Shown in pieces: positions 1 to 64,000 of a DNA stretch of 64,000 nt. Location of the stretch: assembly GCF_900618535.1 (NCBI RefSeq), contig NZ_UYJA01000001.1, positions 744,001 to 808,000 on the forward strand. Reading direction: 5' to 3'. Positions within the stretch are counted from its first letter, which is position 1. Every line of letters begins with the position of its first letter. The position numbers and the translations under genes are program-made. Origin of the DNA: Pseudomonas bubulae. GTDB taxonomy: Bacteria; Pseudomonadota; Gammaproteobacteria; Pseudomonadales; Pseudomonadaceae. The notes under the pieces were generated by a model. That model had not been told where the DNA came from, did no database searches, and was given only the letters and a program-made list of their open reading frames with translations.

Positions 1-135
1 GGCATGCTGCGTACGCCAGGCTTCAAACTCGGCCTGCTCGCACGCACCCAGGGTTTGTGCTTGCACCCGGGTAAACCAGGTGGCCGCCGCATCACGCACG
101 TTGGCGCTGCCACAGGTACAGTCTCGTGTATCCAT
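1..135 (-). CDS. FecR-type anti-sigma regulator, 5' part only
   Basis: Partial gene; the first 45 residues are present and the rest lies beyond the left edge. FecR proteins are inner-membrane sensors that hold or activate an ECF sigma factor in response to a TonB-dependent outer-membrane receptor. The visible peptide has the DUF4880-like N-terminus typical of the family: AATWFTRVQ around residues 18-26 and an E-x-F-x-x-W segment (EFEAW) at residues 36-40. It starts at an ATG 23 bases downstream of the sigma gene stop on the same strand, the usual fecI-fecR order. The match is short, so the family call rests partly on context. Confidence 0.75.
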   Translation of the reverse strand, partial: MDTRDCTCGSANVRDAAATWFTRVQAQTLGACEQAEFEAWRTQHA

Positions 136-158
136 CCTGCAATCCTTTACCGATGTCA

Positions 159-653
159 TCACGGCGCCTCCACCCGTTCACGCAGATGGCGCAGGGTGCG
201 GATCATATACTTTTCCACCATGTTCCTGGACAGCCCCAGGCGTTCGGCAATCTCGGCCTGGGTCAGGCCTTCGATTTTCTGCCAGACGAAAACCTTGCGA
301 CAATTGAGCGGCAGTTCCTGCAAAGCCCTTTCGACCGACTCAGCCAACTGGATAGCGCGCATATACTGCTCCGGATCGCCGGTTTGCGACGAACTTGGGG
401 GAACGGCAGCCAGCTCCTTGGCGTCGCGTAACTCCTGGCGGCGAAAACCGTCTACCGCAATATTGCGTGCAGTCTGATGCAAATAGGCGCGTGGCTGCTC
501 AACCGCATCCGGGTTGGATTCAAGCACGCGGACAAAGGTGTCATGGGCCAGGTCTTGCGCCTGCTGCCGATTGCGCAGGCGCCGGGTCCAGGTGCCGATC
601 AACTCTTCGTAGTGTTCAAAGAAGCCCGTTCTACGGGGCACTTTCTGAGTCAT
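159..653 (-). CDS. ECF sigma factor, FecI-like
   Basis: 164-residue extracytoplasmic-function sigma factor, probably directing transcription of an iron- or siderophore-uptake receptor with the adjacent FecR protein. Region 2 is visible near the N-terminus (FFEHYEELIGTWTRRLRNRQQAQDLA is split by family-typical residues, D-L-A-H-D-T-F-V-R-V) and region 4 at the C-terminus shows the HTH GLTQAEIAERLGLSRNMVEK. Length matches FecI (about 170 residues). The ATG at 653 gives the family-typical start; an upstream in-frame start would add 19 residues of unusual composition. No strong Shine-Dalgarno is seen. The receptor gene is not in the window. Confidence 0.85.
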   Translation of the reverse strand: MTQKVPRRTGFFEHYEELIGTWTRRLRNRQQAQDLAHDTFVRVLESNPDAVEQPRAYLHQTARNIAVDGFRRQELRDAKELAAVPPSSSQTGDPEQYMRAIQLAESVERALQELPLNCRKVFVWQKIEGLTQAEIAERLGLSRNMVEKYMIRTLRHLRERVEAP

Positions 654-680
654 CGCACAGGACTGCACAGGTGGGGCGCG

Positions 681-699
681 AATAGTAATGCTTCCTATT
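681..699. promoter_or_regulatory. possible Fur-like palindrome upstream of the sigma gene
   Basis: A 19-bp imperfect palindrome with arms AATAG and CTATT lies 28 bases before the sigma factor start. Its length and AT-rich symmetry suit a Fur box and FecI-type sigma genes are commonly Fur-repressed, but only about 8 of 19 bases agree with the Fur consensus as I recall it. Confidence 0.3.
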
Positions 700-737
700 A
701 GAGCCAGCAATCACCCGGATGACAGAAGGTCTTCGCA

Positions 738-2057
738 CTACATTTCGGCCTTGGCCAGCAAACGCCTCTCAACCGCTGTAACACCGCTGAAACCGTAACG
801 CCATGCAGTTGACAGGCCCACCAGCCCCATCAGCGCACAAAACCCCAGGCACACCCAGGGACTCCACGGCATCAGCGCGATCAGCAGCAACGGCGTGGTA
901 CTGGCCCAAAGCGCATAGGCGATATTATAGGTAAAGGAAATCCCCGAAACCCGGATCGGGGCCGGGAACAGTCCGACCATCACCGACGGCACCACCCCGA
1001 CAATCCCGCAGGTCAAGCCGGCGAACGCATAGGCCAGGCCGGGCAAAACCCACTCCCCGACCAGGCTGGCATACAACACGCCAATGCCCAGCGGCAGCAG
1101 CAGACTGTACAGTGCGATGCTGCGCCATACGCCGATACGGTCAACGATTAACCCGGCCAGCACACAGCCTATATTCAAAAATACGATACCCAGGCTGCTC
1201 AACGCAAAGGTATGGCTGGCAGTCATGCCGAAGCGCTGCTGCATCACGGTCGGCGTGATAACCACAAACACCACAACGGCACTGGTGAGCACGCAGGTCA
1301 GCAGCGCTGCCGGCAGCAATGAAGCCCGGTGCTCGCGCAATACTGTGCGCAAGGGGAACTCGGCCCGGCCCTCTTTACGTTCACGCAGGGCCAGAAACAC
1401 CGGCGTTTCACTGAGCCAACGGCGCAACCACACGCCAATCACGCCGAACACGCCACCGAGCAGGAACGGAAAGCGCCAGGCGTAATCGAGGATTTCTGCC
1501 GGGGTAAACAGCTGTGCCAGCAGTGTGGCGGTCAAGGCCCCGATCAAGTAACCAAAAGTCAGCCCGGCCTGCAAAAAACCAAGGGCAAAGCCGCGGCGAC
1601 CGGCCGGCGCATGTTCGGCCACAAACACCCAGGCACTGGGCACTTCGCCACCGACCGCTGCGCCCTGCAGGATGCGCAGGGCCAGCAGGATCAGCGGGGC
1701 GAAGTAACCGATTTCGGCGTAAGTGGGCATAATGCCGATCAGCAGGCAGGGCAGCGCCATCATCAGGATGCTCAGGCTGAATACCCGTTTGCGCCCCAGG
1801 TGATCGGCAAAATGCGCCATCAGAATCCCGCCCAGCGGACGCGCCAGATAGCCGGTCACAAAAATCCCGAAGCTTTGCAGCAGACGCAGCCATTCGGGCA
1901 TGTCCGGGGGAAAAAACAGCTGGCTGAGGGTCAGGGCAAAGAACACGAAAATGATAAAATCGTAGATCTCCAGCGCCCCGCCCAGGGCCGCAAGGCCCAG
2001 GGTTTTATAGTCGGAACGGGTAAAGCGCACCGTTGTGGTTTGAGTATCGGCAGACAT
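738..2057 (-). CDS. MFS transporter, metabolite:H+ symporter (MHS/ProP-like) family
   Basis: 439-residue inner-membrane transporter with about 12 hydrophobic segments. The first loop contains the MHS/MFS signature region ARPLGGILMAHFADHLGRKR (about residues 80-100), typical of ProP-, ShiA- and citrate/dicarboxylate-type proton symporters. The start at 2057 (MSADTQTT) is preferred because the upstream extension is basic and not conserved-looking, and the first helix follows normally. It lies 80 bp downstream of the outer-membrane efflux gene on the same strand and could be read from the same transcript, although its substrate is probably a small organic acid or osmolyte rather than a drug. The substrate cannot be told from sequence. 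Confidence 0.85.
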   Translation of the reverse strand: MSADTQTTTVRFTRSDYKTLGLAALGGALEIYDFIIFVFFALTLSQLFFPPDMPEWLRLLQSFGIFVTGYLARPLGGILMAHFADHLGRKRVFSLSILMMALPCLLIGIMPTYAEIGYFAPLILLALRILQGAAVGGEVPSAWVFVAEHAPAGRRGFALGFLQAGLTFGYLIGALTATLLAQLFTPAEILDYAWRFPFLLGGVFGVIGVWLRRWLSETPVFLALRERKEGRAEFPLRTVLREHRASLLPAALLTCVLTSAVVVFVVITPTVMQQRFGMTASHTFALSSLGIVFLNIGCVLAGLIVDRIGVWRSIALYSLLLPLGIGVLYASLVGEWVLPGLAYAFAGLTCGIVGVVPSVMVGLFPAPIRVSGISFTYNIAYALWASTTPLLLIALMPWSPWVCLGFCALMGLVGLSTAWRYGFSGVTAVERRLLAKAEM

Positions 2058-2137
2058 AAATAGGCTCAATATGAACGGGACACGCCTATATTGGCGTTTG
2101 CGGTCGAGGGCGCGAGCATAGCAAAACCTGTGGGCAA

Positions 2138-3568
2138 CTACCCCTGCCACCCCCCACCCAGCGCCGCAAACACATCCACCAGGGACAACGAGACCTGCGC
2201 AGTGCTGTCCACCAGCGCCGCTTCGTTGGCCAGCAACGCGTTTTGCACCGTGAATACGTTGAGAAAGTCCACCGTACCCTGGGCATATTGCTGGTGCACG
2301 CTGTCCAGCGCCCGCTGGCTATGCATCACCGCCTGCTGCAGGCTGTCGCGCCGGCGCTGGCTGGCCTGATACGCCACCAGCGTATCGTCCACCTCATGCC
2401 AGGCGCGCAATACGGTTTGCTGGTAGGCAATGCCCGCCTCCTGCTGGCGCCCTTCCTGCAACTGCAAGGCCCCTTGCAAACGCCCGCCCTCGAACAACGG
2501 TACGCTCAAGCCCGGGCCGAATGCAAAACTGCGCGACCCCCAACTGCCCAGATCCGACAGCTGCGTGGCTTGAAAACCGATACTGCCGGACAGGGTAATC
2601 CGCGGATAGAAGTCCGCCTCGGCCATGCCGATCGCTGCAGTGGCTGCATGCAATCGGGCCTCGGCACGACGAATATCGGGCCGCCGTTGCGCCAATTCGC
2701 TGGGCAGACCGATCGGCACATCGGCGCCATAGGCCGGCACCCCTGCCGCTGCGCTCAATTGTGCCTGCAAGGCTCTCGGCTCGCGGGCCAGCAGCAAGCC
2801 GAGAGCATTGATCAACTGTGCACTGCGTTGCTGCAAGGGGGCCTGACGTGCTTCGATCTCGGCCACTTGGGCGCCAGCTTCAGACACCTGCAAATCCGTA
2901 GCCACGCCCTCCCGCAGCTGCAACCGGGTCAGTTCCAGGCTGCGGCGGGCGATTTGCAGGTTTTGCTCCACCACGGCCAATGCCTGCTGAGTGCCGCGCA
3001 ACTGAATATAGTGCTGCGCGGTCTGCACGATCACCAACAGTTGCACCGCGTTACGGTCCTGCACCGCCACTTGTACCGAGGCATCAGCCGCTTCCACCGA
3101 ACGCTTGACCCGGCCCCAGAGGTCAGCCTCCCAACTGAACCCAAGGCCACCATTCCACAGGTTGAAAGCCTGCTTGCCACTGTGCCCGGAAGGGTCACTC
3201 AAACCTTTCTGGCTGTTACGGCTCCGACTGTAAGCCGCCGTTGCACCGACCTCGGGCAAGGTGTCGGCGTTGATCTGACGGCGGATAGCCAGGCTTTGTT
3301 GCAAGCGGCTTGCAGCCAGTTGCACATCAAAGTTGCGCTGCTGCGCCTCGCGCACCAGCGCCGACAATTGCCTGTCGCCGAAACGGTCCCACCAGTGCAG
3401 GTCCACCGCTGTTTGCAGCGCATGGTTGTGCCCCGCCTCAGTGGGTACCGACGCCCAGTTCGCAGGCAACTTGGGCACGGGAGCCTTGAAGTCCGGGCCT
3501 ACCACGCAACCACTCAGGCTCAGTACGCTGTAACAGGCCACAGCCAGGGCCACTGCAGTTTTGTTCAT
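2138..3568 (-). CDS. outer-membrane efflux lipoprotein (NodT/OprM-like)
   Basis: 476-residue TolC-family outer-membrane channel of the lipid-anchored NodT/OprM type. The signal peptide ends in a lipobox LSGC (Cys about residue 21), followed by VVGPDFKAP, a standard motif of this family. Two repeated outer-membrane-factor halves rich in Ala/Gln helices follow. It completes a tripartite pump with the adaptor and MFS genes immediately upstream; its start overlaps the adaptor stop by 4 bases, so translation is coupled. It should carry drugs or aromatic toxicants across the outer membrane. Confidence 0.92.
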   Translation of the reverse strand: MNKTAVALAVACYSVLSLSGCVVGPDFKAPVPKLPANWASVPTEAGHNHALQTAVDLHWWDRFGDRQLSALVREAQQRNFDVQLAASRLQQSLAIRRQINADTLPEVGATAAYSRSRNSQKGLSDPSGHSGKQAFNLWNGGLGFSWEADLWGRVKRSVEAADASVQVAVQDRNAVQLLVIVQTAQHYIQLRGTQQALAVVEQNLQIARRSLELTRLQLREGVATDLQVSEAGAQVAEIEARQAPLQQRSAQLINALGLLLAREPRALQAQLSAAAGVPAYGADVPIGLPSELAQRRPDIRRAEARLHAATAAIGMAEADFYPRITLSGSIGFQATQLSDLGSWGSRSFAFGPGLSVPLFEGGRLQGALQLQEGRQQEAGIAYQQTVLRAWHEVDDTLVAYQASQRRRDSLQQAVMHSQRALDSVHQQYAQGTVDFLNVFTVQNALLANEAALVDSTAQVSLSLVDVFAALGGGWQG

Positions 3569-4629
3569 CGAGTGCTGACCTGCTGATCGTGAGCCATTGC
3601 CGTGTCGATGGAGGCATCCACCGACATCCCCAGGCGCAATTGGCTGGCCAGTAACTGCCCGTGATCCAGAGTGACTTTCACCGCAATACGTTGCGCCACT
3701 TTGGTGAAGTTGCCCGTGGCGTTATCCGGAGCAATCGCCGAGAACGTCACCCCCGTGGCCGGGGCGATGCTGTCCACGGTGCCTTGCAGGGTCTGCCCCG
3801 GAAAACTGTCGACCTTGATCGTCACACGCTGCCCTGCCTGCATGTTGGTGAGCTGGTGCTCGAGAAAGTTGGCCACCACATAGGCGTCGGCCAGCGGCAC
3901 CACCGCCAGCACGGTGTCGCCGGGTTTGACGTAAGCGCCAAGGCGCACACTGCGACGCCCCACCACACCGTCAAACGGTGCCAGCAGTTGTGTATGCGAC
4001 AAGTCCAGATCGGCCCGTGCCAGTAAGGCCTCGGCATACTGCACCGAGGCTTGCGCGGCCGTAGCCCGGGCGGCCAGCACCCGGGTTTGCTGGCGAGCAG
4101 CTTCCAGTGCAGCCTTGTGCTGTGCCAACTCGGCACGCGCGGTGAGCGAACGGTTTTTCGCCTGCTGGGAGTTCTGCAGCGTGCCTGCGCCCTGCCCGGC
4201 CAGATGCTGATAACGCTGCAACTCATGCTCGGCAAATTCGACCTGCGCCAGATCCGCATCGACCGTGGCCTTGGCCTGCTCGATCAACGAACGCTGGCGT
4301 TCCAGCATCGCCAGGGCATTGACCCGTTGTGCCTGTGCCGTCGCCACGCTGGCTTGCGCAGCCTGCACGGCAGCGCGGTAGTCCTGCGGATCGATCCGCG
4401 CCAGCAACTGACCGGCCTTGACCGGCTGGTTATCCTGCACCAGCACCTCGTCGATAAACCCCGCCACTTTTGGCGCAATCAAGGTGTAATCGGCGCTGAC
4501 AAAGGCATCATTGGTGTTCTGCACGGTGCCCGTGGCAAAGACCAACCGCCACAACCCGTACAGCACGATCACTGCCAACGCGACTGCGCCGACCAGAACC
4601 CAGGGCTTGCGCCCGTTTGTTGTACTCAT
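3565..4629 (-). CDS. HlyD/EmrA-family membrane fusion (adaptor) protein
   Basis: 354-residue periplasmic adaptor with a single N-terminal transmembrane helix (about residues 10-30), a split lipoyl domain (LIAPKVAGFIDEVLVQDNQP and the later LLAPFDGVVGRR part), a long coiled-coil hairpin between them (about residues 80-180) and a beta-barrel region near the end. It links the MFS pump to the outer-membrane channel. The open frame extends much further upstream, but that part overlaps the pump gene and reads like out-of-frame sequence; the ATG at 4629, overlapping the pump stop by four bases, is the natural start. Confidence 0.92.
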   Translation of the reverse strand: MSTTNGRKPWVLVGAVALAVIVLYGLWRLVFATGTVQNTNDAFVSADYTLIAPKVAGFIDEVLVQDNQPVKAGQLLARIDPQDYRAAVQAAQASVATAQAQRVNALAMLERQRSLIEQAKATVDADLAQVEFAEHELQRYQHLAGQGAGTLQNSQQAKNRSLTARAELAQHKAALEAARQQTRVLAARATAAQASVQYAEALLARADLDLSHTQLLAPFDGVVGRRSVRLGAYVKPGDTVLAVVPLADAYVVANFLEHQLTNMQAGQRVTIKVDSFPGQTLQGTVDSIAPATGVTFSAIAPDNATGNFTKVAQRIAVKVTLDHGQLLASQLRLGMSVDASIDTAMAHDQQVSTR

Positions 4630-6164
4630 TTCACAACTCCAGCAGCTGTGCCCGGCGCGTAGATCCGCGTGGGGCCAAAAGGAATTAACACAATCAGAAA
4701 AAGCGCCAGGACGGCCATGTACAGATAAAGATCGGAACTGGTCAGCACCACGGCCTGCTGATGAACCCGGCGCGCCAGGTCTGTGCCGGAATTGACCAGC
4801 GGCGAGTTGCCCAGCCGATCGAGCAACATGGTTGAGTGGTAGTGCTCGCGATTGAGCGTCAGCACCCCCAGCACACTGCTTGCTGCCACCGCCGAAAACC
4901 CTTTGACGGTGTTGAACCAGGCCGATGCAAACGGGCCATCCGCCGGGTTCAGGCCGCCGGTGGCGAGCATCAGCAGAGGAATCACTGCCATGGGCTGGGC
5001 GATGATCTGTATCGCCTGCAAGCTGTAAAAATTTTCCCGGTTCCACACCGAGGTAACTTGCGAACCGATGCCGCAGGCCAGCGCCAGCAACCCCAGACCA
5101 ATGGCCAGCACCCAGCGACAATCGACCCAGCGCAGATTGCACAACGCAACGACCAGTGGCAGCGCAATCAATTGCGGCAAGGCCACCAGCAACATCACCG
5201 GCGCGGTTTCGAGGGGGCGATAGCCCTGCACCTGAGCGAGGTAACTGGACGGAATCTTGATCACTGCCAGCAACACAAACAACACCCCGCCCAGCGTCAA
5301 CAATGCATGGGCAAGATTGCGGATTTTCAGCAGTTGCAGCTTGAAAAACGGCAGCGGATGGGACCACTCATTGATAAAGAACAGCACCATCAGGGCCGTG
5401 CCGGCGACGATAAAAAAACGGATCATCGGCGACTCGAACCAGTTCAGGCGCTGACCCAGCTCCAGCGCCAGTACCAGCATGATCAACCCCGGCAAACCCA
5501 GGAGCAGGCCGCGCCAGTCAAACTGCTTGAAACGCTCCAGACGCAACGGGTCTTGCGGCAAGCCCCAGGCCACGCAGGCCATCGACAACAGGCCCAGGGG
5601 GATGATTTGCCAGAACGCCCATTGCCACCCGGCGTACTCCACCCACCAGGCCGATAACGGCGTGCCGAAGCTGGGCCCGAAAGTGGCCGTCAGCGCATAA
5701 CTGCCCAGGCCATACAGGCGAATGCCCGGCGGCAGGAAGCGCAACGCCACTGACATCAACATCGGCGGCAAGGCCCCACCGGCAAAGCCTTGCAAGGTGC
5801 GCAGCAGCATCAGCGCATCAACATTCGGGGCCAGAGGGCAAAGAATGCCCAACAGTAAAAAGGCGCCGATGGCACACAGGGTAAAACGGCGCAGGGAAAA
5901 GGTGGCTGCACACCACGGCGCAAAGGCCATGGCACTGATGGACGTGGCCGAATACACCGCCAGCAGCCAGGTGCTTTCGTCATAACCGATACCCATCGCC
6001 CCGCGGATATCGGGCATGGCCACCTTGGTGACATTCTCGTTGAACCCCGACACCAGCACGGCGAGCAAAACGCCCAGCAGACCGGTAAAAATCCGCAGGC
6101 CAAACGCCGCACTGCTGGCCGGGGCCGGGGCGGGAGCCACGGCACCCGCAACCAGCGCCGTCAC
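4626..6164 (-). CDS. DHA2-type MFS multidrug pump (EmrB-like, 14 TM)
   Basis: 512-residue inner-membrane drug:H+ antiporter. About 14 hydrophobic helices, including the opening GLLGVLLAVLVSGFNENVTKVAMPDIRGAMG and the DHA2 motif around YDESTWLLAVYSA. It resembles the EmrB/FarB group, which works with an HlyD adaptor and an outer-membrane factor, both encoded directly downstream. The start codon is GTG, with GGAG about 8 bases upstream. The operon runs pump, adaptor, channel with four-base overlaps at each junction. The LysR gene upstream on the same strand is a likely regulator. Confidence 0.92.
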   Translation of the reverse strand: MTALVAGAVAPAPAPASSAAFGLRIFTGLLGVLLAVLVSGFNENVTKVAMPDIRGAMGIGYDESTWLLAVYSATSISAMAFAPWCAATFSLRRFTLCAIGAFLLLGILCPLAPNVDALMLLRTLQGFAGGALPPMLMSVALRFLPPGIRLYGLGSYALTATFGPSFGTPLSAWWVEYAGWQWAFWQIIPLGLLSMACVAWGLPQDPLRLERFKQFDWRGLLLGLPGLIMLVLALELGQRLNWFESPMIRFFIVAGTALMVLFFINEWSHPLPFFKLQLLKIRNLAHALLTLGGVLFVLLAVIKIPSSYLAQVQGYRPLETAPVMLLVALPQLIALPLVVALCNLRWVDCRWVLAIGLGLLALACGIGSQVTSVWNRENFYSLQAIQIIAQPMAVIPLLMLATGGLNPADGPFASAWFNTVKGFSAVAASSVLGVLTLNREHYHSTMLLDRLGNSPLVNSGTDLARRVHQQAVVLTSSDLYLYMAVLALFLIVLIPFGPTRIYAPGTAAGVVK

Positions 6165-6337
6165 AGCGCAGCTCCAGGCGCCAGACTGCGCCCATGGTCA
6201 AACCGCCAATACATGGCTGACTCCGTCGTCTTGATAGATGACAGAAAGTTTAATCAGCCGGCATAGCTATAAAAATTGATAAATAACTAACTGTGGAGTG
6301 CGTCAGACGCAACCATTGTAATGTTGACTCCCTCCCC

Positions 6338-6371
6338 GTAGCAGCAGCCTCGTTCCTTCGGCAGCGGCTAC
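6338..6371. repeat. short intergenic palindrome (GTAGC...GCTAC type)
   Basis: Imperfect hairpin (10 of 12 arm bases pair) between the LysR gene and the efflux operon. Its sequence is the same family as the long palindrome at 14957-15101. It may attenuate read-through from the LysR gene. Confidence 0.7.
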
Positions 6372-6382
6372 AGAGGTTGCGG

Positions 6383-7291
6383 TCAAATCACCGCGTTGTC
6401 ACAAAAGGTCTTGAGGGTACGACGCAGCCAGCGGTGGGCATGGTCGTTGTCCAGCCGCGGATGCCAGGCCTGGACAATATCCACCGGCTGCAGGGTGATC
6501 GGCAGCTCGAACGGGCGCAGTTTGAGGCCCAGTGGCTCCAGGTTTTTGAGCAGCACCTGGGGCATCAGCGGCAGGATCAGATCCTCCCCTGCCAGGGCAA
6601 AAATCGCCGAGTAGAACGTCGGCGTGGTAAACGACACCCGACGCTCCAGCCCCAGTTCGGCCAGCAGCGCATCAATCGGCCCGCGGGCATGGCCCCTGCG
6701 GGACACACTGATGTGGTCAAAACTGGCAAAGCGCCGGGCCGTAACAGGCTCATCGAAAATCGGATGCCCTTCCCGTGCCAACCCCACAAACGGACAGGTA
6801 AACAGCCTCTGGACCTTGATATCCGGGCTGAAGCGGTTAGTGGCGCAGATAGTCAGGTCAATGCGACCTTCATTCAGTGCCTCGTCATCAGTAAAACCCT
6901 CAGGTACCACCCGCAACGTAGCCTTGGGCATCTCCAGGGCCATTTGCTGGCGCAGTGCTGCGCCATACACACCAAAAAACACGTCATTGGCGCGAATGCT
7001 GAACGTACGCTCCAGCTCACGCAAATCACTGTTCTGGCTCTGGGTGAACACCCCGTGCGCCAGCTCCACCACACCGCGCACCTGTTCACGCAACTCCAGT
7101 GCACGGGGCGTGGGCACCAGGCCACGCCCTGAACGCACCAGAATGGGGTCGTTCAAGACCTCGCGAATCCGGGTCAGGGTGCGGCTCATGGCCGGGGCAC
7201 TCAGGTTCATGCGTCGGGCAGCACCCACCACAGAGCCCTCTTCGAGCAAGACATTCAAGGTAACCAGTAGATTCAAGTCAGGTATTTGCAT
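6383..7291 (-). CDS. LysR-type transcriptional regulator
   Basis: 302-residue LysR regulator. The N-terminal winged HTH is clear (LNLLVTLNVLLEEGSVVGAARRMNLSAPAMSRTLTRIREVLND, about residues 7-50), followed by the effector-binding periplasmic-binding-protein-like domain. The DLNLL start and SAPAMSRTL recognition helix are typical of the NodD/PcaQ-like branch that often controls efflux or aromatic catabolism. It lies directly upstream of the efflux operon on the same strand, separated by 218 bp holding an AT-rich stretch (about 6270-6295) that could contain the operon promoter and LysR site. Confidence 0.93.
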   Translation of the reverse strand: MQIPDLNLLVTLNVLLEEGSVVGAARRMNLSAPAMSRTLTRIREVLNDPILVRSGRGLVPTPRALELREQVRGVVELAHGVFTQSQNSDLRELERTFSIRANDVFFGVYGAALRQQMALEMPKATLRVVPEGFTDDEALNEGRIDLTICATNRFSPDIKVQRLFTCPFVGLAREGHPIFDEPVTARRFASFDHISVSRRGHARGPIDALLAELGLERRVSFTTPTFYSAIFALAGEDLILPLMPQVLLKNLEPLGLKLRPFELPITLQPVDIVQAWHPRLDNDHAHRWLRRTLKTFCDNAVI

Positions 7292-7377
7292 GGAGCAAAG
7301 GGTATCGGCTAACGCTCCCCCTGCCTAGCCAACCAGAAATGCACCATTGTTGCGCAGCAGGTAAAACAGTTTCGCTC

Positions 7378-7401
7378 ACTCTTAGCTAGCTAACTAAGAG
7401 T
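7378..7401. promoter_or_regulatory. 24-bp near-perfect palindrome, candidate operator
   Basis: Arms ACTCTTAG and CTAAGAGT are perfect; over 24 bp, 22 positions are symmetric. The core TTAGCTAGCTAA resembles operators of winged-helix (MarR-like) or LysR proteins. It sits 86 bp upstream of the LysR start and ahead of the hairpins at 7422-7501, so it could control either direction. Confidence 0.5.
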
Positions 7402-7421
7402 AGCATTGATACATTGCCGCT

Positions 7422-7501
7422 CGTCAGGTTTGCGCCTGACGCTCTCTTTGGTTGAGATTTTTGGCCATTACCGGATCCCCATGATGGTAATGGCCTTTTT
7501 T
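7422..7501 (+). terminator. two hairpins ending in a rho-independent terminator (leader or small RNA end)
   Basis: Hairpin 1 pairs CGTCAGG (7422-7428) with CCTGACG (7435-7441). Hairpin 2 pairs GGCCATTACC (7463-7472) with GGTAATGGCC (7486-7495), followed by six T residues. The orientation is plus strand, yet no plus-strand gene ends here: the LysR gene upstream is divergent. The terminator therefore closes either a short RNA or a leader in front of the FUSC gene at 7607. Confidence 0.7.
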
Positions 7502-7606
7502 ACGCCTGCCGCTTTTCCTGCCCCACAATAGAGCCATCCCCAGTGGTGGACCCGCCAGACCTGAACTACGCTGCCAGCCCAATCCACTACAGCAATTGGG
7601 GACTTT

Positions 7607-8707
7607 ATGCGGCTGGGTAAAAAGATTTCGAATCTGGAACAGTTGGTCTGCAAAAATTACCGCTGGATCCACGCCACCCGCATCAGCCTGGCGTTCCTGA
7701 TTACCTTTGTTGTCATCCGCTTCTTCAAGCTCGACGGCGCCTCCTATGCCCTGATCACCATGCTCATTGTTATGGGACCACAGCCCTACTGGGGCAACGT
7801 ATTCTCCCGGGCCCTGCAGCGTACCGGCGGCACAGTACTGGGCGCGCTGTCCGGGCTGGTGGCGCTGTATCTGGAGATGCACTCTTTTAGCCTGATGCTG
7901 CTCTGGTGCGCGGTGATGATGTTTATTGCCGGCTACCTGACCCTGGGCAAACACCCCTATATGGCCCTGCTGATCGGAGCAACCCTGGCGGTGGTCAGCT
8001 GCGCCCCGCCCAATGACATGGAGTCGGCACTCACCCGCAGCGGCTATGTGCTGGCAGGTTCTTTGTTGGCCATGCTCTACACCAGCATTTACCCACAGCG
8101 GGCCTATACCGACCTGCGGATCAAGTTCAGCGAGAGCCTGGGCAAGATCAATACCCTGTACTCGCAATACTTCTCCCCGCGAATCCCCGAACGCCCCAAT
8201 CTGGATGATCAACTGAAGAACGAACTGGACGCGGTCATCAAGTTGCGCAACTACATCACCCCTGCCAGCAACGAAAGCAACCTCAAGCCACAAGTGTTCG
8301 AGTCCCTGCAAACCCTGCACCGCAACCTGCTGGCCACCATGAGCCTGATGATTGACGCTTATTGGTCATCACGGGAAAGCCACCTGCTGATCGAAAGCGA
8401 GCCCGCCTTGAACGGTCTGCACCAGTTGATCCCGCAAGCGCTCGAATCGCTGCAGAACAAGCTGTGTATGGGCATTTCCAACAACCAGATCAGCGGCGAA
8501 CTGCGCCAGAAAGCCCACGATCTCAAGGAGCTTGTGCTCAAGAGCCTGGACGGCAAGATCACCGAGACACCCTTTTATGCCTATGTCTGGCTAAGCCTGG
8601 AGATGCTCAGGCAATTGACCGAACTCAATGACCAGTTGCATGCCGCGCTGTACCACTGCGGCCATCGGCATTTGTTTAAAAACGACAAGTTTCCCGACGA
8701 AAAATAA
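7607..8707 (+). CDS. FUSC-family membrane protein (aromatic-acid-exporter-like)
   Basis: 366-residue protein with a cluster of hydrophobic helices over about residues 20-165 (RISLAFLITFVVIRFF, YALITMLIVMGPQPYWGNVFSRALQR split across helices, then further TM segments) and a soluble helical C-terminal half. The pattern GPQPYWGNVFSRALQRTGGT matches the FUSC/ArAE family, some of which export hydroxylated aromatic acids such as p-hydroxybenzoate. An SD-like GGGGA lies 6-7 bases before the ATG. The long upstream region holds a palindrome and a terminator, suggesting regulated expression. The substrate is unknown. Confidence 0.75.
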   Translation: MRLGKKISNLEQLVCKNYRWIHATRISLAFLITFVVIRFFKLDGASYALITMLIVMGPQPYWGNVFSRALQRTGGTVLGALSGLVALYLEMHSFSLMLLWCAVMMFIAGYLTLGKHPYMALLIGATLAVVSCAPPNDMESALTRSGYVLAGSLLAMLYTSIYPQRAYTDLRIKFSESLGKINTLYSQYFSPRIPERPNLDDQLKNELDAVIKLRNYITPASNESNLKPQVFESLQTLHRNLLATMSLMIDAYWSSRESHLLIESEPALNGLHQLIPQALESLQNKLCMGISNNQISGELRQKAHDLKELVLKSLDGKITETPFYAYVWLSLEMLRQLTELNDQLHAALYHCGHRHLFKNDKFPDEK

Positions 8708-9139
8708 CGTAACACCCACAGCAAAAAAGTTACATCCGACTCATTTAGATGACTTATCGCACTAAAGATGAAGAATCTTCGTACATAAACATGGAGTTTT
8801 CAGCGATTAACGACGCTTAAACCACAAACTCAAAACATATAACAAATTGTTTTATAAGAAGTTTTTAACAAAACCTTGTATTTCATATTGTGTCAACAAC
8901 CTCTGACCCGCACGCCTGCAACACCTGGCCTGCCTGAAATTATGGTCTAGGCTCTGCTCGCACCCGTATTAATGGATTTGAACGGTTGAGCTTATGAAAC
9001 GACAACAGGCATTAAAAAAACCCACTCACTCGTCAACCCGCCTTCACACGTACCCATCGTGTGGAGTGTTTTGCATGCGCGCACGCCTGAGCGGCACTCC
9101 AGAACGTTAATTCTTACCGCACTGTAGATAGGAGGGCTT
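8708..9139. other. AT-rich intergenic region before the urease operon
   Basis: This 432-bp stretch is much more AT-rich than its surroundings (especially 8820-8900) and probably holds the urease promoter. A possible small open frame runs 8994-9110 (38 residues, MKRQQALKK start, Cys-containing), with only a weak ribosome site; it may be a leader or nothing. A small inverted repeat ACACG/CGTGT lies at 9046-9062. I looked for a sigma-54 site and found no GG-N10-GC match that I trust. Confidence 0.5.
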
Positions 9140-9442
9140 ATGCAGCTCACCCCCAGAGAAGTCGAAAAGCTGATGGTTTACACCCTGTCGGACGTCGCAT
9201 TCCGGCGCAAGGCTCGCGGCTTGAAATTGAACTATCCAGAGGCTGTTTCAATTATCACCGTGACCGCCCTGGAAGGCGCACGCGATGGCAAGTCGGTTGA
9301 GGATGTGATGACCGAGGCCAGCAAAGTACTCACCAAGGATGACGTGATGGAAGGCGTCAGCGACCTTATTCCCAACGTTCAGGTTGAAGCGATTTTCACC
9401 GACGGCAGTCGTCTGGTCACGGTCCACGACCCGATCAAGTAA
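9140..9442 (+). CDS. ureA: urease gamma subunit
   Basis: 100 residues, the exact length of stand-alone bacterial UreA. It opens [27 protein letters not shown] and continues [28 protein letters not shown], family hallmarks. With UreB and UreC it forms the (alpha-beta-gamma)3 urease that hydrolyses urea to ammonia and carbamate. AGGAGGG precedes the ATG by about 7 bases. First gene of the operon ureABCEFGD. Confidence 0.98.
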
Positions 9443-9496
9443 CCGTCTGCTTTAAACCCGGTAAACGCAAAACTTTCACGTTTTGAGGAATCAGTC

Positions 9497-10027
9497 ATGA
9501 GCACCAAAGAGACAGCAGGCCCGCACCAGGATACTCACCCGAACCACAGCATCCCCCACGCCAAGAACCCCGGTGGCGTCAGCAAGGGCAATGAAGCCGA
9601 TGTGCCTCTGGGCGGCACGATTTACGCCAGCACGCCCATCACCTTTAACGAAGACCGCCCCGTCACCAAGGTAAAGGTGCGCAACACCGGTGACCGTCCG
9701 ATCCAGATCGGCTCGCACTTTCACTTCTTTGAAGTCAACCGTGCCCTGGAATTCGACCGCGCCGCCGCCTTTGGCAAACGCCTGAACATCACGGCCACCA
9801 CAGCCATCCGCTTCGAGCCGGGCGACGAAATCGAAGTGCCGTTGATCCCCTACGGTGGCAAGCAAACGCTTTACGGCTTCAACAACCTGGTCGATGGCTG
9901 GGTACCGGACAAGCTCACCAGCAACCATGAGCGCCCGGAAAAACTGCAGGCCATCCAGCGCGCAGTCGATCGCGGCTTCAAGTTCTCCGAGCCGGCCAAG
10001 CCGTCCAAGCCCGTCAACGACAAGTAA
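9497..10027 (+). CDS. ureB: urease beta subunit with long N- and C-terminal extensions
   Basis: 176 residues, against about 101 in most bacterial UreB proteins. The core ([23 protein letters not shown], then [14 protein letters not shown] and [29 protein letters not shown], about residues 37-145) is fully conserved. A His-rich N-terminal tail of about 36 residues and a Lys/Pro-rich C-terminal tail are additional. UreB proteins with such an N-terminal extension are known from Yersinia-type ureases. TGAGGA lies upstream of the ATG. Structural subunit; no catalytic residues of its own. Confidence 0.97.
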
Positions 10028-10101
10028 CCACGCATTCTCATACTTTGCACTCGCGCCGTTGAACCATTGACGCTCGCGCGGCATTAGAAAAGGAGCCACC
10101 G

Positions 10102-11820
10102 ATGCCAACCATTTCACGCAAAGAATACGCAGGCCTGTTCGGCCCAACCACGGGCGACAAAATCCGCCTGGGTGACACCAACCTGTTTGTCGAGATTGAA
10201 AAGGACCTGCGCGGTTACGGTGAAGAATCCGTTTACGGCGGCGGCAAATCCCTGCGCGACGGCATGGGCGCCGACAATACCCTGACCCGTGACAACGGCG
10301 TACTGGACCTGGTTATCACCAACGTCACCATCATCGACGCGATCCAGGGCGTAATCAAAGCCGACGTGGGTATCCGTGACGGCAAGATCGTCGGGATCGG
10401 CAAAAGCGGCAACCCGGGCATCATGAGCGGCGTGACTCCCGGCCTGGTCGTGGGTGTGAGCACCGACGCCATCTCCGGCGAGCACCTGATCCTGACTGCA
10501 GCCGGGATCGACACCCACATTCACTTGATCTCGCCGCAGCAGGCTTACCACGGGCTGTCCAACGGCATCACCACCTTCTTCGGCGGCGGTATCGGCCCTA
10601 CCGATGGCACCAACGGTACCACCGTGACTGCCGGCCCCTGGAACATCCGCCAGATGCTGCGTTCGCTCGAAGGGCTGCCGATCAACGTCGGCATGCTGGG
10701 CAAGGGCAACTCCTTTGGCCGCGAGCCGCTGGCCGAGCAGATCATCGCCGGTGTCGCCGGGCTCAAGGTTCACGAAGACTGGGGCGCAACCTCAAACGCA
10801 CTGCGCCATGCGCTGCGTACCGCCGACGAGATGGACGTGCAGGTGTCGGTGCACACTGACAGCTTGAACGAATGTGGCTACGTCGAAGACACCATTGATG
10901 CTTTCGAAGGTCGCACCATTCACACCTTCCACACGGAAGGCGCCGGTGGTGGTCACGCCCCCGACATCATCAAGGTGGCCAGCCAGAGCAACGTGCTGCC
11001 AAGCTCGACCAACCCGACCCTGCCCTACGGCGTCAACAGCCAGGCCGAGCTGTTCGACATGATCATGGTCTGCCACAACCTCAACCCGAACGTGCCGGCT
11101 GACGTGTCGTTTGCTGAAAGCCGCGTACGCCCGGAAACCATTGCCGCCGAAAACGTGCTGCAGGACATGGGCGTGATCTCCATGTTTTCCAGTGACTCCC
11201 AGGCCATGGGCCGGGTCGGTGAAAACTGGCTGCGGGTGATGCAAACCGCCCATGCGATGAAAGTGTCGCGTGGCAAACTGCCGGAAGACAGCGCCGATAA
11301 CGACAACTTCCGGGTGCTGCGTTACGTGGCCAAGATCACCATCAACCCGGCACTGGCCCAGGGTATCAGCCATGTGCTGGGCTCGGTGGAAGTCGGCAAG
11401 ATGGCCGACCTGGTGCTGTGGGATCCGCGCTTCTTCGGGGCCAAACCGAAAATGGTGATCAAGGGCGGCATGATCAACTGGGCCGCCATGGGTGACCCGA
11501 ACGCCTCTCTGCCAACCCCGCAGCCGGTGTTCTACCGTCCGATGTTCGGTGCCTTCGGCAAGTCCCTGCAAGACACCTGCGTGACCTTCGTGTCGCAGGC
11601 GGCGCTGGAAGACGGCGTGAAAGAAAAGGCCGGGCTGGAGCGTCAGGTCATGGCGGTGCGCGGTTGTCGCACCGTGTCCAAAAAGGACCTGGTGCGCAAT
11701 GACCAGACCCCGCATATCGATGTTGATCCGGAAACTTTCGCGGTAAAAGTCGACGGCGTACACGCCACGTGCAAGCCCATCGATGTGGCCACCATGAACC
11801 AGCGTTATTTCTTTGGCTAA
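10102..11820 (+). CDS. ureC: urease alpha (catalytic) subunit
   Basis: 572 residues, amidohydrolase fold. Nickel and catalytic residues are all present: H139 and H141 (THIHL), the carbamylated lysine K222 (LKVHEDWG), H224, H251 (VHTDSLNE), H277 ([10 protein letters not shown]) and D365 (SSDSQAMGR); the mobile-flap Cys324-His325 (MVCHNLNPN) is also intact. The offset to the Klebsiella enzyme is a constant five residues, and 572 is the length of the Yersinia-type subunit rather than 566-567. AAAGGAG precedes the ATG. Requires UreEFGD and nickel, all supplied by this locus. Confidence 0.98.
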
Positions 11821-11900
11821 TGCCTGAACGGGCCGCTACCGGGGGCACCTGCACCCGGTGGCACACGCCCGGCACATGATTCAGGGAAGGAGTTTGCGAC

Positions 11901-12572
11901 GTGATTTTGATTGAACACATACTCGGCAACGCCAAGAAAGACCCGCACTGGCAGCACAAACTCGAAGGCGCCAAGGTTGACCTGCTGGTGCTCGACCAGC
12001 GTGAAGCGCAAAAAAGTCGCTGCCGGCGCACCAGCCTCGGCGGTCTTGACCTGGGCATTTCGCTGGAACGTAACGTGGTGCTTTCAGACGGCGATGTGCT
12101 GCTCTGGGATGAAGGCTCCAACACCGCCGTGGTGGTGCAACTGAACCTGCGCGACGTGATGGTCATCGATCTCAAGGAGCTGAAAAAACAGCCCCTGGAC
12201 GTGCTGATCAAAACCAGCTTCGAGCTCGGCCATGCCCTGGGCAACCAGCACTGGAAAGCCGTGACCAAAAACAACGAGGTCTATATCCCGCTCACCGTCG
12301 AAACCAAAATGATGGACTCGGTGATGCGCACCCACGGCTTTCAACACCTGCCGTACGCTTTTGTTGGCGGCGCCGAAATCCTGCCGCTGCTGACCACATC
12401 CGAGGCGCGCCTGCTGTTTGGCGGTGCCGAAGAAACCGACACCCATGTTCACGTGGCCAGCCCGCAAGACAAGCTGGACGCTGCCGCCCTGAAGATCCAG
12501 GGCGTGCACAGCCATGACGCACACAGTCACAGTCACGACAACGGCCATACGTTTCACAGCCATAAGCACTGA
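11901..12572 (+). CDS. ureE: urease nickel metallochaperone UreE, long His-rich form
   Basis: 223 residues, longer than the common 150-170. The N-terminal peptide-binding and nickel-binding domains are recognisable ([35 protein letters not shown] with the conserved nickel-site His). The C-terminus ends in a His-rich tail ([21 protein letters not shown] is cut here to its theme: about 10 His in the last 22 residues) expected to store nickel. It delivers nickel to the UreD-UreF-UreG-apourease complex. AAGGAG lies before the GTG/ATG region; the start used is the GTG at 11901. Confidence 0.95.
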
Positions 12573-12593
12573 ACCCGGCAAGAAGGCGCATAG

Positions 12594-13280
12594 ATGAACG
12601 CATCAGATCTAATTCGCATCATGCAGTTTGGCGATTCCGTATTGCCGGTCGGTGCCTTTTCGTTCTCCAACGGCGTGGAATCGGCCATTCAAAAAGGCAT
12701 CGTCCACGATGTCCCGACCCTGAAGGGTTTTGTGCTCACCGCCCTCAAGCAGGCGGCCAGCTGTGACGGCATGGGTGTGGTCGCTGCGCACCGGGCTGCC
12801 GTGGCAGAAGACCGCGACGGCATTTTACGCGCCGACTGGGCGGTGAATAACCGCAAGCTCAATGAAGAAAGCCGGTTGATGGCCACGCGCATGGGCAAAA
12901 AACTGGCGGAAATGTCGATCCATGTCGTCGAAAAACCGCTGGTGCGCTGGTGGCTTGAACAGATCAAGGCCGGCAACGCGGCAGGCACCTACCCCGTCAC
13001 CCAGGCCGTGGTGATGTCGACCCAGGGCATCGGTGCCCGTGAGGTCGTGGTGATGCACCAGTACGGCGTGGCCATGACCATCCTCAGCGCGGCCATGCGC
13101 CTGATGCGGGTCACGCACCTGGACACCCAGCACATCCTGTTCGAACTCAACCACGACATTGAAGCGTTCTGCGATATCGCCGAAGTCGGCGATATCGAGC
13201 AGATGTCCTCCTATGTCCCGATAGTCGATGTGCTCGCCGCCGTGCACGTCAAGGCACATGTACGGCTATTCATGAACTGA
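12594..13280 (+). CDS. ureF: urease accessory protein UreF
   Basis: 228 residues. Opens with the UreF pattern [26 protein letters not shown]; all-helical protein that acts as GTPase regulator of UreG and gates carbon dioxide and nickel entry during urease activation. It follows ureE by 21 bases with AAGAAGG as ribosome site. Normal length and no defects seen. Confidence 0.96.
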
Positions 13281-13345
13281 CACCCCGGGCTGCGTCGGCA
13301 TGTGTCGACGCAGCTTCCGCTCCCCTATCTGGTAAGGAAATAACC

Positions 13346-13993
13346 GTGAAAAAGATTACTCGTATTGGTATTGGCGGCCCGGTCGGTTCAGGTAAAACCG
13401 CGATCATCGAAGTGATCACTCCGATCCTGATCAACCGTGGCTACAAGCCCTTGATCATCACCAACGATATCGTCACCACCGAAGATGCCAAACAGGTCAA
13501 ACGTACCCTCAAGGGTATCCTCGATGAAGACAAGATCCTCGGTGTGGAAACGGGTGCCTGCCCGCACACCGCCGTGCGTGAAGACCCGAGTATGAACATT
13601 GCCGCGGTCGAGGAAATGGAAGAGAAGTTCCCCGACAGCGACCTGATCATGATCGAGAGCGGCGGCGACAACCTGACCCTGACCTTCAGTCCGGCCCTGG
13701 CCGACTTTTATATCTACGTGATCGACGTCGCCGAAGGCGAGAAAATCCCGCGCAAAAATGGCCCGGGGCTGGTGCAGGCCGATATCCTGATCATCAACAA
13801 GATCGACCTCGCCCCCTACGTTGGCGCCAGCCTTGATGTGATGGAAAGCGACACCAAAGTGGTACGCGGCAACCGCCCGTATATCCTCACCAACTGCAAG
13901 ACCGGTCAGGGCATTGAAGAACTGGTGGACATGATCGAGCACATGTTCCTGTTCGCACAAAAACCGGCGGTCAAAAGCGGGGTCAGTGCATGA
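13346..13993 (+). CDS. ureG: urease accessory GTPase UreG
   Basis: 215 residues, SIMIBI-class GTPase. P-loop GGPVGSGKT at residues 10-18, nickel-binding CPH motif ([11 protein letters not shown], about residues 71-81), Walker B-like ESGGDNL, and the guanine-specificity NKID (about residues 152-155). Drives GTP-dependent nickel insertion into UreC. Its stop overlaps the ureD start by four bases. Confidence 0.97.
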
Positions 13994-14952
13994 CAGCGCA
14001 GAGCCAGATCGTGAACAACCCGTCACGGCTACGCGCTCACTCACTCGGCATTGATGCGCCGGAGCTGTCGCAGTACCAGGACGAACCGGCGCAAATGCAC
14101 AGCGGTGCCGTGGGTAAAAGCGGCTACCTGCGCCTGGGTTTTGAAAAGCGCGGTAACCGCAGCGTGCTGGCGGACATGGAGCGCCGCGTACCATCGCTGG
14201 TGCAACGGGCCTTGTATTGGGACGAGGAAATGCCCGAGCTGCCCTGTGTGACCATGATTTCAACTTCGGGCTGCGTGCTGCAGGGCGACCGCCTGGCCAC
14301 AGATGTCAACGTGGGGGTGGGTGCCTGCGGGCACGTCACCACCCAGTCGGCGACCAAAGTGCATTCGATGAATGCCAACTACGCCTCGCAAATCCAGCAC
14401 TTCACGATCGAAGAAGGCGGCTACCTGGAGTTTATGCCCGACCCGCTGATCCCCCATCGCAATGCACGGTTTATCACCGACACGCAAATCAGGATCCACC
14501 CCACGGCGACGGCCATCTACTGCGAAATCCTGATGTCGGGGCGCAAGTATCATCATGTGGATGAGCGTTTCGGCTTTGACGTGTACTCCTCCCGGGTGCG
14601 CGCCGAGAACCTCGAGGGTCGCGAGCTGTTTGTCGAGAAGTACATTCTTGAGCCAAAAAAAGAGAGCCTGGACGCCATTGGCGTGATGCAGACCTTCGAT
14701 GTGTTCGGCAACGTGGTATTGCTCACGCCCAGGGAGCATCACGACCGGATTGTCGAGCGCATCCCGGCGCTGTTTGACATGCAGGCCGGGCTGGCCAGCG
14801 GGGTGACCCGCCTGCCCAACGACTGCGGGCTGATATTCAAGGTGCTGGGCAACGACAGTGGCGAGGTCAAGGCGCAAATCCGCGAGTTCTGGAAGGTGGC
14901 CCGCGAAGAAATCCTGGGTGTGACCCTGCAACCGGCGTTTTTGTGGAAGTAG
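13990..14952 (+). CDS. ureD: urease accessory protein UreD (UreH)
   Basis: 320 residues. Family features: [16 protein letters not shown], the [23 protein letters not shown] region cut by conserved prolines, then [29 protein letters not shown]. UreD docks on apourease and links it to UreF/UreG. It ends the accessory set here, whereas in many pseudomonads ureD precedes ureA. Four-base overlap with ureG. Confidence 0.96.
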
Positions 14953-14956
14953 CTGT

Positions 14957-15101
14957 GTAGCAGCTGCCGAAGGAACGAGGCTGCGTCCGGCGGCGCAGCC
15001 GTCGTAATTCCTGAGGACAGGGTTTGACTGGCACACCGCAGTGCCTGATTTTGCGACGGCTGCGCCGCCGAACGCAGCCTCGTTCCTACGGCAGCTGCTA
15101 C
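14957..15101. repeat. large inverted repeat (two 48-bp palindromic units)
   Basis: Arms 14957-15004 and 15054-15101 are complementary at 46 of 48 positions; each arm is itself partly palindromic (GTAGCAGCTGCC ... ). It belongs to the Pseudomonas intergenic repeat family also seen at 6338. It separates ureD from the urea transporter and, if transcribed, would fold into a very strong stem that could protect or terminate the upstream message. Confidence 0.9.
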
Positions 15102-15142
15102 GCAAGCTGATCCTGGCCAAATGCTCAATTGGGAGAGTCAAT

Positions 15143-16123
15143 ATGGAAGCTGCATCCAAGTGGTCGAAAATCGTGGATGGCAACGTCGTCCTTGAGTTTA
15201 TCGACGTCACCCTGCGTGGTTGTGCTCAGGTCATGTTCCAGAATAACCCGCTGACCGGGCTACTGTTTTTTGCCGCCATTTTTGTCGGCGCGTTTGGCGA
15301 AGGCAACCCGGCCATGGCCTTCGGCAGTGTCCTGGGCACGGTCGTGGCAACCCTTACCGGTATGCACCTCAAGGACCGCACTTCCTGGAAGGCCGGCCTC
15401 TACGGCTATAACGGCTGCCTGGTCGGCGCTGCCCTGCCTACCTTCCTCGCCGTCACACCCATCCTGTGGCTGTGTATTATCCTCGGCAGCGTGGTCTCGG
15501 TAATCGTCACCATCTGCATCGCCGATATTCTGAAGACCTGGAAAGTCGCCGCCCTCACGGCGCCCTTCGTGCTGGTGACCTGGACCATGCTGCTGGCCAG
15601 CTATGCCTTTGGCGGCCTGAACACCAGCGCCCTGCCCGTGCCCAACCTGCCCCATGATCTGGTCGCGTACAACACCAGCCTGTTCGATGGTATAGACCTG
15701 TTCAAGAGCACGTTCTACGGGATCTCCGAAGTGTTCTTGATCAGCACGGTGATCGGCAGCGTGCTGTTTCTCGCCGGGTTGGCGGTGTCATCGTTGTGGG
15801 CCGCGGTGTTCGGCCTGCTGGGCTCGCTGCTGGCGGTGCTGGTGGCCGTGGTGCTGCAAGCCGAACACGCCAGCATCAATAACGGCCTGTATGCCTTCAG
15901 CGCCGTGCTGACTGCCATCGCCCTGGGTTCGACCTTCAACAAGCCCAGCTGGCGCGTGTTGATCTACACCCTGATTGGCGTGGTTTTCACTGTATTTGTG
16001 CAAGGCGCCTTGAATACAGTACTGGCCCCGGTTGGCATCCCGACATTGACCATGCCCTTTGTACTGGCTTCCTGGCTGTTTCTGGTGCCCAACAAAGACG
16101 TCATGCCGGCCCACCGTCAATAA
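15143..16123 (+). CDS. urea transporter (UT family, Yut-like)
   Basis: 326-residue integral membrane protein of the urea-channel family: 10 hydrophobic segments in two homologous halves, with NNPLTGLLFFAAIFVG near residue 35 and a second related segment (ITIPLLVLASWLF-like: TLTMPFVLASWLFLVP) near the C-terminus; GLYGYNGCLVGAALPTF is a UT signature. The ATG at 15143 has GGGAGAG upstream; the open frame further 5' runs through the repeat and is not credible. Provides urea to the adjacent urease. Confidence 0.93.
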   Translation: MEAASKWSKIVDGNVVLEFIDVTLRGCAQVMFQNNPLTGLLFFAAIFVGAFGEGNPAMAFGSVLGTVVATLTGMHLKDRTSWKAGLYGYNGCLVGAALPTFLAVTPILWLCIILGSVVSVIVTICIADILKTWKVAALTAPFVLVTWTMLLASYAFGGLNTSALPVPNLPHDLVAYNTSLFDGIDLFKSTFYGISEVFLISTVIGSVLFLAGLAVSSLWAAVFGLLGSLLAVLVAVVLQAEHASINNGLYAFSAVLTAIALGSTFNKPSWRVLIYTLIGVVFTVFVQGALNTVLAPVGIPTLTMPFVLASWLFLVPNKDVMPAHRQ

Positions 16124-16150
16124 TTTCGATCCCTTTGCCGGAGTCTTTCC

Positions 16151-17209
16151 ATGACCGCGATTGCCTACCCCCTGACAAATGCCGAGCCGTCGAACACCAC
16201 ACGGCGCGCCATTTATCTGCTTACCGGCCTGATCGTGGCCAACCTGCTGGCTTGGGCCTGGGCCTTTATCGAGTTCGGCAACAACCCGGTCTTGATGGGC
16301 ACCGCATTGCTCGCGTACGGCTTCGGCCTGCGCCACGCCGTGGACGCCGACCATATTGCCGCCATCGACAATGTCACCCGCAAGCTGATGCAACAGGGCA
16401 AACGCCCGATAGCCGTAGGCACCTGGTTCTCCCTGGGGCATTCGACCATTGTGGTGCTGGCGTCTTTCGCGATTGCGGCCACGGCAATGGCGTTCAAGGA
16501 CGATATGGAGTGGTTCCATGAAACCGGCGGCCTGATCGGCACCCTGGTGTCCTCGGTATTCCTGCTGCTGTTCGGCGTGCTCAACCTGGTCATCCTGATC
16601 TCGGTGTACAAGAAGTTCAAACAGGTCAAGGCCGGCCACACCCTGCCCCCCGAAGAACTGGACCTGATCACCACCCACCAGGGTGGCCTGATGGCGCGAA
16701 TTTTTGGTCGGGTGTTCAACCTGGTTAACAAAAGCTGGCACATGTACCCGGTGGGCTTTCTGTTTGGCCTGGGCTTTGACACTGCCACCGAAATCGGCTT
16801 GCTGGGCATCAGCGCCACCAGCGCCTCCCACGGCATCAGCCTGTGGTCAATCATGGTGTTCCCGGTGCTGTTTGCGGTGGGCATGGCCCTGATCGATTCA
16901 CTGGACAACTTCGTGATGATCGGCGCCTACGGCTGGGCGTTCTCCAAACCGGTGCGCAAGCTTTACTACAACATCACCATCACTGCCGCCTCGGTGGTGG
17001 TGGCCCTGTTTATCGGCGGTGTCGAAGCGCTGGGGCTGATTGCCGAAAAACTGCAACTCACCGGCGGGATATGGACGCCGATCAATGCCATCAGTGAAAA
17101 CTTCGGCGAGATTGGCTACTGGATCATCGGGATGTTTGTCCTGTGCTGGCTGATTTCGGCCCTCAATTACTACATCCGCGGCTATGACCAACTGCCTGCC
17201 AACGCCTGA
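16151..17209 (+). CDS. NiCoT-family nickel/cobalt permease (HoxN/NixA/UreH type)
   Basis: 352 residues, eight predicted TM helices. The family signature RHAVDADHIAAIDN starts at R61, with LGHSTIVV and GFDTATEIGLL as the other conserved motifs. It imports nickel for urease; placed 27 bases after the urea transporter with a GGAG ribosome site, last gene of the urease locus. Confidence 0.95.
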   Translation: MTAIAYPLTNAEPSNTTRRAIYLLTGLIVANLLAWAWAFIEFGNNPVLMGTALLAYGFGLRHAVDADHIAAIDNVTRKLMQQGKRPIAVGTWFSLGHSTIVVLASFAIAATAMAFKDDMEWFHETGGLIGTLVSSVFLLLFGVLNLVILISVYKKFKQVKAGHTLPPEELDLITTHQGGLMARIFGRVFNLVNKSWHMYPVGFLFGLGFDTATEIGLLGISATSASHGISLWSIMVFPVLFAVGMALIDSLDNFVMIGAYGWAFSKPVRKLYYNITITAASVVVALFIGGVEALGLIAEKLQLTGGIWTPINAISENFGEIGYWIIGMFVLCWLISALNYYIRGYDQLPANA

Positions 17210-17299
17210 TCAGAGGCTCAAGCACACGGGCTGCTGGTGGCAGCCCGATAAACCTGACCTACACTCCCCTCACCCCTTAACTGACGCGTCGTAGGTGCC

Positions 17300-18475
17300 A
17301 TGACTTTATTACAGGACGTAAAAAATCGGATCTCCTTTGCCTATGGAGTCGCCTTGCTGGTTGCGATCAACGGCTTTCTTTTGTTTCTGCCGGTGCTGGA
17401 ACGTGGCGTTGCCCATGCCAATGCCAAATCCGGCTCCTTTGATACCTGGAAGGAGGCATTAAGCTTTTTAGCCTTGCTGGAAATCCCCGGGTTTGTGGTG
17501 GGGCTTGTACTCCTGCTGATGTCACTGGGGCTGTTGATCAAGTCACGCATCAGCTGGTTTTTTTCCCTGCTGCTGCTGGTGGCCACGGTCTGCGTGGATT
17601 TTTTCATTCTGAAAAAACCTGACGGCGTGACCTTCTTCTCGCTGGTCACCATTGCCGTGCTGGCCTTCTATTGGCGCCGTTTTGACCACTACAGCCTGGC
17701 CTCGGGCAGCTTCTTTGCGGTGGTCAGCATCGCCTCACTGATCGTCTACAGCACGCTGGGCACGCTCTACATCGGTGATGGCTTTGCACCGCCGGTGACG
17801 GACCTGCCATCGGCGTTCTACTTCGCCATCGTGGTGATGTCCACCGTAGGCTTTGGTGACATCGTCCCGCATACCACCGATGCGCGTTTTTTCACCCTGA
17901 CAGTGATCATCCTGGGCATCACCATCTTCGCGATTTCGGTGGCGTCCATTGCCGGCCCGCTGATCAGCAACAACATCCAACGTATTGTTAAAGGCAGGAT
18001 TACCCATATGGCGCGTAAAAATCACTACATTCTCGTTGGCGTTGGTTCCCTGGCACAAAACGTCTACAAAGGTCTGACCGATCGCGGCGAACACGTCACG
18101 GTGGTATGCGTGGCCGGCAGCCAGCATGACCTGCCGGAAAAGGCCGATATCATTGAAGGTGACCCGTCGGCCGCGTCGACCCTGAAACTGGCCGGTGCAG
18201 CGGACGCCAAGTACATCGTCACCCTGTGCGACAGCGACGCCGAAAACGTGTTCACCATCCTCGCGGCCAAGGAAGTGGCAGGCGACGAAACCCAGATCAT
18301 CGCACTGGTCAACGAAACGCGGAACATGCCCAAGGTCAAACGCGTCAACCCGACCATGGTGCTGTCGTTGCCATTGCTGGGCAGTGAGTTGCTGGTGCGT
18401 ACCCTGCAGGGCGATCAAATCAACAATGATCTGATCACCGAGATGTTCTTCGGCAAGCGTACGTCTTTGGCCTGA
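17300..18475 (+). CDS. potassium channel with cytoplasmic TrkA-N (RCK) domain, Kch-like
   Basis: 391 residues. Four to six N-terminal hydrophobic segments, then the pore helix and selectivity filter TVGFGD at residues 182-187, an inner helix, and a C-terminal Rossmann-type RCK domain from about residue 236 (NHYILVGVGSLAQNVYKGL). The architecture and length match E. coli Kch (about 417 residues, filter TVGYGD). Selective potassium flux, probably gated by a nucleotide ligand. A GC-rich inverted repeat at 17227-17247 (CGGGCTGC/GCAGCCCG) separates it from the urease locus but has no U-tract. Confidence 0.9.
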   Translation: MTLLQDVKNRISFAYGVALLVAINGFLLFLPVLERGVAHANAKSGSFDTWKEALSFLALLEIPGFVVGLVLLLMSLGLLIKSRISWFFSLLLLVATVCVDFFILKKPDGVTFFSLVTIAVLAFYWRRFDHYSLASGSFFAVVSIASLIVYSTLGTLYIGDGFAPPVTDLPSAFYFAIVVMSTVGFGDIVPHTTDARFFTLTVIILGITIFAISVASIAGPLISNNIQRIVKGRITHMARKNHYILVGVGSLAQNVYKGLTDRGEHVTVVCVAGSQHDLPEKADIIEGDPSAASTLKLAGAADAKYIVTLCDSDAENVFTILAAKEVAGDETQIIALVNETRNMPKVKRVNPTMVLSLPLLGSELLVRTLQGDQINNDLITEMFFGKRTSLA

Positions 18476-18489
18476 GACATGGCAGGATA

Positions 18490-18517
18490 AAAAAAGCCCT
18501 CTGACGAGGGCTTTTTC
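18490..18517. terminator. bidirectional rho-independent terminator
   Basis: AGCCCTC (18495-18501) pairs with GAGGGCT (18506-18512) around a TGAC loop, with A5 before and T5 after, so it works in both directions: for the channel gene on the plus strand and the crcB pair on the minus strand. Confidence 0.9.
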
Positions 18518-18534
18518 ATGGGTGCTGCAAGGGC

Positions 18535-18939
18535 CTATTGCGGGGTATCGGATGCAGGCAGCGGCGTAACCTTGGCCCCGGCAATCAGACCCAGTTCGAC
18601 GGCAGCAAAACCGATTACCAGGCTGATCACCAGATAGCAGATGGAGACAAAAACACTGCCCGGGTCTTGCATCATCTCGACTGCGCCAAACACGAAACTG
18701 GAGAACGTGGATAACCCGCCCATGATCCCGGTGCCGACCATCACGTGCACGTACTGGTTGATGCGGTTGCTCTTGAACAGCGACGTGGCCACGCCCAGCA
18801 GGAACGCGGCGACGATATTGGCGACAAAGATATCCATGGGAAAACCATCGGCCAGGCGCGGCACCGAGAGCATGACGAACTCGCGGCACATGGCGCCGAA
18901 CGCACCACCGACGAAAATCAGAATAATCATGTTGAGCAT
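18535..18939 (-). CDS. crcB: fluoride channel CrcB/Fluc, copy 1
   Basis: 134 residues with four hydrophobic helices, the size of Fluc fluoride channels. Carries [14 protein letters not shown] near the N-terminus and the [12 protein letters not shown] motif that lines the fluoride pore. It lies 15 bases downstream of a second crcB. Two different crcB genes in tandem often encode channels working as a pair. Relieves fluoride toxicity. No fluoride riboswitch is recognised upstream. Confidence 0.93.
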
Positions 18940-18954
18940 GGTGTGACTCCTGAG

Positions 18955-19335
18955 TCAGCGCGCCAGCCAGGCGCCGAAAGCGGCGGCGGCCAAGCCGACC
19001 AGTACCGAGATGATCAGATAACCTGCGGCCCATGCACGATCCCTGGCCTTGGCCAGTTTCGAGGCATCCAGCTGCATGCTGCTGAATGTGGTGTAACCGC
19101 CCAGGATACCGGTGAGCACCGCGGCGCTGAGGAAGTCGCCGTAGCGGTCGCGCCAGTCCACGGTAAACAGGATGCTCAGGTAACCGATTACAAAGGCGCC
19201 GCTGACGTTGATCAAAAATGTACCCAGCGGAAACGGCCCCTTATAGAACTGCCCTACCCGCAAACCGATCCACCAGCGCAACAGCGAGCCCAGCCCGCCC
19301 CCCAGCCCGACCCAGAAAACATCCAGCGCAGTCAT
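18955..19335 (-). CDS. crcB: fluoride channel CrcB/Fluc, copy 2
   Basis: 126 residues, four TM helices, with GLGGGLGSLLRWWIGLRV at the start and GGYTTFSSMQLDA in the third helix. Only distantly like its neighbour, so the pair is not a recent duplication. First gene of a two-gene minus-strand unit. The leader 19336-19556 has no recognisable crcB-motif riboswitch. Confidence 0.93.
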   Translation of the reverse strand: MTALDVFWVGLGGGLGSLLRWWIGLRVGQFYKGPFPLGTFLINVSGAFVIGYLSILFTVDWRDRYGDFLSAAVLTGILGGYTTFSSMQLDASKLAKARDRAWAAGYLIISVLVGLAAAAFGAWLAR

Positions 19336-19556
19336 GAAAGTCCCTCTCGTGTCTGTTGGTGAGTGGGGGAAACTCTAGTTCATAAAACAGCGGGCGGGCA
19401 TGACTTGGGCCGGGTCTTTCGCTGTTACAGAAGAGTCCATGCCGGGGGCAGTGAGGCCTGAATGGCGCAGCTCATATTTGCTCAAGCTTTCAAACTGGCG
19501 CTCCTGAGAGTTGCAGGGTATTTGAGCAGCACAGGACGTAAAGCCAACTTGCAAAA

Positions 19557-19571
19557 GTCCCATCATGGGAC
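19557..19571. promoter_or_regulatory. perfect palindrome upstream of higBA, probable autoregulatory operator
   Basis: GTCCCAT-C-ATGGGAC, a 7+1+7 perfect palindrome ending 12 bases before the toxin start. HigA antitoxins repress their own operon by binding such palindromes overlapping the promoter or start region. Confidence 0.65.
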
Positions 19572-19583
19572 CAGGATCGTTTT

Positions 19584-19886
19584 ATGAGAATCATCGCAGT
19601 CAGTCAGCTCAAGATTTTTTGGCAACAGCACCCAGGCTCAGAGCAATCCTTCCTCTGCTGGATAGATGAAGCGAAAAAGGCAAACTGGCAAACGCCGGCC
19701 GACATCAAGGCGCCGTTTCGCCATGCCAGCATTCTCAAGAGCAACCGGGTCGTGTTCAACATCAAAGGTAACGACTATCGGCTCGTGGTAGCTGTGGCCT
19801 ACCGCTTCAGCGCCATCTATATCAAATTCGCAGGCACTCACCAGCAGTACGACGCCATCGATGCCAACACCGTGGAAATGGAGTAA
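19584..19886 (+). CDS. higB: type II toxin HigB (mRNA interferase)
   Basis: 100 residues of the HigB_toxin family: FWQQHPGSEQSFLCWIDEAKKANW near the N-terminus and SNRVVFNIKGNDYRLVVAVAYR followed by VFIKF-like AIYIKFAGTHQQYD. These proteins cleave ribosome-associated mRNA. Toxin precedes antitoxin, the inverted order characteristic of hig loci, and the two genes are 3 bases apart. Confidence 0.93.
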   Translation: MRIIAVSQLKIFWQQHPGSEQSFLCWIDEAKKANWQTPADIKAPFRHASILKSNRVVFNIKGNDYRLVVAVAYRFSAIYIKFAGTHQQYDAIDANTVEME

Positions 19887-19889
19887 GCC

Positions 19890-20258
19890 ATGAATATTCG
19901 TCCAATTCGCACCGAGCAGGACTACAAAGACGCACTGAAGTCGGTTTCGCCGCTGTTCGACAATGAACCGCAGCCCGGGACACCTGAGGGCGATTACCTG
20001 GAGGTCATGATCACCCTGATCGAAGCCTACGAAGCCAAGCACTTTCCCGTCGACCTGCCCAACCCGGTGGATGCCATCCGCTTCAGGATGGAGCAGTCCG
20101 GGTTGTCAGCGGCTGACCTGGTGCCTGCGATCGGCCGGCAGAACCGGGTGTATGAAGTGCTCAACGGCAAGCGCTCCCTGACCCTGCCCATGATCTGGAA
20201 GCTGCATGAGATGTTTGGCATCCCGACAGAGAGTCTGATCAAGCCGGTCAAGTCGTGA
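19890..20258 (+). CDS. higA: type II antitoxin HigA, HTH protein
   Basis: 122 residues. N-terminal toxin-binding part (IRTEQDYKDALKSVSPLFDNEP) and C-terminal Xre-like HTH (DAIRFRMEQSGLSAADLVPAIGRQNRVYEVLNGKRSLTLPMIWKL, about residues 62-106). Neutralises HigB and, with it, represses the operon, probably at the palindrome 19557-19571. Confidence 0.93.
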   Translation: MNIRPIRTEQDYKDALKSVSPLFDNEPQPGTPEGDYLEVMITLIEAYEAKHFPVDLPNPVDAIRFRMEQSGLSAADLVPAIGRQNRVYEVLNGKRSLTLPMIWKLHEMFGIPTESLIKPVKS

Positions 20259-20303
20259 CCGTCGGGGCAGGCAAAATCATGGGCGCGGGTGAAAAGGAGT
20301 ACC

Positions 20304-20624
20304 ATGCCCTCCGGCTTCATCCTACCGCCCCATGGAACCCCTATGTTTCCCAACGCTGAACGCTACAACCACTCCACCGAATACGCCAACAAACTGGTCG
20401 ACCGCATCGGCCAGACCCCGGCCTGGATTGCCCTGCGCCTCGGGGTCACGGAAAAACGCATGCGCTATATCCTCGCTGGGTCCCGCACGATCAAGGGCGA
20501 CACCACCGAAATCCTGATGAGCTATGCCGAGCAGTTCTGCCTGGAATGCCTGGCCGCCGAAGCCAAGGCCGCCAAGGATCGTGCCCGCTCCAAGGCCGCC
20601 GCCAGCCCTGCCAGCGACGCTTAG
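20304..20624 (+). CDS. small HTH-like protein of unknown function
   Basis: 106 residues. I do not recognise the family. The middle ([38 protein letters not shown], about residues 28-65) looks like a Cro/CI-type helix-turn-helix, and the C-terminus is an Ala/Lys/Arg-rich helix with Cys residues just before it. The ATG at 20304 has AAAAGGAGT at good spacing; an ATG at 20343 is a weaker alternative. It follows higA by 45 bases but is not an obvious part of the toxin system; its end overlaps the end of polB by 4 bases. Confidence 0.7.
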
Positions 20625-22984
20625 AACAACCCCAGTTGCCCGCCCACCAGGGCGCTGAAATTGTCATCGACAAACACCAGAATCGCGTCGGCCACCGGTT
20701 GCAGCTGACGCGACAGATAGTGCTCGTAATCCACTTCTGCGGTGCGGTTCTCCAACGGCTGGGGGCCGGCCACGGTGATCACGTAGCTGATCGTCCCGCC
20801 ATTCTGGTACTGCCGGGGCCGCCCCTGCCGGTCGTTATACTCATCGGCCAGCCGCGCCGCCCGCACATGGGGCGGCACATTGCGCTCGTAATCACTGAGC
20901 GGGCGGCGCAGGCGCTTGCGGTAGATCAGCAGTTCATCATGCTCACCCGCCAGGGTGGCACGCACAAAGTCACGCACGTAGGCCTGCCAGGGCTGACGAT
21001 TGAAGATGCGCAGGTACAACGCCTGCTGGAACTGCCGGGCCAGCGGTGACCAGTCGCTGCGCACGGTCTCAAGCCCCTTGTAGACCATCTCCCGACGGCC
21101 GTCGGCGTGCACCACCAACCCCGCATAGCGCTTTTTGCTGCCCTCTTCGGCGCCACGAATGGTGGGCATGAAAAAGCGGCTGTAGTGGGTCTCGAATTGC
21201 AGCTCCAGTGCGCTGGTCAGCCCATACTCGTCACGCACATGGGCCTGCCACCAGTCGTTGACGTACTGCACCAGCTCACGGCCGATACTCGCCGCGTCCT
21301 CCTCACTGTGCTGACTGCGCAGCCAGACAAAGGTGGAGTCCGTGTCGCCATAGATCACGCTATAGCCCCGGGCCTCGATCAGTGCCCGCGTCTTGAGCAT
21401 GATTTCATGCCCGCGCAGGGTGATCGAGGATGCCAGCCGCGTATCAAAAAACCGGCAACCGCTGGAGCCCAGCACCCCGTAAAACGCATTCATGATGATT
21501 TTCAGGGCCTGTGACAGGGGCGCGTTTTTGTCCCGCTTGGCCACTTCGCGCCCCTTGGCCACGCGCTCGATAATGGCCGGCAAGCAATGCCGGGTGCGAG
21601 AGAAACGCGCACCGCGAAAGCCCGGTACCGAGGTTTCATCGCCAGGCTCGCGCAAGCCTTCAACCAGCCCCAGCGGGTCAATCAAAAAAGTGCGGATAAT
21701 CGACGGGTACAGGCTTTTGTAATCGAGCACCAGCACCGACTCATACAACCCCGGCTCGGACTCCATGACAAAGCCGCCGGGGCTGGCCTGGGGCGGTTTG
21801 TCCCCCAGATTGGGGGCGACAAAGCCCTGACGGTGCATCAACGGCATATACAGGTGATAAAAGGCCGCCACCGAGCCACCGCTGCGATCGGCCTCCAGCC
21901 CCGTGACCGAGGCGCGCTCCAGCAAAAAGGTCAGCAGCTCGGTTTTCGCGAAAATCCGCGTGACCAGTTCGCAGTCCTTGAGGTTGTAGCGCGCCAACGC
22001 AGGCTTGTCGTGGGCGAACATGCGGTTGATTTCGTCCATGCGCTGATACGGCGTGCTGATGTCCTTGCCTTCGCCAAGCAGGGTCTGGGCGACGTTTTCC
22101 AGGCTGAAAGACGGGAACGACCAAGTCGCTGAGCGCAACGACTCGATGCCGTCAATGATCAAGCGGCCCGCAGCACTGGCGAAAAAATGGTTTTTGCGAC
22201 TGCCATGTTCGCGCCACTGCATTTCACTGCTGCCACGCCCCAGCAGCAACGGGATACCAAGGCGCCGGGCATGCTCGTGCAACACCCGCATGTCGAACTG
22301 CACCACATTCCAGCCGATGATCGCGTCGGGGTCATGCCGGGCCATCCACTGGTTAAGACGCAGCAACAGGTCGCCGCGGCTGGCGCAGAACTCCAGGTCG
22401 AAATCCACCGGGGTATCGGCCGCGGTGGCCTTGCCCAGCATATACACCTGGCGCTGGCCACAGCCCTCGAGGGCAATGGAATACAGATCGCCCTGCTCGC
22501 TGGTTTCAATATCCAGGGACACCAGTTTCAACCGTGGCCGGTAGTCGGGATGCGGCTTGATCCGGGCGTCCAGCAGCGGGCCATCGCCCTGTACACGGCC
22601 GCCAAAGCTCACCGGCGCAGTGATAAAACGCTCCATCAGGAACCGCTCCGGCGGGCGTATATCGGCCTCGTACACATCGACCCCGGCGCGGCGCAGGCGC
22701 TGGGCGATGTCCATCAACTGGGCATGCTGGCGGCAGTAGAGGCCGATCACCGGGCGCGACTGAAAATCACACAGCGCCAACTCACGCCATTCGATATCGC
22801 GCTCGTTCTGCAGCAGAGCCTGGGCCTGGCCAAGCTGAATCTTGGGGATAAACGCGGTGCAGGTTTGGTAAGGCAGGCGCACCTGCTGCGGCCCGTCATC
22901 GGTGGCCAACCAGAAGTCGACCTCGATACCCGACGGCGTATCACGCCAGTGCCGGGTCAGGACAAAGCCCTGCCTCAAGTCCAT
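20621..22984 (-). CDS. polB: DNA polymerase II (family B)
   Basis: 787 residues (E. coli Pol II 783). The 3'-5' exonuclease motif DIE is at residues 158-160; the polymerase motifs [10 protein letters not shown] (motif A), [15 protein letters not shown] (motif B) and YGDTDST (motif C, metal-binding Asp pair) are all intact. Repair and translesion polymerase, usually SOS-regulated; I did not find a clear LexA box in the 7 bases to the upstream lipoprotein gene. ATG at 22984 follows a C-terminal overlap-free junction; longer in-frame extension is not credible. Confidence 0.96.
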
Positions 22985-22991
22985 TACGCGG

Positions 22992-23345
22992 TTACAGGCA
23001 TGTCGCCAGCATCGCCAGGCGGCGCATGGCAGCAGCATCACCCGGCTGTTGGGCGTAGTAGCTCACTGCCGTGCCGGTGCCCTGGGGCGTCAGATCGGCA
23101 AAGGACTCGGCGCCACGGGTGTAGACGGTCTGTTTGCCAGCCTTGTCGTTATTGATATAGGCACTGGCATCGACCCCGAACACGCTTTCATCCTGCCAGG
23201 AAAACTTGATGCATTCGGCGACCAGCGCCGTGGCTTTTTCCGAAGCCAGCACCCGGGTCGGGGCCTGGCTACGGGCAGTGTCCATCGCAGGAGACACACA
23301 ACCGGCCAGCATGGCCAGACTCATGACGCTAATCAGCATTCGCAT
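22992..23345 (-). CDS. small lipoprotein of unknown function
   Basis: 117 residues with a lipoprotein signal ([16 protein letters not shown], Cys16). The mature part contains [20 protein letters not shown] and [27 protein letters not shown], a pattern of small Pseudomonas envelope proteins with no assigned role. It lies 7 bases upstream of polB on the same strand, so the two may share a transcript. Confidence 0.8.
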
Positions 23346-23720
23346 TGGATAGCCTCTGGATAAAGGTCAATACGATATCACGCAGCCAGTGCTCATAGGT
23401 GGCTAAATAACCAGTAGTCCGCTGAATGGGCTTGGTCCCATAGAGAAAATATGTCGCCGGTATTGCAGTTAAAACCACCGGGGACAAATCCATTCCTGGG
23501 GGTGGCTACAGCAAAAGCAAAAATTTGAACAACACCAACCCTGCTCCCCGAGCGCAACACCTATAACCGCTCGTCATTTAAAAGAGACCCAGCCCACAGA
23601 ATCAGCAGCATTTGCGTCACCAGCCAGCGAATTTCGCGGTTGCTGCTAGCTTCAGTAAACAAATAAACACGCCGGGCATCGGACGATAAACCGCCAAAGA
23701 GCGATTGAAGGAGCACTACG
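23346..23720. other. intergenic region, divergent promoters expected
   Basis: 375 bp between a minus-strand lipoprotein gene and a plus-strand outer-membrane protein gene; it should hold both promoters. I see AT-rich patches near 23515 and 23575 but no confident operator. A minus-strand frame here ending at 23561 has a hydrophobic tail but no usable start. Confidence 0.5.
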
Positions 23721-24629
23721 ATGGGAGCAAGTACCGCTCGCAAGGCCAGCTTTACCGCCCTCACCCTGATCCTGACGCCGCTGGCGGGCTGGGCCGACAA
23801 CGCCCGTGACTGGCAAAACACCCCCACCGACCTGAACATGCTGTTCGGCTATTACAACCGCGTCGACTCCAATACCCCCATCGACACCTCGCTACCCATC
23901 GACGGTCTGTCCCTCAATGCCGACCTGTATATCCTGCGTTATGCCCGTAGCTTCGGTATCGACGGGCGCAACAGTGCCTTCGAGATCCTGCAGCCTTACG
24001 CCGATCTATCCGCATCATTCGACAACGCCCGCTATTTCACCGGTACCAAACACAACGGTGGCATGGGTGACACCCAATTGGTGTTCGCACACAACATCTT
24101 TGGCGGCCCCGCCCTGAGCAAGGAGGAGTTCGCCAAATGGACTCCCGAGACCTTTCTCACGGCAGCCCTGACAGTCACCACCCCCACCGGCGACTATGAC
24201 AAGAACCGGGTGATCAATATCGGTGCCAATCGCTGGGTGTACAAACCCGAGCTGGGTTTCGGCACCCCAATAGGCCCCACCTGGCTGGAGATCAACACCA
24301 TGGTGTCGTTGTTCGGGTCCAACGATGAATACCAGGGCAACAGCAAGCTCGAACAAAAACCCCTGTATGCCATCGAAGGCCATTACAGCTACGACTTCAA
24401 CCGCGCCCTGTGGGCTTCGCTGGACGCCACCTATAGCCGGGGCGGCGAGACAAAAATTGACGGCGACTGGCAGGACAACAAACAGGAAAGTACCCTGGCA
24501 GGCGCCAGCATGGGCTTTATGCTCACCCCCCAATTCGGCGGCCTGCTGGCCTATACCGACACCGTGAGCGAGCGTAAAGGCTCACCGGATATCGCCACCT
24601 GGACGCTGCGCATGCAGTACGTCTGGTAA
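23721..24629 (+). CDS. outer-membrane beta-barrel protein, phenol/MetA-pathway (Phenol_MetA_deg) family
   Basis: 302 residues with a signal peptide (ALTLILTPLAGWA, cleavage about residue 25). The rest alternates amphipathic beta strands and ends in aromatic QYVW, an outer-membrane insertion signal. Related proteins are annotated as transporters in aromatic-degradation loci. First gene of the long plus-strand cluster running to 46074; GAAGGAG precedes the ATG. The exact substrate is unknown. Confidence 0.8.
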   Translation: MGASTARKASFTALTLILTPLAGWADNARDWQNTPTDLNMLFGYYNRVDSNTPIDTSLPIDGLSLNADLYILRYARSFGIDGRNSAFEILQPYADLSASFDNARYFTGTKHNGGMGDTQLVFAHNIFGGPALSKEEFAKWTPETFLTAALTVTTPTGDYDKNRVINIGANRWVYKPELGFGTPIGPTWLEINTMVSLFGSNDEYQGNSKLEQKPLYAIEGHYSYDFNRALWASLDATYSRGGETKIDGDWQDNKQESTLAGASMGFMLTPQFGGLLAYTDTVSERKGSPDIATWTLRMQYVW

Positions 24630-24634
24630 GCGTC

Positions 24635-25402
24635 GTGACCATGCCTCGGGTACGTCGCGTAGTGCCAGGCCTGTTACTGGCCCTTGCCTTGCACGCCCAT
24701 GCCGGCGACCCGTCCGCCATCGAGCCCGCGGCTGTGCAGGCCCTGGAGCAGATGGGCAGTTACCTGCGCAGCCTCAAGCAGTTTGGCGTCGAGGCCCGCA
24801 GCCAGACAGACCAGGTACTGGATAACGGCCAGACCGTCGAATTTCGGCACACCACCCGACTGCTGGCCCAACAGCCGGACAATCTGCTGGTCTCGGTGGA
24901 CAATCAGGGCATACACCGCACCCTCTATTACAACGGCAAGCGCTTCACCCTCTACCAGAGCCCCAGCCCCTACTACGCAAGCGCCCCCGCCCCGGCGAAC
25001 ATCAACGCACTGATCGACCTGCTCAATAGTCGCTATGGCATCGAGTTGCCGCTGGCCGACCTGTTTCGCTGGAACGCCAACATCGTCAGACAGGCCGGTT
25101 TGCGTTCGGCCGTGCTGATTGGCAGTGAGACGCTGGACGGCCAGCGCTGTGATCATTACGCCTTGCGTCAGGATGCTATCGACTGGCAGCTGTGGCTGCG
25201 TGAGGGCGAACAGCGCCTGCCGTGCCGCCTGACCATCACCCGCCGCGACATACCCGAGCAGCCGCGTCACAGCGTCGACTTTACCTGGCAGCTCACACCG
25301 GCAATCAGCGCCCACAGCTTTGATTTTGATCCGCCCGCAGGTGCCCAGGAAGTGCCGTTGCAGTGGGCCCCGAGCAAATACAGCCTGGAGGCGCAACCAT
25401 GA
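24635..25402 (+). CDS. secreted DUF2092-family protein
   Basis: 255 residues from a GTG start; an ATG two codons later (24641) is equally possible. Signal peptide GLLLALALHAHAG, then the DUF2092 pattern (ALEQMGSYLRSLKQFGVEARSQTDQVLDNGQTVEF and DFFRWN-like ADLFRWN). The fold is expected to resemble outer-membrane lipoprotein carriers of the LolA type, since DUF2092 shares that beta-sheet arrangement; a periplasmic role is likely. Four-base overlap with the next gene. Confidence 0.8.
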   Translation: MTMPRVRRVVPGLLLALALHAHAGDPSAIEPAAVQALEQMGSYLRSLKQFGVEARSQTDQVLDNGQTVEFRHTTRLLAQQPDNLLVSVDNQGIHRTLYYNGKRFTLYQSPSPYYASAPAPANINALIDLLNSRYGIELPLADLFRWNANIVRQAGLRSAVLIGSETLDGQRCDHYALRQDAIDWQLWLREGEQRLPCRLTITRRDIPEQPRHSVDFTWQLTPAISAHSFDFDPPAGAQEVPLQWAPSKYSLEAQP

Positions 25403-25896
25403 AGCGTCTGCACTGGCTGTTCTGTGGCGTGCTCAGCGCCTGCCTGCTGCACACCTCTGTCGCCCTGGCCTGGCAACTGCGCGGTGGTGGCGGCGCACGG
25501 ACTTTTGTGCTGCCGCACACTGGCGGACACCCAGCGCCGCACCCCATGCCACAGCCGCATCCACAGCCGCATCCACAGCCGGGGCCGCCCCCCTACCCGC
25601 AGCCGGCCCCCCAACCGCATCCCTACCCGGCACCACGGCCCATGCCACCTCCGCCACGGCCCTTGCCTGCGCCACCACCACCGGACAACTGGTATCACCC
25701 GTGGGCAGCCGCCGCCGTGGTCGGTGCAACCACGGCCACGGCAATAGCCATCGGCTCGCAAGTCACCAGCGTGCCTGCGGACTGCGTATCGGTCGTGGCC
25801 AACAATGTGGCGTATCAACACTGCGGACCAACCTGGTATCAGCCCCGCTATGTGGGTGGCAACGTGCAGTTTGTGGTGGTCCCCGCCCCCTGGTAA
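25399..25896 (+). CDS. proline/histidine-rich secreted protein of unknown function
   Basis: 165 residues. Signal peptide (MKRLHWLFCGVLSACLLHTSVALA), then a long Pro/His-rich repeat (QPHPQPHPQPGPPPYPQPA theme, about residues 50-105), a short hydrophobic Ala/Thr stretch and a C-terminal part with two Cys (VPADCVSVV, YQHCGP). Proteins of this kind (DUF6515-like) are typically envelope-located. The start overlaps the previous stop (ATGA). No function can be assigned. Confidence 0.75.
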   Translation: MKRLHWLFCGVLSACLLHTSVALAWQLRGGGGARTFVLPHTGGHPAPHPMPQPHPQPHPQPGPPPYPQPAPQPHPYPAPRPMPPPPRPLPAPPPPDNWYHPWAAAAVVGATTATAIAIGSQVTSVPADCVSVVANNVAYQHCGPTWYQPRYVGGNVQFVVVPAPW

Positions 25897-25920
25897 TCGT
25901 GCTCAAGCAAGGAATGCTTT

Positions 25921-26901
25921 ATGACAGCGCTCAACGATCTGAATGCCCTGCAAGCCAGCATCGCCGAAGCGGTATTGGGCCAGGACGAGGTTATCCGCCA
26001 GATCATCGTCGGCTTGCTGGCCAACGGTCATCTGCTCCTCGAAAGCCTGCCGGGTTTGGCCAAGACCCGCACCGTCAAGGCGTTGGCCAGGCACCTGGAG
26101 GCGCAGATGAGCCGTATCCAGTTCACCCCTGACCTGCTGCCATCGGACATCACCGGCGCCGAGGTGCTGCACCAGGTGGACGGCCAGAACCTGATCCGTT
26201 TTCAACCCGGGCCTTTGTTCGGCAACCTGATCCTGGCCGACGAAATCAACCGCGCCCCGGCCAAGGTGCAGGCGGCCCTGCTTGAAGCCATGGAAGAACG
26301 GCAGATCACCGTCGCCGGCAACAGCCACCCGCTGCCCACACTGTTTATGGTGCTGGCTACGCAAAACCCCATCGAACAGGAAGGTACCTACCCGCTGCCC
26401 GAGGCGCAGATGGACCGCTTTGTGATGAAAGTGCTGCTCGACTACCCAAGCCCGGCAGATGAATCCCGGGTGCTGCGCATGCTGCGCGCTGAGGAACAGG
26501 TGCAGCACGCCACGGCCGATACAGCCCCGCCGTTTACCCTGGGTCAGGAGGTGATTTTCGCGGCTCGCCGCGAAGTCGCCACAGTGGCCGTGTCCCCCGC
26601 CATCGATGCTTACCTGATCGACCTGATCAACGCCACCCGCCGTCCTGCCGACTATGACGCCGATCTGGCCCGCTGGATCAGTATCGGCGCCAGCCCCCGC
26701 GGCGGTCTCGGCCTTGACCGCTGCGCCCGTGCCGACGCCTGGCTGCGCGGCCAGGCCTTTGTCACCCCGGACAACGTGCGCGCCGTGGCGTATCCGGTAC
26801 TGCGCCACCGCCTGCAACTGAGCTACGACGCCGTGGCCGATGGCGTCAGCGCTGATCAGGTACTGCAACGCATACTCGACAAAGTCGCGATACCTGCCTG
26901 A
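25921..26901 (+). CDS. MoxR-family AAA+ ATPase
   Basis: 326 residues. Walker A region is LLESLPGLAKTRTVKALA (about residues 38-55; the family reads GxPGxAKT), Walker B LILADEINRAPAK, and the MoxR signature EAMEERQITVAGNSHPLP with ATQNPIEQEGTYPLPEAQMDRF. MoxR proteins act as chaperones for the assembly or activation of specific enzyme complexes and are found with DUF58 and von Willebrand proteins, as here. AAGGAATG-type ribosome site. Confidence 0.96.
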   Translation: MTALNDLNALQASIAEAVLGQDEVIRQIIVGLLANGHLLLESLPGLAKTRTVKALARHLEAQMSRIQFTPDLLPSDITGAEVLHQVDGQNLIRFQPGPLFGNLILADEINRAPAKVQAALLEAMEERQITVAGNSHPLPTLFMVLATQNPIEQEGTYPLPEAQMDRFVMKVLLDYPSPADESRVLRMLRAEEQVQHATADTAPPFTLGQEVIFAARREVATVAVSPAIDAYLIDLINATRRPADYDADLARWISIGASPRGGLGLDRCARADAWLRGQAFVTPDNVRAVAYPVLRHRLQLSYDAVADGVSADQVLQRILDKVAIPA

Positions 26902-27851
26902 TGCACGCCCAACGGCAGGAGGCCGACGGCCTGGTATACGTCTCGCTTGCGCAACTAATGGCGCTGGAGTTCAAAGCGCGGGCGTTGAGTTTTGTCGCCC
27001 GCCAACCCCACGGCAGTATCCTCTCGGGCAACCATGCTTCGCGCTTGCGTGGCCGCGGCCTGAATTTTGACGAACTACGCCGCTATCAACCCGGTGACGA
27101 CCTGCGCCACCTCGACTGGCGCGCCTCATTGCGCACTGGCAAGCCAGTGGTGCGTACCTTTACCGAAGAATGCGACCGCCCGGCCTTGATCGTGGTCGAC
27201 CAGCGCATGTCGATGTTTTTTGGCTCCAGCCGCAGCTTCAAATCCGCCACCGCTGCCGAACTGGGTGCACTGGCCGCATGGATGGTGTTCAACACCGGTG
27301 ACCGGGTGGGCGCCCTGGTATTCAACGATCAACGCATCGACAGTATTGCCCCGCTGCGCAGCCGCAAACGGGTGGAGGCGTTGTGCAGCAAAATTGCCCG
27401 GCAAAACCAGGAACTCAATGCCACTCAACCGGACTGCGAAGACGCCGATCAACTGGACAAGGTCCTGCAACATTGCCTGGCCATCGCCGGTCACGACCAC
27501 CTGATTTGCCTGATCAGCGATTTCGCCGGGGCCGGGCCGCACACCCTGCAGTTGCTGCGCCAACTGGCAGTGCACAACGATGTCATCGCCATGCAGGTTT
27601 ACGACCCATTGGCGCTGGACCTGCCCGATACCGGGCGCTTGCTGGTTACCCAGGGCCAGTTGCAAGTGGAGCTGGCGGTAGAGCACGCACACGTACGCCA
27701 GCCGCTGGGCGACTTCCTCAGCGGGCGCTTCAAGGACATCGCCAGCCTGCTGCGCCGCAGCCAGGTGCCGCTGATGATGTTCAGTACCGCGCAGGATACT
27801 CACAGCCAGCTGCGAATCGAACTGGGCAAACTGGGCGGGGCGCGGCCATGA
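26901..27851 (+). CDS. DUF58 protein
   Basis: 316 residues. Contains the DUF58 signature GRGLNFDELRRYQPGDDLRHLDWRASLR-type block (about residues 50-80) and a von Willebrand-like remainder (ALIVVDQRMSMFFGS). Works with MoxR and Bat proteins. Start and preceding stop share one base. Confidence 0.95.
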   Translation: MHAQRQEADGLVYVSLAQLMALEFKARALSFVARQPHGSILSGNHASRLRGRGLNFDELRRYQPGDDLRHLDWRASLRTGKPVVRTFTEECDRPALIVVDQRMSMFFGSSRSFKSATAAELGALAAWMVFNTGDRVGALVFNDQRIDSIAPLRSRKRVEALCSKIARQNQELNATQPDCEDADQLDKVLQHCLAIAGHDHLICLISDFAGAGPHTLQLLRQLAVHNDVIAMQVYDPLALDLPDTGRLLVTQGQLQVELAVEHAHVRQPLGDFLSGRFKDIASLLRRSQVPLMMFSTAQDTHSQLRIELGKLGGARP

Positions 27852-28336
27852 CCAGTCCTATCCCCAGCATTGACCAACTGCAAACCCTGGCCCTGCCTGC
27901 ACCTGTCAGCTACCTGCCGCAGACCTGGGGCTGGTGGGCCTTGCTTGGGGTTGTGCTGACCGGCCTGGCGGTCTGGGCGGCACGCGCCTGCTGGCAGTGG
28001 CGGCGTGACCGCTACCGGCGCGAGGCCTTGCAACGGCTGGCACAACTGCGCGCGGCCAACGATCCGCTGGGCACCTTGCGCGAACTGCCCACGCTGCTTA
28101 AACGGGTGGCACTGTCCATGCCCGTCCCGCAGGCAGCGGCGCCTCTGCAGGGCGAGGCCTGGCAGGACTTTTTACAACACCACGGCCCACCGCCTGTGCC
28201 CGAGGATTTCAGCCAGCAACTGGCGTTTCTGGCCTACGCCCAGGATGAGCAATTGCTCGCCCTGCCCGCCGCACAACGCCAGCAGTTGGTCGACACCTGT
28301 ACACGCTGGGTGGAGCTGCACCATGTGGCAGTTTGA
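27848..28336 (+). CDS. DUF4381 membrane protein
   Basis: 162 residues with one TM helix (TWGWWALLGVVLTGLAVWAARACW, about residues 25-48) after a short Pro-rich N-terminus; helical cytoplasmic part with LGTLRELPTLLKRVALSMP and QDFLQHHGPP, typical of DUF4381 proteins between DUF58 and BatA genes. Four-base overlap upstream, 14-base overlap downstream. Confidence 0.9.
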   Translation: MTSPIPSIDQLQTLALPAPVSYLPQTWGWWALLGVVLTGLAVWAARACWQWRRDRYRREALQRLAQLRAANDPLGTLRELPTLLKRVALSMPVPQAAAPLQGEAWQDFLQHHGPPPVPEDFSQQLAFLAYAQDEQLLALPAAQRQQLVDTCTRWVELHHVAV

Positions 28337-29315
28337 TTATCCCTGGTTGCTGCTGTTGCTGCCCTTGCCGTGGTTCGGCTACCGCTGGCTGCCCGCATAC
28401 CGCGAAGCCCGCAGTGCGGTACGCGTGCCATTTTTCAACGCCATGAGCCGCGCTGTCGATCAAGCACCACAGATCGCAGGTGCGCAGCACAACATCTGGC
28501 AATTGCTGCTCAACCTGCTGGTGTGGACATTGCTGGTGGTGGCCGTGGCCAGACCGGTATGGGTCGAAAAACCCATCGAGCGCCAGCAACCGGTGCGCGA
28601 CCTGATGCTTGCCATCGATATCTCTCAATCGATGCAAACCACGGATTTCACCGACGCCAGCGGGCAGAGGATCGACCGCCTGAGCGCGGTCAAACACGTG
28701 GTGCAGGACTTTATTGCCCGGCGCAAGGACGACCGCATCGGCCTGATCCTGTTTGGTAGCGCTGCCTACCCGCAAGCGCCCCTGACCCTCGACCACGCCA
28801 GCCTGTCGCTGCTGCTGGACGACACCGGCATCGGCATGGCCGGGCCCGACACCGCTATCGGCGACGCCATCGGCCTGAGCCTGAAACTGCTCGACCAGGC
28901 CCACGAGCAGGAGAAAGTACTGATCCTGCTCACCGACGGCAACGACACCAGCAGCGCCATCCCCGTGCCCCGTGCCGCGGCCATGGCGGCGGCCAAAGGG
29001 GTAGTGATCCACACCATCGGCATAGGCGACCCGGATGCCGACGGCGAAGCCAAGGTCAACCTGGCCGCCCTGCAGAGCATCGCCAAAAGCACCGGCGGCC
29101 AGTACTTTCGCGCAGAAGACCGTGACAGCCTGAACCAGGTCTACGCCACCCTCGACCAACTCACCCCGCACAGGGTGCAAACCTTCAGCCACCAGCCCAA
29201 ACGTGACCTGTTCTGGTTGCCCGTAGCGGCCGCCATCAGCCTGATAGCGCTGTATCATCTGCTCGCACTGCTGGCCTCACGGCGCCACCCGCGCTCACCA
29301 CCGCGGGAGGCCTGA
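28323..29315 (+). CDS. BatA-like von Willebrand factor A membrane protein
   Basis: 330 residues. N-terminal and C-terminal TM helices enclose a vWA domain with an intact MIDAS: AIDISQSM (DxSxS, about residue 98), a conserved Thr/Gly region (LTLDHASLSLLLDDTGIGMAGPDTAIGDAIG) and LLTDGNDTS. Bat (Bacteroides aerotolerance) proteins are membrane-bound and support stress tolerance or assembly of envelope proteins. Confidence 0.93.
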   Translation: MWQFDYPWLLLLLPLPWFGYRWLPAYREARSAVRVPFFNAMSRAVDQAPQIAGAQHNIWQLLLNLLVWTLLVVAVARPVWVEKPIERQQPVRDLMLAIDISQSMQTTDFTDASGQRIDRLSAVKHVVQDFIARRKDDRIGLILFGSAAYPQAPLTLDHASLSLLLDDTGIGMAGPDTAIGDAIGLSLKLLDQAHEQEKVLILLTDGNDTSSAIPVPRAAAMAAAKGVVIHTIGIGDPDADGEAKVNLAALQSIAKSTGGQYFRAEDRDSLNQVYATLDQLTPHRVQTFSHQPKRDLFWLPVAAAISLIALYHLLALLASRRHPRSPPREA

Positions 29316-29316
29316 A

Positions 29317-30894
29317 ATGGAGATCAACCTGAGTGACTTCCACTTTCTGCGCCCGGCCTGGCTTCTGTTGGCGATTGTGGGTGCCCTGCTACCGCTAATG
29401 TGGCGCCGCAGCCATGACCAGCAACGGCGTTTGCGGGCGATCATCGCTCCCCACCTGTTGCCACACTTGCTGGTCACCCCGCCCGACAGCCACCGCCTGC
29501 GCCCGGTGCATTTGACCGCTGCCCTGCTGATCATCGGCGCCATTGCGGCCGCAGGCCCCACCTGGGAACAGGACCGCCCGGCATTCCTGCAAAACCGCGC
29601 GCCGTTGATCATTGCCCTCGACCTGTCCCCGTCAATGGATGCCAGCGATGTGCAGCCCACGCGGCTGGAAGCCGCCAAGCACAAATTGCATGACCTGACT
29701 GCCCGGCGCAGCGGTGCCCGCACGGCCCTGATTGCCTACGCGGGCAGCGCCCATCTGGTGTTGCCCGCCACCGACGACCCGGCGCTGCTCGACAGTTTTA
29801 TCCAGGCCCTGGGCACCGACCTGATTGCCCGGCCCGGCAAAAACGTGGCGGCGGTGATCGAACAGGCCAGGCGCCTGCTACAGGCCGAGAAAGCTCCGGG
29901 CACCCTGCTGCTGATCACCGATGGCGCCGACACCTCGCAACTGGACAGCCTCAAAGCCCTGATGCACGACAATGCCCTGCAAGTACTGGTACTGGCAGTG
30001 GGCAGCAGCAATGGCGGGATCATTCGCGATGCCAGCGGCCAACCGCGCACCGACAGTTCCGGTCGCCCGCAACTGGGCAGCTTCGACAGCGCCGCGCTCA
30101 AGCAACTGGCCGCGGCCACCGATGCACCGCTGGGCAGCCTGACCATAAACAACGATGATCTGGACTGGGTCGAAGGCCACGCCCAACAGCACTTCCAGGC
30201 CGCCAGCGACGAGCAGCGCGAGCTGCAATGGAAAGACGCCGGTTACTGGTTATGCGGGCCCCTGCTATTGCTTGCCTGGTTCTCGGTGCGCCGTGGCTGG
30301 AGCCTCAACTGGAACGCCGTCCTGCTGCTGGCCGCAGGGCTGGCCCTGCAACCGTCACCGGCGCAGGCCAACGCACTGACCGATGCCTTCTTCACCCGGG
30401 ATCAGCAAGGGCGTTGGGCCTTTGAGCACCAGCACTACCCCGCAGCAGCCGAGTTATTTGTCGATCCTTACTGGAAAGGCATCGCAGCTTATAACGCCGC
30501 CGATTTCGATCTGGCACTGGCCAGCTTTGCCCGGTTGAACACCGCCCCGGCGTACTTTTACCTGGGCAATATTTACGTACGCCGCTACAAGTTCGATCAG
30601 GCGATTGCCGCCTATCGCCAGGCCTTGGCCCTGCAACCGCAGTTCCCCGAAGCCAGTGCCAACCTGGCATTGGCCATTGCCCTGGAAAAAGATACCGACA
30701 GCGCCGAGCAGAACACCCCCGAGGTCAAACCCGACGCAGTCAAATTCGACAAGCCCCCAGGCAAAGGCCAGAGCAAACCGCTGCAAACCCCGCAGGCGGC
30801 CAGCGACGAACAATGGCTGCAAAACCTGACCACCTCTCCGGCCAATTTCCTGCGGCAAAAATTCAGCCTGCAAGACCAAAAGGTGGCGCCATGA
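29317..30894 (+). CDS. BatB/BatC-like fusion: vWA domain plus TPR
   Basis: 525 residues. TM helices near residues 10-30 and 60-75, vWA domain with [15 protein letters not shown] (about residue 103) and [10 protein letters not shown], a further TM helix near 315-350, and C-terminal TPR repeats ([35 protein letters not shown]). It ends in a low-complexity Lys/Pro/Gln tail. Fuses the BatB and BatC functions found separately elsewhere. Confidence 0.93.
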
Positions 30895-31943
30895 AGCCCT
30901 GCGCCCTGGTACTGCTGATGTGCGTCGGCCTGGCACAGGCCAACGAACCGCAACTGTTGGTGCAGGCCCGGCTGGTACCGGGTGATGCCGTGGTGGTGGG
31001 CGAGACCTTGCAGTTGCAGGTCGATGTGCTCACCGACAGCTGGTTCACCCGTGGTGCGTCATTACCCGAACTGAACCTGGACGGTACCGATGTGACACCG
31101 CCCAATGGTGAGGCCGGGCACCTGTCGCAGACGATTCAGGGCCAGACCTTCAGCGGTCTGCGCTACACCTACCGAATCACCCCGACGCAGGCGCAAGCGT
31201 TCTCGATCGCGCCACTGACAGTGCGCGCGACCCCGGCGCAGGCCAGCCATGAGCTGTCGGGGCAAACCCCGGTGCTGACCTTTCGTGCCAGTCTGCCCGA
31301 AGGGTTCAGCCCCGGCGAACCGGTACTGGTGGCCAGCGCGTTGCGCCTGAGCCAGACCCTGACCCCGCCAGGCGGCCCGTTCAAGGTGGGTGACAGCCTG
31401 ACCCGCAGCGTGACGTTACAGGCCGACGGTACCCCGGGGCTGGCCCTGCCCGCTCCGCCCCGGGGCTCGGTGGCCGGACTCGGTGCCTACCCGCAGACCC
31501 CGCAGGTGAGCAATCTGGACGACGGCCGGGGCGGTTTCAATGGCGGTCAGCGCATTGACCGGGTCAGTTATCGCATCGAGCGCGAAGGCGATTTCGAGCT
31601 GCCGGCAATCCGCGTCAAATGGTGGGACAGCGTGAACCGCCAAATCCGTTTCGGCGAACTCCCGGCCGTCACCTTCAAGGCCACAGCCAGCAGCAGCTAC
31701 ACCCCGGTGTTCTCGATCGTTGACGACCTCAGGCAAATGGGCCAACCCACCCGGCTGCGGCTGCCCGCCACGTTGCTGGTTGGCATCGGGTTATTGCTGC
31801 TGACCGTTGCCCTGTCTGTGAACCGGCGGCGCTTGCTCCACGCTTTCAATGCCATGCGTCAGTGGAAACACAACCGCCCGCCGCGCAAAAACTATGGTTT
31901 GCGCCCGCTCAACCCAAGACATGAAAAGGACTTCCAAAAATGA
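30891..31943 (+). CDS. BatD-like protein
   Basis: 350 residues. Signal peptide [17 protein letters not shown], periplasmic beta-rich repeats with the BatD theme ([46 protein letters not shown]) and a C-terminal TM helix ([16 protein letters not shown]). Four-base overlap with both neighbours, so it is tightly coupled to the Bat unit and to the HAD gene. Confidence 0.9.
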
Positions 31944-33025
31944 ATAAACAAAAAACTGTAGCCGTGGCAGCGAGCCTGCTCGCGAATGGCCTTCGCGAGC
32001 AGACTCGCTCCCACTGGAGCAAAAGGATCTCGGCAAGAACGGCAGCGACTCTGCTATTCGCCCTGCCCCTGTTCGCCCTGGCTGCCGACCCGTTGCCCTC
32101 CTGGAACCAAGGGCCGGCGAAAAAAAGCATCATCGAATTTGTCGAGACGGTTACCACGCCAGACAGTAAGGGCTTTGTACAACCCGAAGCGCGTATCGCC
32201 GTGTTCGACAACGATGGCACCCTGTGGAGCGAGCAACCGGGTTATTTCGAGGAGCTGTTTGCCTTCGACGAAATCAAACGCATGGCCCCCCAACACCCGG
32301 AATGGAAAGACCAGCAACCGTTCAAGGCGGTGCTGGAAAACGACCACAAGGCCCTGGCCGAAAGCGGCATGGAGGGCCTGCTGAACATTTTCATGACGAC
32401 CCACGCCGGGCTCACCACTGATGAGTTCCGCGACAACGTCCAGCGCTGGCTAAGCAGTGCACGCCACCCCACCAGCGGCAAGCCCTACACCGAGATGGTC
32501 TACCAGCCGATGCTGGAAGTGCTGACCTACCTGCGCAGCCAGGGATTCAAGCCCTACATCGTGTCCGGCGGCGATACCGGCTTTATGCGCGTATTTGCCG
32601 AGGAGGTCTATGGCATACCGCCAGAGCACGTGATCGGCTCCACGTTTGTCACCGAATACCAGGTCAAGGACGGCAAACCGTCAATCCTGCGCACCGCCAA
32701 AATTGCCCACAACGATGACGGCCCCGGCAAGCCGGTAAGTATCGACAGCGTGATTGGCCGCCGACCGATCCTCGCCTTCGGCAACTCCGACGGCGACCTG
32801 CAGATGCTCCAGTGGACCGCCGCCGGCGACGGCCCGCGCCTGATGGGGCTGGTGCATCACACCGACGCCAAACGCGAATGGGCCTATGACAAGGACTCGA
32901 AAATCGGCCGCCTGGACAAGGCGCTCGATCAGGCAAAACAGCAGGACTGGACTATCGTCGATATGGCGTCGCAATGGCGACGGATCTACCCGTTCGAGAC
33001 CAGTGCCAACGAGCAACAGCAATAA
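31940..33025 (+). CDS. secreted HAD-superfamily phosphatase with a repeat-derived N-terminus
   Basis: 361 residues. HAD motif I is [10 protein letters not shown] (about residues 88-97), motif II IVSGGD, and motif [13 protein letters not shown]; acid-phosphatase-like, probably periplasmic. The hydrophobic signal segment [18 protein letters not shown] sits unusually late (about residues 34-50) because codons 9-25 are made by an intergenic-type palindrome (31964-32014). ATG overlaps the BatD stop. The gene directly precedes the arylsulfatase. Confidence 0.88.
31964..32014. repeat. REP-type palindrome inside the start of a coding region
   Basis: A 51-bp palindromic unit of the GTGGGAGC...GCTCGCGA family, normally found between genes (compare 41094-41180 and 50152-50367). 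Here it lies within the first 25 codons of the HAD gene without breaking the frame and lengthens the basic n-region of its signal peptide. Confidence 0.85.
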
Positions 33026-33076
33026 GAAAAACAGCCGTCAGCAGTGCACCAACCAGGTCAACAAGGAGCAAGTTGC

Positions 33077-33295
33077 ATGACTCGAACAGCCAAGTGGTTC
33101 CCCCGGCTAGCCCTCGTGGCGGCTTCGGTGATGGCGTTGTCCGCCACCGCCGTGGCCGCCGAAAAACCCAATATCCTGGTGATCTTTGGTGATGACATTG
33201 GCCAGTCCAATATCAGCGCCTACTCCATGGGTGTGGTGGGCTACAAAACCCCCAACATCGACCGGATTGCCAAAGAAGGCATGATGTTCACTGAC
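33077..33295 (+). pseudogene. arylsulfatase, 5' part (split by the integrated element)
   Basis: First 73 codons of a secreted sulfatase: signal peptide ([18 protein letters not shown]) then the calcium-binding start [16 protein letters not shown] and [18 protein letters not shown]. The frame continues into the element to a stop at 33403, giving a 109-residue dead peptide that lacks the catalytic Cys. The 3' part resumes in the same frame at 39718. AAGGAG lies before the ATG. Confidence 0.92.
33286..33295. repeat. attL core repeat
   Basis: GTTCACTGAC, left copy. On its right the element supplies AACTC. Joined to the other end, the reconstructed circular site reads GAGTT-CACTGAC-AACTC: 5-bp inverted arms around a 7-bp spacer, the usual core layout for a tyrosine recombinase. 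Confidence 0.85.
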
Positions 33296-33344
33296 AACTC
33301 TGAGGACCGAAGAGATCACCCAGTAGACACAGGGCCTGATCCAT

Positions 33345-34808
33345 ATGACAACCTCGATGATCCCTCAAACTGCACCAAAGCTGTTACAGACTGCCTTAGC
33401 TAAGCCTTACCACTATCGTAGGTCTGGTCGTTACTACCTCAGGCTGCGTCCCCAAGGGTCCTCTACGGGTTACCATTCGGTCTCCTTGCTGACCAACGAT
33501 AAGGCCACAGCCATGACCATCTCTCAGGACATCCTTTCGGCTCTCGCTGTATTCCATCTGGACAACACCGGGGCAACTTGGGATGAGCTACGCGATCACC
33601 TCTACGTTATCGCAGAGGAAGCCCTGACCATGGCACATGGTGATAGCTCTCTGGTCGCCTATGAGTCGATCTACGGGGATCTAAGCGATAACCTTAGGAA
33701 AGCATCAAGCCAAATGGCAATGACCAGTACTCAGCAACAAGGGCTCTCTAAGGCTCAAGAGGTACTCAAGGCTGCTCATGGTCGTCTTCATGGTGACTCT
33801 GGGGCTCTGGCTGATCTGGTCACTGAGCTTGGGGCACCCCACTCACATGCTTCTCCTTGTGTGTCCCTATCTGTAAGCGCATCTCAAGGAACCTCTCAAG
33901 GAACCTCTTCTGGTATCACCTTCAATGAGCTCTCCACACTCTACATAGAGGAACATAAGGCCAACGTTGAGCCTGCCACCTTGCGGGATATCCATTCTGT
34001 CTGTAAGACGCTCTCGGGGGCCTTCGCTGGGTTGGATCTTAAGGGGCACACTCGGGCGGATATGGTTGCTCTCAAAGGTGCCCTCATGGTTGATCGTCAA
34101 GGCTCCACTGTGAACAAGCTATTGACTCGCCTATCAACTGTCATGTCGTGGGCTGTGAACAATGGCTACCTTGATAAGAGCTTCGACAAAGGACTTAAGT
34201 TGACCAAGGATGCTGACAGCTCCCGTAGAGCGTTCTCTAAGGACCAAGTGGCTCGGCTCATGGTTGCTGCCAACTCATTGCCTGTGACCGATGAGACCCG
34301 CTGGGCAGTGTCTGTAGGGGTTCTCACAGGTGCCCGTATCGCTGAGGTCCTTCAGTTGACCCGTAAGGACATCGTTGAGGTCAATGGTCAGTGGGTCGTG
34401 AGCATCAATGCTGATGATGGTAAGTCAGTGAAGACAAAGAGTTCCCTTAGGGTTGTGCCGTTGACCGATGAGGCCTACGGGTTTGACCTCAAAGACCTCC
34501 TTGAGTTTGTTGCTGGGTCACCTGAAGGCAACGCTCTGTTCTGTAGCGGCTCACGCTCAGCGACCCAAGAGAGGCTCAACAGGTTCATCAAGAAGACCCT
34601 TGGGTTAGACAAAGGCAAGGCGAGCCTATCGTTTCATTCCTTGCGACACTCATTGGCTGGAGCCTTGAAGGCCGCTGAGGTGCCTGTGGGGACCGCTGAG
34701 TCGATCTTGGGGCACTCGTCGGGGTCGATCAGTTATGACCTTTATGGTGCTGGGAGTGCAGTAGAGGTAGGCCGTATGACTGAGGCTTTGAAGACTGCCT
34801 TACTCTGA
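33345..34808 (+). CDS. tyrosine recombinase (integrase) of the element
   Basis: 487 residues. Catalytic set intact: R331 ([10 protein letters not shown]), K363/K365 ([12 protein letters not shown]), H431-x-x-R434 ([10 protein letters not shown]), H457 ([11 protein letters not shown]) and Y467. A core-binding SAM-like region covers about residues 190-290; the first 190 residues are atypically long and include a 12-bp tandem repeat encoding SQGTSQGTS. The gene starts only 50 bases inside attL, overlaps the dead-end arylsulfatase frame by 59 bases and has no clear ribosome site, so it may be read from the host operon transcript. It should catalyse integration and excision at GTTCACTGAC. Confidence 0.93.
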
Positions 34809-34861
34809 TTGGTGAAGGGTCTATCGCTTGCCGATAGGCCTGCTTCGAAAAGCGCAACTTC

Positions 34862-35281
34862 ATGGGCATCGAACTGGACGTTCTGGTTGGTCACCCTGAG
34901 CACGACCTTCTGTTTGTGGCGACTCAGGTGGCCCGTGCTGCTGGGCTGAAGCAACCGGCGAACTCTGCCTCTGCATTTCGACGGGTACACAAGGCTGGGC
35001 AGGCCCTGATGGCCCTCATACAAGATGGTTGTATCAGGCTCGAAGACATCCCAGCGGATGAGCGTCACCAGCGCCTGCGCACCACAACGGTGATCTTCAC
35101 AGAATCTGAGTCGTATCAGATGCTTCTGAGAGGCTCCGCGCCTCAGTCTGAGCCGTTCCGAAAGTGGGTCACTGAGGAGGTCCTGCCGACCATCCGCAAG
35201 ACCGGCTCTTACAACGCTGAAGAGTCCACCAACCCAATCGCAATGGGTCCCTTTGGGGCAATGAATACGGGGTGGCGCTAA
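34862..35281 (+). CDS. Bro-N-domain phage protein (antirepressor type)
   Basis: 139 residues. The pattern LLFVATQVARAAGLKQPANSASAFRRV ... TESESYQMLLRGSAPQSEPFRKWVTEEVLPTIRKTG is the Bro-N domain found in prophage antirepressors and viral Bro proteins, which bind DNA or repressors. Only the N-terminal domain is present, with a short tail, so it may be truncated by design. The only available start is the ATG at 34862; no strong ribosome site. A small hairpin (CTATCG/CGATAG, 34821-34837) separates it from the integrase. Its stop overlaps the first phage-type promoter. Confidence 0.8.
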   Translation: MGIELDVLVGHPEHDLLFVATQVARAAGLKQPANSASAFRRVHKAGQALMALIQDGCIRLEDIPADERHQRLRTTTVIFTESESYQMLLRGSAPQSEPFRKWVTEEVLPTIRKTGSYNAEESTNPIAMGPFGAMNTGWR

Positions 35282-35300
35282 ATACCCTCACTAAGGCTAC
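35279..35300 (+). promoter_or_regulatory. T7/T3-group phage RNA polymerase promoter, copy 1
   Basis: TAAATACCCTCACTAAGGC. The T3 promoter as commonly written is AATTAACCCTCACTAAAGGG, so the recognition core ACCCTCACTAA is shared exactly; T7-group phages of Pseudomonas such as gh-1 are reported with very similar promoters (recalled, not checked). Predicted start at G35296. It stands directly before a gene with an ideal ribosome site (35330). Confidence 0.85.
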
Positions 35301-35329
35301 AGCACACCAACTGACCTTAGGAGGACACC

Positions 35330-35953
35330 ATGACCTTGCTCACCCAACCCGGACCACATCATCGCCACGTTGACCACGACACCGGCATCATCCTTCACGT
35401 TGACCCAATCACCGGGCAGATCCTAAAGAGCCACACGATGGTTCTCCCCAAGTCCAAAGATCACCAGTTCAAGGCGTGGGCCACCGAACGTCAAGCCTGT
35501 GAGAGCCTCGCTGAGGACCACTTGAAGACAAGCCCAGTCGTTACGCCTGATGCTCAAGCAGTCATCTCTGAGGAGCCTGTGCGTGGTCGTGGTCGCCCTA
35601 AGGCCGCCTTCAAGAATCCAGTAGCTGCCTATATGCACCTCCTCGCAGTTCCTTACTTACTGCCCTGGGTGGACGACATCATCAAAGGGTCGATCATCAC
35701 CAGTGCTGGCATTAGCAACGGCAAGATCAACGTGAAGACTGGGGCAGTGATCGGGGCCTTGTTCGCTGAGGACATCACAGCGGAGGTCTGCAAGACTCAG
35801 GAGATCAGCTTGAGGACTGCCCAGCGTGTGGCGAAGGCCGCCCGACATGCTGCCCATGGCATCGCTTCCTACGTGGATCGACACCCGAAGTTGAAGGCTG
35901 AAGTTGAGGCTGAAGTGAGCGCAGAGGCTCTATTCCGGGGCTCTCAGGCTTAA
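35330..35953 (+). CDS. element protein of unknown function, possible DNA-binding
   Basis: 207 residues, not recognised. Residues 1-35 carry many His/Asp (HHRHVDHDTG). An AT-hook-like GRGRPK lies at residues 86-91, and ISLRTAQRVAKAARHAAHGI near residue 165 could be a helix-turn-helix. First gene behind phage-type promoter 1; TTAGGAGG lies 7 bases before the ATG. Followed by an AT-rich gap (35954-36104). Confidence 0.75.
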   Translation: MTLLTQPGPHHRHVDHDTGIILHVDPITGQILKSHTMVLPKSKDHQFKAWATERQACESLAEDHLKTSPVVTPDAQAVISEEPVRGRGRPKAAFKNPVAAYMHLLAVPYLLPWVDDIIKGSIITSAGISNGKINVKTGAVIGALFAEDITAEVCKTQEISLRTAQRVAKAARHAAHGIASYVDRHPKLKAEVEAEVSAEALFRGSQA

Positions 35954-36040
35954 CGACGGAATATATAAAAGAAAACTTTAAGACCTCTGAGGAGGAGCAT
36001 CGACCACTTATCGACCAGTCTCATTGAGAGAGGGATTGTG

Positions 36041-36073
36041 ATGAATATCACCCTCTTCAAAGAGGACCTCTAA
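36041..36073 (+). other. 10-codon mini-ORF and hairpin before the Rha gene
   Basis: MNITLFKEDL with a good ribosome site (AGAGAGGGA). A perfect hairpin CCTCTT-CA-AAGAGG lies inside it at 36052-36065, followed by more CTCT/AGAG pairing. It could be a leader peptide or an RNA-processing site in front of the gene at 36105; T7-group mRNAs are cut at such hairpins by RNase III. Confidence 0.35.
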
Positions 36074-36104
36074 GAGAGAACCTTGAGCACATAAGGAGAA
36101 CACC

Positions 36105-36893
36105 ATGACCACCTTGAACACGATCACCATGACCACCGTTGAGATTGCCGCAATGACAGGCAAGCGACACGACCACGTACTTCGGGATGCAGACCGGGCT
36201 ATTGAACTGGTCATGAAATCTCGCGCCCCAAATCTGGGGAGCCAAATTGAAAGTAAGGACGTAGACGCAACTGAAGGAACCTTTGAGAACCGAGGTAAGC
36301 AATATCGAATGCTGGTCCTCAATAAGCATCTGGTCTTCACGCTCATCACCGGCTACGACACTGCATTGCGTTACACAGTCATTGGTCGATGGATCGAATT
36401 GGAGCAAGCAGCTAACCCAGCGTTCGCCTCTCAGGCCATCACTGAGACCCTCATTGACCTACAAACACGAGTCGATGCAATGGCCCCGGCCTACGATGAG
36501 CACGTCCGTAAGGGTCGCTCAGTTGGCTATAGCTGGCGTGAAGCATGTCGTCTCGCTGGCATTGAGCACCCCGACAAGTTCTTGGCCCTTATGGTCCGCT
36601 TGAAGAAAGCCCGTAAGACCCTCCACGGGCACACTGAGATCAACCCAAGCTACGTTAAGAAAGGCTACGTGACTGTGCTCAAGCCTTCCAATCTGGTCGT
36701 CAAGGCCAACGGTGGGCACCTCTTCAAGGTCACCTCCAAGGGCCTCACAGAATGGCTCTCAGCGAATGCAGGTGAGATCAACACAGCGGTCAACACTGCG
36801 AGCCGCCCTAAGGCTGTAGTCGATGAGCATGGCTATACGATCGCTATCACAGGTGACAACACCGAAGGCTTGACCACAAAGGCCATTCATTAA
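36105..36893 (+). CDS. Rha-family phage regulator with antirepressor-like C-terminus
   Basis: 262 residues. The N-terminal half has the Rha pattern (MTTVEIAAMTGKRHDHVLRDADRA ... YRMLVLNKHLVFTLITGYDTALRYTVIGRWIELE, about residues 8-105). The C-terminal half (SWREACRLAGIEHPDKFLALMVRLKK ... GYVTVLKPSNLVVKANGGHLFKVTSKGLTEWL) resembles antirepressor KilAC/ANT domains. Rha proteins interfere with or regulate phage growth. ATAAGGAG gives a strong ribosome site. In a satellite it could control the helper or the element's own state. Confidence 0.82.
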   Translation: MTTLNTITMTTVEIAAMTGKRHDHVLRDADRAIELVMKSRAPNLGSQIESKDVDATEGTFENRGKQYRMLVLNKHLVFTLITGYDTALRYTVIGRWIELEQAANPAFASQAITETLIDLQTRVDAMAPAYDEHVRKGRSVGYSWREACRLAGIEHPDKFLALMVRLKKARKTLHGHTEINPSYVKKGYVTVLKPSNLVVKANGGHLFKVTSKGLTEWLSANAGEINTAVNTASRPKAVVDEHGYTIAITGDNTEGLTTKAIH

Positions 36894-36908
36894 TTCAAGG
36901 AGATCCCT

Positions 36909-37247
36909 ATGACTGCCCAATTGAACTACGGCAAGACCATTCCAACTGAAGCTGATTTGAGCATCATCAATCAGTTCTTCATTAAGCCACGCCGCTCCCG
37001 CCTCATTGAGCTACGCACAGCACTCACAAAGGCTACCGCCCCGGGCCGCTCTCGTTGTCCTGAGTTGGGCACCATCTATGACATGGATGTGGTCTATGCA
37101 TACACCGATCGCACTATGGGTACGTCCTTCACGGGCGCTCTCAAAGAAGCCCTTGAGGCTGGTCTGCCACTCAAGACTCTGATCCGCTGTGACCTACAGA
37201 TCCCGATGTCTAATCAGCCAATCGTCGTGGCCTACAAGGATGCTTGA
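36909..37247 (+). CDS. element protein of unknown function (112 aa)
   Basis: 112 residues, not recognised. Mixed alpha/beta composition: basic patch KPRRSRLIELRTALTKATAPGRSR (about residues 27-50 in part), then YDMDVVYAYTDRTMGTSFTGALKEALEAG. No signal peptide or TM helix. CAAGGAGA precedes the ATG by about 8 bases, 15 bases after the Rha gene, so the two are one unit. Its end leads into the second control module (37251-37303). Confidence 0.75.
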   Translation: MTAQLNYGKTIPTEADLSIINQFFIKPRRSRLIELRTALTKATAPGRSRCPELGTIYDMDVVYAYTDRTMGTSFTGALKEALEAGLPLKTLIRCDLQIPMSNQPIVVAYKDA

Positions 37248-37281
37248 TGAGGTCCCTTTGGGCCAGTAAACATTGGTGTCG

Positions 37282-37303
37282 TAAAAACCCTCACTAAGGC
37301 CAC
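37282..37303 (+). promoter_or_regulatory. T7/T3-group phage RNA polymerase promoter, copy 2
   Basis: TAAAAACCCTCACTAAGGCC, sharing ACCCTCACTAAGGC with copy 1. Predicted start at G37299. Both copies are preceded at about 20-30 bases by a GGTCCCTTTGGG block (35246-35260 and 37251-37265), so a whole control module is duplicated. It drives the structured RNA region and the capsid-like genes. Confidence 0.85.
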
Positions 37304-37586
37304 GGGAATCAGTCACCCATGGTCTCCTCAAAGTCCCACGAGGCGCCCTAAGCGTCAGTAGTGGGCAATCTATGCACCACACCGGAACCTCTTTGCTGTC
37401 CGCCATTCAGCCCAGAGGCATTCCTACAGTCCCCGCCAAGTTAACGCCCACAGGACTGTGAAACCACCTTCAATCCAATACCTTTAAGCAAACCTTGTTG
37501 ATCCCGTGCGGGTCTCCTTTCCCCCATTGGTCACGCGATCATGGCGGCAAGGTTTGACTTAAGGGTCTCTCAAAGGAGAACCCAAT
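37304..37586 (+). ncRNA. highly structured noncoding region behind phage promoter 2
   Basis: No credible gene in 280 bases, but consecutive stems: CCCAC/GTGGG (37335-37365); GGAACCTCT with AGAGGCATTCC (37384-37424, 2-nt bulge); ACAGTCC/GGACTGT (37426-37459); and a 14-bp stem, TTAAGCAAACCTTG with CAAGGTTTG-A-CTTAA (37484-37562, one bulge), enclosing two smaller hairpins (around 37503-37512 and 37525-37543), a three-way junction. It could be a regulatory or packaging RNA, a long 5' leader, or a DNA structure such as a replication origin. Confidence 0.6.
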
Positions 37587-37979
37587 ATGAAACTCGACAT
37601 CGTACATACCGATAAGACCCTGACTATTCAAGGCCAAACTGTGACTAAGGCATATGCCGAAGGCGTGATGTTGGCAGGCTTGCTGGCTGCTGTGGGCAAG
37701 AACCACGGCGCAATCACTTCGATCATCAAGCAGTTCATGGAGGCTGGTCTGAGCACCGCAGCATTCCCTGATCAAACCTCAGTTGCCCGCCAAGAGATCC
37801 ATGCGGCTGGTCTGCGTGAAGCTGCTCGACAACGTGATGCCCAGTTCCATGCGGAACGCTTTGCATCCTACAAGGCACCGACACGTCTTGAGGTAGCTCG
37901 TGCTCGTGAGGCCAAAGAGAAGCAAGCAGCCGCTATCCGTGAACACGGCAACACCATTCGTGCAGCTCGCCGTAACTAA
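37587..37979 (+). CDS. element protein of unknown function, charged helical tail (scaffold-like?)
   Basis: 130 residues. N-terminal third is alpha/beta (MKLDIVHTDKTLTIQGQTVTKAYAEG), the middle hydrophobic (VMLAGLLAAVGKNHGAITSIIKQF) and residues about 75-130 a strongly charged helix rich in Arg/Glu/Ala/Lys. Such tails and the position just before the capsid-like gene suit a scaffold or assembly factor, but the protein is much shorter than T7 scaffold (about 307 residues) and I do not recognise it. AAAGGAG precedes the ATG. Confidence 0.72.
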   Translation: MKLDIVHTDKTLTIQGQTVTKAYAEGVMLAGLLAAVGKNHGAITSIIKQFMEAGLSTAAFPDQTSVARQEIHAAGLREAARQRDAQFHAERFASYKAPTRLEVARAREAKEKQAAAIREHGNTIRAARRN

Positions 37980-38053
37980 CAGTCGGCCACAAGGAGCCTT
38001 TGAGACCTCTCAGGGCTTCCCTAAACAGAATTCAATTCAGGAGATTATCAAAC

Positions 38054-39064
38054 ATGAAACCATACGAATACGTTAAGCCTACAACGTGGTCCACCGCTAT
38101 CACCGAACAAGGTGGGACCATTCAGTTCAACACAGAGACCACCATCAAAGGTGGCGCAGGCACTGACGCAGCGGCCTACGTTAAGGCCCTCACAGATGGT
38201 CTCGATGAATACTTCAACGGTGGAGACTGGGAAGAAGGCGCTGAAGAAGCGATTCCCTGTGAGTTCCGCCCTAAGGGCACCGAGCCGACCACCCAACAGA
38301 TCGTTCTGATGCAAGATCGAAGTGTTGAGTTCGACCCGCGCAAGTCCATCTATGACGATTCGACCTTCACTAAAGGCGAGGCCGTCGCTGGTGACTTCCT
38401 GTTCTGTGAGGCCACCCCTCAGGCCGCTCTGTTTTCTTTTCGTCAGACCTTCTTGGACCATCACATCATGTCGGGCTTCACCCTCAATGGTTTGACGCAG
38501 ACCGCTGAGAAGCTCTTGAAGGACTTCGAGATGTCCTGTGGTGCGACCATTGCCAAGATTCTGACCACCTCTTCGTCCACTGAGGTCAAGGCCCTTACAG
38601 GTCTCTCTAAGAACCCACGCGAACGCGCTGAGGACATCATTGATGGTCTGACCATGAACATCAACCAAGCAGTTGGAACCTCGCTGTCTGACTTCGTGTT
38701 GCTGATCCCGGCTAAAGAAGTTGCTGGTCTTGAGCGTGCTGCTCAGCGTGCTGGACTGTCAGACGTAGAGGACCTCTTGGGCTGTGGCTCTCAGTTCTAC
38801 TCTGGCGAGGACTTGGGCATCTTCATGTTGCCTAAGGGTATGGCCTCACTGAGCTTCCGTAAGGACTCCAACGGTGCTGTGTGGCAGATCCATGCGACCC
38901 GTAACCCTAACGCTATGGCGTGGGACGTAGAGGTCATTGGTGTGGCTGATGTGGTGACACAGGCCAAGGTACAGCTCAAGCTGGCAAACCCTGCTGACCC
39001 TAAAGAGAAGCTCCAAGTAGAGCTGGTCGATTTCCCTATGGTCACTCGTGTGACCTTGGCCTAA
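38054..39064 (+). CDS. possible major-capsid-like protein of the element
   Basis: 336 residues (T7 capsid about 345). No close family recalled. The layout fits an HK97-fold coat: an acidic N-arm and loop (residues 1-130), a long helix (LTQTAEKLLKDFEMSCGATIAKIL, about 146-170), then a domain of the kind SDFVLLIPAKEVAGLERAAQRAGLSDVEDLLG (212-243) with later strands (GIFMLPKGMASLSFR; ATRNPNAMAWDVEVIGVADV). It is followed at once by a T7-late-type terminator, which in T7 lies directly after the capsid gene. AGGAGA is 9 bases before the ATG. Alternatives: another structural protein or a decoy of helper assembly. Confidence 0.5.
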   Translation: MKPYEYVKPTTWSTAITEQGGTIQFNTETTIKGGAGTDAAAYVKALTDGLDEYFNGGDWEEGAEEAIPCEFRPKGTEPTTQQIVLMQDRSVEFDPRKSIYDDSTFTKGEAVAGDFLFCEATPQAALFSFRQTFLDHHIMSGFTLNGLTQTAEKLLKDFEMSCGATIAKILTTSSSTEVKALTGLSKNPRERAEDIIDGLTMNINQAVGTSLSDFVLLIPAKEVAGLERAAQRAGLSDVEDLLGCGSQFYSGEDLGIFMLPKGMASLSFRKDSNGAVWQIHATRNPNAMAWDVEVIGVADVVTQAKVQLKLANPADPKEKLQVELVDFPMVTRVTLA

Positions 39065-39082
39065 CAAGCCATTGCAATGAAT

Positions 39083-39121
39083 ACCTCAAAGGCCTCTAAC
39101 AGGGTCCTCTGGGGTCTTCTT
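39083..39121 (+). terminator. T7 late-terminator-like element
   Basis: Aligned by eye with the T7 terminator after gene 10, about 27 of 40 positions match, including the blocks GGCCTCTAA, GGGTC and GGGGT followed by a T-rich tail. The outer stem ACCTC (39083-39087) / GGGGT (39111-39115) corresponds to the T7 CCCC/GGGG stem. Lies 19 bases after the capsid-like gene. Confidence 0.75.
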
Positions 39122-39160
39122 AATGTTACGTTATTTCATCACATCAGAAGGAGGTAAACC

Positions 39161-39364
39161 GTGACGACCATGACCATCAAATTAATGAAAACAGTCCTTG
39201 CCTCAAAGAGCTTCTGGAAGACCGTAGCCTTGGTCGCAATGATGTCCAGTATCGCTGTCCCTGAAGGGTTCGCTGAGCTTATCGCTGAGGTCCTCTCGGA
39301 GGTGCTGACAAGCATAACGGCAATGGACAATGACGCAGTACTGGTCTCAATGGCCTTCCCTTAG
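39161..39364 (+). CDS. small hydrophobic element protein (holin-like?)
   Basis: 67 residues from a GTG start with a perfect AAGGAGGT ribosome site. One hydrophobic helix (WKTVALVAMMSSIAV, about residues 19-33) then an amphipathic acidic stretch (EGFAELIAEVLSEVLTSI). Small membrane proteins of this type in phages are often holins or superinfection factors; no family match is claimed. It is the last gene of the element and is expressed past the terminator only by read-through. Confidence 0.65.
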   Translation: MTTMTIKLMKTVLASKSFWKTVALVAMMSSIAVPEGFAELIAEVLSEVLTSITAMDNDAVLVSMAFP

Positions 39365-39707
39365 GGCGCTCCTGTGTGAATTCTCGCGGGCAATCACCCT
39401 GCTCAGTTCTCAGAATCAACACAGCAGCGCCTTACAGGAACCTCAAAGCGGACAAAAGGCACCCCTTTGGGAATCTGGGAGAAAAATGTGAGTGACCACC
39501 TTTAATGCTTTGCGGGCACGTTTACCCCGTAGGCCCTCAGGCGCACACAGGCGCGGTAGGGACCCTCGCGAGCGCACGGAAAGGCTCAGGCACGGGCGCA
39601 CGATAAGGACCCCAAGAGCGGCTCATAGAGTGTGACAAGGCAGTATCAAATGGTGATGCCACATGCTACGGTGCCCACCCCATCTGGTCTCCAAGCCACC
39701 TCAGTGA
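39365..39707. other. noncoding right end of the element with a long hairpin
   Basis: Immediately after the last gene, GGCGCTCCTGTG (39365-39376) pairs with CACAGCAGCGCC (39420-39431) at 11 of 12 positions, with further pairing inside (TGAATTCT/AGAATCA). A third CCCCTTTGGG block (39472-39481) recalls the control modules. The segment 39530-39610 is rich in GCGC/CGCG. No gene is seen. Packaging signal, origin or terminator are the candidate roles. Confidence 0.55.
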
Positions 39708-39717
39708 GTTCACTGAC
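39708..39717. repeat. attR core repeat
   Basis: GTTCACTGAC, right copy. The element side shows CAGTGA-GT-TCACTG, a 6-bp inverted repeat across the core (39702-39715). The chromosomal side continues the arylsulfatase frame (GAC TAC TAC). Confidence 0.85.
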
Positions 39718-41085
39718 TACTACGCAGAGAACAGCTGCACCGCCGGGCGCTCGTCGTTTATCACCGGGCAGACGCCGCTGCGCACAGGCCTGTCCAAAGT
39801 CGGCATACCGGGAGCACCGGTAGGCCTGCAAAAGCGCGATATCACCATCGCCCAGGCGCTCAAATCCCAGGGCTACGCCACTGCACAATTCGGTAAAAAC
39901 CACCTGGGCGACCGCGACGAGTACTTGCCGACCAATCATGGTTTTGACGAGTTTTTCGGCAACCTCTACCACCTCAATGCCGAGGAAGAACCCGAACGCC
40001 CGTACTGGCCCAAGGATGACCCGGCTTTCGTCAAGGCCACCTCGCCCCGTGGCGTGATCCACAGTTTTGCCGACGGCAAGATTGAAGACACCGGGGCCCT
40101 GACCGCCAAGCGCATGGAAACCATCGACGACGAAACCACCGCGGCCGCGCAGGAGTTCATCGAAAAGCAGGCCAAGGCCGACAAGCCTTTTTTTGTGTGG
40201 ATGAACACCACGCGCATGCACGTCTTTACCCACGTGCGCGACTCGATGAAGGGCCAGAGTGGTATGCCCGGCAACGAGTACGCCGATGGCATGCTTGAGC
40301 ATGACGGCGACGTCGGCAAACTGCTGAAAACCCTCGATGACCTGAAAATCGCCGACAACACCATCGTGGTCTACACCACCGACAACGGGCCGAACCAGTT
40401 CTCCTGGCCGGACGCGGCCACCACGCCGTTCCGGAACGAGAAGAACTCCAACTGGGAAGGTGCCTTCCGTGTCCCGGCAATCGTGCGCTGGCCGGGGAAA
40501 ATCAAGGCTGGCGAAGTGAGTAACGAGATGTTCTCGGGGCTGGACTGGTTCCCGACCCTGCTCGCGGTGGCTGGCGATGCCGATGTCAAAGACAAGTTGC
40601 TCAAGGGCTGGGCCCCGGTGGCAGGTGGCAACAACTTCAAGGTGCACCTGGACGGTTTCAACCAGCTGCCGTACCTGACCGGCGAACAACCCAAGGGCAA
40701 TCGCAACGAGTTCTACTACTTCAACGATGACGGCATGCTGGTATCGATGCGTTTCGACAACTGGAAAGTGGTGTTCTGCGAGCAACGCGAACCGGGCGGT
40801 TTCAAGGTCTGGAGCGAACCTTTCGTATGCCTGCGGGTGCCGAAAATCTTCAACCTGCGCATGGACCCGTTCGAACGGGCTGACGTGGTCTCCGATCAGT
40901 ATTACGACTGGAGCACGAAAAACGTCTACTTGAACGAACTGGCAATCATGAAGGCGGCCAACTTCCTGGAAACCTTCGTCGATTACCCGCCAAGCCAGAA
41001 GCCGCCAAGCTTCAGTATCGATCAGGTACGGGCAGCGGTAGACGCCAAGATTGCGGAAAAAATGAAAAATCAGCCAGCGCAGTAA
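39718..41085 (+). pseudogene. arylsulfatase, 3' part
   Basis: 455 codons continuing the frame of 33077-33295; the restored protein would be 528 residues. The formylglycine motif is C-T-A-G-R (Cys80 of the restored protein, seven codons after the junction), followed by SSFITGQTPL; later sulfatase motifs include FGKNHLGDRDEYLPTNHGFDEFFGN and YTTDNGPN. Hydrolyses sulfate esters, probably in the periplasm. A fragment from the internal ATG at 39925 could be translated but would lack the catalytic Cys. Precise excision would restore the enzyme. Confidence 0.92.
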
Positions 41086-41093
41086 ACCTGCCC

Positions 41094-41180
41094 TGTGGGA
41101 GCGGGCTTGCCCGCGATTGTCTCGACGCACTGCATCTGTCAGATCGCGCCGCCTCCATCGCGAGCAAGCCCGCTCCCACA
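41094..41180. repeat. paired REP palindromes (BIME)
   Basis: TGTGGGAGCGGGCTTGCCCG at the left and its inverse (CGAGCAAGCCCGCTCCCACA) at the right, 87 bp in all, between the arylsulfatase and the next gene. Standard Pseudomonas intergenic repeat. Confidence 0.92.
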
Positions 41181-41229
41181 CGGGGTAACGACTCCTTCCC
41201 GAATTCCTTCTGCACAAGGCTCCCGCGCA

Positions 41230-43716
41230 ATGCCGTCACCCTTACCGCCCAGCCGTACTGCATTGTCTGCCACTGCCTTGCTGCTATTTATTTCCGGTAC
41301 TGCCGCCCTGATCTATCAGGTGCTGTGGATCAAACAACTGTCGCTGGTGATCGGTGTCGAGGTGTACGCCATCACCACCGGCATCAGCGCCTTCTTTGCC
41401 GGGCTGGCCCTTGGCGGGCTGCTGTTTGGCCGCTGCGCCGACCGCCTGGGCAAACCCTTGCTGTTATATGCGGGCCTTGAAGTGGGTGTGGCCGTGCTCG
41501 GCATCGGCGCCACGCTGGGGCTGGGTATGGCCGCGGCGCCATTTGCCTGGCTCGAACAACGGATCGGCCTGCCCGCCTGGTTGCTGCCATTGCTGCTGGT
41601 GGGGCTGCCCGCCCTCTTGATGGGCGGCACGCTGCCAGTGCTGATACGCGCACTGGCATCCGAGCCGCAACATCTGGGCCAGGCCGGTGGCCGCCTGTAT
41701 GCCGCCAATACCGGCGGGGCGATTGTCGGCACTCTGCTGACCGCCTTTATCCTGATTGCCAGCCTCGGTGTTTTCGCCAGTGCCGTTGTAGCCGCCGTAC
41801 TCAACCTGATTGCCGCCGCGGGTGCCCTGTGGTTGCAACGCGGGCAGCACACCATTGTCGCCGATCCGGTGGCGACCAGCGCGGCACACAATCCGGCCCG
41901 GCTGGCCATGGCCCTGTATGCCATCGCGGGCGGTGTGGCACTGGGCTACGAAGTGGTCTGGTCGCAATCGATCGTTCAGTTCATGAGCACCCGTACCTAC
42001 GCCTTTGCCGTGGTGCTGGCCACTTACCTGACCGGACTGTTTATCGGCAGCAGCCTGATGGCGCGCCGGGTTGATCGGCTACGCGATCCCTGGGGTGTGT
42101 TTGCCTTGCTGATTGCCGGGGCCGGACTGGTTGCCCTGCTGGAAGTTGCCCTGCTCGGACGCTGGCTGATCCTGCTGCAAACCCAGGCAGAGACTGCGGC
42201 ACTGGCCTTGGGTGGCAGTGTGTTGCTGGGCATGAGCGCCCGCTTCGCAGTGGCTGCACTGAGCATTGTGTTTATCCCTACGTTGCTGTTGGGCGCAGCG
42301 TTCCCGATAGCCCTGCGCCTGTGCGTCGGCCCCGGCCGGATCGGGCGGGATGTCGGTGCAGTCGTGGCGTTCAACACGCTGGGCGGGATCGTCGGCGTTG
42401 CCCTCTGCGGTTTTGTCCTGATCCCCTGGCTGGGGCTGGTACATACGCTCGGCATGCTGGCAGTCATCGCCGCTGCAGTAGGTTTGATCGCGGTACAGCA
42501 GGGGCACCGGGTCAAGAAAGGCCATCGCCAGGCAGTCGTTGCGTTCAGCCTGGCAGCGCTGCTGGTAGCCGTCTTAACGCCGGTTGAGCGCCTCGCCGAA
42601 CTGCTGCCCGGAGCCCGTAACGGTGAGCTGGTGTTTTACCAGGAAGGTCGCGGCGGCACCGTCGCCGTCGTGGCCCAGGGCAAGGGTGAACGCCGCTTCC
42701 ATCGCCTGTATATCCAGGGCGTGTCCAACACCGGTGATGCCATGCCTTCACTGCGCTACATGCGTATCCAGGCCCTGTTGCCGCTGTTGATCCACAACGG
42801 CGAACCACGCTCGGCGCTGGTAATCGGCTTTGGCACCGGGATCACTGCCGGGGCCCTGTTGAGTTACCCGGGACTGCAACAACGGGTGGTGGCCGAGTTA
42901 TTGCCCTCGGTGGTCAAGGCTTCAATCCTGTTCAAAGGCAACTTCGCTGCGGCTTCCAACCCCGGCTTGCAGGTGCGTTTGCGCGACGGTCGCCAGGAAC
43001 TTCTGCGCAGCGAACAGCGCTATGACCTGATCACCCTCGAACCACCACCGCCCTCCGCCGCCGGCGTAGTCAATCTGTACTCGCGGGACTTCTATCAACT
43101 GGCTGCACAGCGCCTGCACCCGCAAGGGATAGTTGCGCAATGGCTGCCGTTGCCGACGCAGAATATCGACGACTCGCGTTCGCTGGTGCGCAGTTTTCTC
43201 GACGTATTCCCTTACGCCACGCTATGGACCAGCGAGTTTCACGAAATGCTGCTGGTGGGTTCATTGCAGCCCATTGAACTGGATGCCGCGCGCATCAGCG
43301 CCCGTTTCGGGCAACCGGGTGTACGCAACGCCCTGCAGGATGTGGGCGTCGCTTCGCCAGCGGCACTGCTGGCAACCTGGGTGACCGACCGTGAAGGGCT
43401 GGTGCGCTTTGCTGCAGATGCGCCGGCCGTCACGGACGACCAACCGCGTATCGAGTACGCTCCGTGGGTGCGCAGCAAAGAAATCAGCCGGGTGCTGCCG
43501 GCGCTGCTCGATCTGCGCCAACCGATACCGTTGCTCAACGCCGCCCCGGAGTTTGTCGAGCGCATGCACAGCCAACAGCAACGCCTGATGCAGTTTTACC
43601 GTTCCAGCCTGCATGCCTATGATGGCGACCGCGAGGCATGGAGCCGGGATATCCGTGAAGTAATGCGTGGCGATGGCGCCAACCCCTATTACCGCTGGTT
43701 TGTCGGTGAACGCTAG
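41230..43716 (+). CDS. membrane-transporter / spermidine-synthase-like fusion protein
   Basis: 828 residues. About 12 hydrophobic helices fill residues 10-460 (ALLLFISGTAALIYQVLWIKQLSLVIG, GALLPVLIRALASE-like GTLPVLIRALASEPQHLGQAGGRLYAANTGGAIVG), then a soluble SpeE-like Rossmann domain (VIGFGTGITAGALLSYPGLQQRVVAELLPSVV; LITLEPPPPSAAGVVNLYSRDFYQLAAQRL). The aminopropyltransferase family label may not reflect real polyamine synthesis. The ATG at 41230 is chosen; the longer frame runs through the REP. Part of the arylsulfatase-cytochrome cluster. Confidence 0.88.
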   Translation: MPSPLPPSRTALSATALLLFISGTAALIYQVLWIKQLSLVIGVEVYAITTGISAFFAGLALGGLLFGRCADRLGKPLLLYAGLEVGVAVLGIGATLGLGMAAAPFAWLEQRIGLPAWLLPLLLVGLPALLMGGTLPVLIRALASEPQHLGQAGGRLYAANTGGAIVGTLLTAFILIASLGVFASAVVAAVLNLIAAAGALWLQRGQHTIVADPVATSAAHNPARLAMALYAIAGGVALGYEVVWSQSIVQFMSTRTYAFAVVLATYLTGLFIGSSLMARRVDRLRDPWGVFALLIAGAGLVALLEVALLGRWLILLQTQAETAALALGGSVLLGMSARFAVAALSIVFIPTLLLGAAFPIALRLCVGPGRIGRDVGAVVAFNTLGGIVGVALCGFVLIPWLGLVHTLGMLAVIAAAVGLIAVQQGHRVKKGHRQAVVAFSLAALLVAVLTPVERLAELLPGARNGELVFYQEGRGGTVAVVAQGKGERRFHRLYIQGVSNTGDAMPSLRYMRIQALLPLLIHNGEPRSALVIGFGTGITAGALLSYPGLQQRVVAELLPSVVKASILFKGNFAAASNPGLQVRLRDGRQELLRSEQRYDLITLEPPPPSAAGVVNLYSRDFYQLAAQRLHPQGIVAQWLPLPTQNIDDSRSLVRSFLDVFPYATLWTSEFHEMLLVGSLQPIELDAARISARFGQPGVRNALQDVGVASPAALLATWVTDREGLVRFAADAPAVTDDQPRIEYAPWVRSKEISRVLPALLDLRQPIPLLNAAPEFVERMHSQQQRLMQFYRSSLHAYDGDREAWSRDIREVMRGDGANPYYRWFVGER

Positions 43717-43740
43717 AGCCTTTTGGATACGGAAGTCGCA

Positions 43741-46074
43741 ATGCCCAAAACTAAAACTATAAAAGCTGCAAACCCACCTGATTCGCGCCCCACCCTGATG
43801 AGCCGTTACCTGTTACCCGTAAGCGCTGCCGTGTTGCTGGTGGTGCTGGGCGGGTTATGGTTTTATCTCAGCCGCCCGGCGCCGGTGTATGAGCCCAAGG
43901 TGCTGGCCACGGCTGCGGTGGCCGAGCCCGTCGCCCCGGCGCAGATGGTCGACGAGCAACAGTGCCAGGGTTGTCACGACGCCCAGGTCAAGGACTGGCA
44001 AGGCTCTCATCATCAACTGGCCATGCAGGTGGCCGCGCCGCAGACCGTACTGGCCGACTTCAGCAATGCCACGTTCAAGGGCGAAGGCGAAAACAGCCGG
44101 TTTTTTCGCCAGGGCGACGAGTTCTGGGTCAATACGCCGGGGCTGGATGGCAAACCCGCCGACTTCAAGGTCGCTTACACCTTCGGCATTGCGCCGTTGC
44201 AGCAGTATTTGATCGAAGTTGGCGACGGCAGACTGCAAGCCCTGGGGGTGGCCTGGGATACCGAAAAACACCGCTGGTTCCATCTGTACCCAGGCCAGGG
44301 GGTGAGCTTCAAGAACCCGCTGCATTGGAGCAAACCGAACCAGAACGCCAACTTTATGTGCGTCGAATGTCACACCACCGGCTACAAACGTAACTTTGAT
44401 GCCGCCAGCAACAGCTTCAACAGCCAATGGAACAGTCTCGGCGTCGGTTGCCAGGCCTGTCACGGCCCGGCGTCCAGCCATCTGCGTGCTGTCACGGAAA
44501 ACAACCCGTTGCCCCACAGCGGCTTTGACGTCGACCTTAAAAGCAAGGACGCCACGGTAGAACTCGAAACCTGCGCCCGCTGCCATGCCCGCCGCGCCCC
44601 GCTGGGCGATGGCTTTACCGTGGGCAAGCGGCTGATGGACGACTACCTGCCCAGCGTACTGACCCGCGAGCTGTACGCACTGGACGGCAAGATCAAGGAC
44701 GAGGTGTTCGAACACGGCTCGTTCCTGCAAAGCAAGATGTTCGACAAGGGCGTGCGTTGCAGCAACTGCCACAACCCCCACAGCACCGAACTCAAGGCAG
44801 CGGGCAATGCACTGTGCCTGCAATGCCACAACACGGCCGGCAAAGCAGCCATTGCCGGGATTGATGGCAAGGGCCTGCACGCGAAGAACTATGACGCCAT
44901 CGACCACCATCGCCATGCCGAAGGCCAACCGGGCTCGCAATGTGTGGATTGCCATATGCCCGGCAAGTTCTACATGGGCAACGACTATCGCCATGACCAC
45001 AGCTTCAGCATCCCCAACCCGGTGCGGGCCAAAGCCCTGGGCACAACGGATGCCTGCCTGGGCTGCCATCAGGGCAAGGCCGGTGACAGGGTGACGGAGC
45101 AGTTCAAGCTCTGGACCGCCCACGATGCACCGCAAGCAGCCCGGTACGATGAAAGCCTGTGGCTGATCCGCGGCGGCCGGCCGGGTGCTGCGCAGGCGCT
45201 CTACGAGCAATTGCGGCGCAGCAACCTGCCAGCGATTCAACGCGCCACGTTGTTGGCTGAACTGGCCAACTACCCCAGCGAATCCGCACTGCAGCTGGCC
45301 AGCAAGGACCTCAACCACCCTGCCCCGCAAGTGCGTGAAAGCGCGGTGCGGGCAGTGAGCGCTTTCTTGCCTCCGGCAGAGCGGGTCGCGTTGCTCAGCC
45401 CATTGTTGAGTGACAGCGTGCGTGCAGTGCGCATCATCGCCGCGCGCAACTTGCAGGGCGCTGCGCGCAATGGCCTGGGCACGAATCAAGTGGCGTGGGA
45501 CAAGGCCATCGGTGAATACGAAAGCGTGCAGCTGAGCCTGGCCGAACGGGCCGAGTCCAACCTCAACCTGGCCATGCTGTATCAGGCCAGCGGGCGCAAT
45601 GCCGAGGTCGAGGCCAGACTGCGCGCCGCCCTGCTGCGCGACCCGGACTTCTACCCGGCGCTGGTCACTCTGGCCCAATGGCTGGAAGCCAGTGGGCGCA
45701 GTGCCGAGGCCTCGACCCTGCTCAACGACGCGATCAAGGCACAACCGCAGGCAGCGTTGTTGCAACACAGCCTGGGGCTGGCATTGATTCGCGGTGGCCA
45801 GCCCGAACAAGCGATGAAAGCTTTGCAGCAGGCTGTAAAACTGGAACCGGACAACAGCCAGTACCGCTATGTGCTGGCGGTGGCCCTGCACCAGAGCGGC
45901 CAGCTCGAACAGGCCTGCGCGCAAATGGAAGAACTGCTCAAGCGTCAGCCGGCGTTTCGCGATGCGCGATTGGCGTTGATCCAGTTCTACCTCGACAGCG
46001 GCCAGGAGCCCAAAGCGCAGGTGGTGCTGCAAGCCTGGAAACAGATCAATCCTGAGGATATGGCGTTGAAGTGA
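43741..46074 (+). CDS. octaheme c-type cytochrome with HEAT and TPR repeats
   Basis: 777 residues. N-terminal TM anchor (about residues 24-43). Eight CxxCH haem sites: CQGCH (75-79), CVECH, CQACH, CARCH, CSNCH, CLQCH, CVDCH and CLGCH, of cytochrome c554/NrfA-like arrangement. Then HEAT-like repeats (about residues 475-580) and TPRs (about 600-770). Periplasmic electron-transfer protein, partner unknown. Its context with a fused membrane/SpeE-like protein and sulfatase is unusual. ATG at 43741 with GGAAG upstream; a TTG six codons earlier is less likely. Confidence 0.92.
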   Translation: MPKTKTIKAANPPDSRPTLMSRYLLPVSAAVLLVVLGGLWFYLSRPAPVYEPKVLATAAVAEPVAPAQMVDEQQCQGCHDAQVKDWQGSHHQLAMQVAAPQTVLADFSNATFKGEGENSRFFRQGDEFWVNTPGLDGKPADFKVAYTFGIAPLQQYLIEVGDGRLQALGVAWDTEKHRWFHLYPGQGVSFKNPLHWSKPNQNANFMCVECHTTGYKRNFDAASNSFNSQWNSLGVGCQACHGPASSHLRAVTENNPLPHSGFDVDLKSKDATVELETCARCHARRAPLGDGFTVGKRLMDDYLPSVLTRELYALDGKIKDEVFEHGSFLQSKMFDKGVRCSNCHNPHSTELKAAGNALCLQCHNTAGKAAIAGIDGKGLHAKNYDAIDHHRHAEGQPGSQCVDCHMPGKFYMGNDYRHDHSFSIPNPVRAKALGTTDACLGCHQGKAGDRVTEQFKLWTAHDAPQAARYDESLWLIRGGRPGAAQALYEQLRRSNLPAIQRATLLAELANYPSESALQLASKDLNHPAPQVRESAVRAVSAFLPPAERVALLSPLLSDSVRAVRIIAARNLQGAARNGLGTNQVAWDKAIGEYESVQLSLAERAESNLNLAMLYQASGRNAEVEARLRAALLRDPDFYPALVTLAQWLEASGRSAEASTLLNDAIKAQPQAALLQHSLGLALIRGGQPEQAMKALQQAVKLEPDNSQYRYVLAVALHQSGQLEQACAQMEELLKRQPAFRDARLALIQFYLDSGQEPKAQVVLQAWKQINPEDMALK

Positions 46075-46080
46075 CAGCCC

Positions 46081-46791
46081 TCACCCCCCCGCCATGCGCT
46101 CCAGGCTGTTGCTCAAATGCAGCAGCATGGCAGCGCGGGCGGCGTCGGGGTCCTGACGGCGGATCGCGCGCAAGATCGCCTCATGTTCCAGCACAGCCAT
46201 TTGCCCCAACTGCTTGAGATCGGCATCACCGCGCTCTTCACTATTGATCCGGGTACGCGGAATCACCGAACGCCCCAACTGGGCAATGATATCGGTGAAA
46301 TAAGCGTTGCCCGTGGCCTGAGCGATCAACTGGTGGAAACGCAGGTCCGGCTCGACGCTGCTGTCGTTGTTGGCCAGTGAGCTTTGATGGTCATCCAGCG
46401 CCTGGCGCATCTGCAGCAGTTGCTCCTCCGTGCGCCGCCTCGCGGCCAGCGCCGCAGCCTGGGTCTCCAGGCCCAGGCGCAATTCGACGATACCGCGCAC
46501 GCTGGCTGCGGTATCACGGCTCAGGTGGATACCCTGGCGCGGATCGCGCTCAAGCACGAAGGTACCAATGCCGTGACGGGTTTCGACCAGCCCGGATGCC
46601 TGCAATTTTGAAATCGCTTCACGCACCACCGTGCGGCTAACACCGTGTTCGCGCACGATGGCCGACTCGGAAGGCAGCTTCTCGCCGGGCGCCAGTTGGC
46701 CCAGCAAAATTCGCTGGGTCAGCTCGGCCACGATGTCGTGGGCAAGGCCCGGTGAACGCTTGCGCAGCGGCGCACTCTGGGGGTCATGCAT
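46081..46791 (-). CDS. GntR-family (FadR subfamily) regulator
   Basis: 236 residues. N-terminal winged HTH (LPSESAIVREHGVSRTVVREAISKLQASGLVETRHGIGTFV, about residues 40-80) and an all-helical FCD ligand domain with metal-binding His/Asp (DLRFHQLIA, RAMLLHL). Divergent from the sugar-acid transporter and glucarate dehydratase genes, which it probably represses. Convergent end with the cytochrome gene, 6 bases apart. Confidence 0.93.
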   Translation of the reverse strand: MHDPQSAPLRKRSPGLAHDIVAELTQRILLGQLAPGEKLPSESAIVREHGVSRTVVREAISKLQASGLVETRHGIGTFVLERDPRQGIHLSRDTAASVRGIVELRLGLETQAAALAARRRTEEQLLQMRQALDDHQSSLANNDSSVEPDLRFHQLIAQATGNAYFTDIIAQLGRSVIPRTRINSEERGDADLKQLGQMAVLEHEAILRAIRRQDPDAARAAMLLHLSNSLERMAGG

Positions 46792-46840
46792 GGGGCAAAT
46801 CCATTCGTACAAGACCGCTTGATACTAGCACCCCAACATG

Positions 46841-46854
46841 TATGACAAGTTATA
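46841..46854. promoter_or_regulatory. candidate GntR operator
   Basis: TATGACAAGTTATA, symmetric at 10 of 14 positions (TATRAC-NN-GTYATA). FadR-type GntR regulators bind short palindromes of this kind. It lies 50 bp before the regulator start in the 320-bp divergent region; the remainder of that region (46855-47111) is AT-rich and probably holds the transporter promoter. Confidence 0.55.
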
Positions 46855-47111
46855 TAAATCTCAGAAAACCTTGGGTTTGAACGAACTCAGCCCCCCAGGC
46901 AGATACGTTTCCGAACCTGACCTCTGGCTTCAAAATGCTCTAAACAGCGATAAAACCTCACAAAAGGTATCTAAAGCTGCATCTTTTATAACTTTTTCGT
47001 TTGTTTCATGGCATTGCTAGGGAAAAAACCAACTCGTATGATGTCTGGCAACTGCAGAGCCATCTGCAGCACACACAACCCGCATAAAAATAATCAGTGG
47101 GGCTTTGAATT

Positions 47112-48452
47112 GTGAACACTTCCAGCAATCCGTCTGCTGCGTACGCCAATGACCCCGTCCTGGCGCGTGCGATCCAAAAAGTGAAGAGGCATGTACTGCC
47201 ACTTTTCGTCATCATGTTTATCGTCAACTACATCGACCGGGTAAACATCGGCTTCGTACGCAGCCACATGGAGCACGATCTGGGTATTGGTGCCGCCGCC
47301 TATGGTTTCGGTGCGGGGCTGTTTTTCATTGGCTACGCACTGTTTGAAGTGCCGTCCAATATGCTGCTGCAAAAAGTCGGCGCCCGCATCTGGCTCACCC
47401 GAATCATGTTCACCTGGGGTATCACCGCCACCCTGATGGCCTTTATCCAGAACGAAACCCACTTCTATATCCTGCGTTTTCTGCTTGGCGTCGCCGAAGC
47501 GGGCTTCTTCCCGGGCGTGATCTATTACTTCACCCGCTGGCTGCCGGGCGCCGAACGCGGCAAGGCGATTGCCATCTTCCTCAGCGGCTCGGCACTGGCC
47601 TCGCTGATCTCGGGACCACTGAGCGGCCTGCTGCTGCAAATCACCGGCATGGGACTGCACGGCTGGCAGTGGATGTACATCATCGAAGGTATGGCCTCGG
47701 TGGTGCTATGCGTGTTTGTGTGGTTCTGGCTGGACTCAAAACCCCATGACGCCAAATGGCTCAGCCTTGCAGAGCAAGATGCGCTGGTTAACGAAATTGA
47801 CCGCGAACAGCGTGAACGCGATGCCGCCAACACCGTCAAGCCGACCCTGGGCATGCTGCTCAAGGACCGCCAGATCATGCTGTTCTGCGCGATTTACTTC
47901 TGTATCCAGCTGACCATTTACGCGGCCACGTTCTGGCTACCGAGCATCATCAAAAAAATGGGTGACCTGAGCGATATCCAGGTGGGCTTCTACAACTCGA
48001 TCCCGTGGCTGATTTCAATCATTGCCATGTATGCCTTTGCCTCGCTGGCCAGCAAATTCAGGTTCCAGCAGGCCTGGGTGGCGGCCGCCCTGGTGATTGC
48101 CGCCACCGGCATGTTTATGTCCACCACCGGCGGGCCGATCTTTGCGTTTATCGCCATCTGCTTTGCCGCCATCGGCTTCAAGTCGGCCTCGGCGCTGTTC
48201 TGGCCCATTCCCCAAGGCTACCTGGATGCACGTATCGCGGCGGCAGTCATTGCCTTGATCAATTCCATCGGCAACCTCGGCGGCTTCGTCGCCCCCACCA
48301 CCTTCGGGTTACTGGAACAAACCACAGGCTCGATCCAGGGCGGGCTCTATGGCCTGGCCGGCACGTCGATCATTGCGGCACTCATTGTGTTCTTTGCCAA
48401 AACCAAACCCACACCCACGGCCGTGACCCCCACCGCCCTGCAAACTGCCTGA
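47112..48452 (+). CDS. MFS sugar-acid transporter (glucarate/galactarate:H+ symporter type)
   Basis: 446 residues, 12 TM helices, anion:cation symporter (ACS) family: [12 protein letters not shown] in helix 1, [30 protein letters not shown] and [27 protein letters not shown], all standard. Starts with GTG; the SD is weak (GTGGGG). Placed before glucarate dehydratase, so glucarate or galactarate is the likely substrate. Confidence 0.92.
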
Positions 48453-48465
48453 CAAGGACCAGACC

Positions 48466-49815
48466 ATGAATGCCGACCATCAACACCACGCCAGCCAAGC
48501 TCCGATCGTGACCAGCCTGCAGGTGATCCCGGTGGCGGGCCATGACAGCATGCTGCTCAACCTGAGCGGCGCCCACGGCCCCTTCTTTACCCGCAATATC
48601 GTTATCCTCAAGGACAGCAGCGGCAATACCGGCGTGGGTGAAGTGCCCGGTGGCGAGCGCATCCGCGAAACTCTGGAAGACGCCCGCAGCCTGGTGATTG
48701 GCCAGCCCATCGGCAATTACCAGGCTGTCCTCAACGCCATGCGCAGCACCTTCGCCGCACGGGATTCGGCGGGGCGCGGCCTGCAAACCTTCGACCTGCG
48801 CATCACCATCCACGCCGTGACGGCAATGGAAGCCGCCCTGCTCGACTTGCTCGGTCAATTTCTGCACGTGCCGGTAGCCGCCTTGCTCGGTGAAAGCCAG
48901 CAACGGGATGCCGTGAAGATGCTCGGCTATCTGTTCTATATTGGCGACCGTCAACACACCGATCTGGCCTACCGCAGCGAAGCGGATGGCGATGACTGGA
49001 CACGCCTGCGCCATGAACAAGCCCTTACCCCACAGGCCATCGTGCGCTTGGCGGAAGCGGCACAGGCCCGTTACGGCTTCAACGACTTCAAGCTCAAGGG
49101 CGGCGTGCTGCGCGGCGGCGAAGAAATCGAAGCGGTCACTGCACTGGCCGAGCGTTTCCCCGATGCCCGCATCACTCTGGACCCTAATGGAGCCTGGTCT
49201 CTCAAGGAAGCCATCGCCCTGTGTCGCGACCAGCATCGGGTACTGGCCTATGCCGAAGACCCTTGCGGCGCCGAAAACGGCTATTCGGGGCGCGAAGTCA
49301 TGGCCGAGTTCCGCCGCGCCACCGGCCTGCGCACCGCCACCAACATGATTGCCACCGACTGGCGCGAAATGGGCCATGCGATTCAATCGCAGGCCGTGGA
49401 CATCCCATTGGCCGACCCGCACTTCTGGACCCTGCAGGGCTCGGTACGCGTTGCGCAGATGTGCCACGAATGGGGCCTGACCTGGGGCTCGCATTCCAAC
49501 AACCACTTCGACATTTCCCTGGCCATGTTCACCCAGGTTGCGGCTGCAGCGCCGGGGGACATCACCGCCATTGATACCCACTGGATCTGGCAGGACGGCC
49601 AGCGCCTGACCCGTGAACCGCTGAAAATTGTCGACGGCCATATCAAGGTTCCGACAAAGCCTGGCTTGGGCGTGGACATCGACATGGACGCCGTGGCCAA
49701 GGCTCACGAACTGTACAAAGGCATGGGCCTGGGTGCCCGGGATGACAGCGTGGCCATGCAGTACATGATTCCCGGCTGGAAATACGACAACAAAAAACCC
49801 TGCCTGGTGCGCTGA
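48466..49815 (+). CDS. gudD: glucarate dehydratase
   Basis: 449 residues, enolase superfamily. Catalytic K-x-K in FNDFKLKGG (about residues 205-207), metal ligands in DPNGAW, EDPCG and N-containing TNMIATDW, and the His base in SHSNNHFD. Dehydrates D-glucarate to 5-keto-4-deoxyglucarate. Length matches E. coli GudD (446). Fourteen bases after the transporter. Confidence 0.96.
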
Positions 49816-49844
49816 GTCGCTTATTAGAGCGTGGCAACTGCCAC

Positions 49845-49871
49845 AAGGCGCCAGCGATTGGCGCCTTTTTA
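49845..49871 (+). terminator. rho-independent terminator after gudD
   Basis: GGCGCCA (49847-49853) pairs with TGGCGCC (49859-49865), then five T residues. Confidence 0.93.
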
Positions 49872-49907
49872 TTGGCCGAAAATTGGATCCAATATCAAAT
49901 TTCAGGC

Positions 49908-49976
49908 AAAAAAAAGCCCAAGTAGCTGATGGAAACTTGGGGCTTAAAAATGCATAAACCGTGGTAGGTGAACGCA
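49908..49976 (-). ncRNA. candidate small RNA on the minus strand
   Basis: A strong terminator (AAGCCCCAAGT 49945-49935, paired with ACTTGGGCTT 49923-49914, then six T) ends a short transcript with no gene upstream. A sigma-70 promoter fits: TTGTTA (50011-50006), 18-bp spacer, TAAGAT (49987-49982). The RNA would be about 70 nt. The start is approximate; I cannot assign it to a named family. The region up to 50150 is otherwise empty and AT-rich. Confidence 0.6.
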
Positions 49977-50151
49977 GGGCGATCTTACCCTATCGTAACA
50001 ATCAGTAACAAGTGATTCTGCACATTTTATTTCAAGGCAATACTGACCTAAGTCATTAAATAGCCACACTTTTTAAGATTTAGTTGATTTGAAATGGCCA
50101 TCACGGCACGGATAACGGGTATTTTCAACCCACTTTTGCGCTTGCATTTAA

Positions 50152-50237
50152 TGTGGGAACTGGGCTCGAGCGATTCAGGCGACGCGGTTCAGTTGGTAGA
50201 CCGCATCGATACCTTCGCGAGCAGGCTCGCTCCCACA
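50152..50237. repeat. paired REP palindromes (BIME)
   Basis: TGTGGGAACTGGGC at the left (one degenerate base run) and GCGAGCAGGCTCGCTCCCACA at the right in inverse orientation, 86 bp. Confidence 0.85.
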
Positions 50238-50280
50238 ATAATGATCAGGCAAACCTCATTTATGTGAGCACAACATGCCC

Positions 50281-50367
50281 TGTGGGAGCTGGCTTGCCTG
50301 CGATTCAGGCGCTGCGGTGTGCCCGTCGAACCGCGTCGATACCATCGCGGGCAAGCCCGCTCCCACA
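50281..50367. repeat. paired REP palindromes (BIME), second unit
   Basis: TGTGGGAGCTGGCTTGCC and inverse GGGCAAGCCCGCTCCCACA, 87 bp, just downstream of the minus-strand SRPBCC gene end, where it may stabilise the 3' end of that transcript. Confidence 0.9.
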
Positions 50368-50372
50368 ACAAA

Positions 50373-50783
50373 TCAGCCTGCGAAATTGCCGCTCAGCGCC
50401 GCCAGCCCACCCTGATAGACCCCGGTAAACAGCTCTTCGGCAGCTTCAGTGCTTACACCTGCCGGGGTGAACTGCCCCGACCAGGTCACACGGGCGCCGT
50501 CGCCCAGCGCTTCAACGCGCAAGGTCGCCAGGTAGTCGGTCACCGGAAACGGCGCCTCGACAATGGAGTAGCTGTAGGTCTTGCCGGCATTGTCGAATGT
50601 TTGCAGGCGCTCAACGATCACCGTGCCATCCACGGTCTGCAGATGGCGCAAGCGCCCGCCTTCGCCAGCTTCGCTGACGGCAACCAGGGGCAACCAGTCC
50701 GGCAGCGAGTTGAAACCACCGATCAATTGCCAGACCTGATCGGGTGAAGCGGGAATATCAATAAATGCGGATGCAGTTGCCAT
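50373..50783 (-). CDS. SRPBCC/polyketide-cyclase-like protein
   Basis: 136 residues with the START/Bet v1-like pattern: FIDIPASPDQVWQLIGGFNSLPDWLPLV at the start, then GGRLRHLQTVDGTVIVERLQTFDNAGKTYSYSIVEAPFPVTDYLATLRVEALGDGARVTWSG split over beta strands. Binds a small hydrophobic ligand; role unknown. Minus strand, 29 bases after the NIPSNAP gene, likely the last gene of that unit. Confidence 0.85.
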   Translation of the reverse strand: MATASAFIDIPASPDQVWQLIGGFNSLPDWLPLVAVSEAGEGGRLRHLQTVDGTVIVERLQTFDNAGKTYSYSIVEAPFPVTDYLATLRVEALGDGARVTWSGQFTPAGVSTEAAEELFTGVYQGGLAALSGNFAG

Positions 50784-50812
50784 AGGGGCATGCCTCTTTG
50801 AAGAAGTGGGGG

Positions 50813-51118
50813 TTAGTCGAAAACCGGCCTGAAAAAGCTGCGCTCGTAACTCAGGATACAGCGATTATCTTCAGCCAGTTTGAACGCGGCAATGCATTCG
50901 GCATCTGTTTTTGAGCGTTCGCGGTAGTCTTCATAGGCTGCGAGGCTGGGGAAGGTAAACATGGCCAGAGCAATGTTATTGGCACCTTCCGAGGGCAGGA
51001 AGTAACCGTGATGCTGGCCGCCAAATTTGGCTACCAGCGGGATCCAGACTTTGGCATAGGCCTCGAATTCGGCCAGTTGGTAAGGGTCAATCACGTAACG
51101 CAGGTAGCAGGTGATCAT
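50813..51118 (-). CDS. NIPSNAP-family protein
   Basis: 101 residues with the ferredoxin-like NIPSNAP pattern: LRYVIDPYQLAEFEAYAKVWIPLVAKFGGQHHGYFLP, then FPSLAAYEDYRERSKTDAECIAAF. Dimeric alpha/beta-barrel fold; function unclear. Separated from the upstream peptidase gene by 65 bases. Confidence 0.88.
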   Translation of the reverse strand: MITCYLRYVIDPYQLAEFEAYAKVWIPLVAKFGGQHHGYFLPSEGANNIALAMFTFPSLAAYEDYRERSKTDAECIAAFKLAEDNRCILSYERSFFRPVFD

Positions 51119-51183
51119 CGATGCATTCCACGGGGCGAAAGGAGATCGAGACTAATCTCCAGCCGCCCCGCGGGTCAATTCAC

Positions 51184-52143
51184 TCAAAGTCGATGCAGGC
51201 AGTCGTCCTCGGCATAAATGGCGGTGTGCAGGCCGCCGTCAGTATCCAGCCAGGCGCGGTACATGCCCGGCGTATTAAAGCTCAGCACGGTCTCGCCGCC
51301 CGGTGTCACGGCGACCACGCCGCCGTTACCACCCAGCTCCTTGAGCTCGCCCTGCACAACTTGCTCGCAGGCGTCTGCCAGGCTCGAACCCACCAGGCGA
51401 ATGCGCGATGCAATATTGTGGGCCACCACGGTGCGCATAAAGAACTCGCCGTGGCCAGTCGCCGAAATCGCCGCGCTGCGGTCATCCGCCCAGGTGCCGG
51501 AGCCAATCAGTGGCGAGTCACCCACCCGGCCGTAGCGTTTGTTGGTGATGCCCCCGGTGGAGGTGGCTGCTGCTACATGGCCGTGACGGTCCAGGGCGAC
51601 AGCCCCCACAGTGCCGAATTTTTTCTCCACACCTCCCGGCTCCAGCAACACCGTCTCCGGTTGCTGCTGTTGCGCAGCCCACTGGCGACGACGCAAAGGC
51701 GTGTCGTACCAGTCATTGCTAACATGTTCGAGACCCGCCTGTTCGGACAGGAACAAGTCTGCCCCGGCACCGGCCAGCAGCACATGCTCGCTGTGCTCCA
51801 GCACCGCCCGCGCACCGCATATCGGGTTGCGCACATGATGCACGCCGGCTACGGCTCCGGCTTCCAGGTTGGCCCCGTTCATGATCGCGGCGTCCAGTTC
51901 GTGGTCACCGCTGTGGGTAAACACCGCGCCTTTACCGGCGTTGAACCAGGGGCACTCTTCAAGCTCAACCACACTGGCTTGTACCGCATCCAGACTGCTG
52001 CCGCCCTTTTCCAGGACATCGACACCCGCCTTGAGCGCCTGCAGCAGTGCTGCGTGGATCGCCTGTTCGTCTTCGCGGGTCAAAACACCGGGCATCAGCA
52101 CACCGGCACCGCCATGCAAGGCCATCGCAATGGATTGGGTCAT
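51184..52143 (-). CDS. iaaA: isoaspartyl peptidase / plant-type L-asparaginase
   Basis: 319 residues, Ntn hydrolase. The autocleavage and catalytic Thr is T178 in [10 protein letters not shown]; substrate residues appear in [19 protein letters not shown] and in [19 protein letters not shown]. Releases aspartate from isoaspartyl dipeptides or asparagine. Four-base overlap with the ABC ATPase gene, so it acts with the amino-acid importer. Confidence 0.95.
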
Positions 52144-52916
52144 TGGGCATGCACTCCGTGATTGATGATCTGGCTCAAAAAACGTTGGGTTCGAGGTGAT
52201 TCAGGGGCTGAGAAAAACCGCTCCGGGGGGGCCTCTTCAATGATTTCACCCTGATCCATAAAGACAATGCGGTCGGCTACCTTGCGTGCAAAACCCATTT
52301 CGTGGGTCACGCAGATCATGGTCATGCCTTCCTGGGCCAGGCCGGTCATGACGTCCAGCACTTCAGCGATCATTTCCGGGTCCAGGGCCGAGGTCGGCTC
52401 GTCAAACAGCATGACCTTGGGTTGCATGCACAGCGCCCGGGCTATGGCGATTCGTTGCTGCTGGCCACCGGATAACTGCGACGGAAACTTGTTGGCGTGG
52501 TCGCGCATCTTGACCTTGTCCAGCAAGCCCAGCGCTCGTTCAATGGCCTCAGCCTCGGGCACGCCCAGGTTGGACGTCTGCGGTAACGTGCAGTTTTTCA
52601 GCACCGTGAGGTGCGGGAACAGGTTGAAGTGCTGGAAGCACATGCCCACCTGGCGGCGGATGCGCTCAAGCCCCTTGAGGTTGCCGTCAAGTTCCTCGCC
52701 CAGCACGACAACCAGGCCCTGCTGGTGTTGTTCCAGCTGGTTGATGCAGCGGATCAGAGTTGACTTGCCGGAGCCCGAAGGCCCGCAGATCACTACTTTT
52801 TCCCCGGCATGGACATTCAGCGAGATGTTTTTCAGCACATGGGCATTGCCGAACCACTTGTTCAATTGTTCGATGCGTACCATTGCGGCGGCATCAGCCT
52901 TGGGTTTGCTGATCAT
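52140..52916 (-). CDS. aapP: amino-acid ABC transporter ATP-binding protein (AapP/GltL-like)
   Basis: 258 residues. Walker [11 protein letters not shown]-loop, signature [15 protein letters not shown] and Walker [15 protein letters not shown] all intact. Energises uptake of polar amino acids. Overlaps the permease gene by four bases. Confidence 0.94.
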
Positions 52917-54010
52917 GAGCGGCTTTGCTCCATACGTTGTTCAAGGTGTCGGGCATAGCGCGACAGTGCAAAACAGATGACGAAGAAGTAGATCGCCAGG
53001 AAGACGTAGATTTCGTGGCCGTACTCAACCCATTCCGGGGCGACGGCGGTGCTCATGGCGATACCGACGATGTCCAGTACGCCGACGATCATCACCAGCG
53101 TGGTCTCTTTGAACAGGCCGATAAACTGCGTGAGCAAGGGCGCAATGGATTGCTTGAGCACTTGCGGCAAAATGATCTGGCCCATGGTTTTCCAGTAACC
53201 AAAACCCAGCGCCATGGCCGCCTCGTATTGGCCCTTGGGCAGGTTCTGCAAACCGCCGCGCAGGGTTTCAGCCATATAGGCGGCGGTAAACAGGATCAGC
53301 ACCAGTTGCACCCGCAAGAGGATGTCGAAGGCCGAATCCGGCGGCAGGAACAGCTGAATCATCAGCGAAGCCATAAACAGCAGCGAAATCACCGGCACCG
53401 AGCGCACCAGCTCGATATAGAGCACGCAAAGCATGCGCACCACCGGCAGTTTCGAACGTCGGCCCAGCGCCAGCAAAATCCCCAGCGGCAGCGCGAAAAT
53501 CATCCCGGCGGTGCCCAGGAATACTGTCACCAGCATCCCGGCGAACTTGGTCGAAGACACCTCGGGCAAACCGGCACCGCCCTTGAGCAGCCACCACATC
53601 ACGATCGGCAGCAACGCCAGATACGCCAGCAGCAGGCGACGGTCCAGGCGCTTGAAAAACAGCAAGACAAACGCCGCCCCTGCCAGCACCAGTGCCAGGC
53701 TTACCCGCCACTGTTCGGCTTGCGGATAGAAGCCGTACACAAACAGGTTCCAGCGTTGGGTAATCGGCAACCAGCAGGCGCCGCCGGGGTTGCAGTCTTT
53801 GGCACTGCTGCCGATGAAGGTGGCATCGAATACCAGCCAGTTCAGCGCAGCAGGAATGCACCAGCACAGCAGCGCCAGCACGCCCAGGGTCAGCAGGCTG
53901 TGGCCCACGCTGGGGAACAACTGGCTGCGGCTCCAGGCTGCGGCGCGCTGTACCCAGGGCAAGCGCGGCGGTGCCAGCGGGACTGCCAGTGCCTGATTCA
54001 TTGCGGTCAT
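52913..54010 (-). CDS. aapM: amino-acid ABC transporter permease (AapM-like)
   Basis: 365 residues with an extended N-terminal half and the C-terminal permease block containing the EAA-like loop ([23 protein letters not shown]). The ATG at 54010 has GAGGGGG 9 bases upstream; longer frames overlap the neighbouring permease out of phase. Pairs with the AapQ-like permease. Confidence 0.93.
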
Positions 54011-54012
54011 GT

Positions 54013-55167
54013 TCAGTGCCCCCTCTGGCCGATACGGTGGTTGTAGATGTTCATCCCCAGGGAGATCACCAGGCTGATCAGGCAGTAAGTGCCCATCACC
54101 AGCGCGATGCATTCAATGGCCTGGCCGGTCTGGTTCAGGGTTGTTCCGCCGGTGGACGACACCAGTTCCATAAAACCGATGACCACCCCCAGTGAAGAGT
54201 TCTTGACGATATTCAGGTACGTGTTGGTGATCTGCGGGATCATCGGGTAGATGGCCTGGGGGACGATCAACTGGCGCATTGTGGAACCGGATTTGAAGCC
54301 GAGCGCCCTGGCCGCTTCGTACTGGCCGCGGTGTACCGACTCAATCGCGCCACGCACAATCTCGGCGATATAACTGGCGCTGTAGAACGACAAGGCCAGG
54401 CATAACGCAAGCATCTCCGGCACCAGGGTGATTCCGCCCTTGAAACCGAAACCGCGCTGCACCGGTACTTCCCATTGCACATGGGCATCACTCAAGGCGT
54501 ACACCAGCACGGGCAGCAGCACAGCCCCGGCCAGCAGCGCGGGCCAGCGCCTGGAAGCAAAACCGCGCCACGGCCCGCGGGCTTCCTTCAAGCGGCAAAA
54601 CACATAAGCCAGCAACGTGCCCAGCAGCATGAGGGAAAGCCCCCAGCCGACCACACTGCCCTGTTCGAGCCAGGGCAGTGTGAGGCCGTTGTTGTTCAGA
54701 AACACCACGCCAAACAGCGAGGCCGAGTGCTTGACCCCGGGCAGCGCCAGCACCAGGCCGTACCACCAGACCAGATGCACCACCAGCGGCACATTGCGCA
54801 AAAATTCGATGCAGGTGCCGCTCAGGCGCTTGATCAGCCAGTTGTCCGAGACGCGCGCCATGCCCAGCGCACCTCCCAGCAGGGTCGCCAGCACAATGCT
54901 CAGAACCGACACCAGCAAGGTGTTGAGCAAGCCCACCAGATAGGCGCGGGCATAGGTCGCATCCGGGGTGTAATCAATCAGCGAGAAGCTGATGTCATAG
55001 CCTGCGCGCTGGGACAGAAAACCGAATCCCGAGGCGATATTGAGGTTCTTCAAGTTCAGCGCGGCGTTGCTGGAGAGCAGATAAAACACCGCGGCAACCA
55101 GAGCCAGTACCAGCCCCTGCTGCAGCACGCTCGACAGGCGCAGATTGGGCGAACGATGGGTCGACAT
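54013..55167 (-). CDS. aapQ: amino-acid ABC transporter permease (AapQ-like)
   Basis: 384 residues from the ATG at 55167 (a GTG directly before it is possible). Same architecture as its partner; EAA-type loop QYEAARALGFKSGSTMRQLIVPQAIYPMIPQ near the C-terminus. Large periplasmic insertion between the first helices, typical of AapQ. GAGGGGA is the ribosome site. Confidence 0.93.
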   Translation of the reverse strand: MSTHRSPNLRLSSVLQQGLVLALVAAVFYLLSSNAALNLKNLNIASGFGFLSQRAGYDISFSLIDYTPDATYARAYLVGLLNTLLVSVLSIVLATLLGGALGMARVSDNWLIKRLSGTCIEFLRNVPLVVHLVWWYGLVLALPGVKHSASLFGVVFLNNNGLTLPWLEQGSVVGWGLSLMLLGTLLAYVFCRLKEARGPWRGFASRRWPALLAGAVLLPVLVYALSDAHVQWEVPVQRGFGFKGGITLVPEMLALCLALSFYSASYIAEIVRGAIESVHRGQYEAARALGFKSGSTMRQLIVPQAIYPMIPQITNTYLNIVKNSSLGVVIGFMELVSSTGGTTLNQTGQAIECIALVMGTYCLISLVISLGMNIYNHRIGQRGH

Positions 55168-55180
55168 CACAGAAATCCCC

Positions 55181-56218
55181 TCAGCGAATCGGCGGCGCGT
55201 ACATCAGGCCATGGTCTTTCCAGCTGCGGTTGAGGCCGCGCGGGATGTTCAATGCCGTCTGCTGGCCGAGGTTACGGTCGTAGATTTGCGCGTAGTTGCC
55301 GACTTGCTTGAGGGCGCGATAGGCCCAGTCACTGTCCAGGCCAAAGGACTTGCCGATGGTGCCTTCGGTGCCCAGCAAACGGGCGATATCGGTGGATGCG
55401 CTCTTGTTGCCACGCAACTCGTCGACGTTATCCGAGGTCACGCCCAGTTCTTCGCCGGTCATCAGGGCATAGGCGGTCCAGGTCACAATATTGCGCCAGA
55501 CCGTATCACCCTGTGCGACAAAGGCCCCCAACGGCTCCTTGGAAATCACCTCGGGCAGCAGCGCATAGTCCTTGGGGTTGTTCATCAGCGCCAAACGCGC
55601 CGCCAGCCCCGAAGAGTCATTGGAAATGGCGTTACAGCGCCCGCGCTGGAAGGCAGCGTAGAGTTCGGGGCTTTTTTCGATGACCACGGTTTTGTAAGTC
55701 AGGCCACGGCGGCCAAAATAGTCTTCCAGGTTTTGCTCGGAGGTGGTGCCCGGTGACAGGCAGAAAGTGGCACCGTCCAGGTCGGTGAGTTTCTCGATGC
55801 CGTCGGCAGCGTGGGTCATAAAGCCCTGGCCGTCGTAGAACCAGACCGTGGTGAAGTCCACGCCCAGGTTGGCTATGCGTTCAGCGGTCCAGGAAGCGGC
55901 ACGGGACAGAATGTCGATCTCCCCGGAAGCCAGGGCGGTAAAGCGGTTTTTTGCGGTGGTGGTCAGGTACTCGACCTTGTCTGCATCCCCCAGCACCGCA
56001 GCGGCCACAGCGCGGCACAGGTCTACGTCCATACCGGTCCAGCGGCCCTTGTCATCGATCAGCGAAAACCCCGGCTTGTCACCTGCGACCCCGCAGCGCA
56101 CGCTGCCATGGGCCTTGACCTTGTCCAGCACACCTGCCTGGGCAGCCTGGGCACCGGTCAACAGCAGGGCCAACAGCGGAGCCCCCAGCAAAAGCTTGGC
56201 CCTATTCAATTTGTGCAT
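55181..56218 (-). CDS. aapJ: amino-acid ABC transporter periplasmic binding protein (AapJ-like)
   Basis: 345 residues. Signal peptide LLLGAPLLALLLTGAQAAQA (about residues 9-28), then the binding-protein family pattern GSVRCGVAGDKPGFSLIDDKGRWTGMDVDLCRAVAAAVLGD and FTALASGEIDILSRAASWT. Binds general L-amino acids. First gene of the minus-strand operon aapJQMP-iaaA, divergent from the LysR gene. Confidence 0.94.
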   Translation of the reverse strand: MHKLNRAKLLLGAPLLALLLTGAQAAQAGVLDKVKAHGSVRCGVAGDKPGFSLIDDKGRWTGMDVDLCRAVAAAVLGDADKVEYLTTTAKNRFTALASGEIDILSRAASWTAERIANLGVDFTTVWFYDGQGFMTHAADGIEKLTDLDGATFCLSPGTTSEQNLEDYFGRRGLTYKTVVIEKSPELYAAFQRGRCNAISNDSSGLAARLALMNNPKDYALLPEVISKEPLGAFVAQGDTVWRNIVTWTAYALMTGEELGVTSDNVDELRGNKSASTDIARLLGTEGTIGKSFGLDSDWAYRALKQVGNYAQIYDRNLGQQTALNIPRGLNRSWKDHGLMYAPPIR

Positions 56219-56372
56219 ATCATTGCCCTTTTAAAATTCTTCTTGTTATGCCTGTCAACCACAATCCAACGGCAGGTGGCGGTTTAGGTGCACAATAAAG
56301 ACGGCGGCATGGCGCGGATAGCGGCAATTGATCCACTATGCTGGACGGGCTATCGAATATTGGAATAAGTCT

Positions 56373-57242
56373 ATGAACATTGACTGGTACGAAGATTTTC
56401 TCGCCCTGGCCGATACCGGCAAGTTCACGGCCGCGGCCAGCATGCGCAACTCATCGCAATCGGCGCTGAGCCGACGCATTCAATTGCTGGAAGCCCACCT
56501 GGGCGCGACCCTGATCGACCGCGAGCGCAACCCGGTGCGCCTGACCGCTGCTGGCGAAGCGCTGCTGCCCAATGCCGTTGAGCTGGTACGCATGGCCCGC
56601 GACTGCGAGCAAAGCGTCAAGGTGCTCAACCGGCCGCTGACCTTTGCCTCGCTGCATACCCTGGCGTGCAACTTTTTCCCGGGCTGGATCAGCCAGTTGA
56701 ACAGCCCGCAGGCGCCGCTGTTCACCCGTATCGACACGGGCTATCGCAGCACCGACGACTACTACATGGCGCTGATGTCCGGGCGCTGCGACTTCATCCT
56801 GTTCTATCGCGACACCAAGACCGCACCCTACTCGCGCCAGAGCGAGTTCGAGGTCAAGTCCCTGGGTCATGACGAGCTGTACTGGGTGGCCACTCCGCAA
56901 CTGGCGGCGCATTGCACCCAGACCGACGAACCGATCCCGCTGCTCAGCTATTCGCGCAGTGCGCAATTGCATGAACTGTCGCGTACCCAGATCAACCGTC
57001 ACCCCCAGCCTCAGCGTTTGCTGCAGGTATTCGAGGCCACGGTGTCCGAGGCACTCAAACCGATGGTCGCCAGTGGCCAGGGGGTGGCGTGCATGCCCCA
57101 CAGCATGGTGGCGCCGCTGATTGAGCGCGGTGAACTGGTGCGCGTGTACCCGGACATGGAGTCCGACCATCTGGAAGTGATCCTGGTGCGCTGGCGTGAC
57201 AACCGCAACCCCCAGGCAGAAGCGCTCTGGCAGCGCCTTTAG
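56373..57242 (+). CDS. LysR-type transcriptional regulator
   Basis: 289 residues. Winged HTH (YEDFLALADTGKFTAAASMRNSSQSALSRRIQLLEAHLGATLIDRE, about residues 5-50), then the effector domain. Start at 56373 fits the family; the upstream part is not conserved-looking. Divergent from aapJ with about 155 bp between, so it probably regulates the amino-acid importer. Confidence 0.92.
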   Translation: MNIDWYEDFLALADTGKFTAAASMRNSSQSALSRRIQLLEAHLGATLIDRERNPVRLTAAGEALLPNAVELVRMARDCEQSVKVLNRPLTFASLHTLACNFFPGWISQLNSPQAPLFTRIDTGYRSTDDYYMALMSGRCDFILFYRDTKTAPYSRQSEFEVKSLGHDELYWVATPQLAAHCTQTDEPIPLLSYSRSAQLHELSRTQINRHPQPQRLLQVFEATVSEALKPMVASGQGVACMPHSMVAPLIERGELVRVYPDMESDHLEVILVRWRDNRNPQAEALWQRL

Positions 57243-57258
57243 CCACACGCACCCCCTT

Positions 57259-57344
57259 TGTGGGAGCGGGCTTGCTCGCGATGGCAGCACCGCAGTTTGC
57301 CTGCCGCACCGTGCGTCTGCATCGAAGGCAAACCTGCTCTCACA
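57259..57344. repeat. degenerate paired REP palindromes
   Basis: TGTGGGAGCGGGCTTGCTCG at the left, and a decayed inverse (AAACCTGCTCTCACA) at the right, 86 bp, between the LysR gene and mhpR. Confidence 0.8.
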
Positions 57345-57407
57345 GGTTTGGCACTGTTCACATGTCCTGTGCCTTAACCCCGTGAAAATCATATGAGCCT
57401 GAGAAGG

Positions 57408-58187
57408 CTATTGAACCAACCCGACCTGAATCTTTTCCACCACCTCCTGCATCGCCGGTAAAAACCGCCGTGCAGCTTCCTCGACCGGCATGGCCTTGGC
57501 GATATACACCAGGTTCAGGCAACCCATCACCCGCTCCTCATGCATCACCGGGATCGCAATCGCCGCGATCTTGCGCTCTTCTCCCCAGTGCGCGTTGTTT
57601 TCGCCATAGCCCTTGCTGCGTGTGTGCTCCACCAGTCGCTCGACGAATCGGCGATCCGCCGCCAGCGCCGACTGCGAGTCGTCCCGACTGATCATCAACT
57701 CGATCAATTCTTCCCGCTCGGCCGGCGGGCAAAACGCAAAGTATGCCCGCCCGGTCGCGGTCATCAGCAAGGGCAAGCGGCGCCCCACCATCGAACGGTG
57801 AAACGACAGGCGACTGAAACGGTGAGTGGTTTCGCGAATCACCATCGCGTCGCCATCCAGGGTGCACAGGTCGGTGGGCCAGGCCACTTGCTGGAGCAAT
57901 TGACCCAGCAAGGGCGCAGCAATCGAAGAAATCCACTGTTCATCGCGAAAGCCTTCGCTCAGCTCACGCACCTTCAGGGTCAACCGGTAGCTGTCATCCG
58001 ATTCACTGCGGCGCACGTAGCCTTCGGCCTGCAACGTCTCCAGTAAACGACGCACGGTAGTACGGTGCAAACCGCTCTGCTCGGCCAACTGAGCCGTACT
58101 GGCGCCCCCGTCAAAACGGTTGAGACCGTTGATCAGTAACAACCCGCGCATTAGGCCCCGCACGGCCTTGTATTCGGTTTCGCTCAT
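57408..58187 (-). CDS. mhpR: IclR-family activator of the mhp operon
   Basis: 259 residues. N-terminal HTH ([34 protein letters not shown], about residues 27-60) and IclR effector domain with [19 protein letters not shown] and the R-x-x-G-Y-x-x-N pattern. Divergent from mhpA; an MhpR-type palindrome lies 35-51 bp from its start. Activates 3-hydroxyphenylpropionate degradation genes in response to substrate. Confidence 0.92.
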
Positions 58188-58221
58188 GTGTTTCCCATTA
58201 TTTTTATTGGTAAATCAACGA

Positions 58222-58238
58222 TGTGCACTGAGTGCACC
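58222..58238. promoter_or_regulatory. MhpR operator
   Basis: TGTGCACTGAGTGCACC, 17 bp. Read on the other strand it differs from the E. coli MhpR operator GGTGCACCTGGTGCACA, as I recall it, only in the three central bases. Confidence 0.85.
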
Positions 58239-58328
58239 CTAGCAAGGGTTCTCGTTGTTCACCAGCTTCGCGATTTCCATACTGCGCCCAACAAGAAATC
58301 CAAAAAAAAGCGCTGTACGGAGATACCC

Positions 58329-59987
58329 ATGAGTTCTGCACCCACTGCTTCCACCTTGGACCTGAGCACCGATATCGCCATTGTCGGAGCGGGTCCTGTC
58401 GGGCTGATGATCGCCAATTACCTGGGCCAATGTGGTGTAAACGTCACCTTGGTGGAAAAGCTCGACAGCCTGATCGACTACCCGCGCGCCATTGGCCTGG
58501 ACGACGAAAGCCTGCGCACATTCCAGGCCGTCGGCCTTGCCGATAACGTGCTGCCGCACACCACGCCCTGGCATGCGATGCGCTTCATGACGCCCAAAGG
58601 TCGCTGCTTTGCAGACATCCAGCCCAAGACCGATGAGTTTGGCTGGTCCCGCCGTAACGCCTTTATTCAGCCGCTGGCTGATCGCGTGCTGTTCGAAGGC
58701 CTGCAACGCTTTGACAACGTCAAGGTACTGTTCGGTCGCGAACTCGATGGCTTCGAGCAAAGCGACAGCGGTGTGCAACTCACACTGAAAAACGCCGAGG
58801 GTCGCAGCGAACGCCTGCAGGCCAAGTACCTGATTGGCTGCGATGGCGGCAACAGCCTGGTGCGGCGCAGCCTTGGCATCAGTTTTGAGGGCAAGACTGC
58901 GCCCAATCAGTGGATCGTCGTGGATATCGCCAACGACCCCCTGAGCACACCCCATGTGTACCTGTGCTGCGACCCGGTGCGCCCCTACGTGTCCGCCGCC
59001 CTGCCCCACGGGGTGCGTCGCTTTGAGTTTATGGTAATGCCCGGTGAGACAGAGGCCGAGCTGAGCAAGCCCGAAAACATGCGCAAGCTGCTGGCCAAAG
59101 TGCTGCCGGACCCGGATCGCATCGAGCTGATTCGCAGCCGCGTCTATACCCACAACGCCCGCCTCGCAGGCCGCTTCCGTCAGGGCCGGGTACTGCTGGC
59201 CGGGGATGCCGCGCATATCATGCCAGTCTGGCAGGGCCAGGGTTACAACAGCGGCATGCGCGATGCCTCCAACCTGGCCTGGAAACTGTCACTGGTGATC
59301 AAGGGCCTGGCCAATGACCGCCTGCTCGACAGCTATGAGCTGGAGCGCCGGGATCACGCCAAGGCCATGATCGACCTCTCGGTACTGGCCGGCCACGTAC
59401 TGGCCCCCCCCAAGCGCTGGCAGGGCACCCTGCGCGATGGCGTGTCGTGGCTGCTCAACTATGTGCCGCCGGTCAAACGCTATTTCGTCGAGATGCGCTT
59501 CAAGCCCATGCCGCAATACAGCCGTGGCGCTCTGATCGTGCCGAGCGAAAAAGGCTCGCCGGTGGGCAAGATGTTCATTCAGCCCAAGGTACTGACCGAC
59601 GCCGGTGCGACCGTGCTCCTCGATGAAGTGATCGGCGAGAATTTCGCCTTTATCGCCTGGGGCTGCGACCCGACCTGGGGCCTTACGACGGCGCAGATTG
59701 CTCAATGGAAAACCCTGGGCACGCGGTTTATTCAAGTGCTGCCGGATGTCCAGCTCAGGGCCCCGAGCGACGCCGGCAACGACGTGATTCGGGTCGGCGA
59801 CAGCACTGGCCGCCTGCGCGAGTGGTTCGCCCGCGGCTCATCGTCCATTGCCCTGCTGCGCCCTGATCGCTTCCTCGCCGGGCTGGCCACACCGCAAACG
59901 CTCGGCAAGGCCTGCAATGAGCTGGCCCTGGCGCTCAACGTGCAGCCACACATCCAGATGACGCCAGCCGTCAGCAAGGTGGCTTGA
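58329..59987 (+). CDS. mhpA: 3-(3-hydroxyphenyl)propionate hydroxylase
   Basis: 552 residues, FAD monooxygenase. FAD motif [19 protein letters not shown] (about residues 14-32), DG motif and second FAD motif [19 protein letters not shown]. Hydroxylates 3-hydroxyphenylpropionate (and the cinnamate analogue) to the 2,3-diol using NADH. Start at 58329 with CGGAGA upstream; the longer frame crosses the operator and is rejected. First gene of mhpABCDFE. Confidence 0.95.
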
Positions 59988-59988
59988 G

Positions 59989-60942
59989 ATGAGCGCCTAT
60001 TTGCACTGTTTGTCACACACGCCGCTGGTGGGCTACGTCGACCCGGCCCCCGAAGTGCTGGCCGAAGTGGACTGCATGATCCGCAATGCCCGCGAACGCA
60101 TCGCCCGCTTCAATCCGCAACTGATCGTGCTCCTGGGGCCCGATCACTACAACGGCTTTTTCTACGACGTCATGCCGCCTTTTTGCATTGGCATGGCCGC
60201 CGATGCCATCGGCGATTTCGACACCGCAGCCGGCCCCCTCGACGTACCCAAAGCCCTGGCCGAAGCCTGCGCCCAAGCCGTCATGGAGGCTGGTATCGAC
60301 ACCGCCGTGTCCTACCGAATGCAAGTCGATCATGCCTTTGCCCAACCCCTGGAACTGTTGCTGGGCGGGTTGCGCACCTGCCCGGTGATTCCGGTCTTCA
60401 TCAATTCGGTAGCCGTGCCCCTGCCCGGTTTCAAGCGGGCACGACTGCTGGGCGAGGCCATCGGCCAGTGGGCCAGATCACTGGACCTGCGCGTGCTGTT
60501 CCTGGCGTCCGGAGGCCTGTCCCATCAGCCTCCGGTGCCAGAACTGGCCAAGGTCGATGCCCGCATGGCCGACCGCTTGATGGGCAGCGGCCGCCAGTTG
60601 CCCGCCGATGAACGCGCCGCACGCCAGCAGCGGGTCATCCAGGCCGCCCGGCACTTCGTCGAGGACCAGAACAGCCTGCACCCGCTCAACCCGGTCTGGG
60701 ACCAGCAGTTTCTCGACACGCTGGAGCAGGGCCGCTTGAGCGACCTCGATGCACTGGGCAATGACGCGCTGTCGGCGCTCGCCGGTAAATCGACCCACGA
60801 GGTGAAAACCTGGGTCGCCGCATTCGCCGCATTATCCGCCTTTGGCCCCTACCAAACCGAAGGCCGCTACTACCGCCCGATTCCCGAATGGATTGCAGGC
60901 TTCGGCGCCCTTGGCGCGCAGCCGCTGACCCACCCCCTTTGA
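59989..60942 (+). CDS. mhpB: 2,3-dihydroxyphenylpropionate 1,2-dioxygenase (extradiol)
   Basis: 317 residues, class III extradiol enzyme. Iron-ligand region begins [31 protein letters not shown] and the [10 protein letters not shown] block are conserved. Cleaves the catechol ring meta to the hydroxyls. One base after mhpA. Confidence 0.95.
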
Positions 60943-60959
60943 ATTCAAGGATCACTGCC

Positions 60960-61829
60960 ATGACTGCCACTGCCAGCGTATTCACTGAAGCCTCGACCAG
61001 CCGCTTTGCCCGTATCAAGGAAGGCGACCTGGACCTGCAATTGCACTACAACGACGTCGGCCAGGGTGCCGAGACCGTGGTCATGCTCCACGGCTCCGGG
61101 CCCGGCGCCAGCGGCTGGGCCAACTTCAACCGCAACATCGAACCGCTGGTGACTGCCGGTTACCGGGTGATCCTGCTCGATTGCCCGGGCTGGAGCAAAA
61201 GCGACCCGGTGGTGAGCGAAGGCTCACGCTCCAACCTCAATGCGTCGGCGCTCAAGGGCCTGCTCGATGTGCTGGACCTTGACCGCGTGCACATCATCGG
61301 CAACTCGATGGGCGCCCACAGCACCGTGGCCTTCGCTCTGGAAAACCCCGGGCGCATCGGCAAACTGATCCTCATGGGCGGCGGCACCGGCGGCCCGAGC
61401 GCATTTGTGCCCCAGCCCACCGAAGGCATCAAGCTGATCGGTGCGCTGTACCGCGAGCCGACCATCGAGAACCTGAAAAAGATGATGAGCGTCTTCGTTT
61501 TCGACACCAGCAGCCTGACCGAAGAACTGTTCCAGACCCGTCTGGATAACCTTCTGGCGCGCCGCGATCACCTGGAAAACTTCGTAAAAAGCAGCACCAT
61601 CAATCCCAAACAGTTTCCCGACTTCAGCCATCGCCTGCACGAAATCAGCGCCGAAACCCTGCTGGTCTGGGGGCGCGAAGACCGCTTTGTGCCGATGGAT
61701 ACCGGCTTGCGCCTGCTGGCAGGGCTGCCCAACGCGCAGCTGCACGTGTTCAACCGCTGCGGCCACTGGGCGCAATGGGAACACGCCGACACCTTCAACC
61801 GCATGGTGCTGGACTTCCTGACCCACTGA
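60960..61829 (+). CDS. mhpC: 2-hydroxy-6-oxonona-2,4-dienedioate hydrolase
   Basis: 289 residues, alpha/beta hydrolase. Oxyanion region [14 protein letters not shown], nucleophile S116 in GNSMGAH, acidic residue in [10 protein letters not shown] and His in [11 protein letters not shown] bond hydrolase releasing succinate or fumarate. AAGGATC is the ribosome site. Confidence 0.95.
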
Positions 61830-61843
61830 TAACCGAGACCGCC

Positions 61844-62650
61844 ATGAACCCGACTCCCGAAACACTGGCCCAACTGGCCGCCGACCTGCGCCACGCCGAA
61901 ACCCACAGCAGTGCCATCGCCCCCCTGCGCGAGCTGATCGGTGAGGACAACGCGACAGCCGCCTACACCATCCAGCAGATCAATGTCGCCCACGGCGTCG
62001 CCAATGGACGCCGGGTGGTGGGCCGAAAAATCGGCCTGACCAACCCAAAGGTGCAAGCGCAGCTGGGCGTGGACCAACCGGACTTCGGCACTCTGTTCGC
62101 CGACATGTGCTACGGCGACAACCAGACCGTACCCATCGATCGCGTGTTGCAGCCCAAGATCGAGGCTGAAATCGCCTTGATCCTCAAACATGACCTGCCC
62201 CACTCCGACACCACCTTCGACGAGGTCATGGCCGCCACCGGCTGGGTGATGCCGGCTCTGGAAATCGTCGGCAGCCGCGTGCAGCAGTGGAACATCCGCT
62301 TTGTCGACACGGTGGCCGATAACGCCTCCAGCGGCTGCTACGTACTCGGCGGCCCGGCCCGCAGCCTTGATGGGCTGGACTTGCGCAATGCGGGCATGTG
62401 CATGACCCGCAATGGTGAAGAAGTTTCCAGTGGCAGCGGCGCGCAATGCCTGGGCCATCCGCTCAATGCGGCCGTATGGCTGGCTTGCACCATGGCGCGC
62501 CTGGGCAATCCGCTGCAAGCGGGCGACATCATCCTGACCGGCGCACTGGGGCCGATGGTGGCCGTGGCCGCCGGTGATCGTTTCGACGCGCATATCGAAG
62601 GCATCGGCAGTGTCGGTGTGGACTTCTCGCAACACGGCAGCGCCGAGTAA
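61844..62650 (+). CDS. mhpD: 2-hydroxypenta-2,4-dienoate hydratase
   Basis: 268 residues, fumarylacetoacetase-like fold. Conserved [29 protein letters not shown], metal-site E in [11 protein letters not shown], and [11 protein letters not shown] near the C-terminus. Adds water to give 4-hydroxy-2-oxovalerate. Confidence 0.95.
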
Positions 62651-62682
62651 TCGGCGACTTGCGTGCAACTGAGGCAACAATA

Positions 62683-63621
62683 ATGAACAAGAAACTCAAG
62701 GTCGCCATCATCGGCTCCGGCAATATCGGCACCGACCTGATGATTAAAATCCTGCGCAATGCCCGGCACCTGGAAATGGGCGCAATGGTTGGCATCGACC
62801 CGGCCTCCGACGGTCTGGCCCGTGCTGCGCGCATGGGTGTTGCAATCACCCACGAAGGCGTTGAAGGCCTTACGCGCATGGACGTGTTCAAGGACATCGA
62901 CTTCGTGTTCGATGCCACATCGGCCGGTGCCCATGTCAAGAACGACGCTTTTCTGCGCGCGATCAAACCCGGCATCCGCCTGATTGACCTCACCCCGGCG
63001 GCCATCGGCCCGTACTGTGTACCGGTGGTCAATCTGGAGCAGAACCTGGACCAGTTGAACGTCAACATGGTGACCTGCGGCGGCCAGGCAACCATTCCGA
63101 TGGTCGCCGCCGTGTCCCGTGTGGCCAAGGTTCATTACGCCGAAATCGTCGCTTCGATTGCCAGTAAATCTGCCGGCCCCGGCACCCGCGCCAATATCGA
63201 CGAGTTCACCGAAACCACCTCCAGGGCCATCGAAGTGATTGGCGGTGCAACCAAGGGCAAGGCGATCATCGTGATGAACCCTGCCGAGCCGCCGCTGATC
63301 ATGCGCGATACCGTTTTTGTACTCAGCGAAGCCGCAGACCAGGCACTGGTCGAGGCGTCTGTCGTCGAAATGGCGGCAGCCGTGCAAGCCTATGTGCCGG
63401 GCTATCGCCTCAAGCAACGCGTGCAGTTTGACGTAATCCCTGAAGACAGGCCGCTGACCATTCCCGGACTGGGCAGATATTCCGGGCTCAAGACTTCAGT
63501 GTTTCTGGAAGTCGAAGGCGCCGCCCACTACCTGCCGGCCTACGCCGGAAATCTCGACATCATGACCTCTGCAGCCTTGGCCACCGCTGAGCGCATGGCG
63601 CTGTCGATGCTCAACGTCTGA
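62683..63621 (+). CDS. mhpF: acylating acetaldehyde dehydrogenase
   Basis: 312 residues. NAD motif [14 protein letters not shown] (about residues 7-20) and catalytic Cys132 in [12 protein letters not shown]. Turns acetaldehyde from MhpE into acetyl-CoA in a channelled complex with the aldolase. GAGGC before the ATG is a modest ribosome site. Confidence 0.95.
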
Positions 63622-63631
63622 GGGGAAAACC

Positions 63632-64000
63632 ATGAACGATAAAAAGATCTATATCAGCGACGTCACCCTGCGTGACGGCAGCCATGCCGTGCGCCACCAG
63701 TACTCGTTGCAGAACGTGCAGGACATCGCCCGCGCCCTGGACAAGGCCCGCGTCGACGCCATCGAGGTGGCCCACGGCGATGGTCTGCAAGGTTCGAGTT
63801 TTAACTACGGTTTCGCCTCCCATACCGATCTGGAATGGATCGAAGCGGCGGCGGACGTGATCAGCCACGCAAAAATCACCACCCTGCTGTTGCCCGGCAT
63901 CGGCACGGTGCATGACCTCAAGGCTGCGTACAACGCCGGGGCCCGGGTCGTGCGCATCGCCACGCACTGCACCGAAGCCGATGTCTCGAAACAGCACATC
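63632..64000 (+). CDS. mhpE: 4-hydroxy-2-oxovalerate aldolase, 5' part
   Basis: 123 codons before the window edge. HMG-CoA-lyase-type barrel start [18 protein letters not shown] with the catalytic Arg and metal-binding Asp (TLRDG), and [34 protein letters not shown]. Splits the product of MhpD into pyruvate and acetaldehyde. AGGGGA lies before the ATG. Confidence 0.95.

Follow-up and report, generated by a model that had tools for sequence, protein, structure and literature searches.

An integrated element in an arylsulfatase gene

In the present study, a window of 64,000 nucleotides from a Pseudomonas chromosome was analyzed, and an integrated element of 6.4 kb (positions 33286-39717) that interrupts an arylsulfatase gene was observed. 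The direct-repeat ends of the original prediction were recovered as a 10-bp repeat, GTTCACTGAC, at 33286-33295 and 39708-39717. The sulfatase reading frame was restored when the two flanks were joined computationally, and the empty, uninterrupted site is present in relatives. Site-specific integration and an integrase, as expected of a satellite, are both present, and the following features were assigned.

33077-33295, + strand: arylsulfatase, 5' part (PF00884, 2e-5, 24.5 bits, just below the cut-off of 25; empty site in relatives)
33286-33295, + strand: attL core, left direct repeat (joined flanks restore the sulfatase frame)
33345-34808, + strand: tyrosine integrase, 487 aa (PF00589, 6.3e-19; phrog_1, 6e-46)
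34862-35281, + strand: Bro-N/Ant-type regulator (PF02498, 6.5e-12; DNA match)
35280-35302, + strand: T7-class promoter 1, late type, PspYZU08-like, AAATACCCTCACTAAGGCTACAG (sequence match, matrix)
35330-35953, + strand: orf3 (cluster in 6 of 25 elements)
36105-36893, + strand: Rha-type regulator (PF09669, 1e-8; cluster in 22 of 25 elements)
36909-37247, + strand: orf5 (cluster in 12 of 25 elements)
37283-37305, + strand: T7-class promoter 2, AAAAACCCTCACTAAGGCCACGG, ahead of the orf6-capsid pair
37587-37979, + strand: orf6, 130 aa, two long predicted helices (AF2 pLDDT 88)
38054-39064, + strand: capsid-type protein, 336 aa, predicted HK97 fold (structure prediction; 145 relatives)
39072-39125, + strand: stem-loop after the capsid gene (-17.1 kcal/mol)
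39161-39364, + strand: orf8, 67 aa (related ORFs in several elements)
39464-39537, + strand: look-alike of the T7-group concatemer junction (packaging/maturation site), round the terminal-repeat start (gh-1, PMBT23, and MR2 matches; profile)
39708-39717, + strand: attR core, right direct repeat (joined flanks)
39718-41085, + strand: arylsulfatase, 3' part (PF00884, 5.7e-28 from 39925 on; frame across the joined site)

The integrase and phage regulators that had been predicted were recognized in Pfam and PHROGs (PF00589, Bro-N PF02498, and Rha PF09669). Relatives of the integrase at E ≤ 1e-10 were found in only five phage records, all from Pseudomonas phages of 40-42 kb, and the three that were opened (phTUNSv, 3MF5, and G11) are all Studiervirinae. 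The Bro-N protein is common to the element and T7-like phages, with amino acid identities of 69% to CHF7 and 66% to PMBT23. Scanning of the eight ORFs with Pfam and PHROGs gave no recognizable polymerase, primase, terminase, or portal, consistent with the predicted absence of genes for the element's own transcription, replication, and packaging; a full virion or packaging gene set was likewise not recognized in these ORFs. Four of them (orf3, orf5, orf6, and orf8) gave no convincing family match in the same searches, and hidden functions are therefore possible. In tblastn searches of 50,697 phage records, no relative of orf3, of orf6, or of the capsid gene was obtained.

The capsid-type protein has no family match above the cut-offs of Pfam and PHROGs, and the capsid-like gene of the original prediction was instead recovered through its predicted fold (mean pLDDT 81), which matches HK97-type shell proteins. 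The TM-scores are moderate (0.23-0.43 among the matches listed) and encapsulins reach scores equal to those of phage capsids; therefore, the fold is no proof of a virion role. Close relatives of the capsid gene were sought in IMG/VR and none was obtained; with a 61-row capsid alignment, only five contigs containing a relative were found, ranging from 21 to 76 kb and none of unit size. Longer capsid relatives carry an Ig domain that is 44-49% identical to a reading frame that follows the capsid gene in the phages PspYZU08, PfSW6, Psari100M, and G11. The neighboring orf6 has a tblastn match in 24 of the 25 elements (the exception being L060) and was called as an ORF in 21, and the orf6-capsid order parallels that of gene 9 and gene 10 in gh-1. 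From this position and from the predicted helices, orf6 may encode a scaffold for the capsid protein or a partner in its assembly; its best PDB match (E = 3.3e-3) is a hypothetical protein, and no capsid-related protein was among the fold matches listed.

Phage-type promoters and the packaging-junction look-alike

Promoters of the T7/T3 class had been predicted, and T7-class promoters are indeed present, but of the gh-1/PspYZU08 kind, whereas the canonical T7 consensus gave no match in the window. These late-type promoters precede two gene blocks, orf3-Rha-orf5 and orf6-capsid. The 14-mer ACCCTCACTAAGGC occurs twice in the genome of 5,027,139 bases, both times inside the element, and its reversed control does not occur. 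A matrix built from 93 phage promoters located 35 sites within the 163,963 bases of 25 elements, every one of them on the + strand, and none in 306,554 flanking bases; four of the elements (L036, L037, L052, and L055) failed the matrix and contain only variant CCCTCAC sites. The phages closest in promoter are PspYZU08 and PfSW6, and the exact promoter TAAAAACCCTCACTAAGGC was found in a single IMG/VR contig of 40,184 bases. The predicted terminator corresponds to the stem-loop at 39072-39125, which occupies the same relative place as the annotated terminator Tp1 of gh-1, downstream of gene 10.

The phage polymerase that such promoters call for was predicted to be missing, and no match to the single-subunit polymerase family PF00940 was obtained in the 5.03-Mb genome carrying the element. 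Among the controls, gh-1 and MR2 matched and 14 built-in genomes did not; three further element-bearing genomes also had no such polymerase. As to linkage, the check that the original prediction had called for, 31 of the 398 genus genomes searched were found to contain the capsid gene, as did none of 368 other sampled genomes of the class. A single-subunit polymerase was found in seven of the 398; in two of these seven the capsid gene is present as well, on a different contig, and the two genes never share a contig in these 398 genomes. Of the features of a T7-like prophage, the element has T7-type promoters and a look-alike of the concatemer junction, and no single-subunit RNA polymerase gene was recognized.

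The best evidence for a satellite, which the original prediction did not include, is the resemblance of a segment at the right end of the element, in phage orientation, to the concatemer junction of the T7 group. This segment matches gh-1 at 37109-37146, and the right terminal repeat of gh-1 starts at 37143. Comparison of the element to three phages, gh-1, CHF7, and PMBT23, gave matches at E ≤ 0.05 in two places only, namely Bro-N (CHF7 and PMBT23) and the junction (gh-1 and PMBT23, not CHF7). A search of positions 39440-39600 of the window against the 50,697 phage records yielded 16 matches at E ≤ 10, the best being MR2 (6e-6); the top 11 all belong to Pseudomonas phages with a length of about 40 kb, and the last five are unrelated (E about 6). 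The two of these 11 records that were opened, MR2 and 17A, are Studiervirinae. The window's junction motif was not found in IMG/VR.

A phage-only profile built from nine phage junctions matched the junction of the window with E = 1.2e-8. At E ≤ 1e-3 it matched 25 of 34 distinct loci, and at E ≤ 1 it matched 29, always on the + strand (that of the capsid gene) and 1.35-3.05 kb downstream of the capsid start; no other match at E ≤ 1 was present in 679,638 bases. In a shuffled control of 587,100 bases the top score was 9.0, compared with 34.2 for the window. Matches are weak in L054, L038, L045, and L037 (E = 0.018-0.28) and missing in L052, L055, L056, L061, and L063, the last of which ends inside the capsid gene.

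A family of uniform size and order

The core order integrase-cargo-orf6-capsid-junction is common to 25 elements, among which mosaic exchange is observed. Anti-phage genes form part of the cargo in some relatives, namely PD-T7-4 (E = 6e-87) and TIR-TM (9e-75). The size of 27 elements was measured: 24 range from 6366 to 6688 bp (mean 6506, sd 91), and two large elements of 12,959 and 13,046 bp stand to this unit in a ratio of 1.999. Six units amount to 39.0 kb, compared with genomes of 37.4-41.7 kb in 15 phages; the 1:2 size ladder, with two large elements only, agrees with a 39-kb helper head loaded with six copies or with three.

Element ends were taken from the best repeat, except in L057 and L060, where the second-listed repeat, the att core of other elements, was used (with the first-listed one, the sizes would be 6177 and 6244 bp). 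L043 (7,801 bp), in which a transposase-like ORF splits the integrase, was kept outside the mean, and the capsid gene of L060 is truncated. Seven loci have no measurable ends (L035, L053/L109, L058, L059, L061, L062, and L063), and L034 (the L002 contig again), WINFULL (the window again), and G319 (a short fragment) were left out of the counts. The L064 contig consists of exactly one element with duplicated gene ends; these explain the contig as well as a circle would, and it was therefore not counted as excision.

A proposed satellite of T7-like phages

From these comparisons, we consider it highly probable that the element is an integrated satellite of T7-like (Studiervirinae) Pseudomonas phages, as originally predicted. 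This reading is supported by the helper-type packaging junction, by a like-sized, like-ordered family without a linked polymerase, and by a capsid gene without a relative in the phage records. The element is likely silent until infection by a T7-like virus, whose machinery it would then use for its own spread, because it has look-alikes of phage promoters and packaging sites but no viral polymerase gene. Herein, we propose the following course of events. First, the host RNA polymerase would leave the orf3-Rha-orf5 and orf6-capsid blocks silent. Upon infection, the single-subunit polymerase of the helper would read both promoters, and the integrase would excise a circle. Helper transcripts and the helper replisome might then turn the circle into concatemers, as with T7-origin plasmids. 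The helper terminase would cut the borrowed junction and fill heads, probably of about 39 kb, with six 6.5-kb or three 13-kb units. Finally, the capsid-type protein and orf6 may build or alter heads in favor of the element, and helper tails would deliver the element. Excision, replication, packaging, and the role of the capsid protein are all inferred.

Packaging as multimers in helper-size heads stands at roughly even chances, and an own capsid gene would be odd if full-size helper heads were used. A satellite might instead package one 6.5-kb unit in a small head of its own capsid protein with the helper portal and tail, in the manner of the capsid-forming PICI (cf-PICI) at the smallest scale. 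This is possible, if rather unlikely: the pairing of the capsid gene with orf6 in 24 of 25 elements, the narrow monomer size, and the HK97-type predicted fold speak for it, but the 13.0-kb elements, at twice the unit, better fit integer loading of a 39-kb head. Moreover, 6.5 kb is near none of the averages given by a published size model (3.6 kb for T=4/3, 8.1 kb for T=7/3, and 11.8 kb for T=3), though its intervals are wide (PMC7762592).

It is improbable that the element is a decayed temperate T7-like prophage, in which an integrase-bearing phage has lost its polymerase, replication, and packaging genes. Such phages with related integrases exist (phTUNSv, 3MF5, and G11), the lipoprotein beside the G11 integrase matches one in element L064 with 74% identity, and a few copies are damaged. 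However, independent decay would not give the uniform core order and narrow size of 25 elements (one transposase-like insertion aside), the promoters and junction are retained without the genes using them, no contig of the 398 genomes has both the polymerase and the capsid gene, and a capsid gene without a relative in the phage records argues against simple decay. Equally doubtful is an anti-phage island, in which the promoters would be a tripwire, the capsid-type protein a dominant-negative assembly poison, and the junction a terminase decoy, with spread being secondary. Phage-triggered expression would serve this purpose, and PD-T7-4 and TIR-TM are carried by some relatives, but the integrase, att sites, empty sites, and mosaic exchange point to mobility, and size control is unexpected for a pure defense island. 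Finally, a chance likeness of host DNA to phage promoters and junctions is hardly conceivable, as the promoter matches alone are short but 35 sites lie inside elements with none outside or on the other strand, and the junction profile stands out against flanks and shuffles.

Within the satellite reading, pairing of promoter and junction types was tried as a means of naming one helper. No covariation was observed between 20 elements and 13 phages (r = 0.11, p = 0.12) or after near-copies were removed (15 elements, p = 0.23), and therefore no specific helper is named.

Hallmarks of the P4-like, PICI, and PLE families, which the original prediction did not see, were also not recognized here: no AlpA, primase, or terminase match was obtained among the eight ORFs. 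The phage-inducible chromosomal minimalist islands (PICMI) of Vibrionaceae integrate adjacent to fis, with AlpA as a key regulator, and encode no capsid-remodelling genes (PMC10803314). The element resembles them as a very small integrated satellite of virulent phages with few genes and concatemer packaging (the virulent helper and packaging being inferred for the element). It differs in lying in an arylsulfatase gene rather than beside fis, in encoding a predicted HK97-fold protein, in its phage-polymerase promoters and T7-type junction, and in having no AlpA-type match among its eight ORFs. In the same source, cf-PICI average 14 kb with temperate helpers and P4-like satellites average 10 kb (PMC10803314). 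The element, in contrast to cf-PICI, is 6.5 kb with one capsid-type gene, known by predicted fold only, and no recognized packaging enzyme. Beside their capsid gene, cf-PICI carry portal, protease, and terminase genes and PICI regulators, none of which was found in the eight ORFs or the scanned cargo proteins. P4-like satellites, also integrated parasites of a tailed phage, encode their own alpha-type primase/helicase for replication and P2-related activators, none of which was recognized among the eight ORFs. PLE reside in Vibrio cholerae with ICP1 as helper, and among the sampled genomes of the class the capsid gene of the present family was found in Pseudomonas only (31 of 398 genomes; 0 of 368 others). 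Plasmids packaged by T7, reportedly described by Chung and Hinkle in 1990, were made for the purpose, whereas the element belongs to a family that occurs naturally, integrates, and has genes of its own. The integrase-bearing T7-like phages (Warsawvirus 3MF5 and phTUNSv, G11, and LUZ100) share the T7-group junction, and 3MF5, phTUNSv, and G11 have a related integrase near a genome end; they differ in size, at about 40 kb, and in possessing genes for a polymerase, for replication, for a capsid, and for a terminase (for 3MF5, only the right end was opened).

We tentatively suggest, at somewhat less than even confidence, that this is the first known family of T7-like-phage satellites. In this reading, the element would copy the promoters and packaging junction of its helper, and the helper polymerase would thereby act as switch, replication starter, and packaging ticket; the unit would be kept at one sixth or one third of a headful, which would allow complete multimers to fill a 39-kb head assembled with, or converted by, a capsid protein that the element encodes. 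Among lytic phages T7 is the textbook example, and the open-access literature matches listed contained no satellite of any T7 relative. Packaging of single 6.5-kb units would instead place the heads with the smallest of the tailed phages, a class called missing in PMC7762592. If true, the satellite reading would provide clean test cases for the setting of unit length and head size, and helper-read promoters with a packaging site would form a natural counterpart of T7 transducing plasmids. It would also place anti-phage genes (PD-T7-4 and TIR) on elements living on T7-like phages.

Insertion site and gene content

The element was bounded at both limits, 33286 and 39717, by copies of the 10-bp repeat GTTCACTGAC, bearing out the direct-repeat ends claimed in the original prediction, and its G+C content was 54% versus 61% in the flanking DNA. 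An arylsulfatase gene was broken by the element behind codon 73; the right part of this gene strongly matched Pfam Sulfatase (5.7e-28), the left part fell slightly below the cut-off (2e-5), and the flanks joined without the element formed a single open frame. When the joined flanks (220 bases) were searched against 38 genomes, matches were obtained in 14, counting the genome holding the window, where the query lies in two pieces. The empty site was uninterrupted in the best genomes, G017 (89% identity) and G011 (86%), and the weaker matches (70-77%) may represent other sulfatases. The eight genes include the claimed integrase, Bro-N, Rha and capsid-like genes, and are listed below with the promoters.

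Genes, left to right, all rightward: integrase, Bro-N, orf3, Rha, orf5, orf6, capsid-type, orf8
35280-35302, + strand: T7-class promoter 1, carrying the 14-mer ACCCTCACTAAGGC
37283-37305, + strand: T7-class promoter 2, carrying the 14-mer ACCCTCACTAAGGC

Elsewhere in the window, 10252-10553 matched the Rfam 5' ureB small RNA (91 bits).

Related elements in the genus

Of 398 genus genomes, 31 carried the capsid gene; a 61-row alignment search found it in the window's own genome and in none of 368 further genomes from the class. Among named genomes, close relatives occur in P. viridiflava p4.G3 and Pseudomonas sp. KBW05. The 32 stretches fetched from 29 of the remaining 30 genomes (G319 omitted) were pooled with the window and the loci of the two named genomes, which gave 34 distinct loci, and both ends were found in 25. 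The core order in these 25 elements was integrase, variable cargo, orf6, capsid and, where found, the junction (the look-alike of the T7-group packaging site), with Rha either before or after the capsid gene. At locus L060 the capsid gene was truncated and orf6 absent, and the element of genome G256 was a mosaic, with a nearly 100% identical capsid and a 61% identical integrase. Thirteen of the 25 elements, and likewise both large elements L107 and L108, were inserted at variants of TAGTTGCTGTAGAACTC, within an ORF which we take to be L-aspartate oxidase (nadB). In the tree, the window integrase formed a long branch sister to this group (support 82/89), and the insertion site of the window element differs from that of the group. 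By eye, 10 of 16 bases of the window site GTTCACTGACTACTAC (33286-33301 and 39708-39723) agree with the usual core in reverse complement, as if the window integrase had adopted a different target.

The cargo of the relatives included HNH, TIR and DUF4145 proteins. Using PADLOC, PD-T7-4 was detected in L051 (6e-87; 1556-2218 from the left end of the element) and TIR-TM in L043 (9e-75; 2820-3647 of the element), both in the cargo slot behind the integrase, and no anti-phage match was obtained among four window proteins tested. The L043 element (genome G287; 7.8 kb), whose integrase is split by a transposase-like ORF, is likely stranded.

Promoters, packaging junction and polymerase

The 14-mer ACCCTCACTAAGGC occurs twice in the whole 5.03-Mb genome, both times in the element promoters. 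Later promoters of phage PspYZU08 carry AAGGC and earlier ones mostly GAGGC, with a parallel split in gh-1 (ATGGC versus mostly GTGGC), and because of this split the element promoters are read as copies of the late type. A matrix built from 93 promoters of 12 of 13 phages (Psari100M, which has no promoter of that form, contributed none) identified, at score 14, 35 sites across the 25 elements, on the sense strand only, and none in 306,554 flanking bases. At least one such promoter was present in 21 elements, and the remaining four have variant sites, the one in L036 sharing TTAAAAACCCTCACAAGAACA with promoter-like repeats of Psari100M. The pattern [AT]{3}A?[AC]CCCTCAC occurred 42 times on the + strand and once on the - strand inside elements (24 of 25), and once on each strand outside. 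According to PMC10138996, the RNA polymerases of T7 and of four T7-like Pseudomonas phages are mutually near-fully orthogonal, and orthogonal to the host polymerase too; the element promoters should therefore stay silent unless a matching helper is present.

When the whole element was compared with gh-1, CHF7 and PMBT23 by permissive local alignment (E<=0.05), just two stretches matched: the Bro-N gene, in CHF7 and PMBT23, and 39464-39506. The latter aligned to gh-1 37109-37146, where position 37143 opens the right terminal repeat, and in PMBT23 to the DNA that separates the terminase from the early genes; no junction match was obtained in CHF7. Window 39440-39600 returned 16 of 50,697 phage records. 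The best 11 were roughly 40-kb Pseudomonas phages (MR2, 6e-6; the other ten, 3e-3), MR2 and 17A among them being Studiervirinae, and the last five were unrelated (E ~6). With the gh-1 junction as query, 93 phage records were obtained, 79 of them named Pseudomonas phages. A profile of nine phage junctions matched 25 of the 34 loci at E<=1e-3, rising to 29 at E<=1, with one match per locus, always on the + strand and 1.35-3.05 kb past the capsid start. There was no further match at E<=1 in 679,638 bases, and shuffled right ends (587,100 bases) gave a single match at E<=10 (score 9.0). No junction match was found in L052, L055, L056, L061 or L063, the last of which stops within the capsid gene. 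T7-class promoters function as replication origins. The title of Chung and Hinkle's 1990 work on T7 packaging of plasmids names two signals, the replication origin and the concatemer junction. Plasmids bearing a T7 packaging signal are used in PMC9981461. The proposal that, within each element, promoter and junction indicate the same helper was tested and failed.

The polymerase domain PF00940 was detected in phages gh-1 and MR2 and in none of the window's own genome, G256, G207 and G128; in the L003 element, no further reading frame approaches polymerase length. The check for phage RNA polymerase linkage suggested by the original prediction was run: PF00940 was present in 7 of 398 genus genomes (L100-L106), perhaps as T7-like prophages, and two of these, G103 and G215, also carry the capsid gene, but on separate contigs.

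Element size and exchange with T7-like phages

Among the matches listed from the open-access literature (PMC), none described a satellite that exploits T7-like phages; a 16.8-kb Pseudomonas satellite of a 55-kb prophage is reported in PMC4936722. The 24 common elements measured 6366-6688 bp (mean 6506, sd 91), and the large elements, L107 (G238; 13,046 bp) and L108 (G302; 12,959 bp), were 1.999 times this mean. Both carry an extra gene of 325-335 aa. Six common units or three large ones sum to 39.0 kb, and the 15 compared phages span 37.4-41.7 kb. A published size model (PMC7762592) assigns 8.1 kb to T=7/3 and 11.8 kb (8.1-17.1) to T=3 heads. Support for multimers is thin, coming from two large elements that may share ancestry. 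Given the 1:2 sizes, the 39.0-kb sum and the concatemer packaging of PICMIs (PMC10803314), we favour the packaging of whole multimers in a helper-size head.

Related integrases (E<=1e-10) were found in the phage records phTUNSm, phTUNSv, 3MF5 (two records) and G11; phTUNSv, 3MF5 and phage G11 are Studiervirinae with the integrase close to a genome end. The phage sequences require two label changes in the integrase tree, and the phage G11 integrase clusters with those of L041 and L051 (support 100/98). The lipoprotein adjoining the integrase is common to phage G11 and L064 (74%). At the left genome end of phage G11 (L099, 72-1976), integrase and lipoprotein group with element genes. Genes have moved between the putative satellites and T7-like phages, in one direction or the other.
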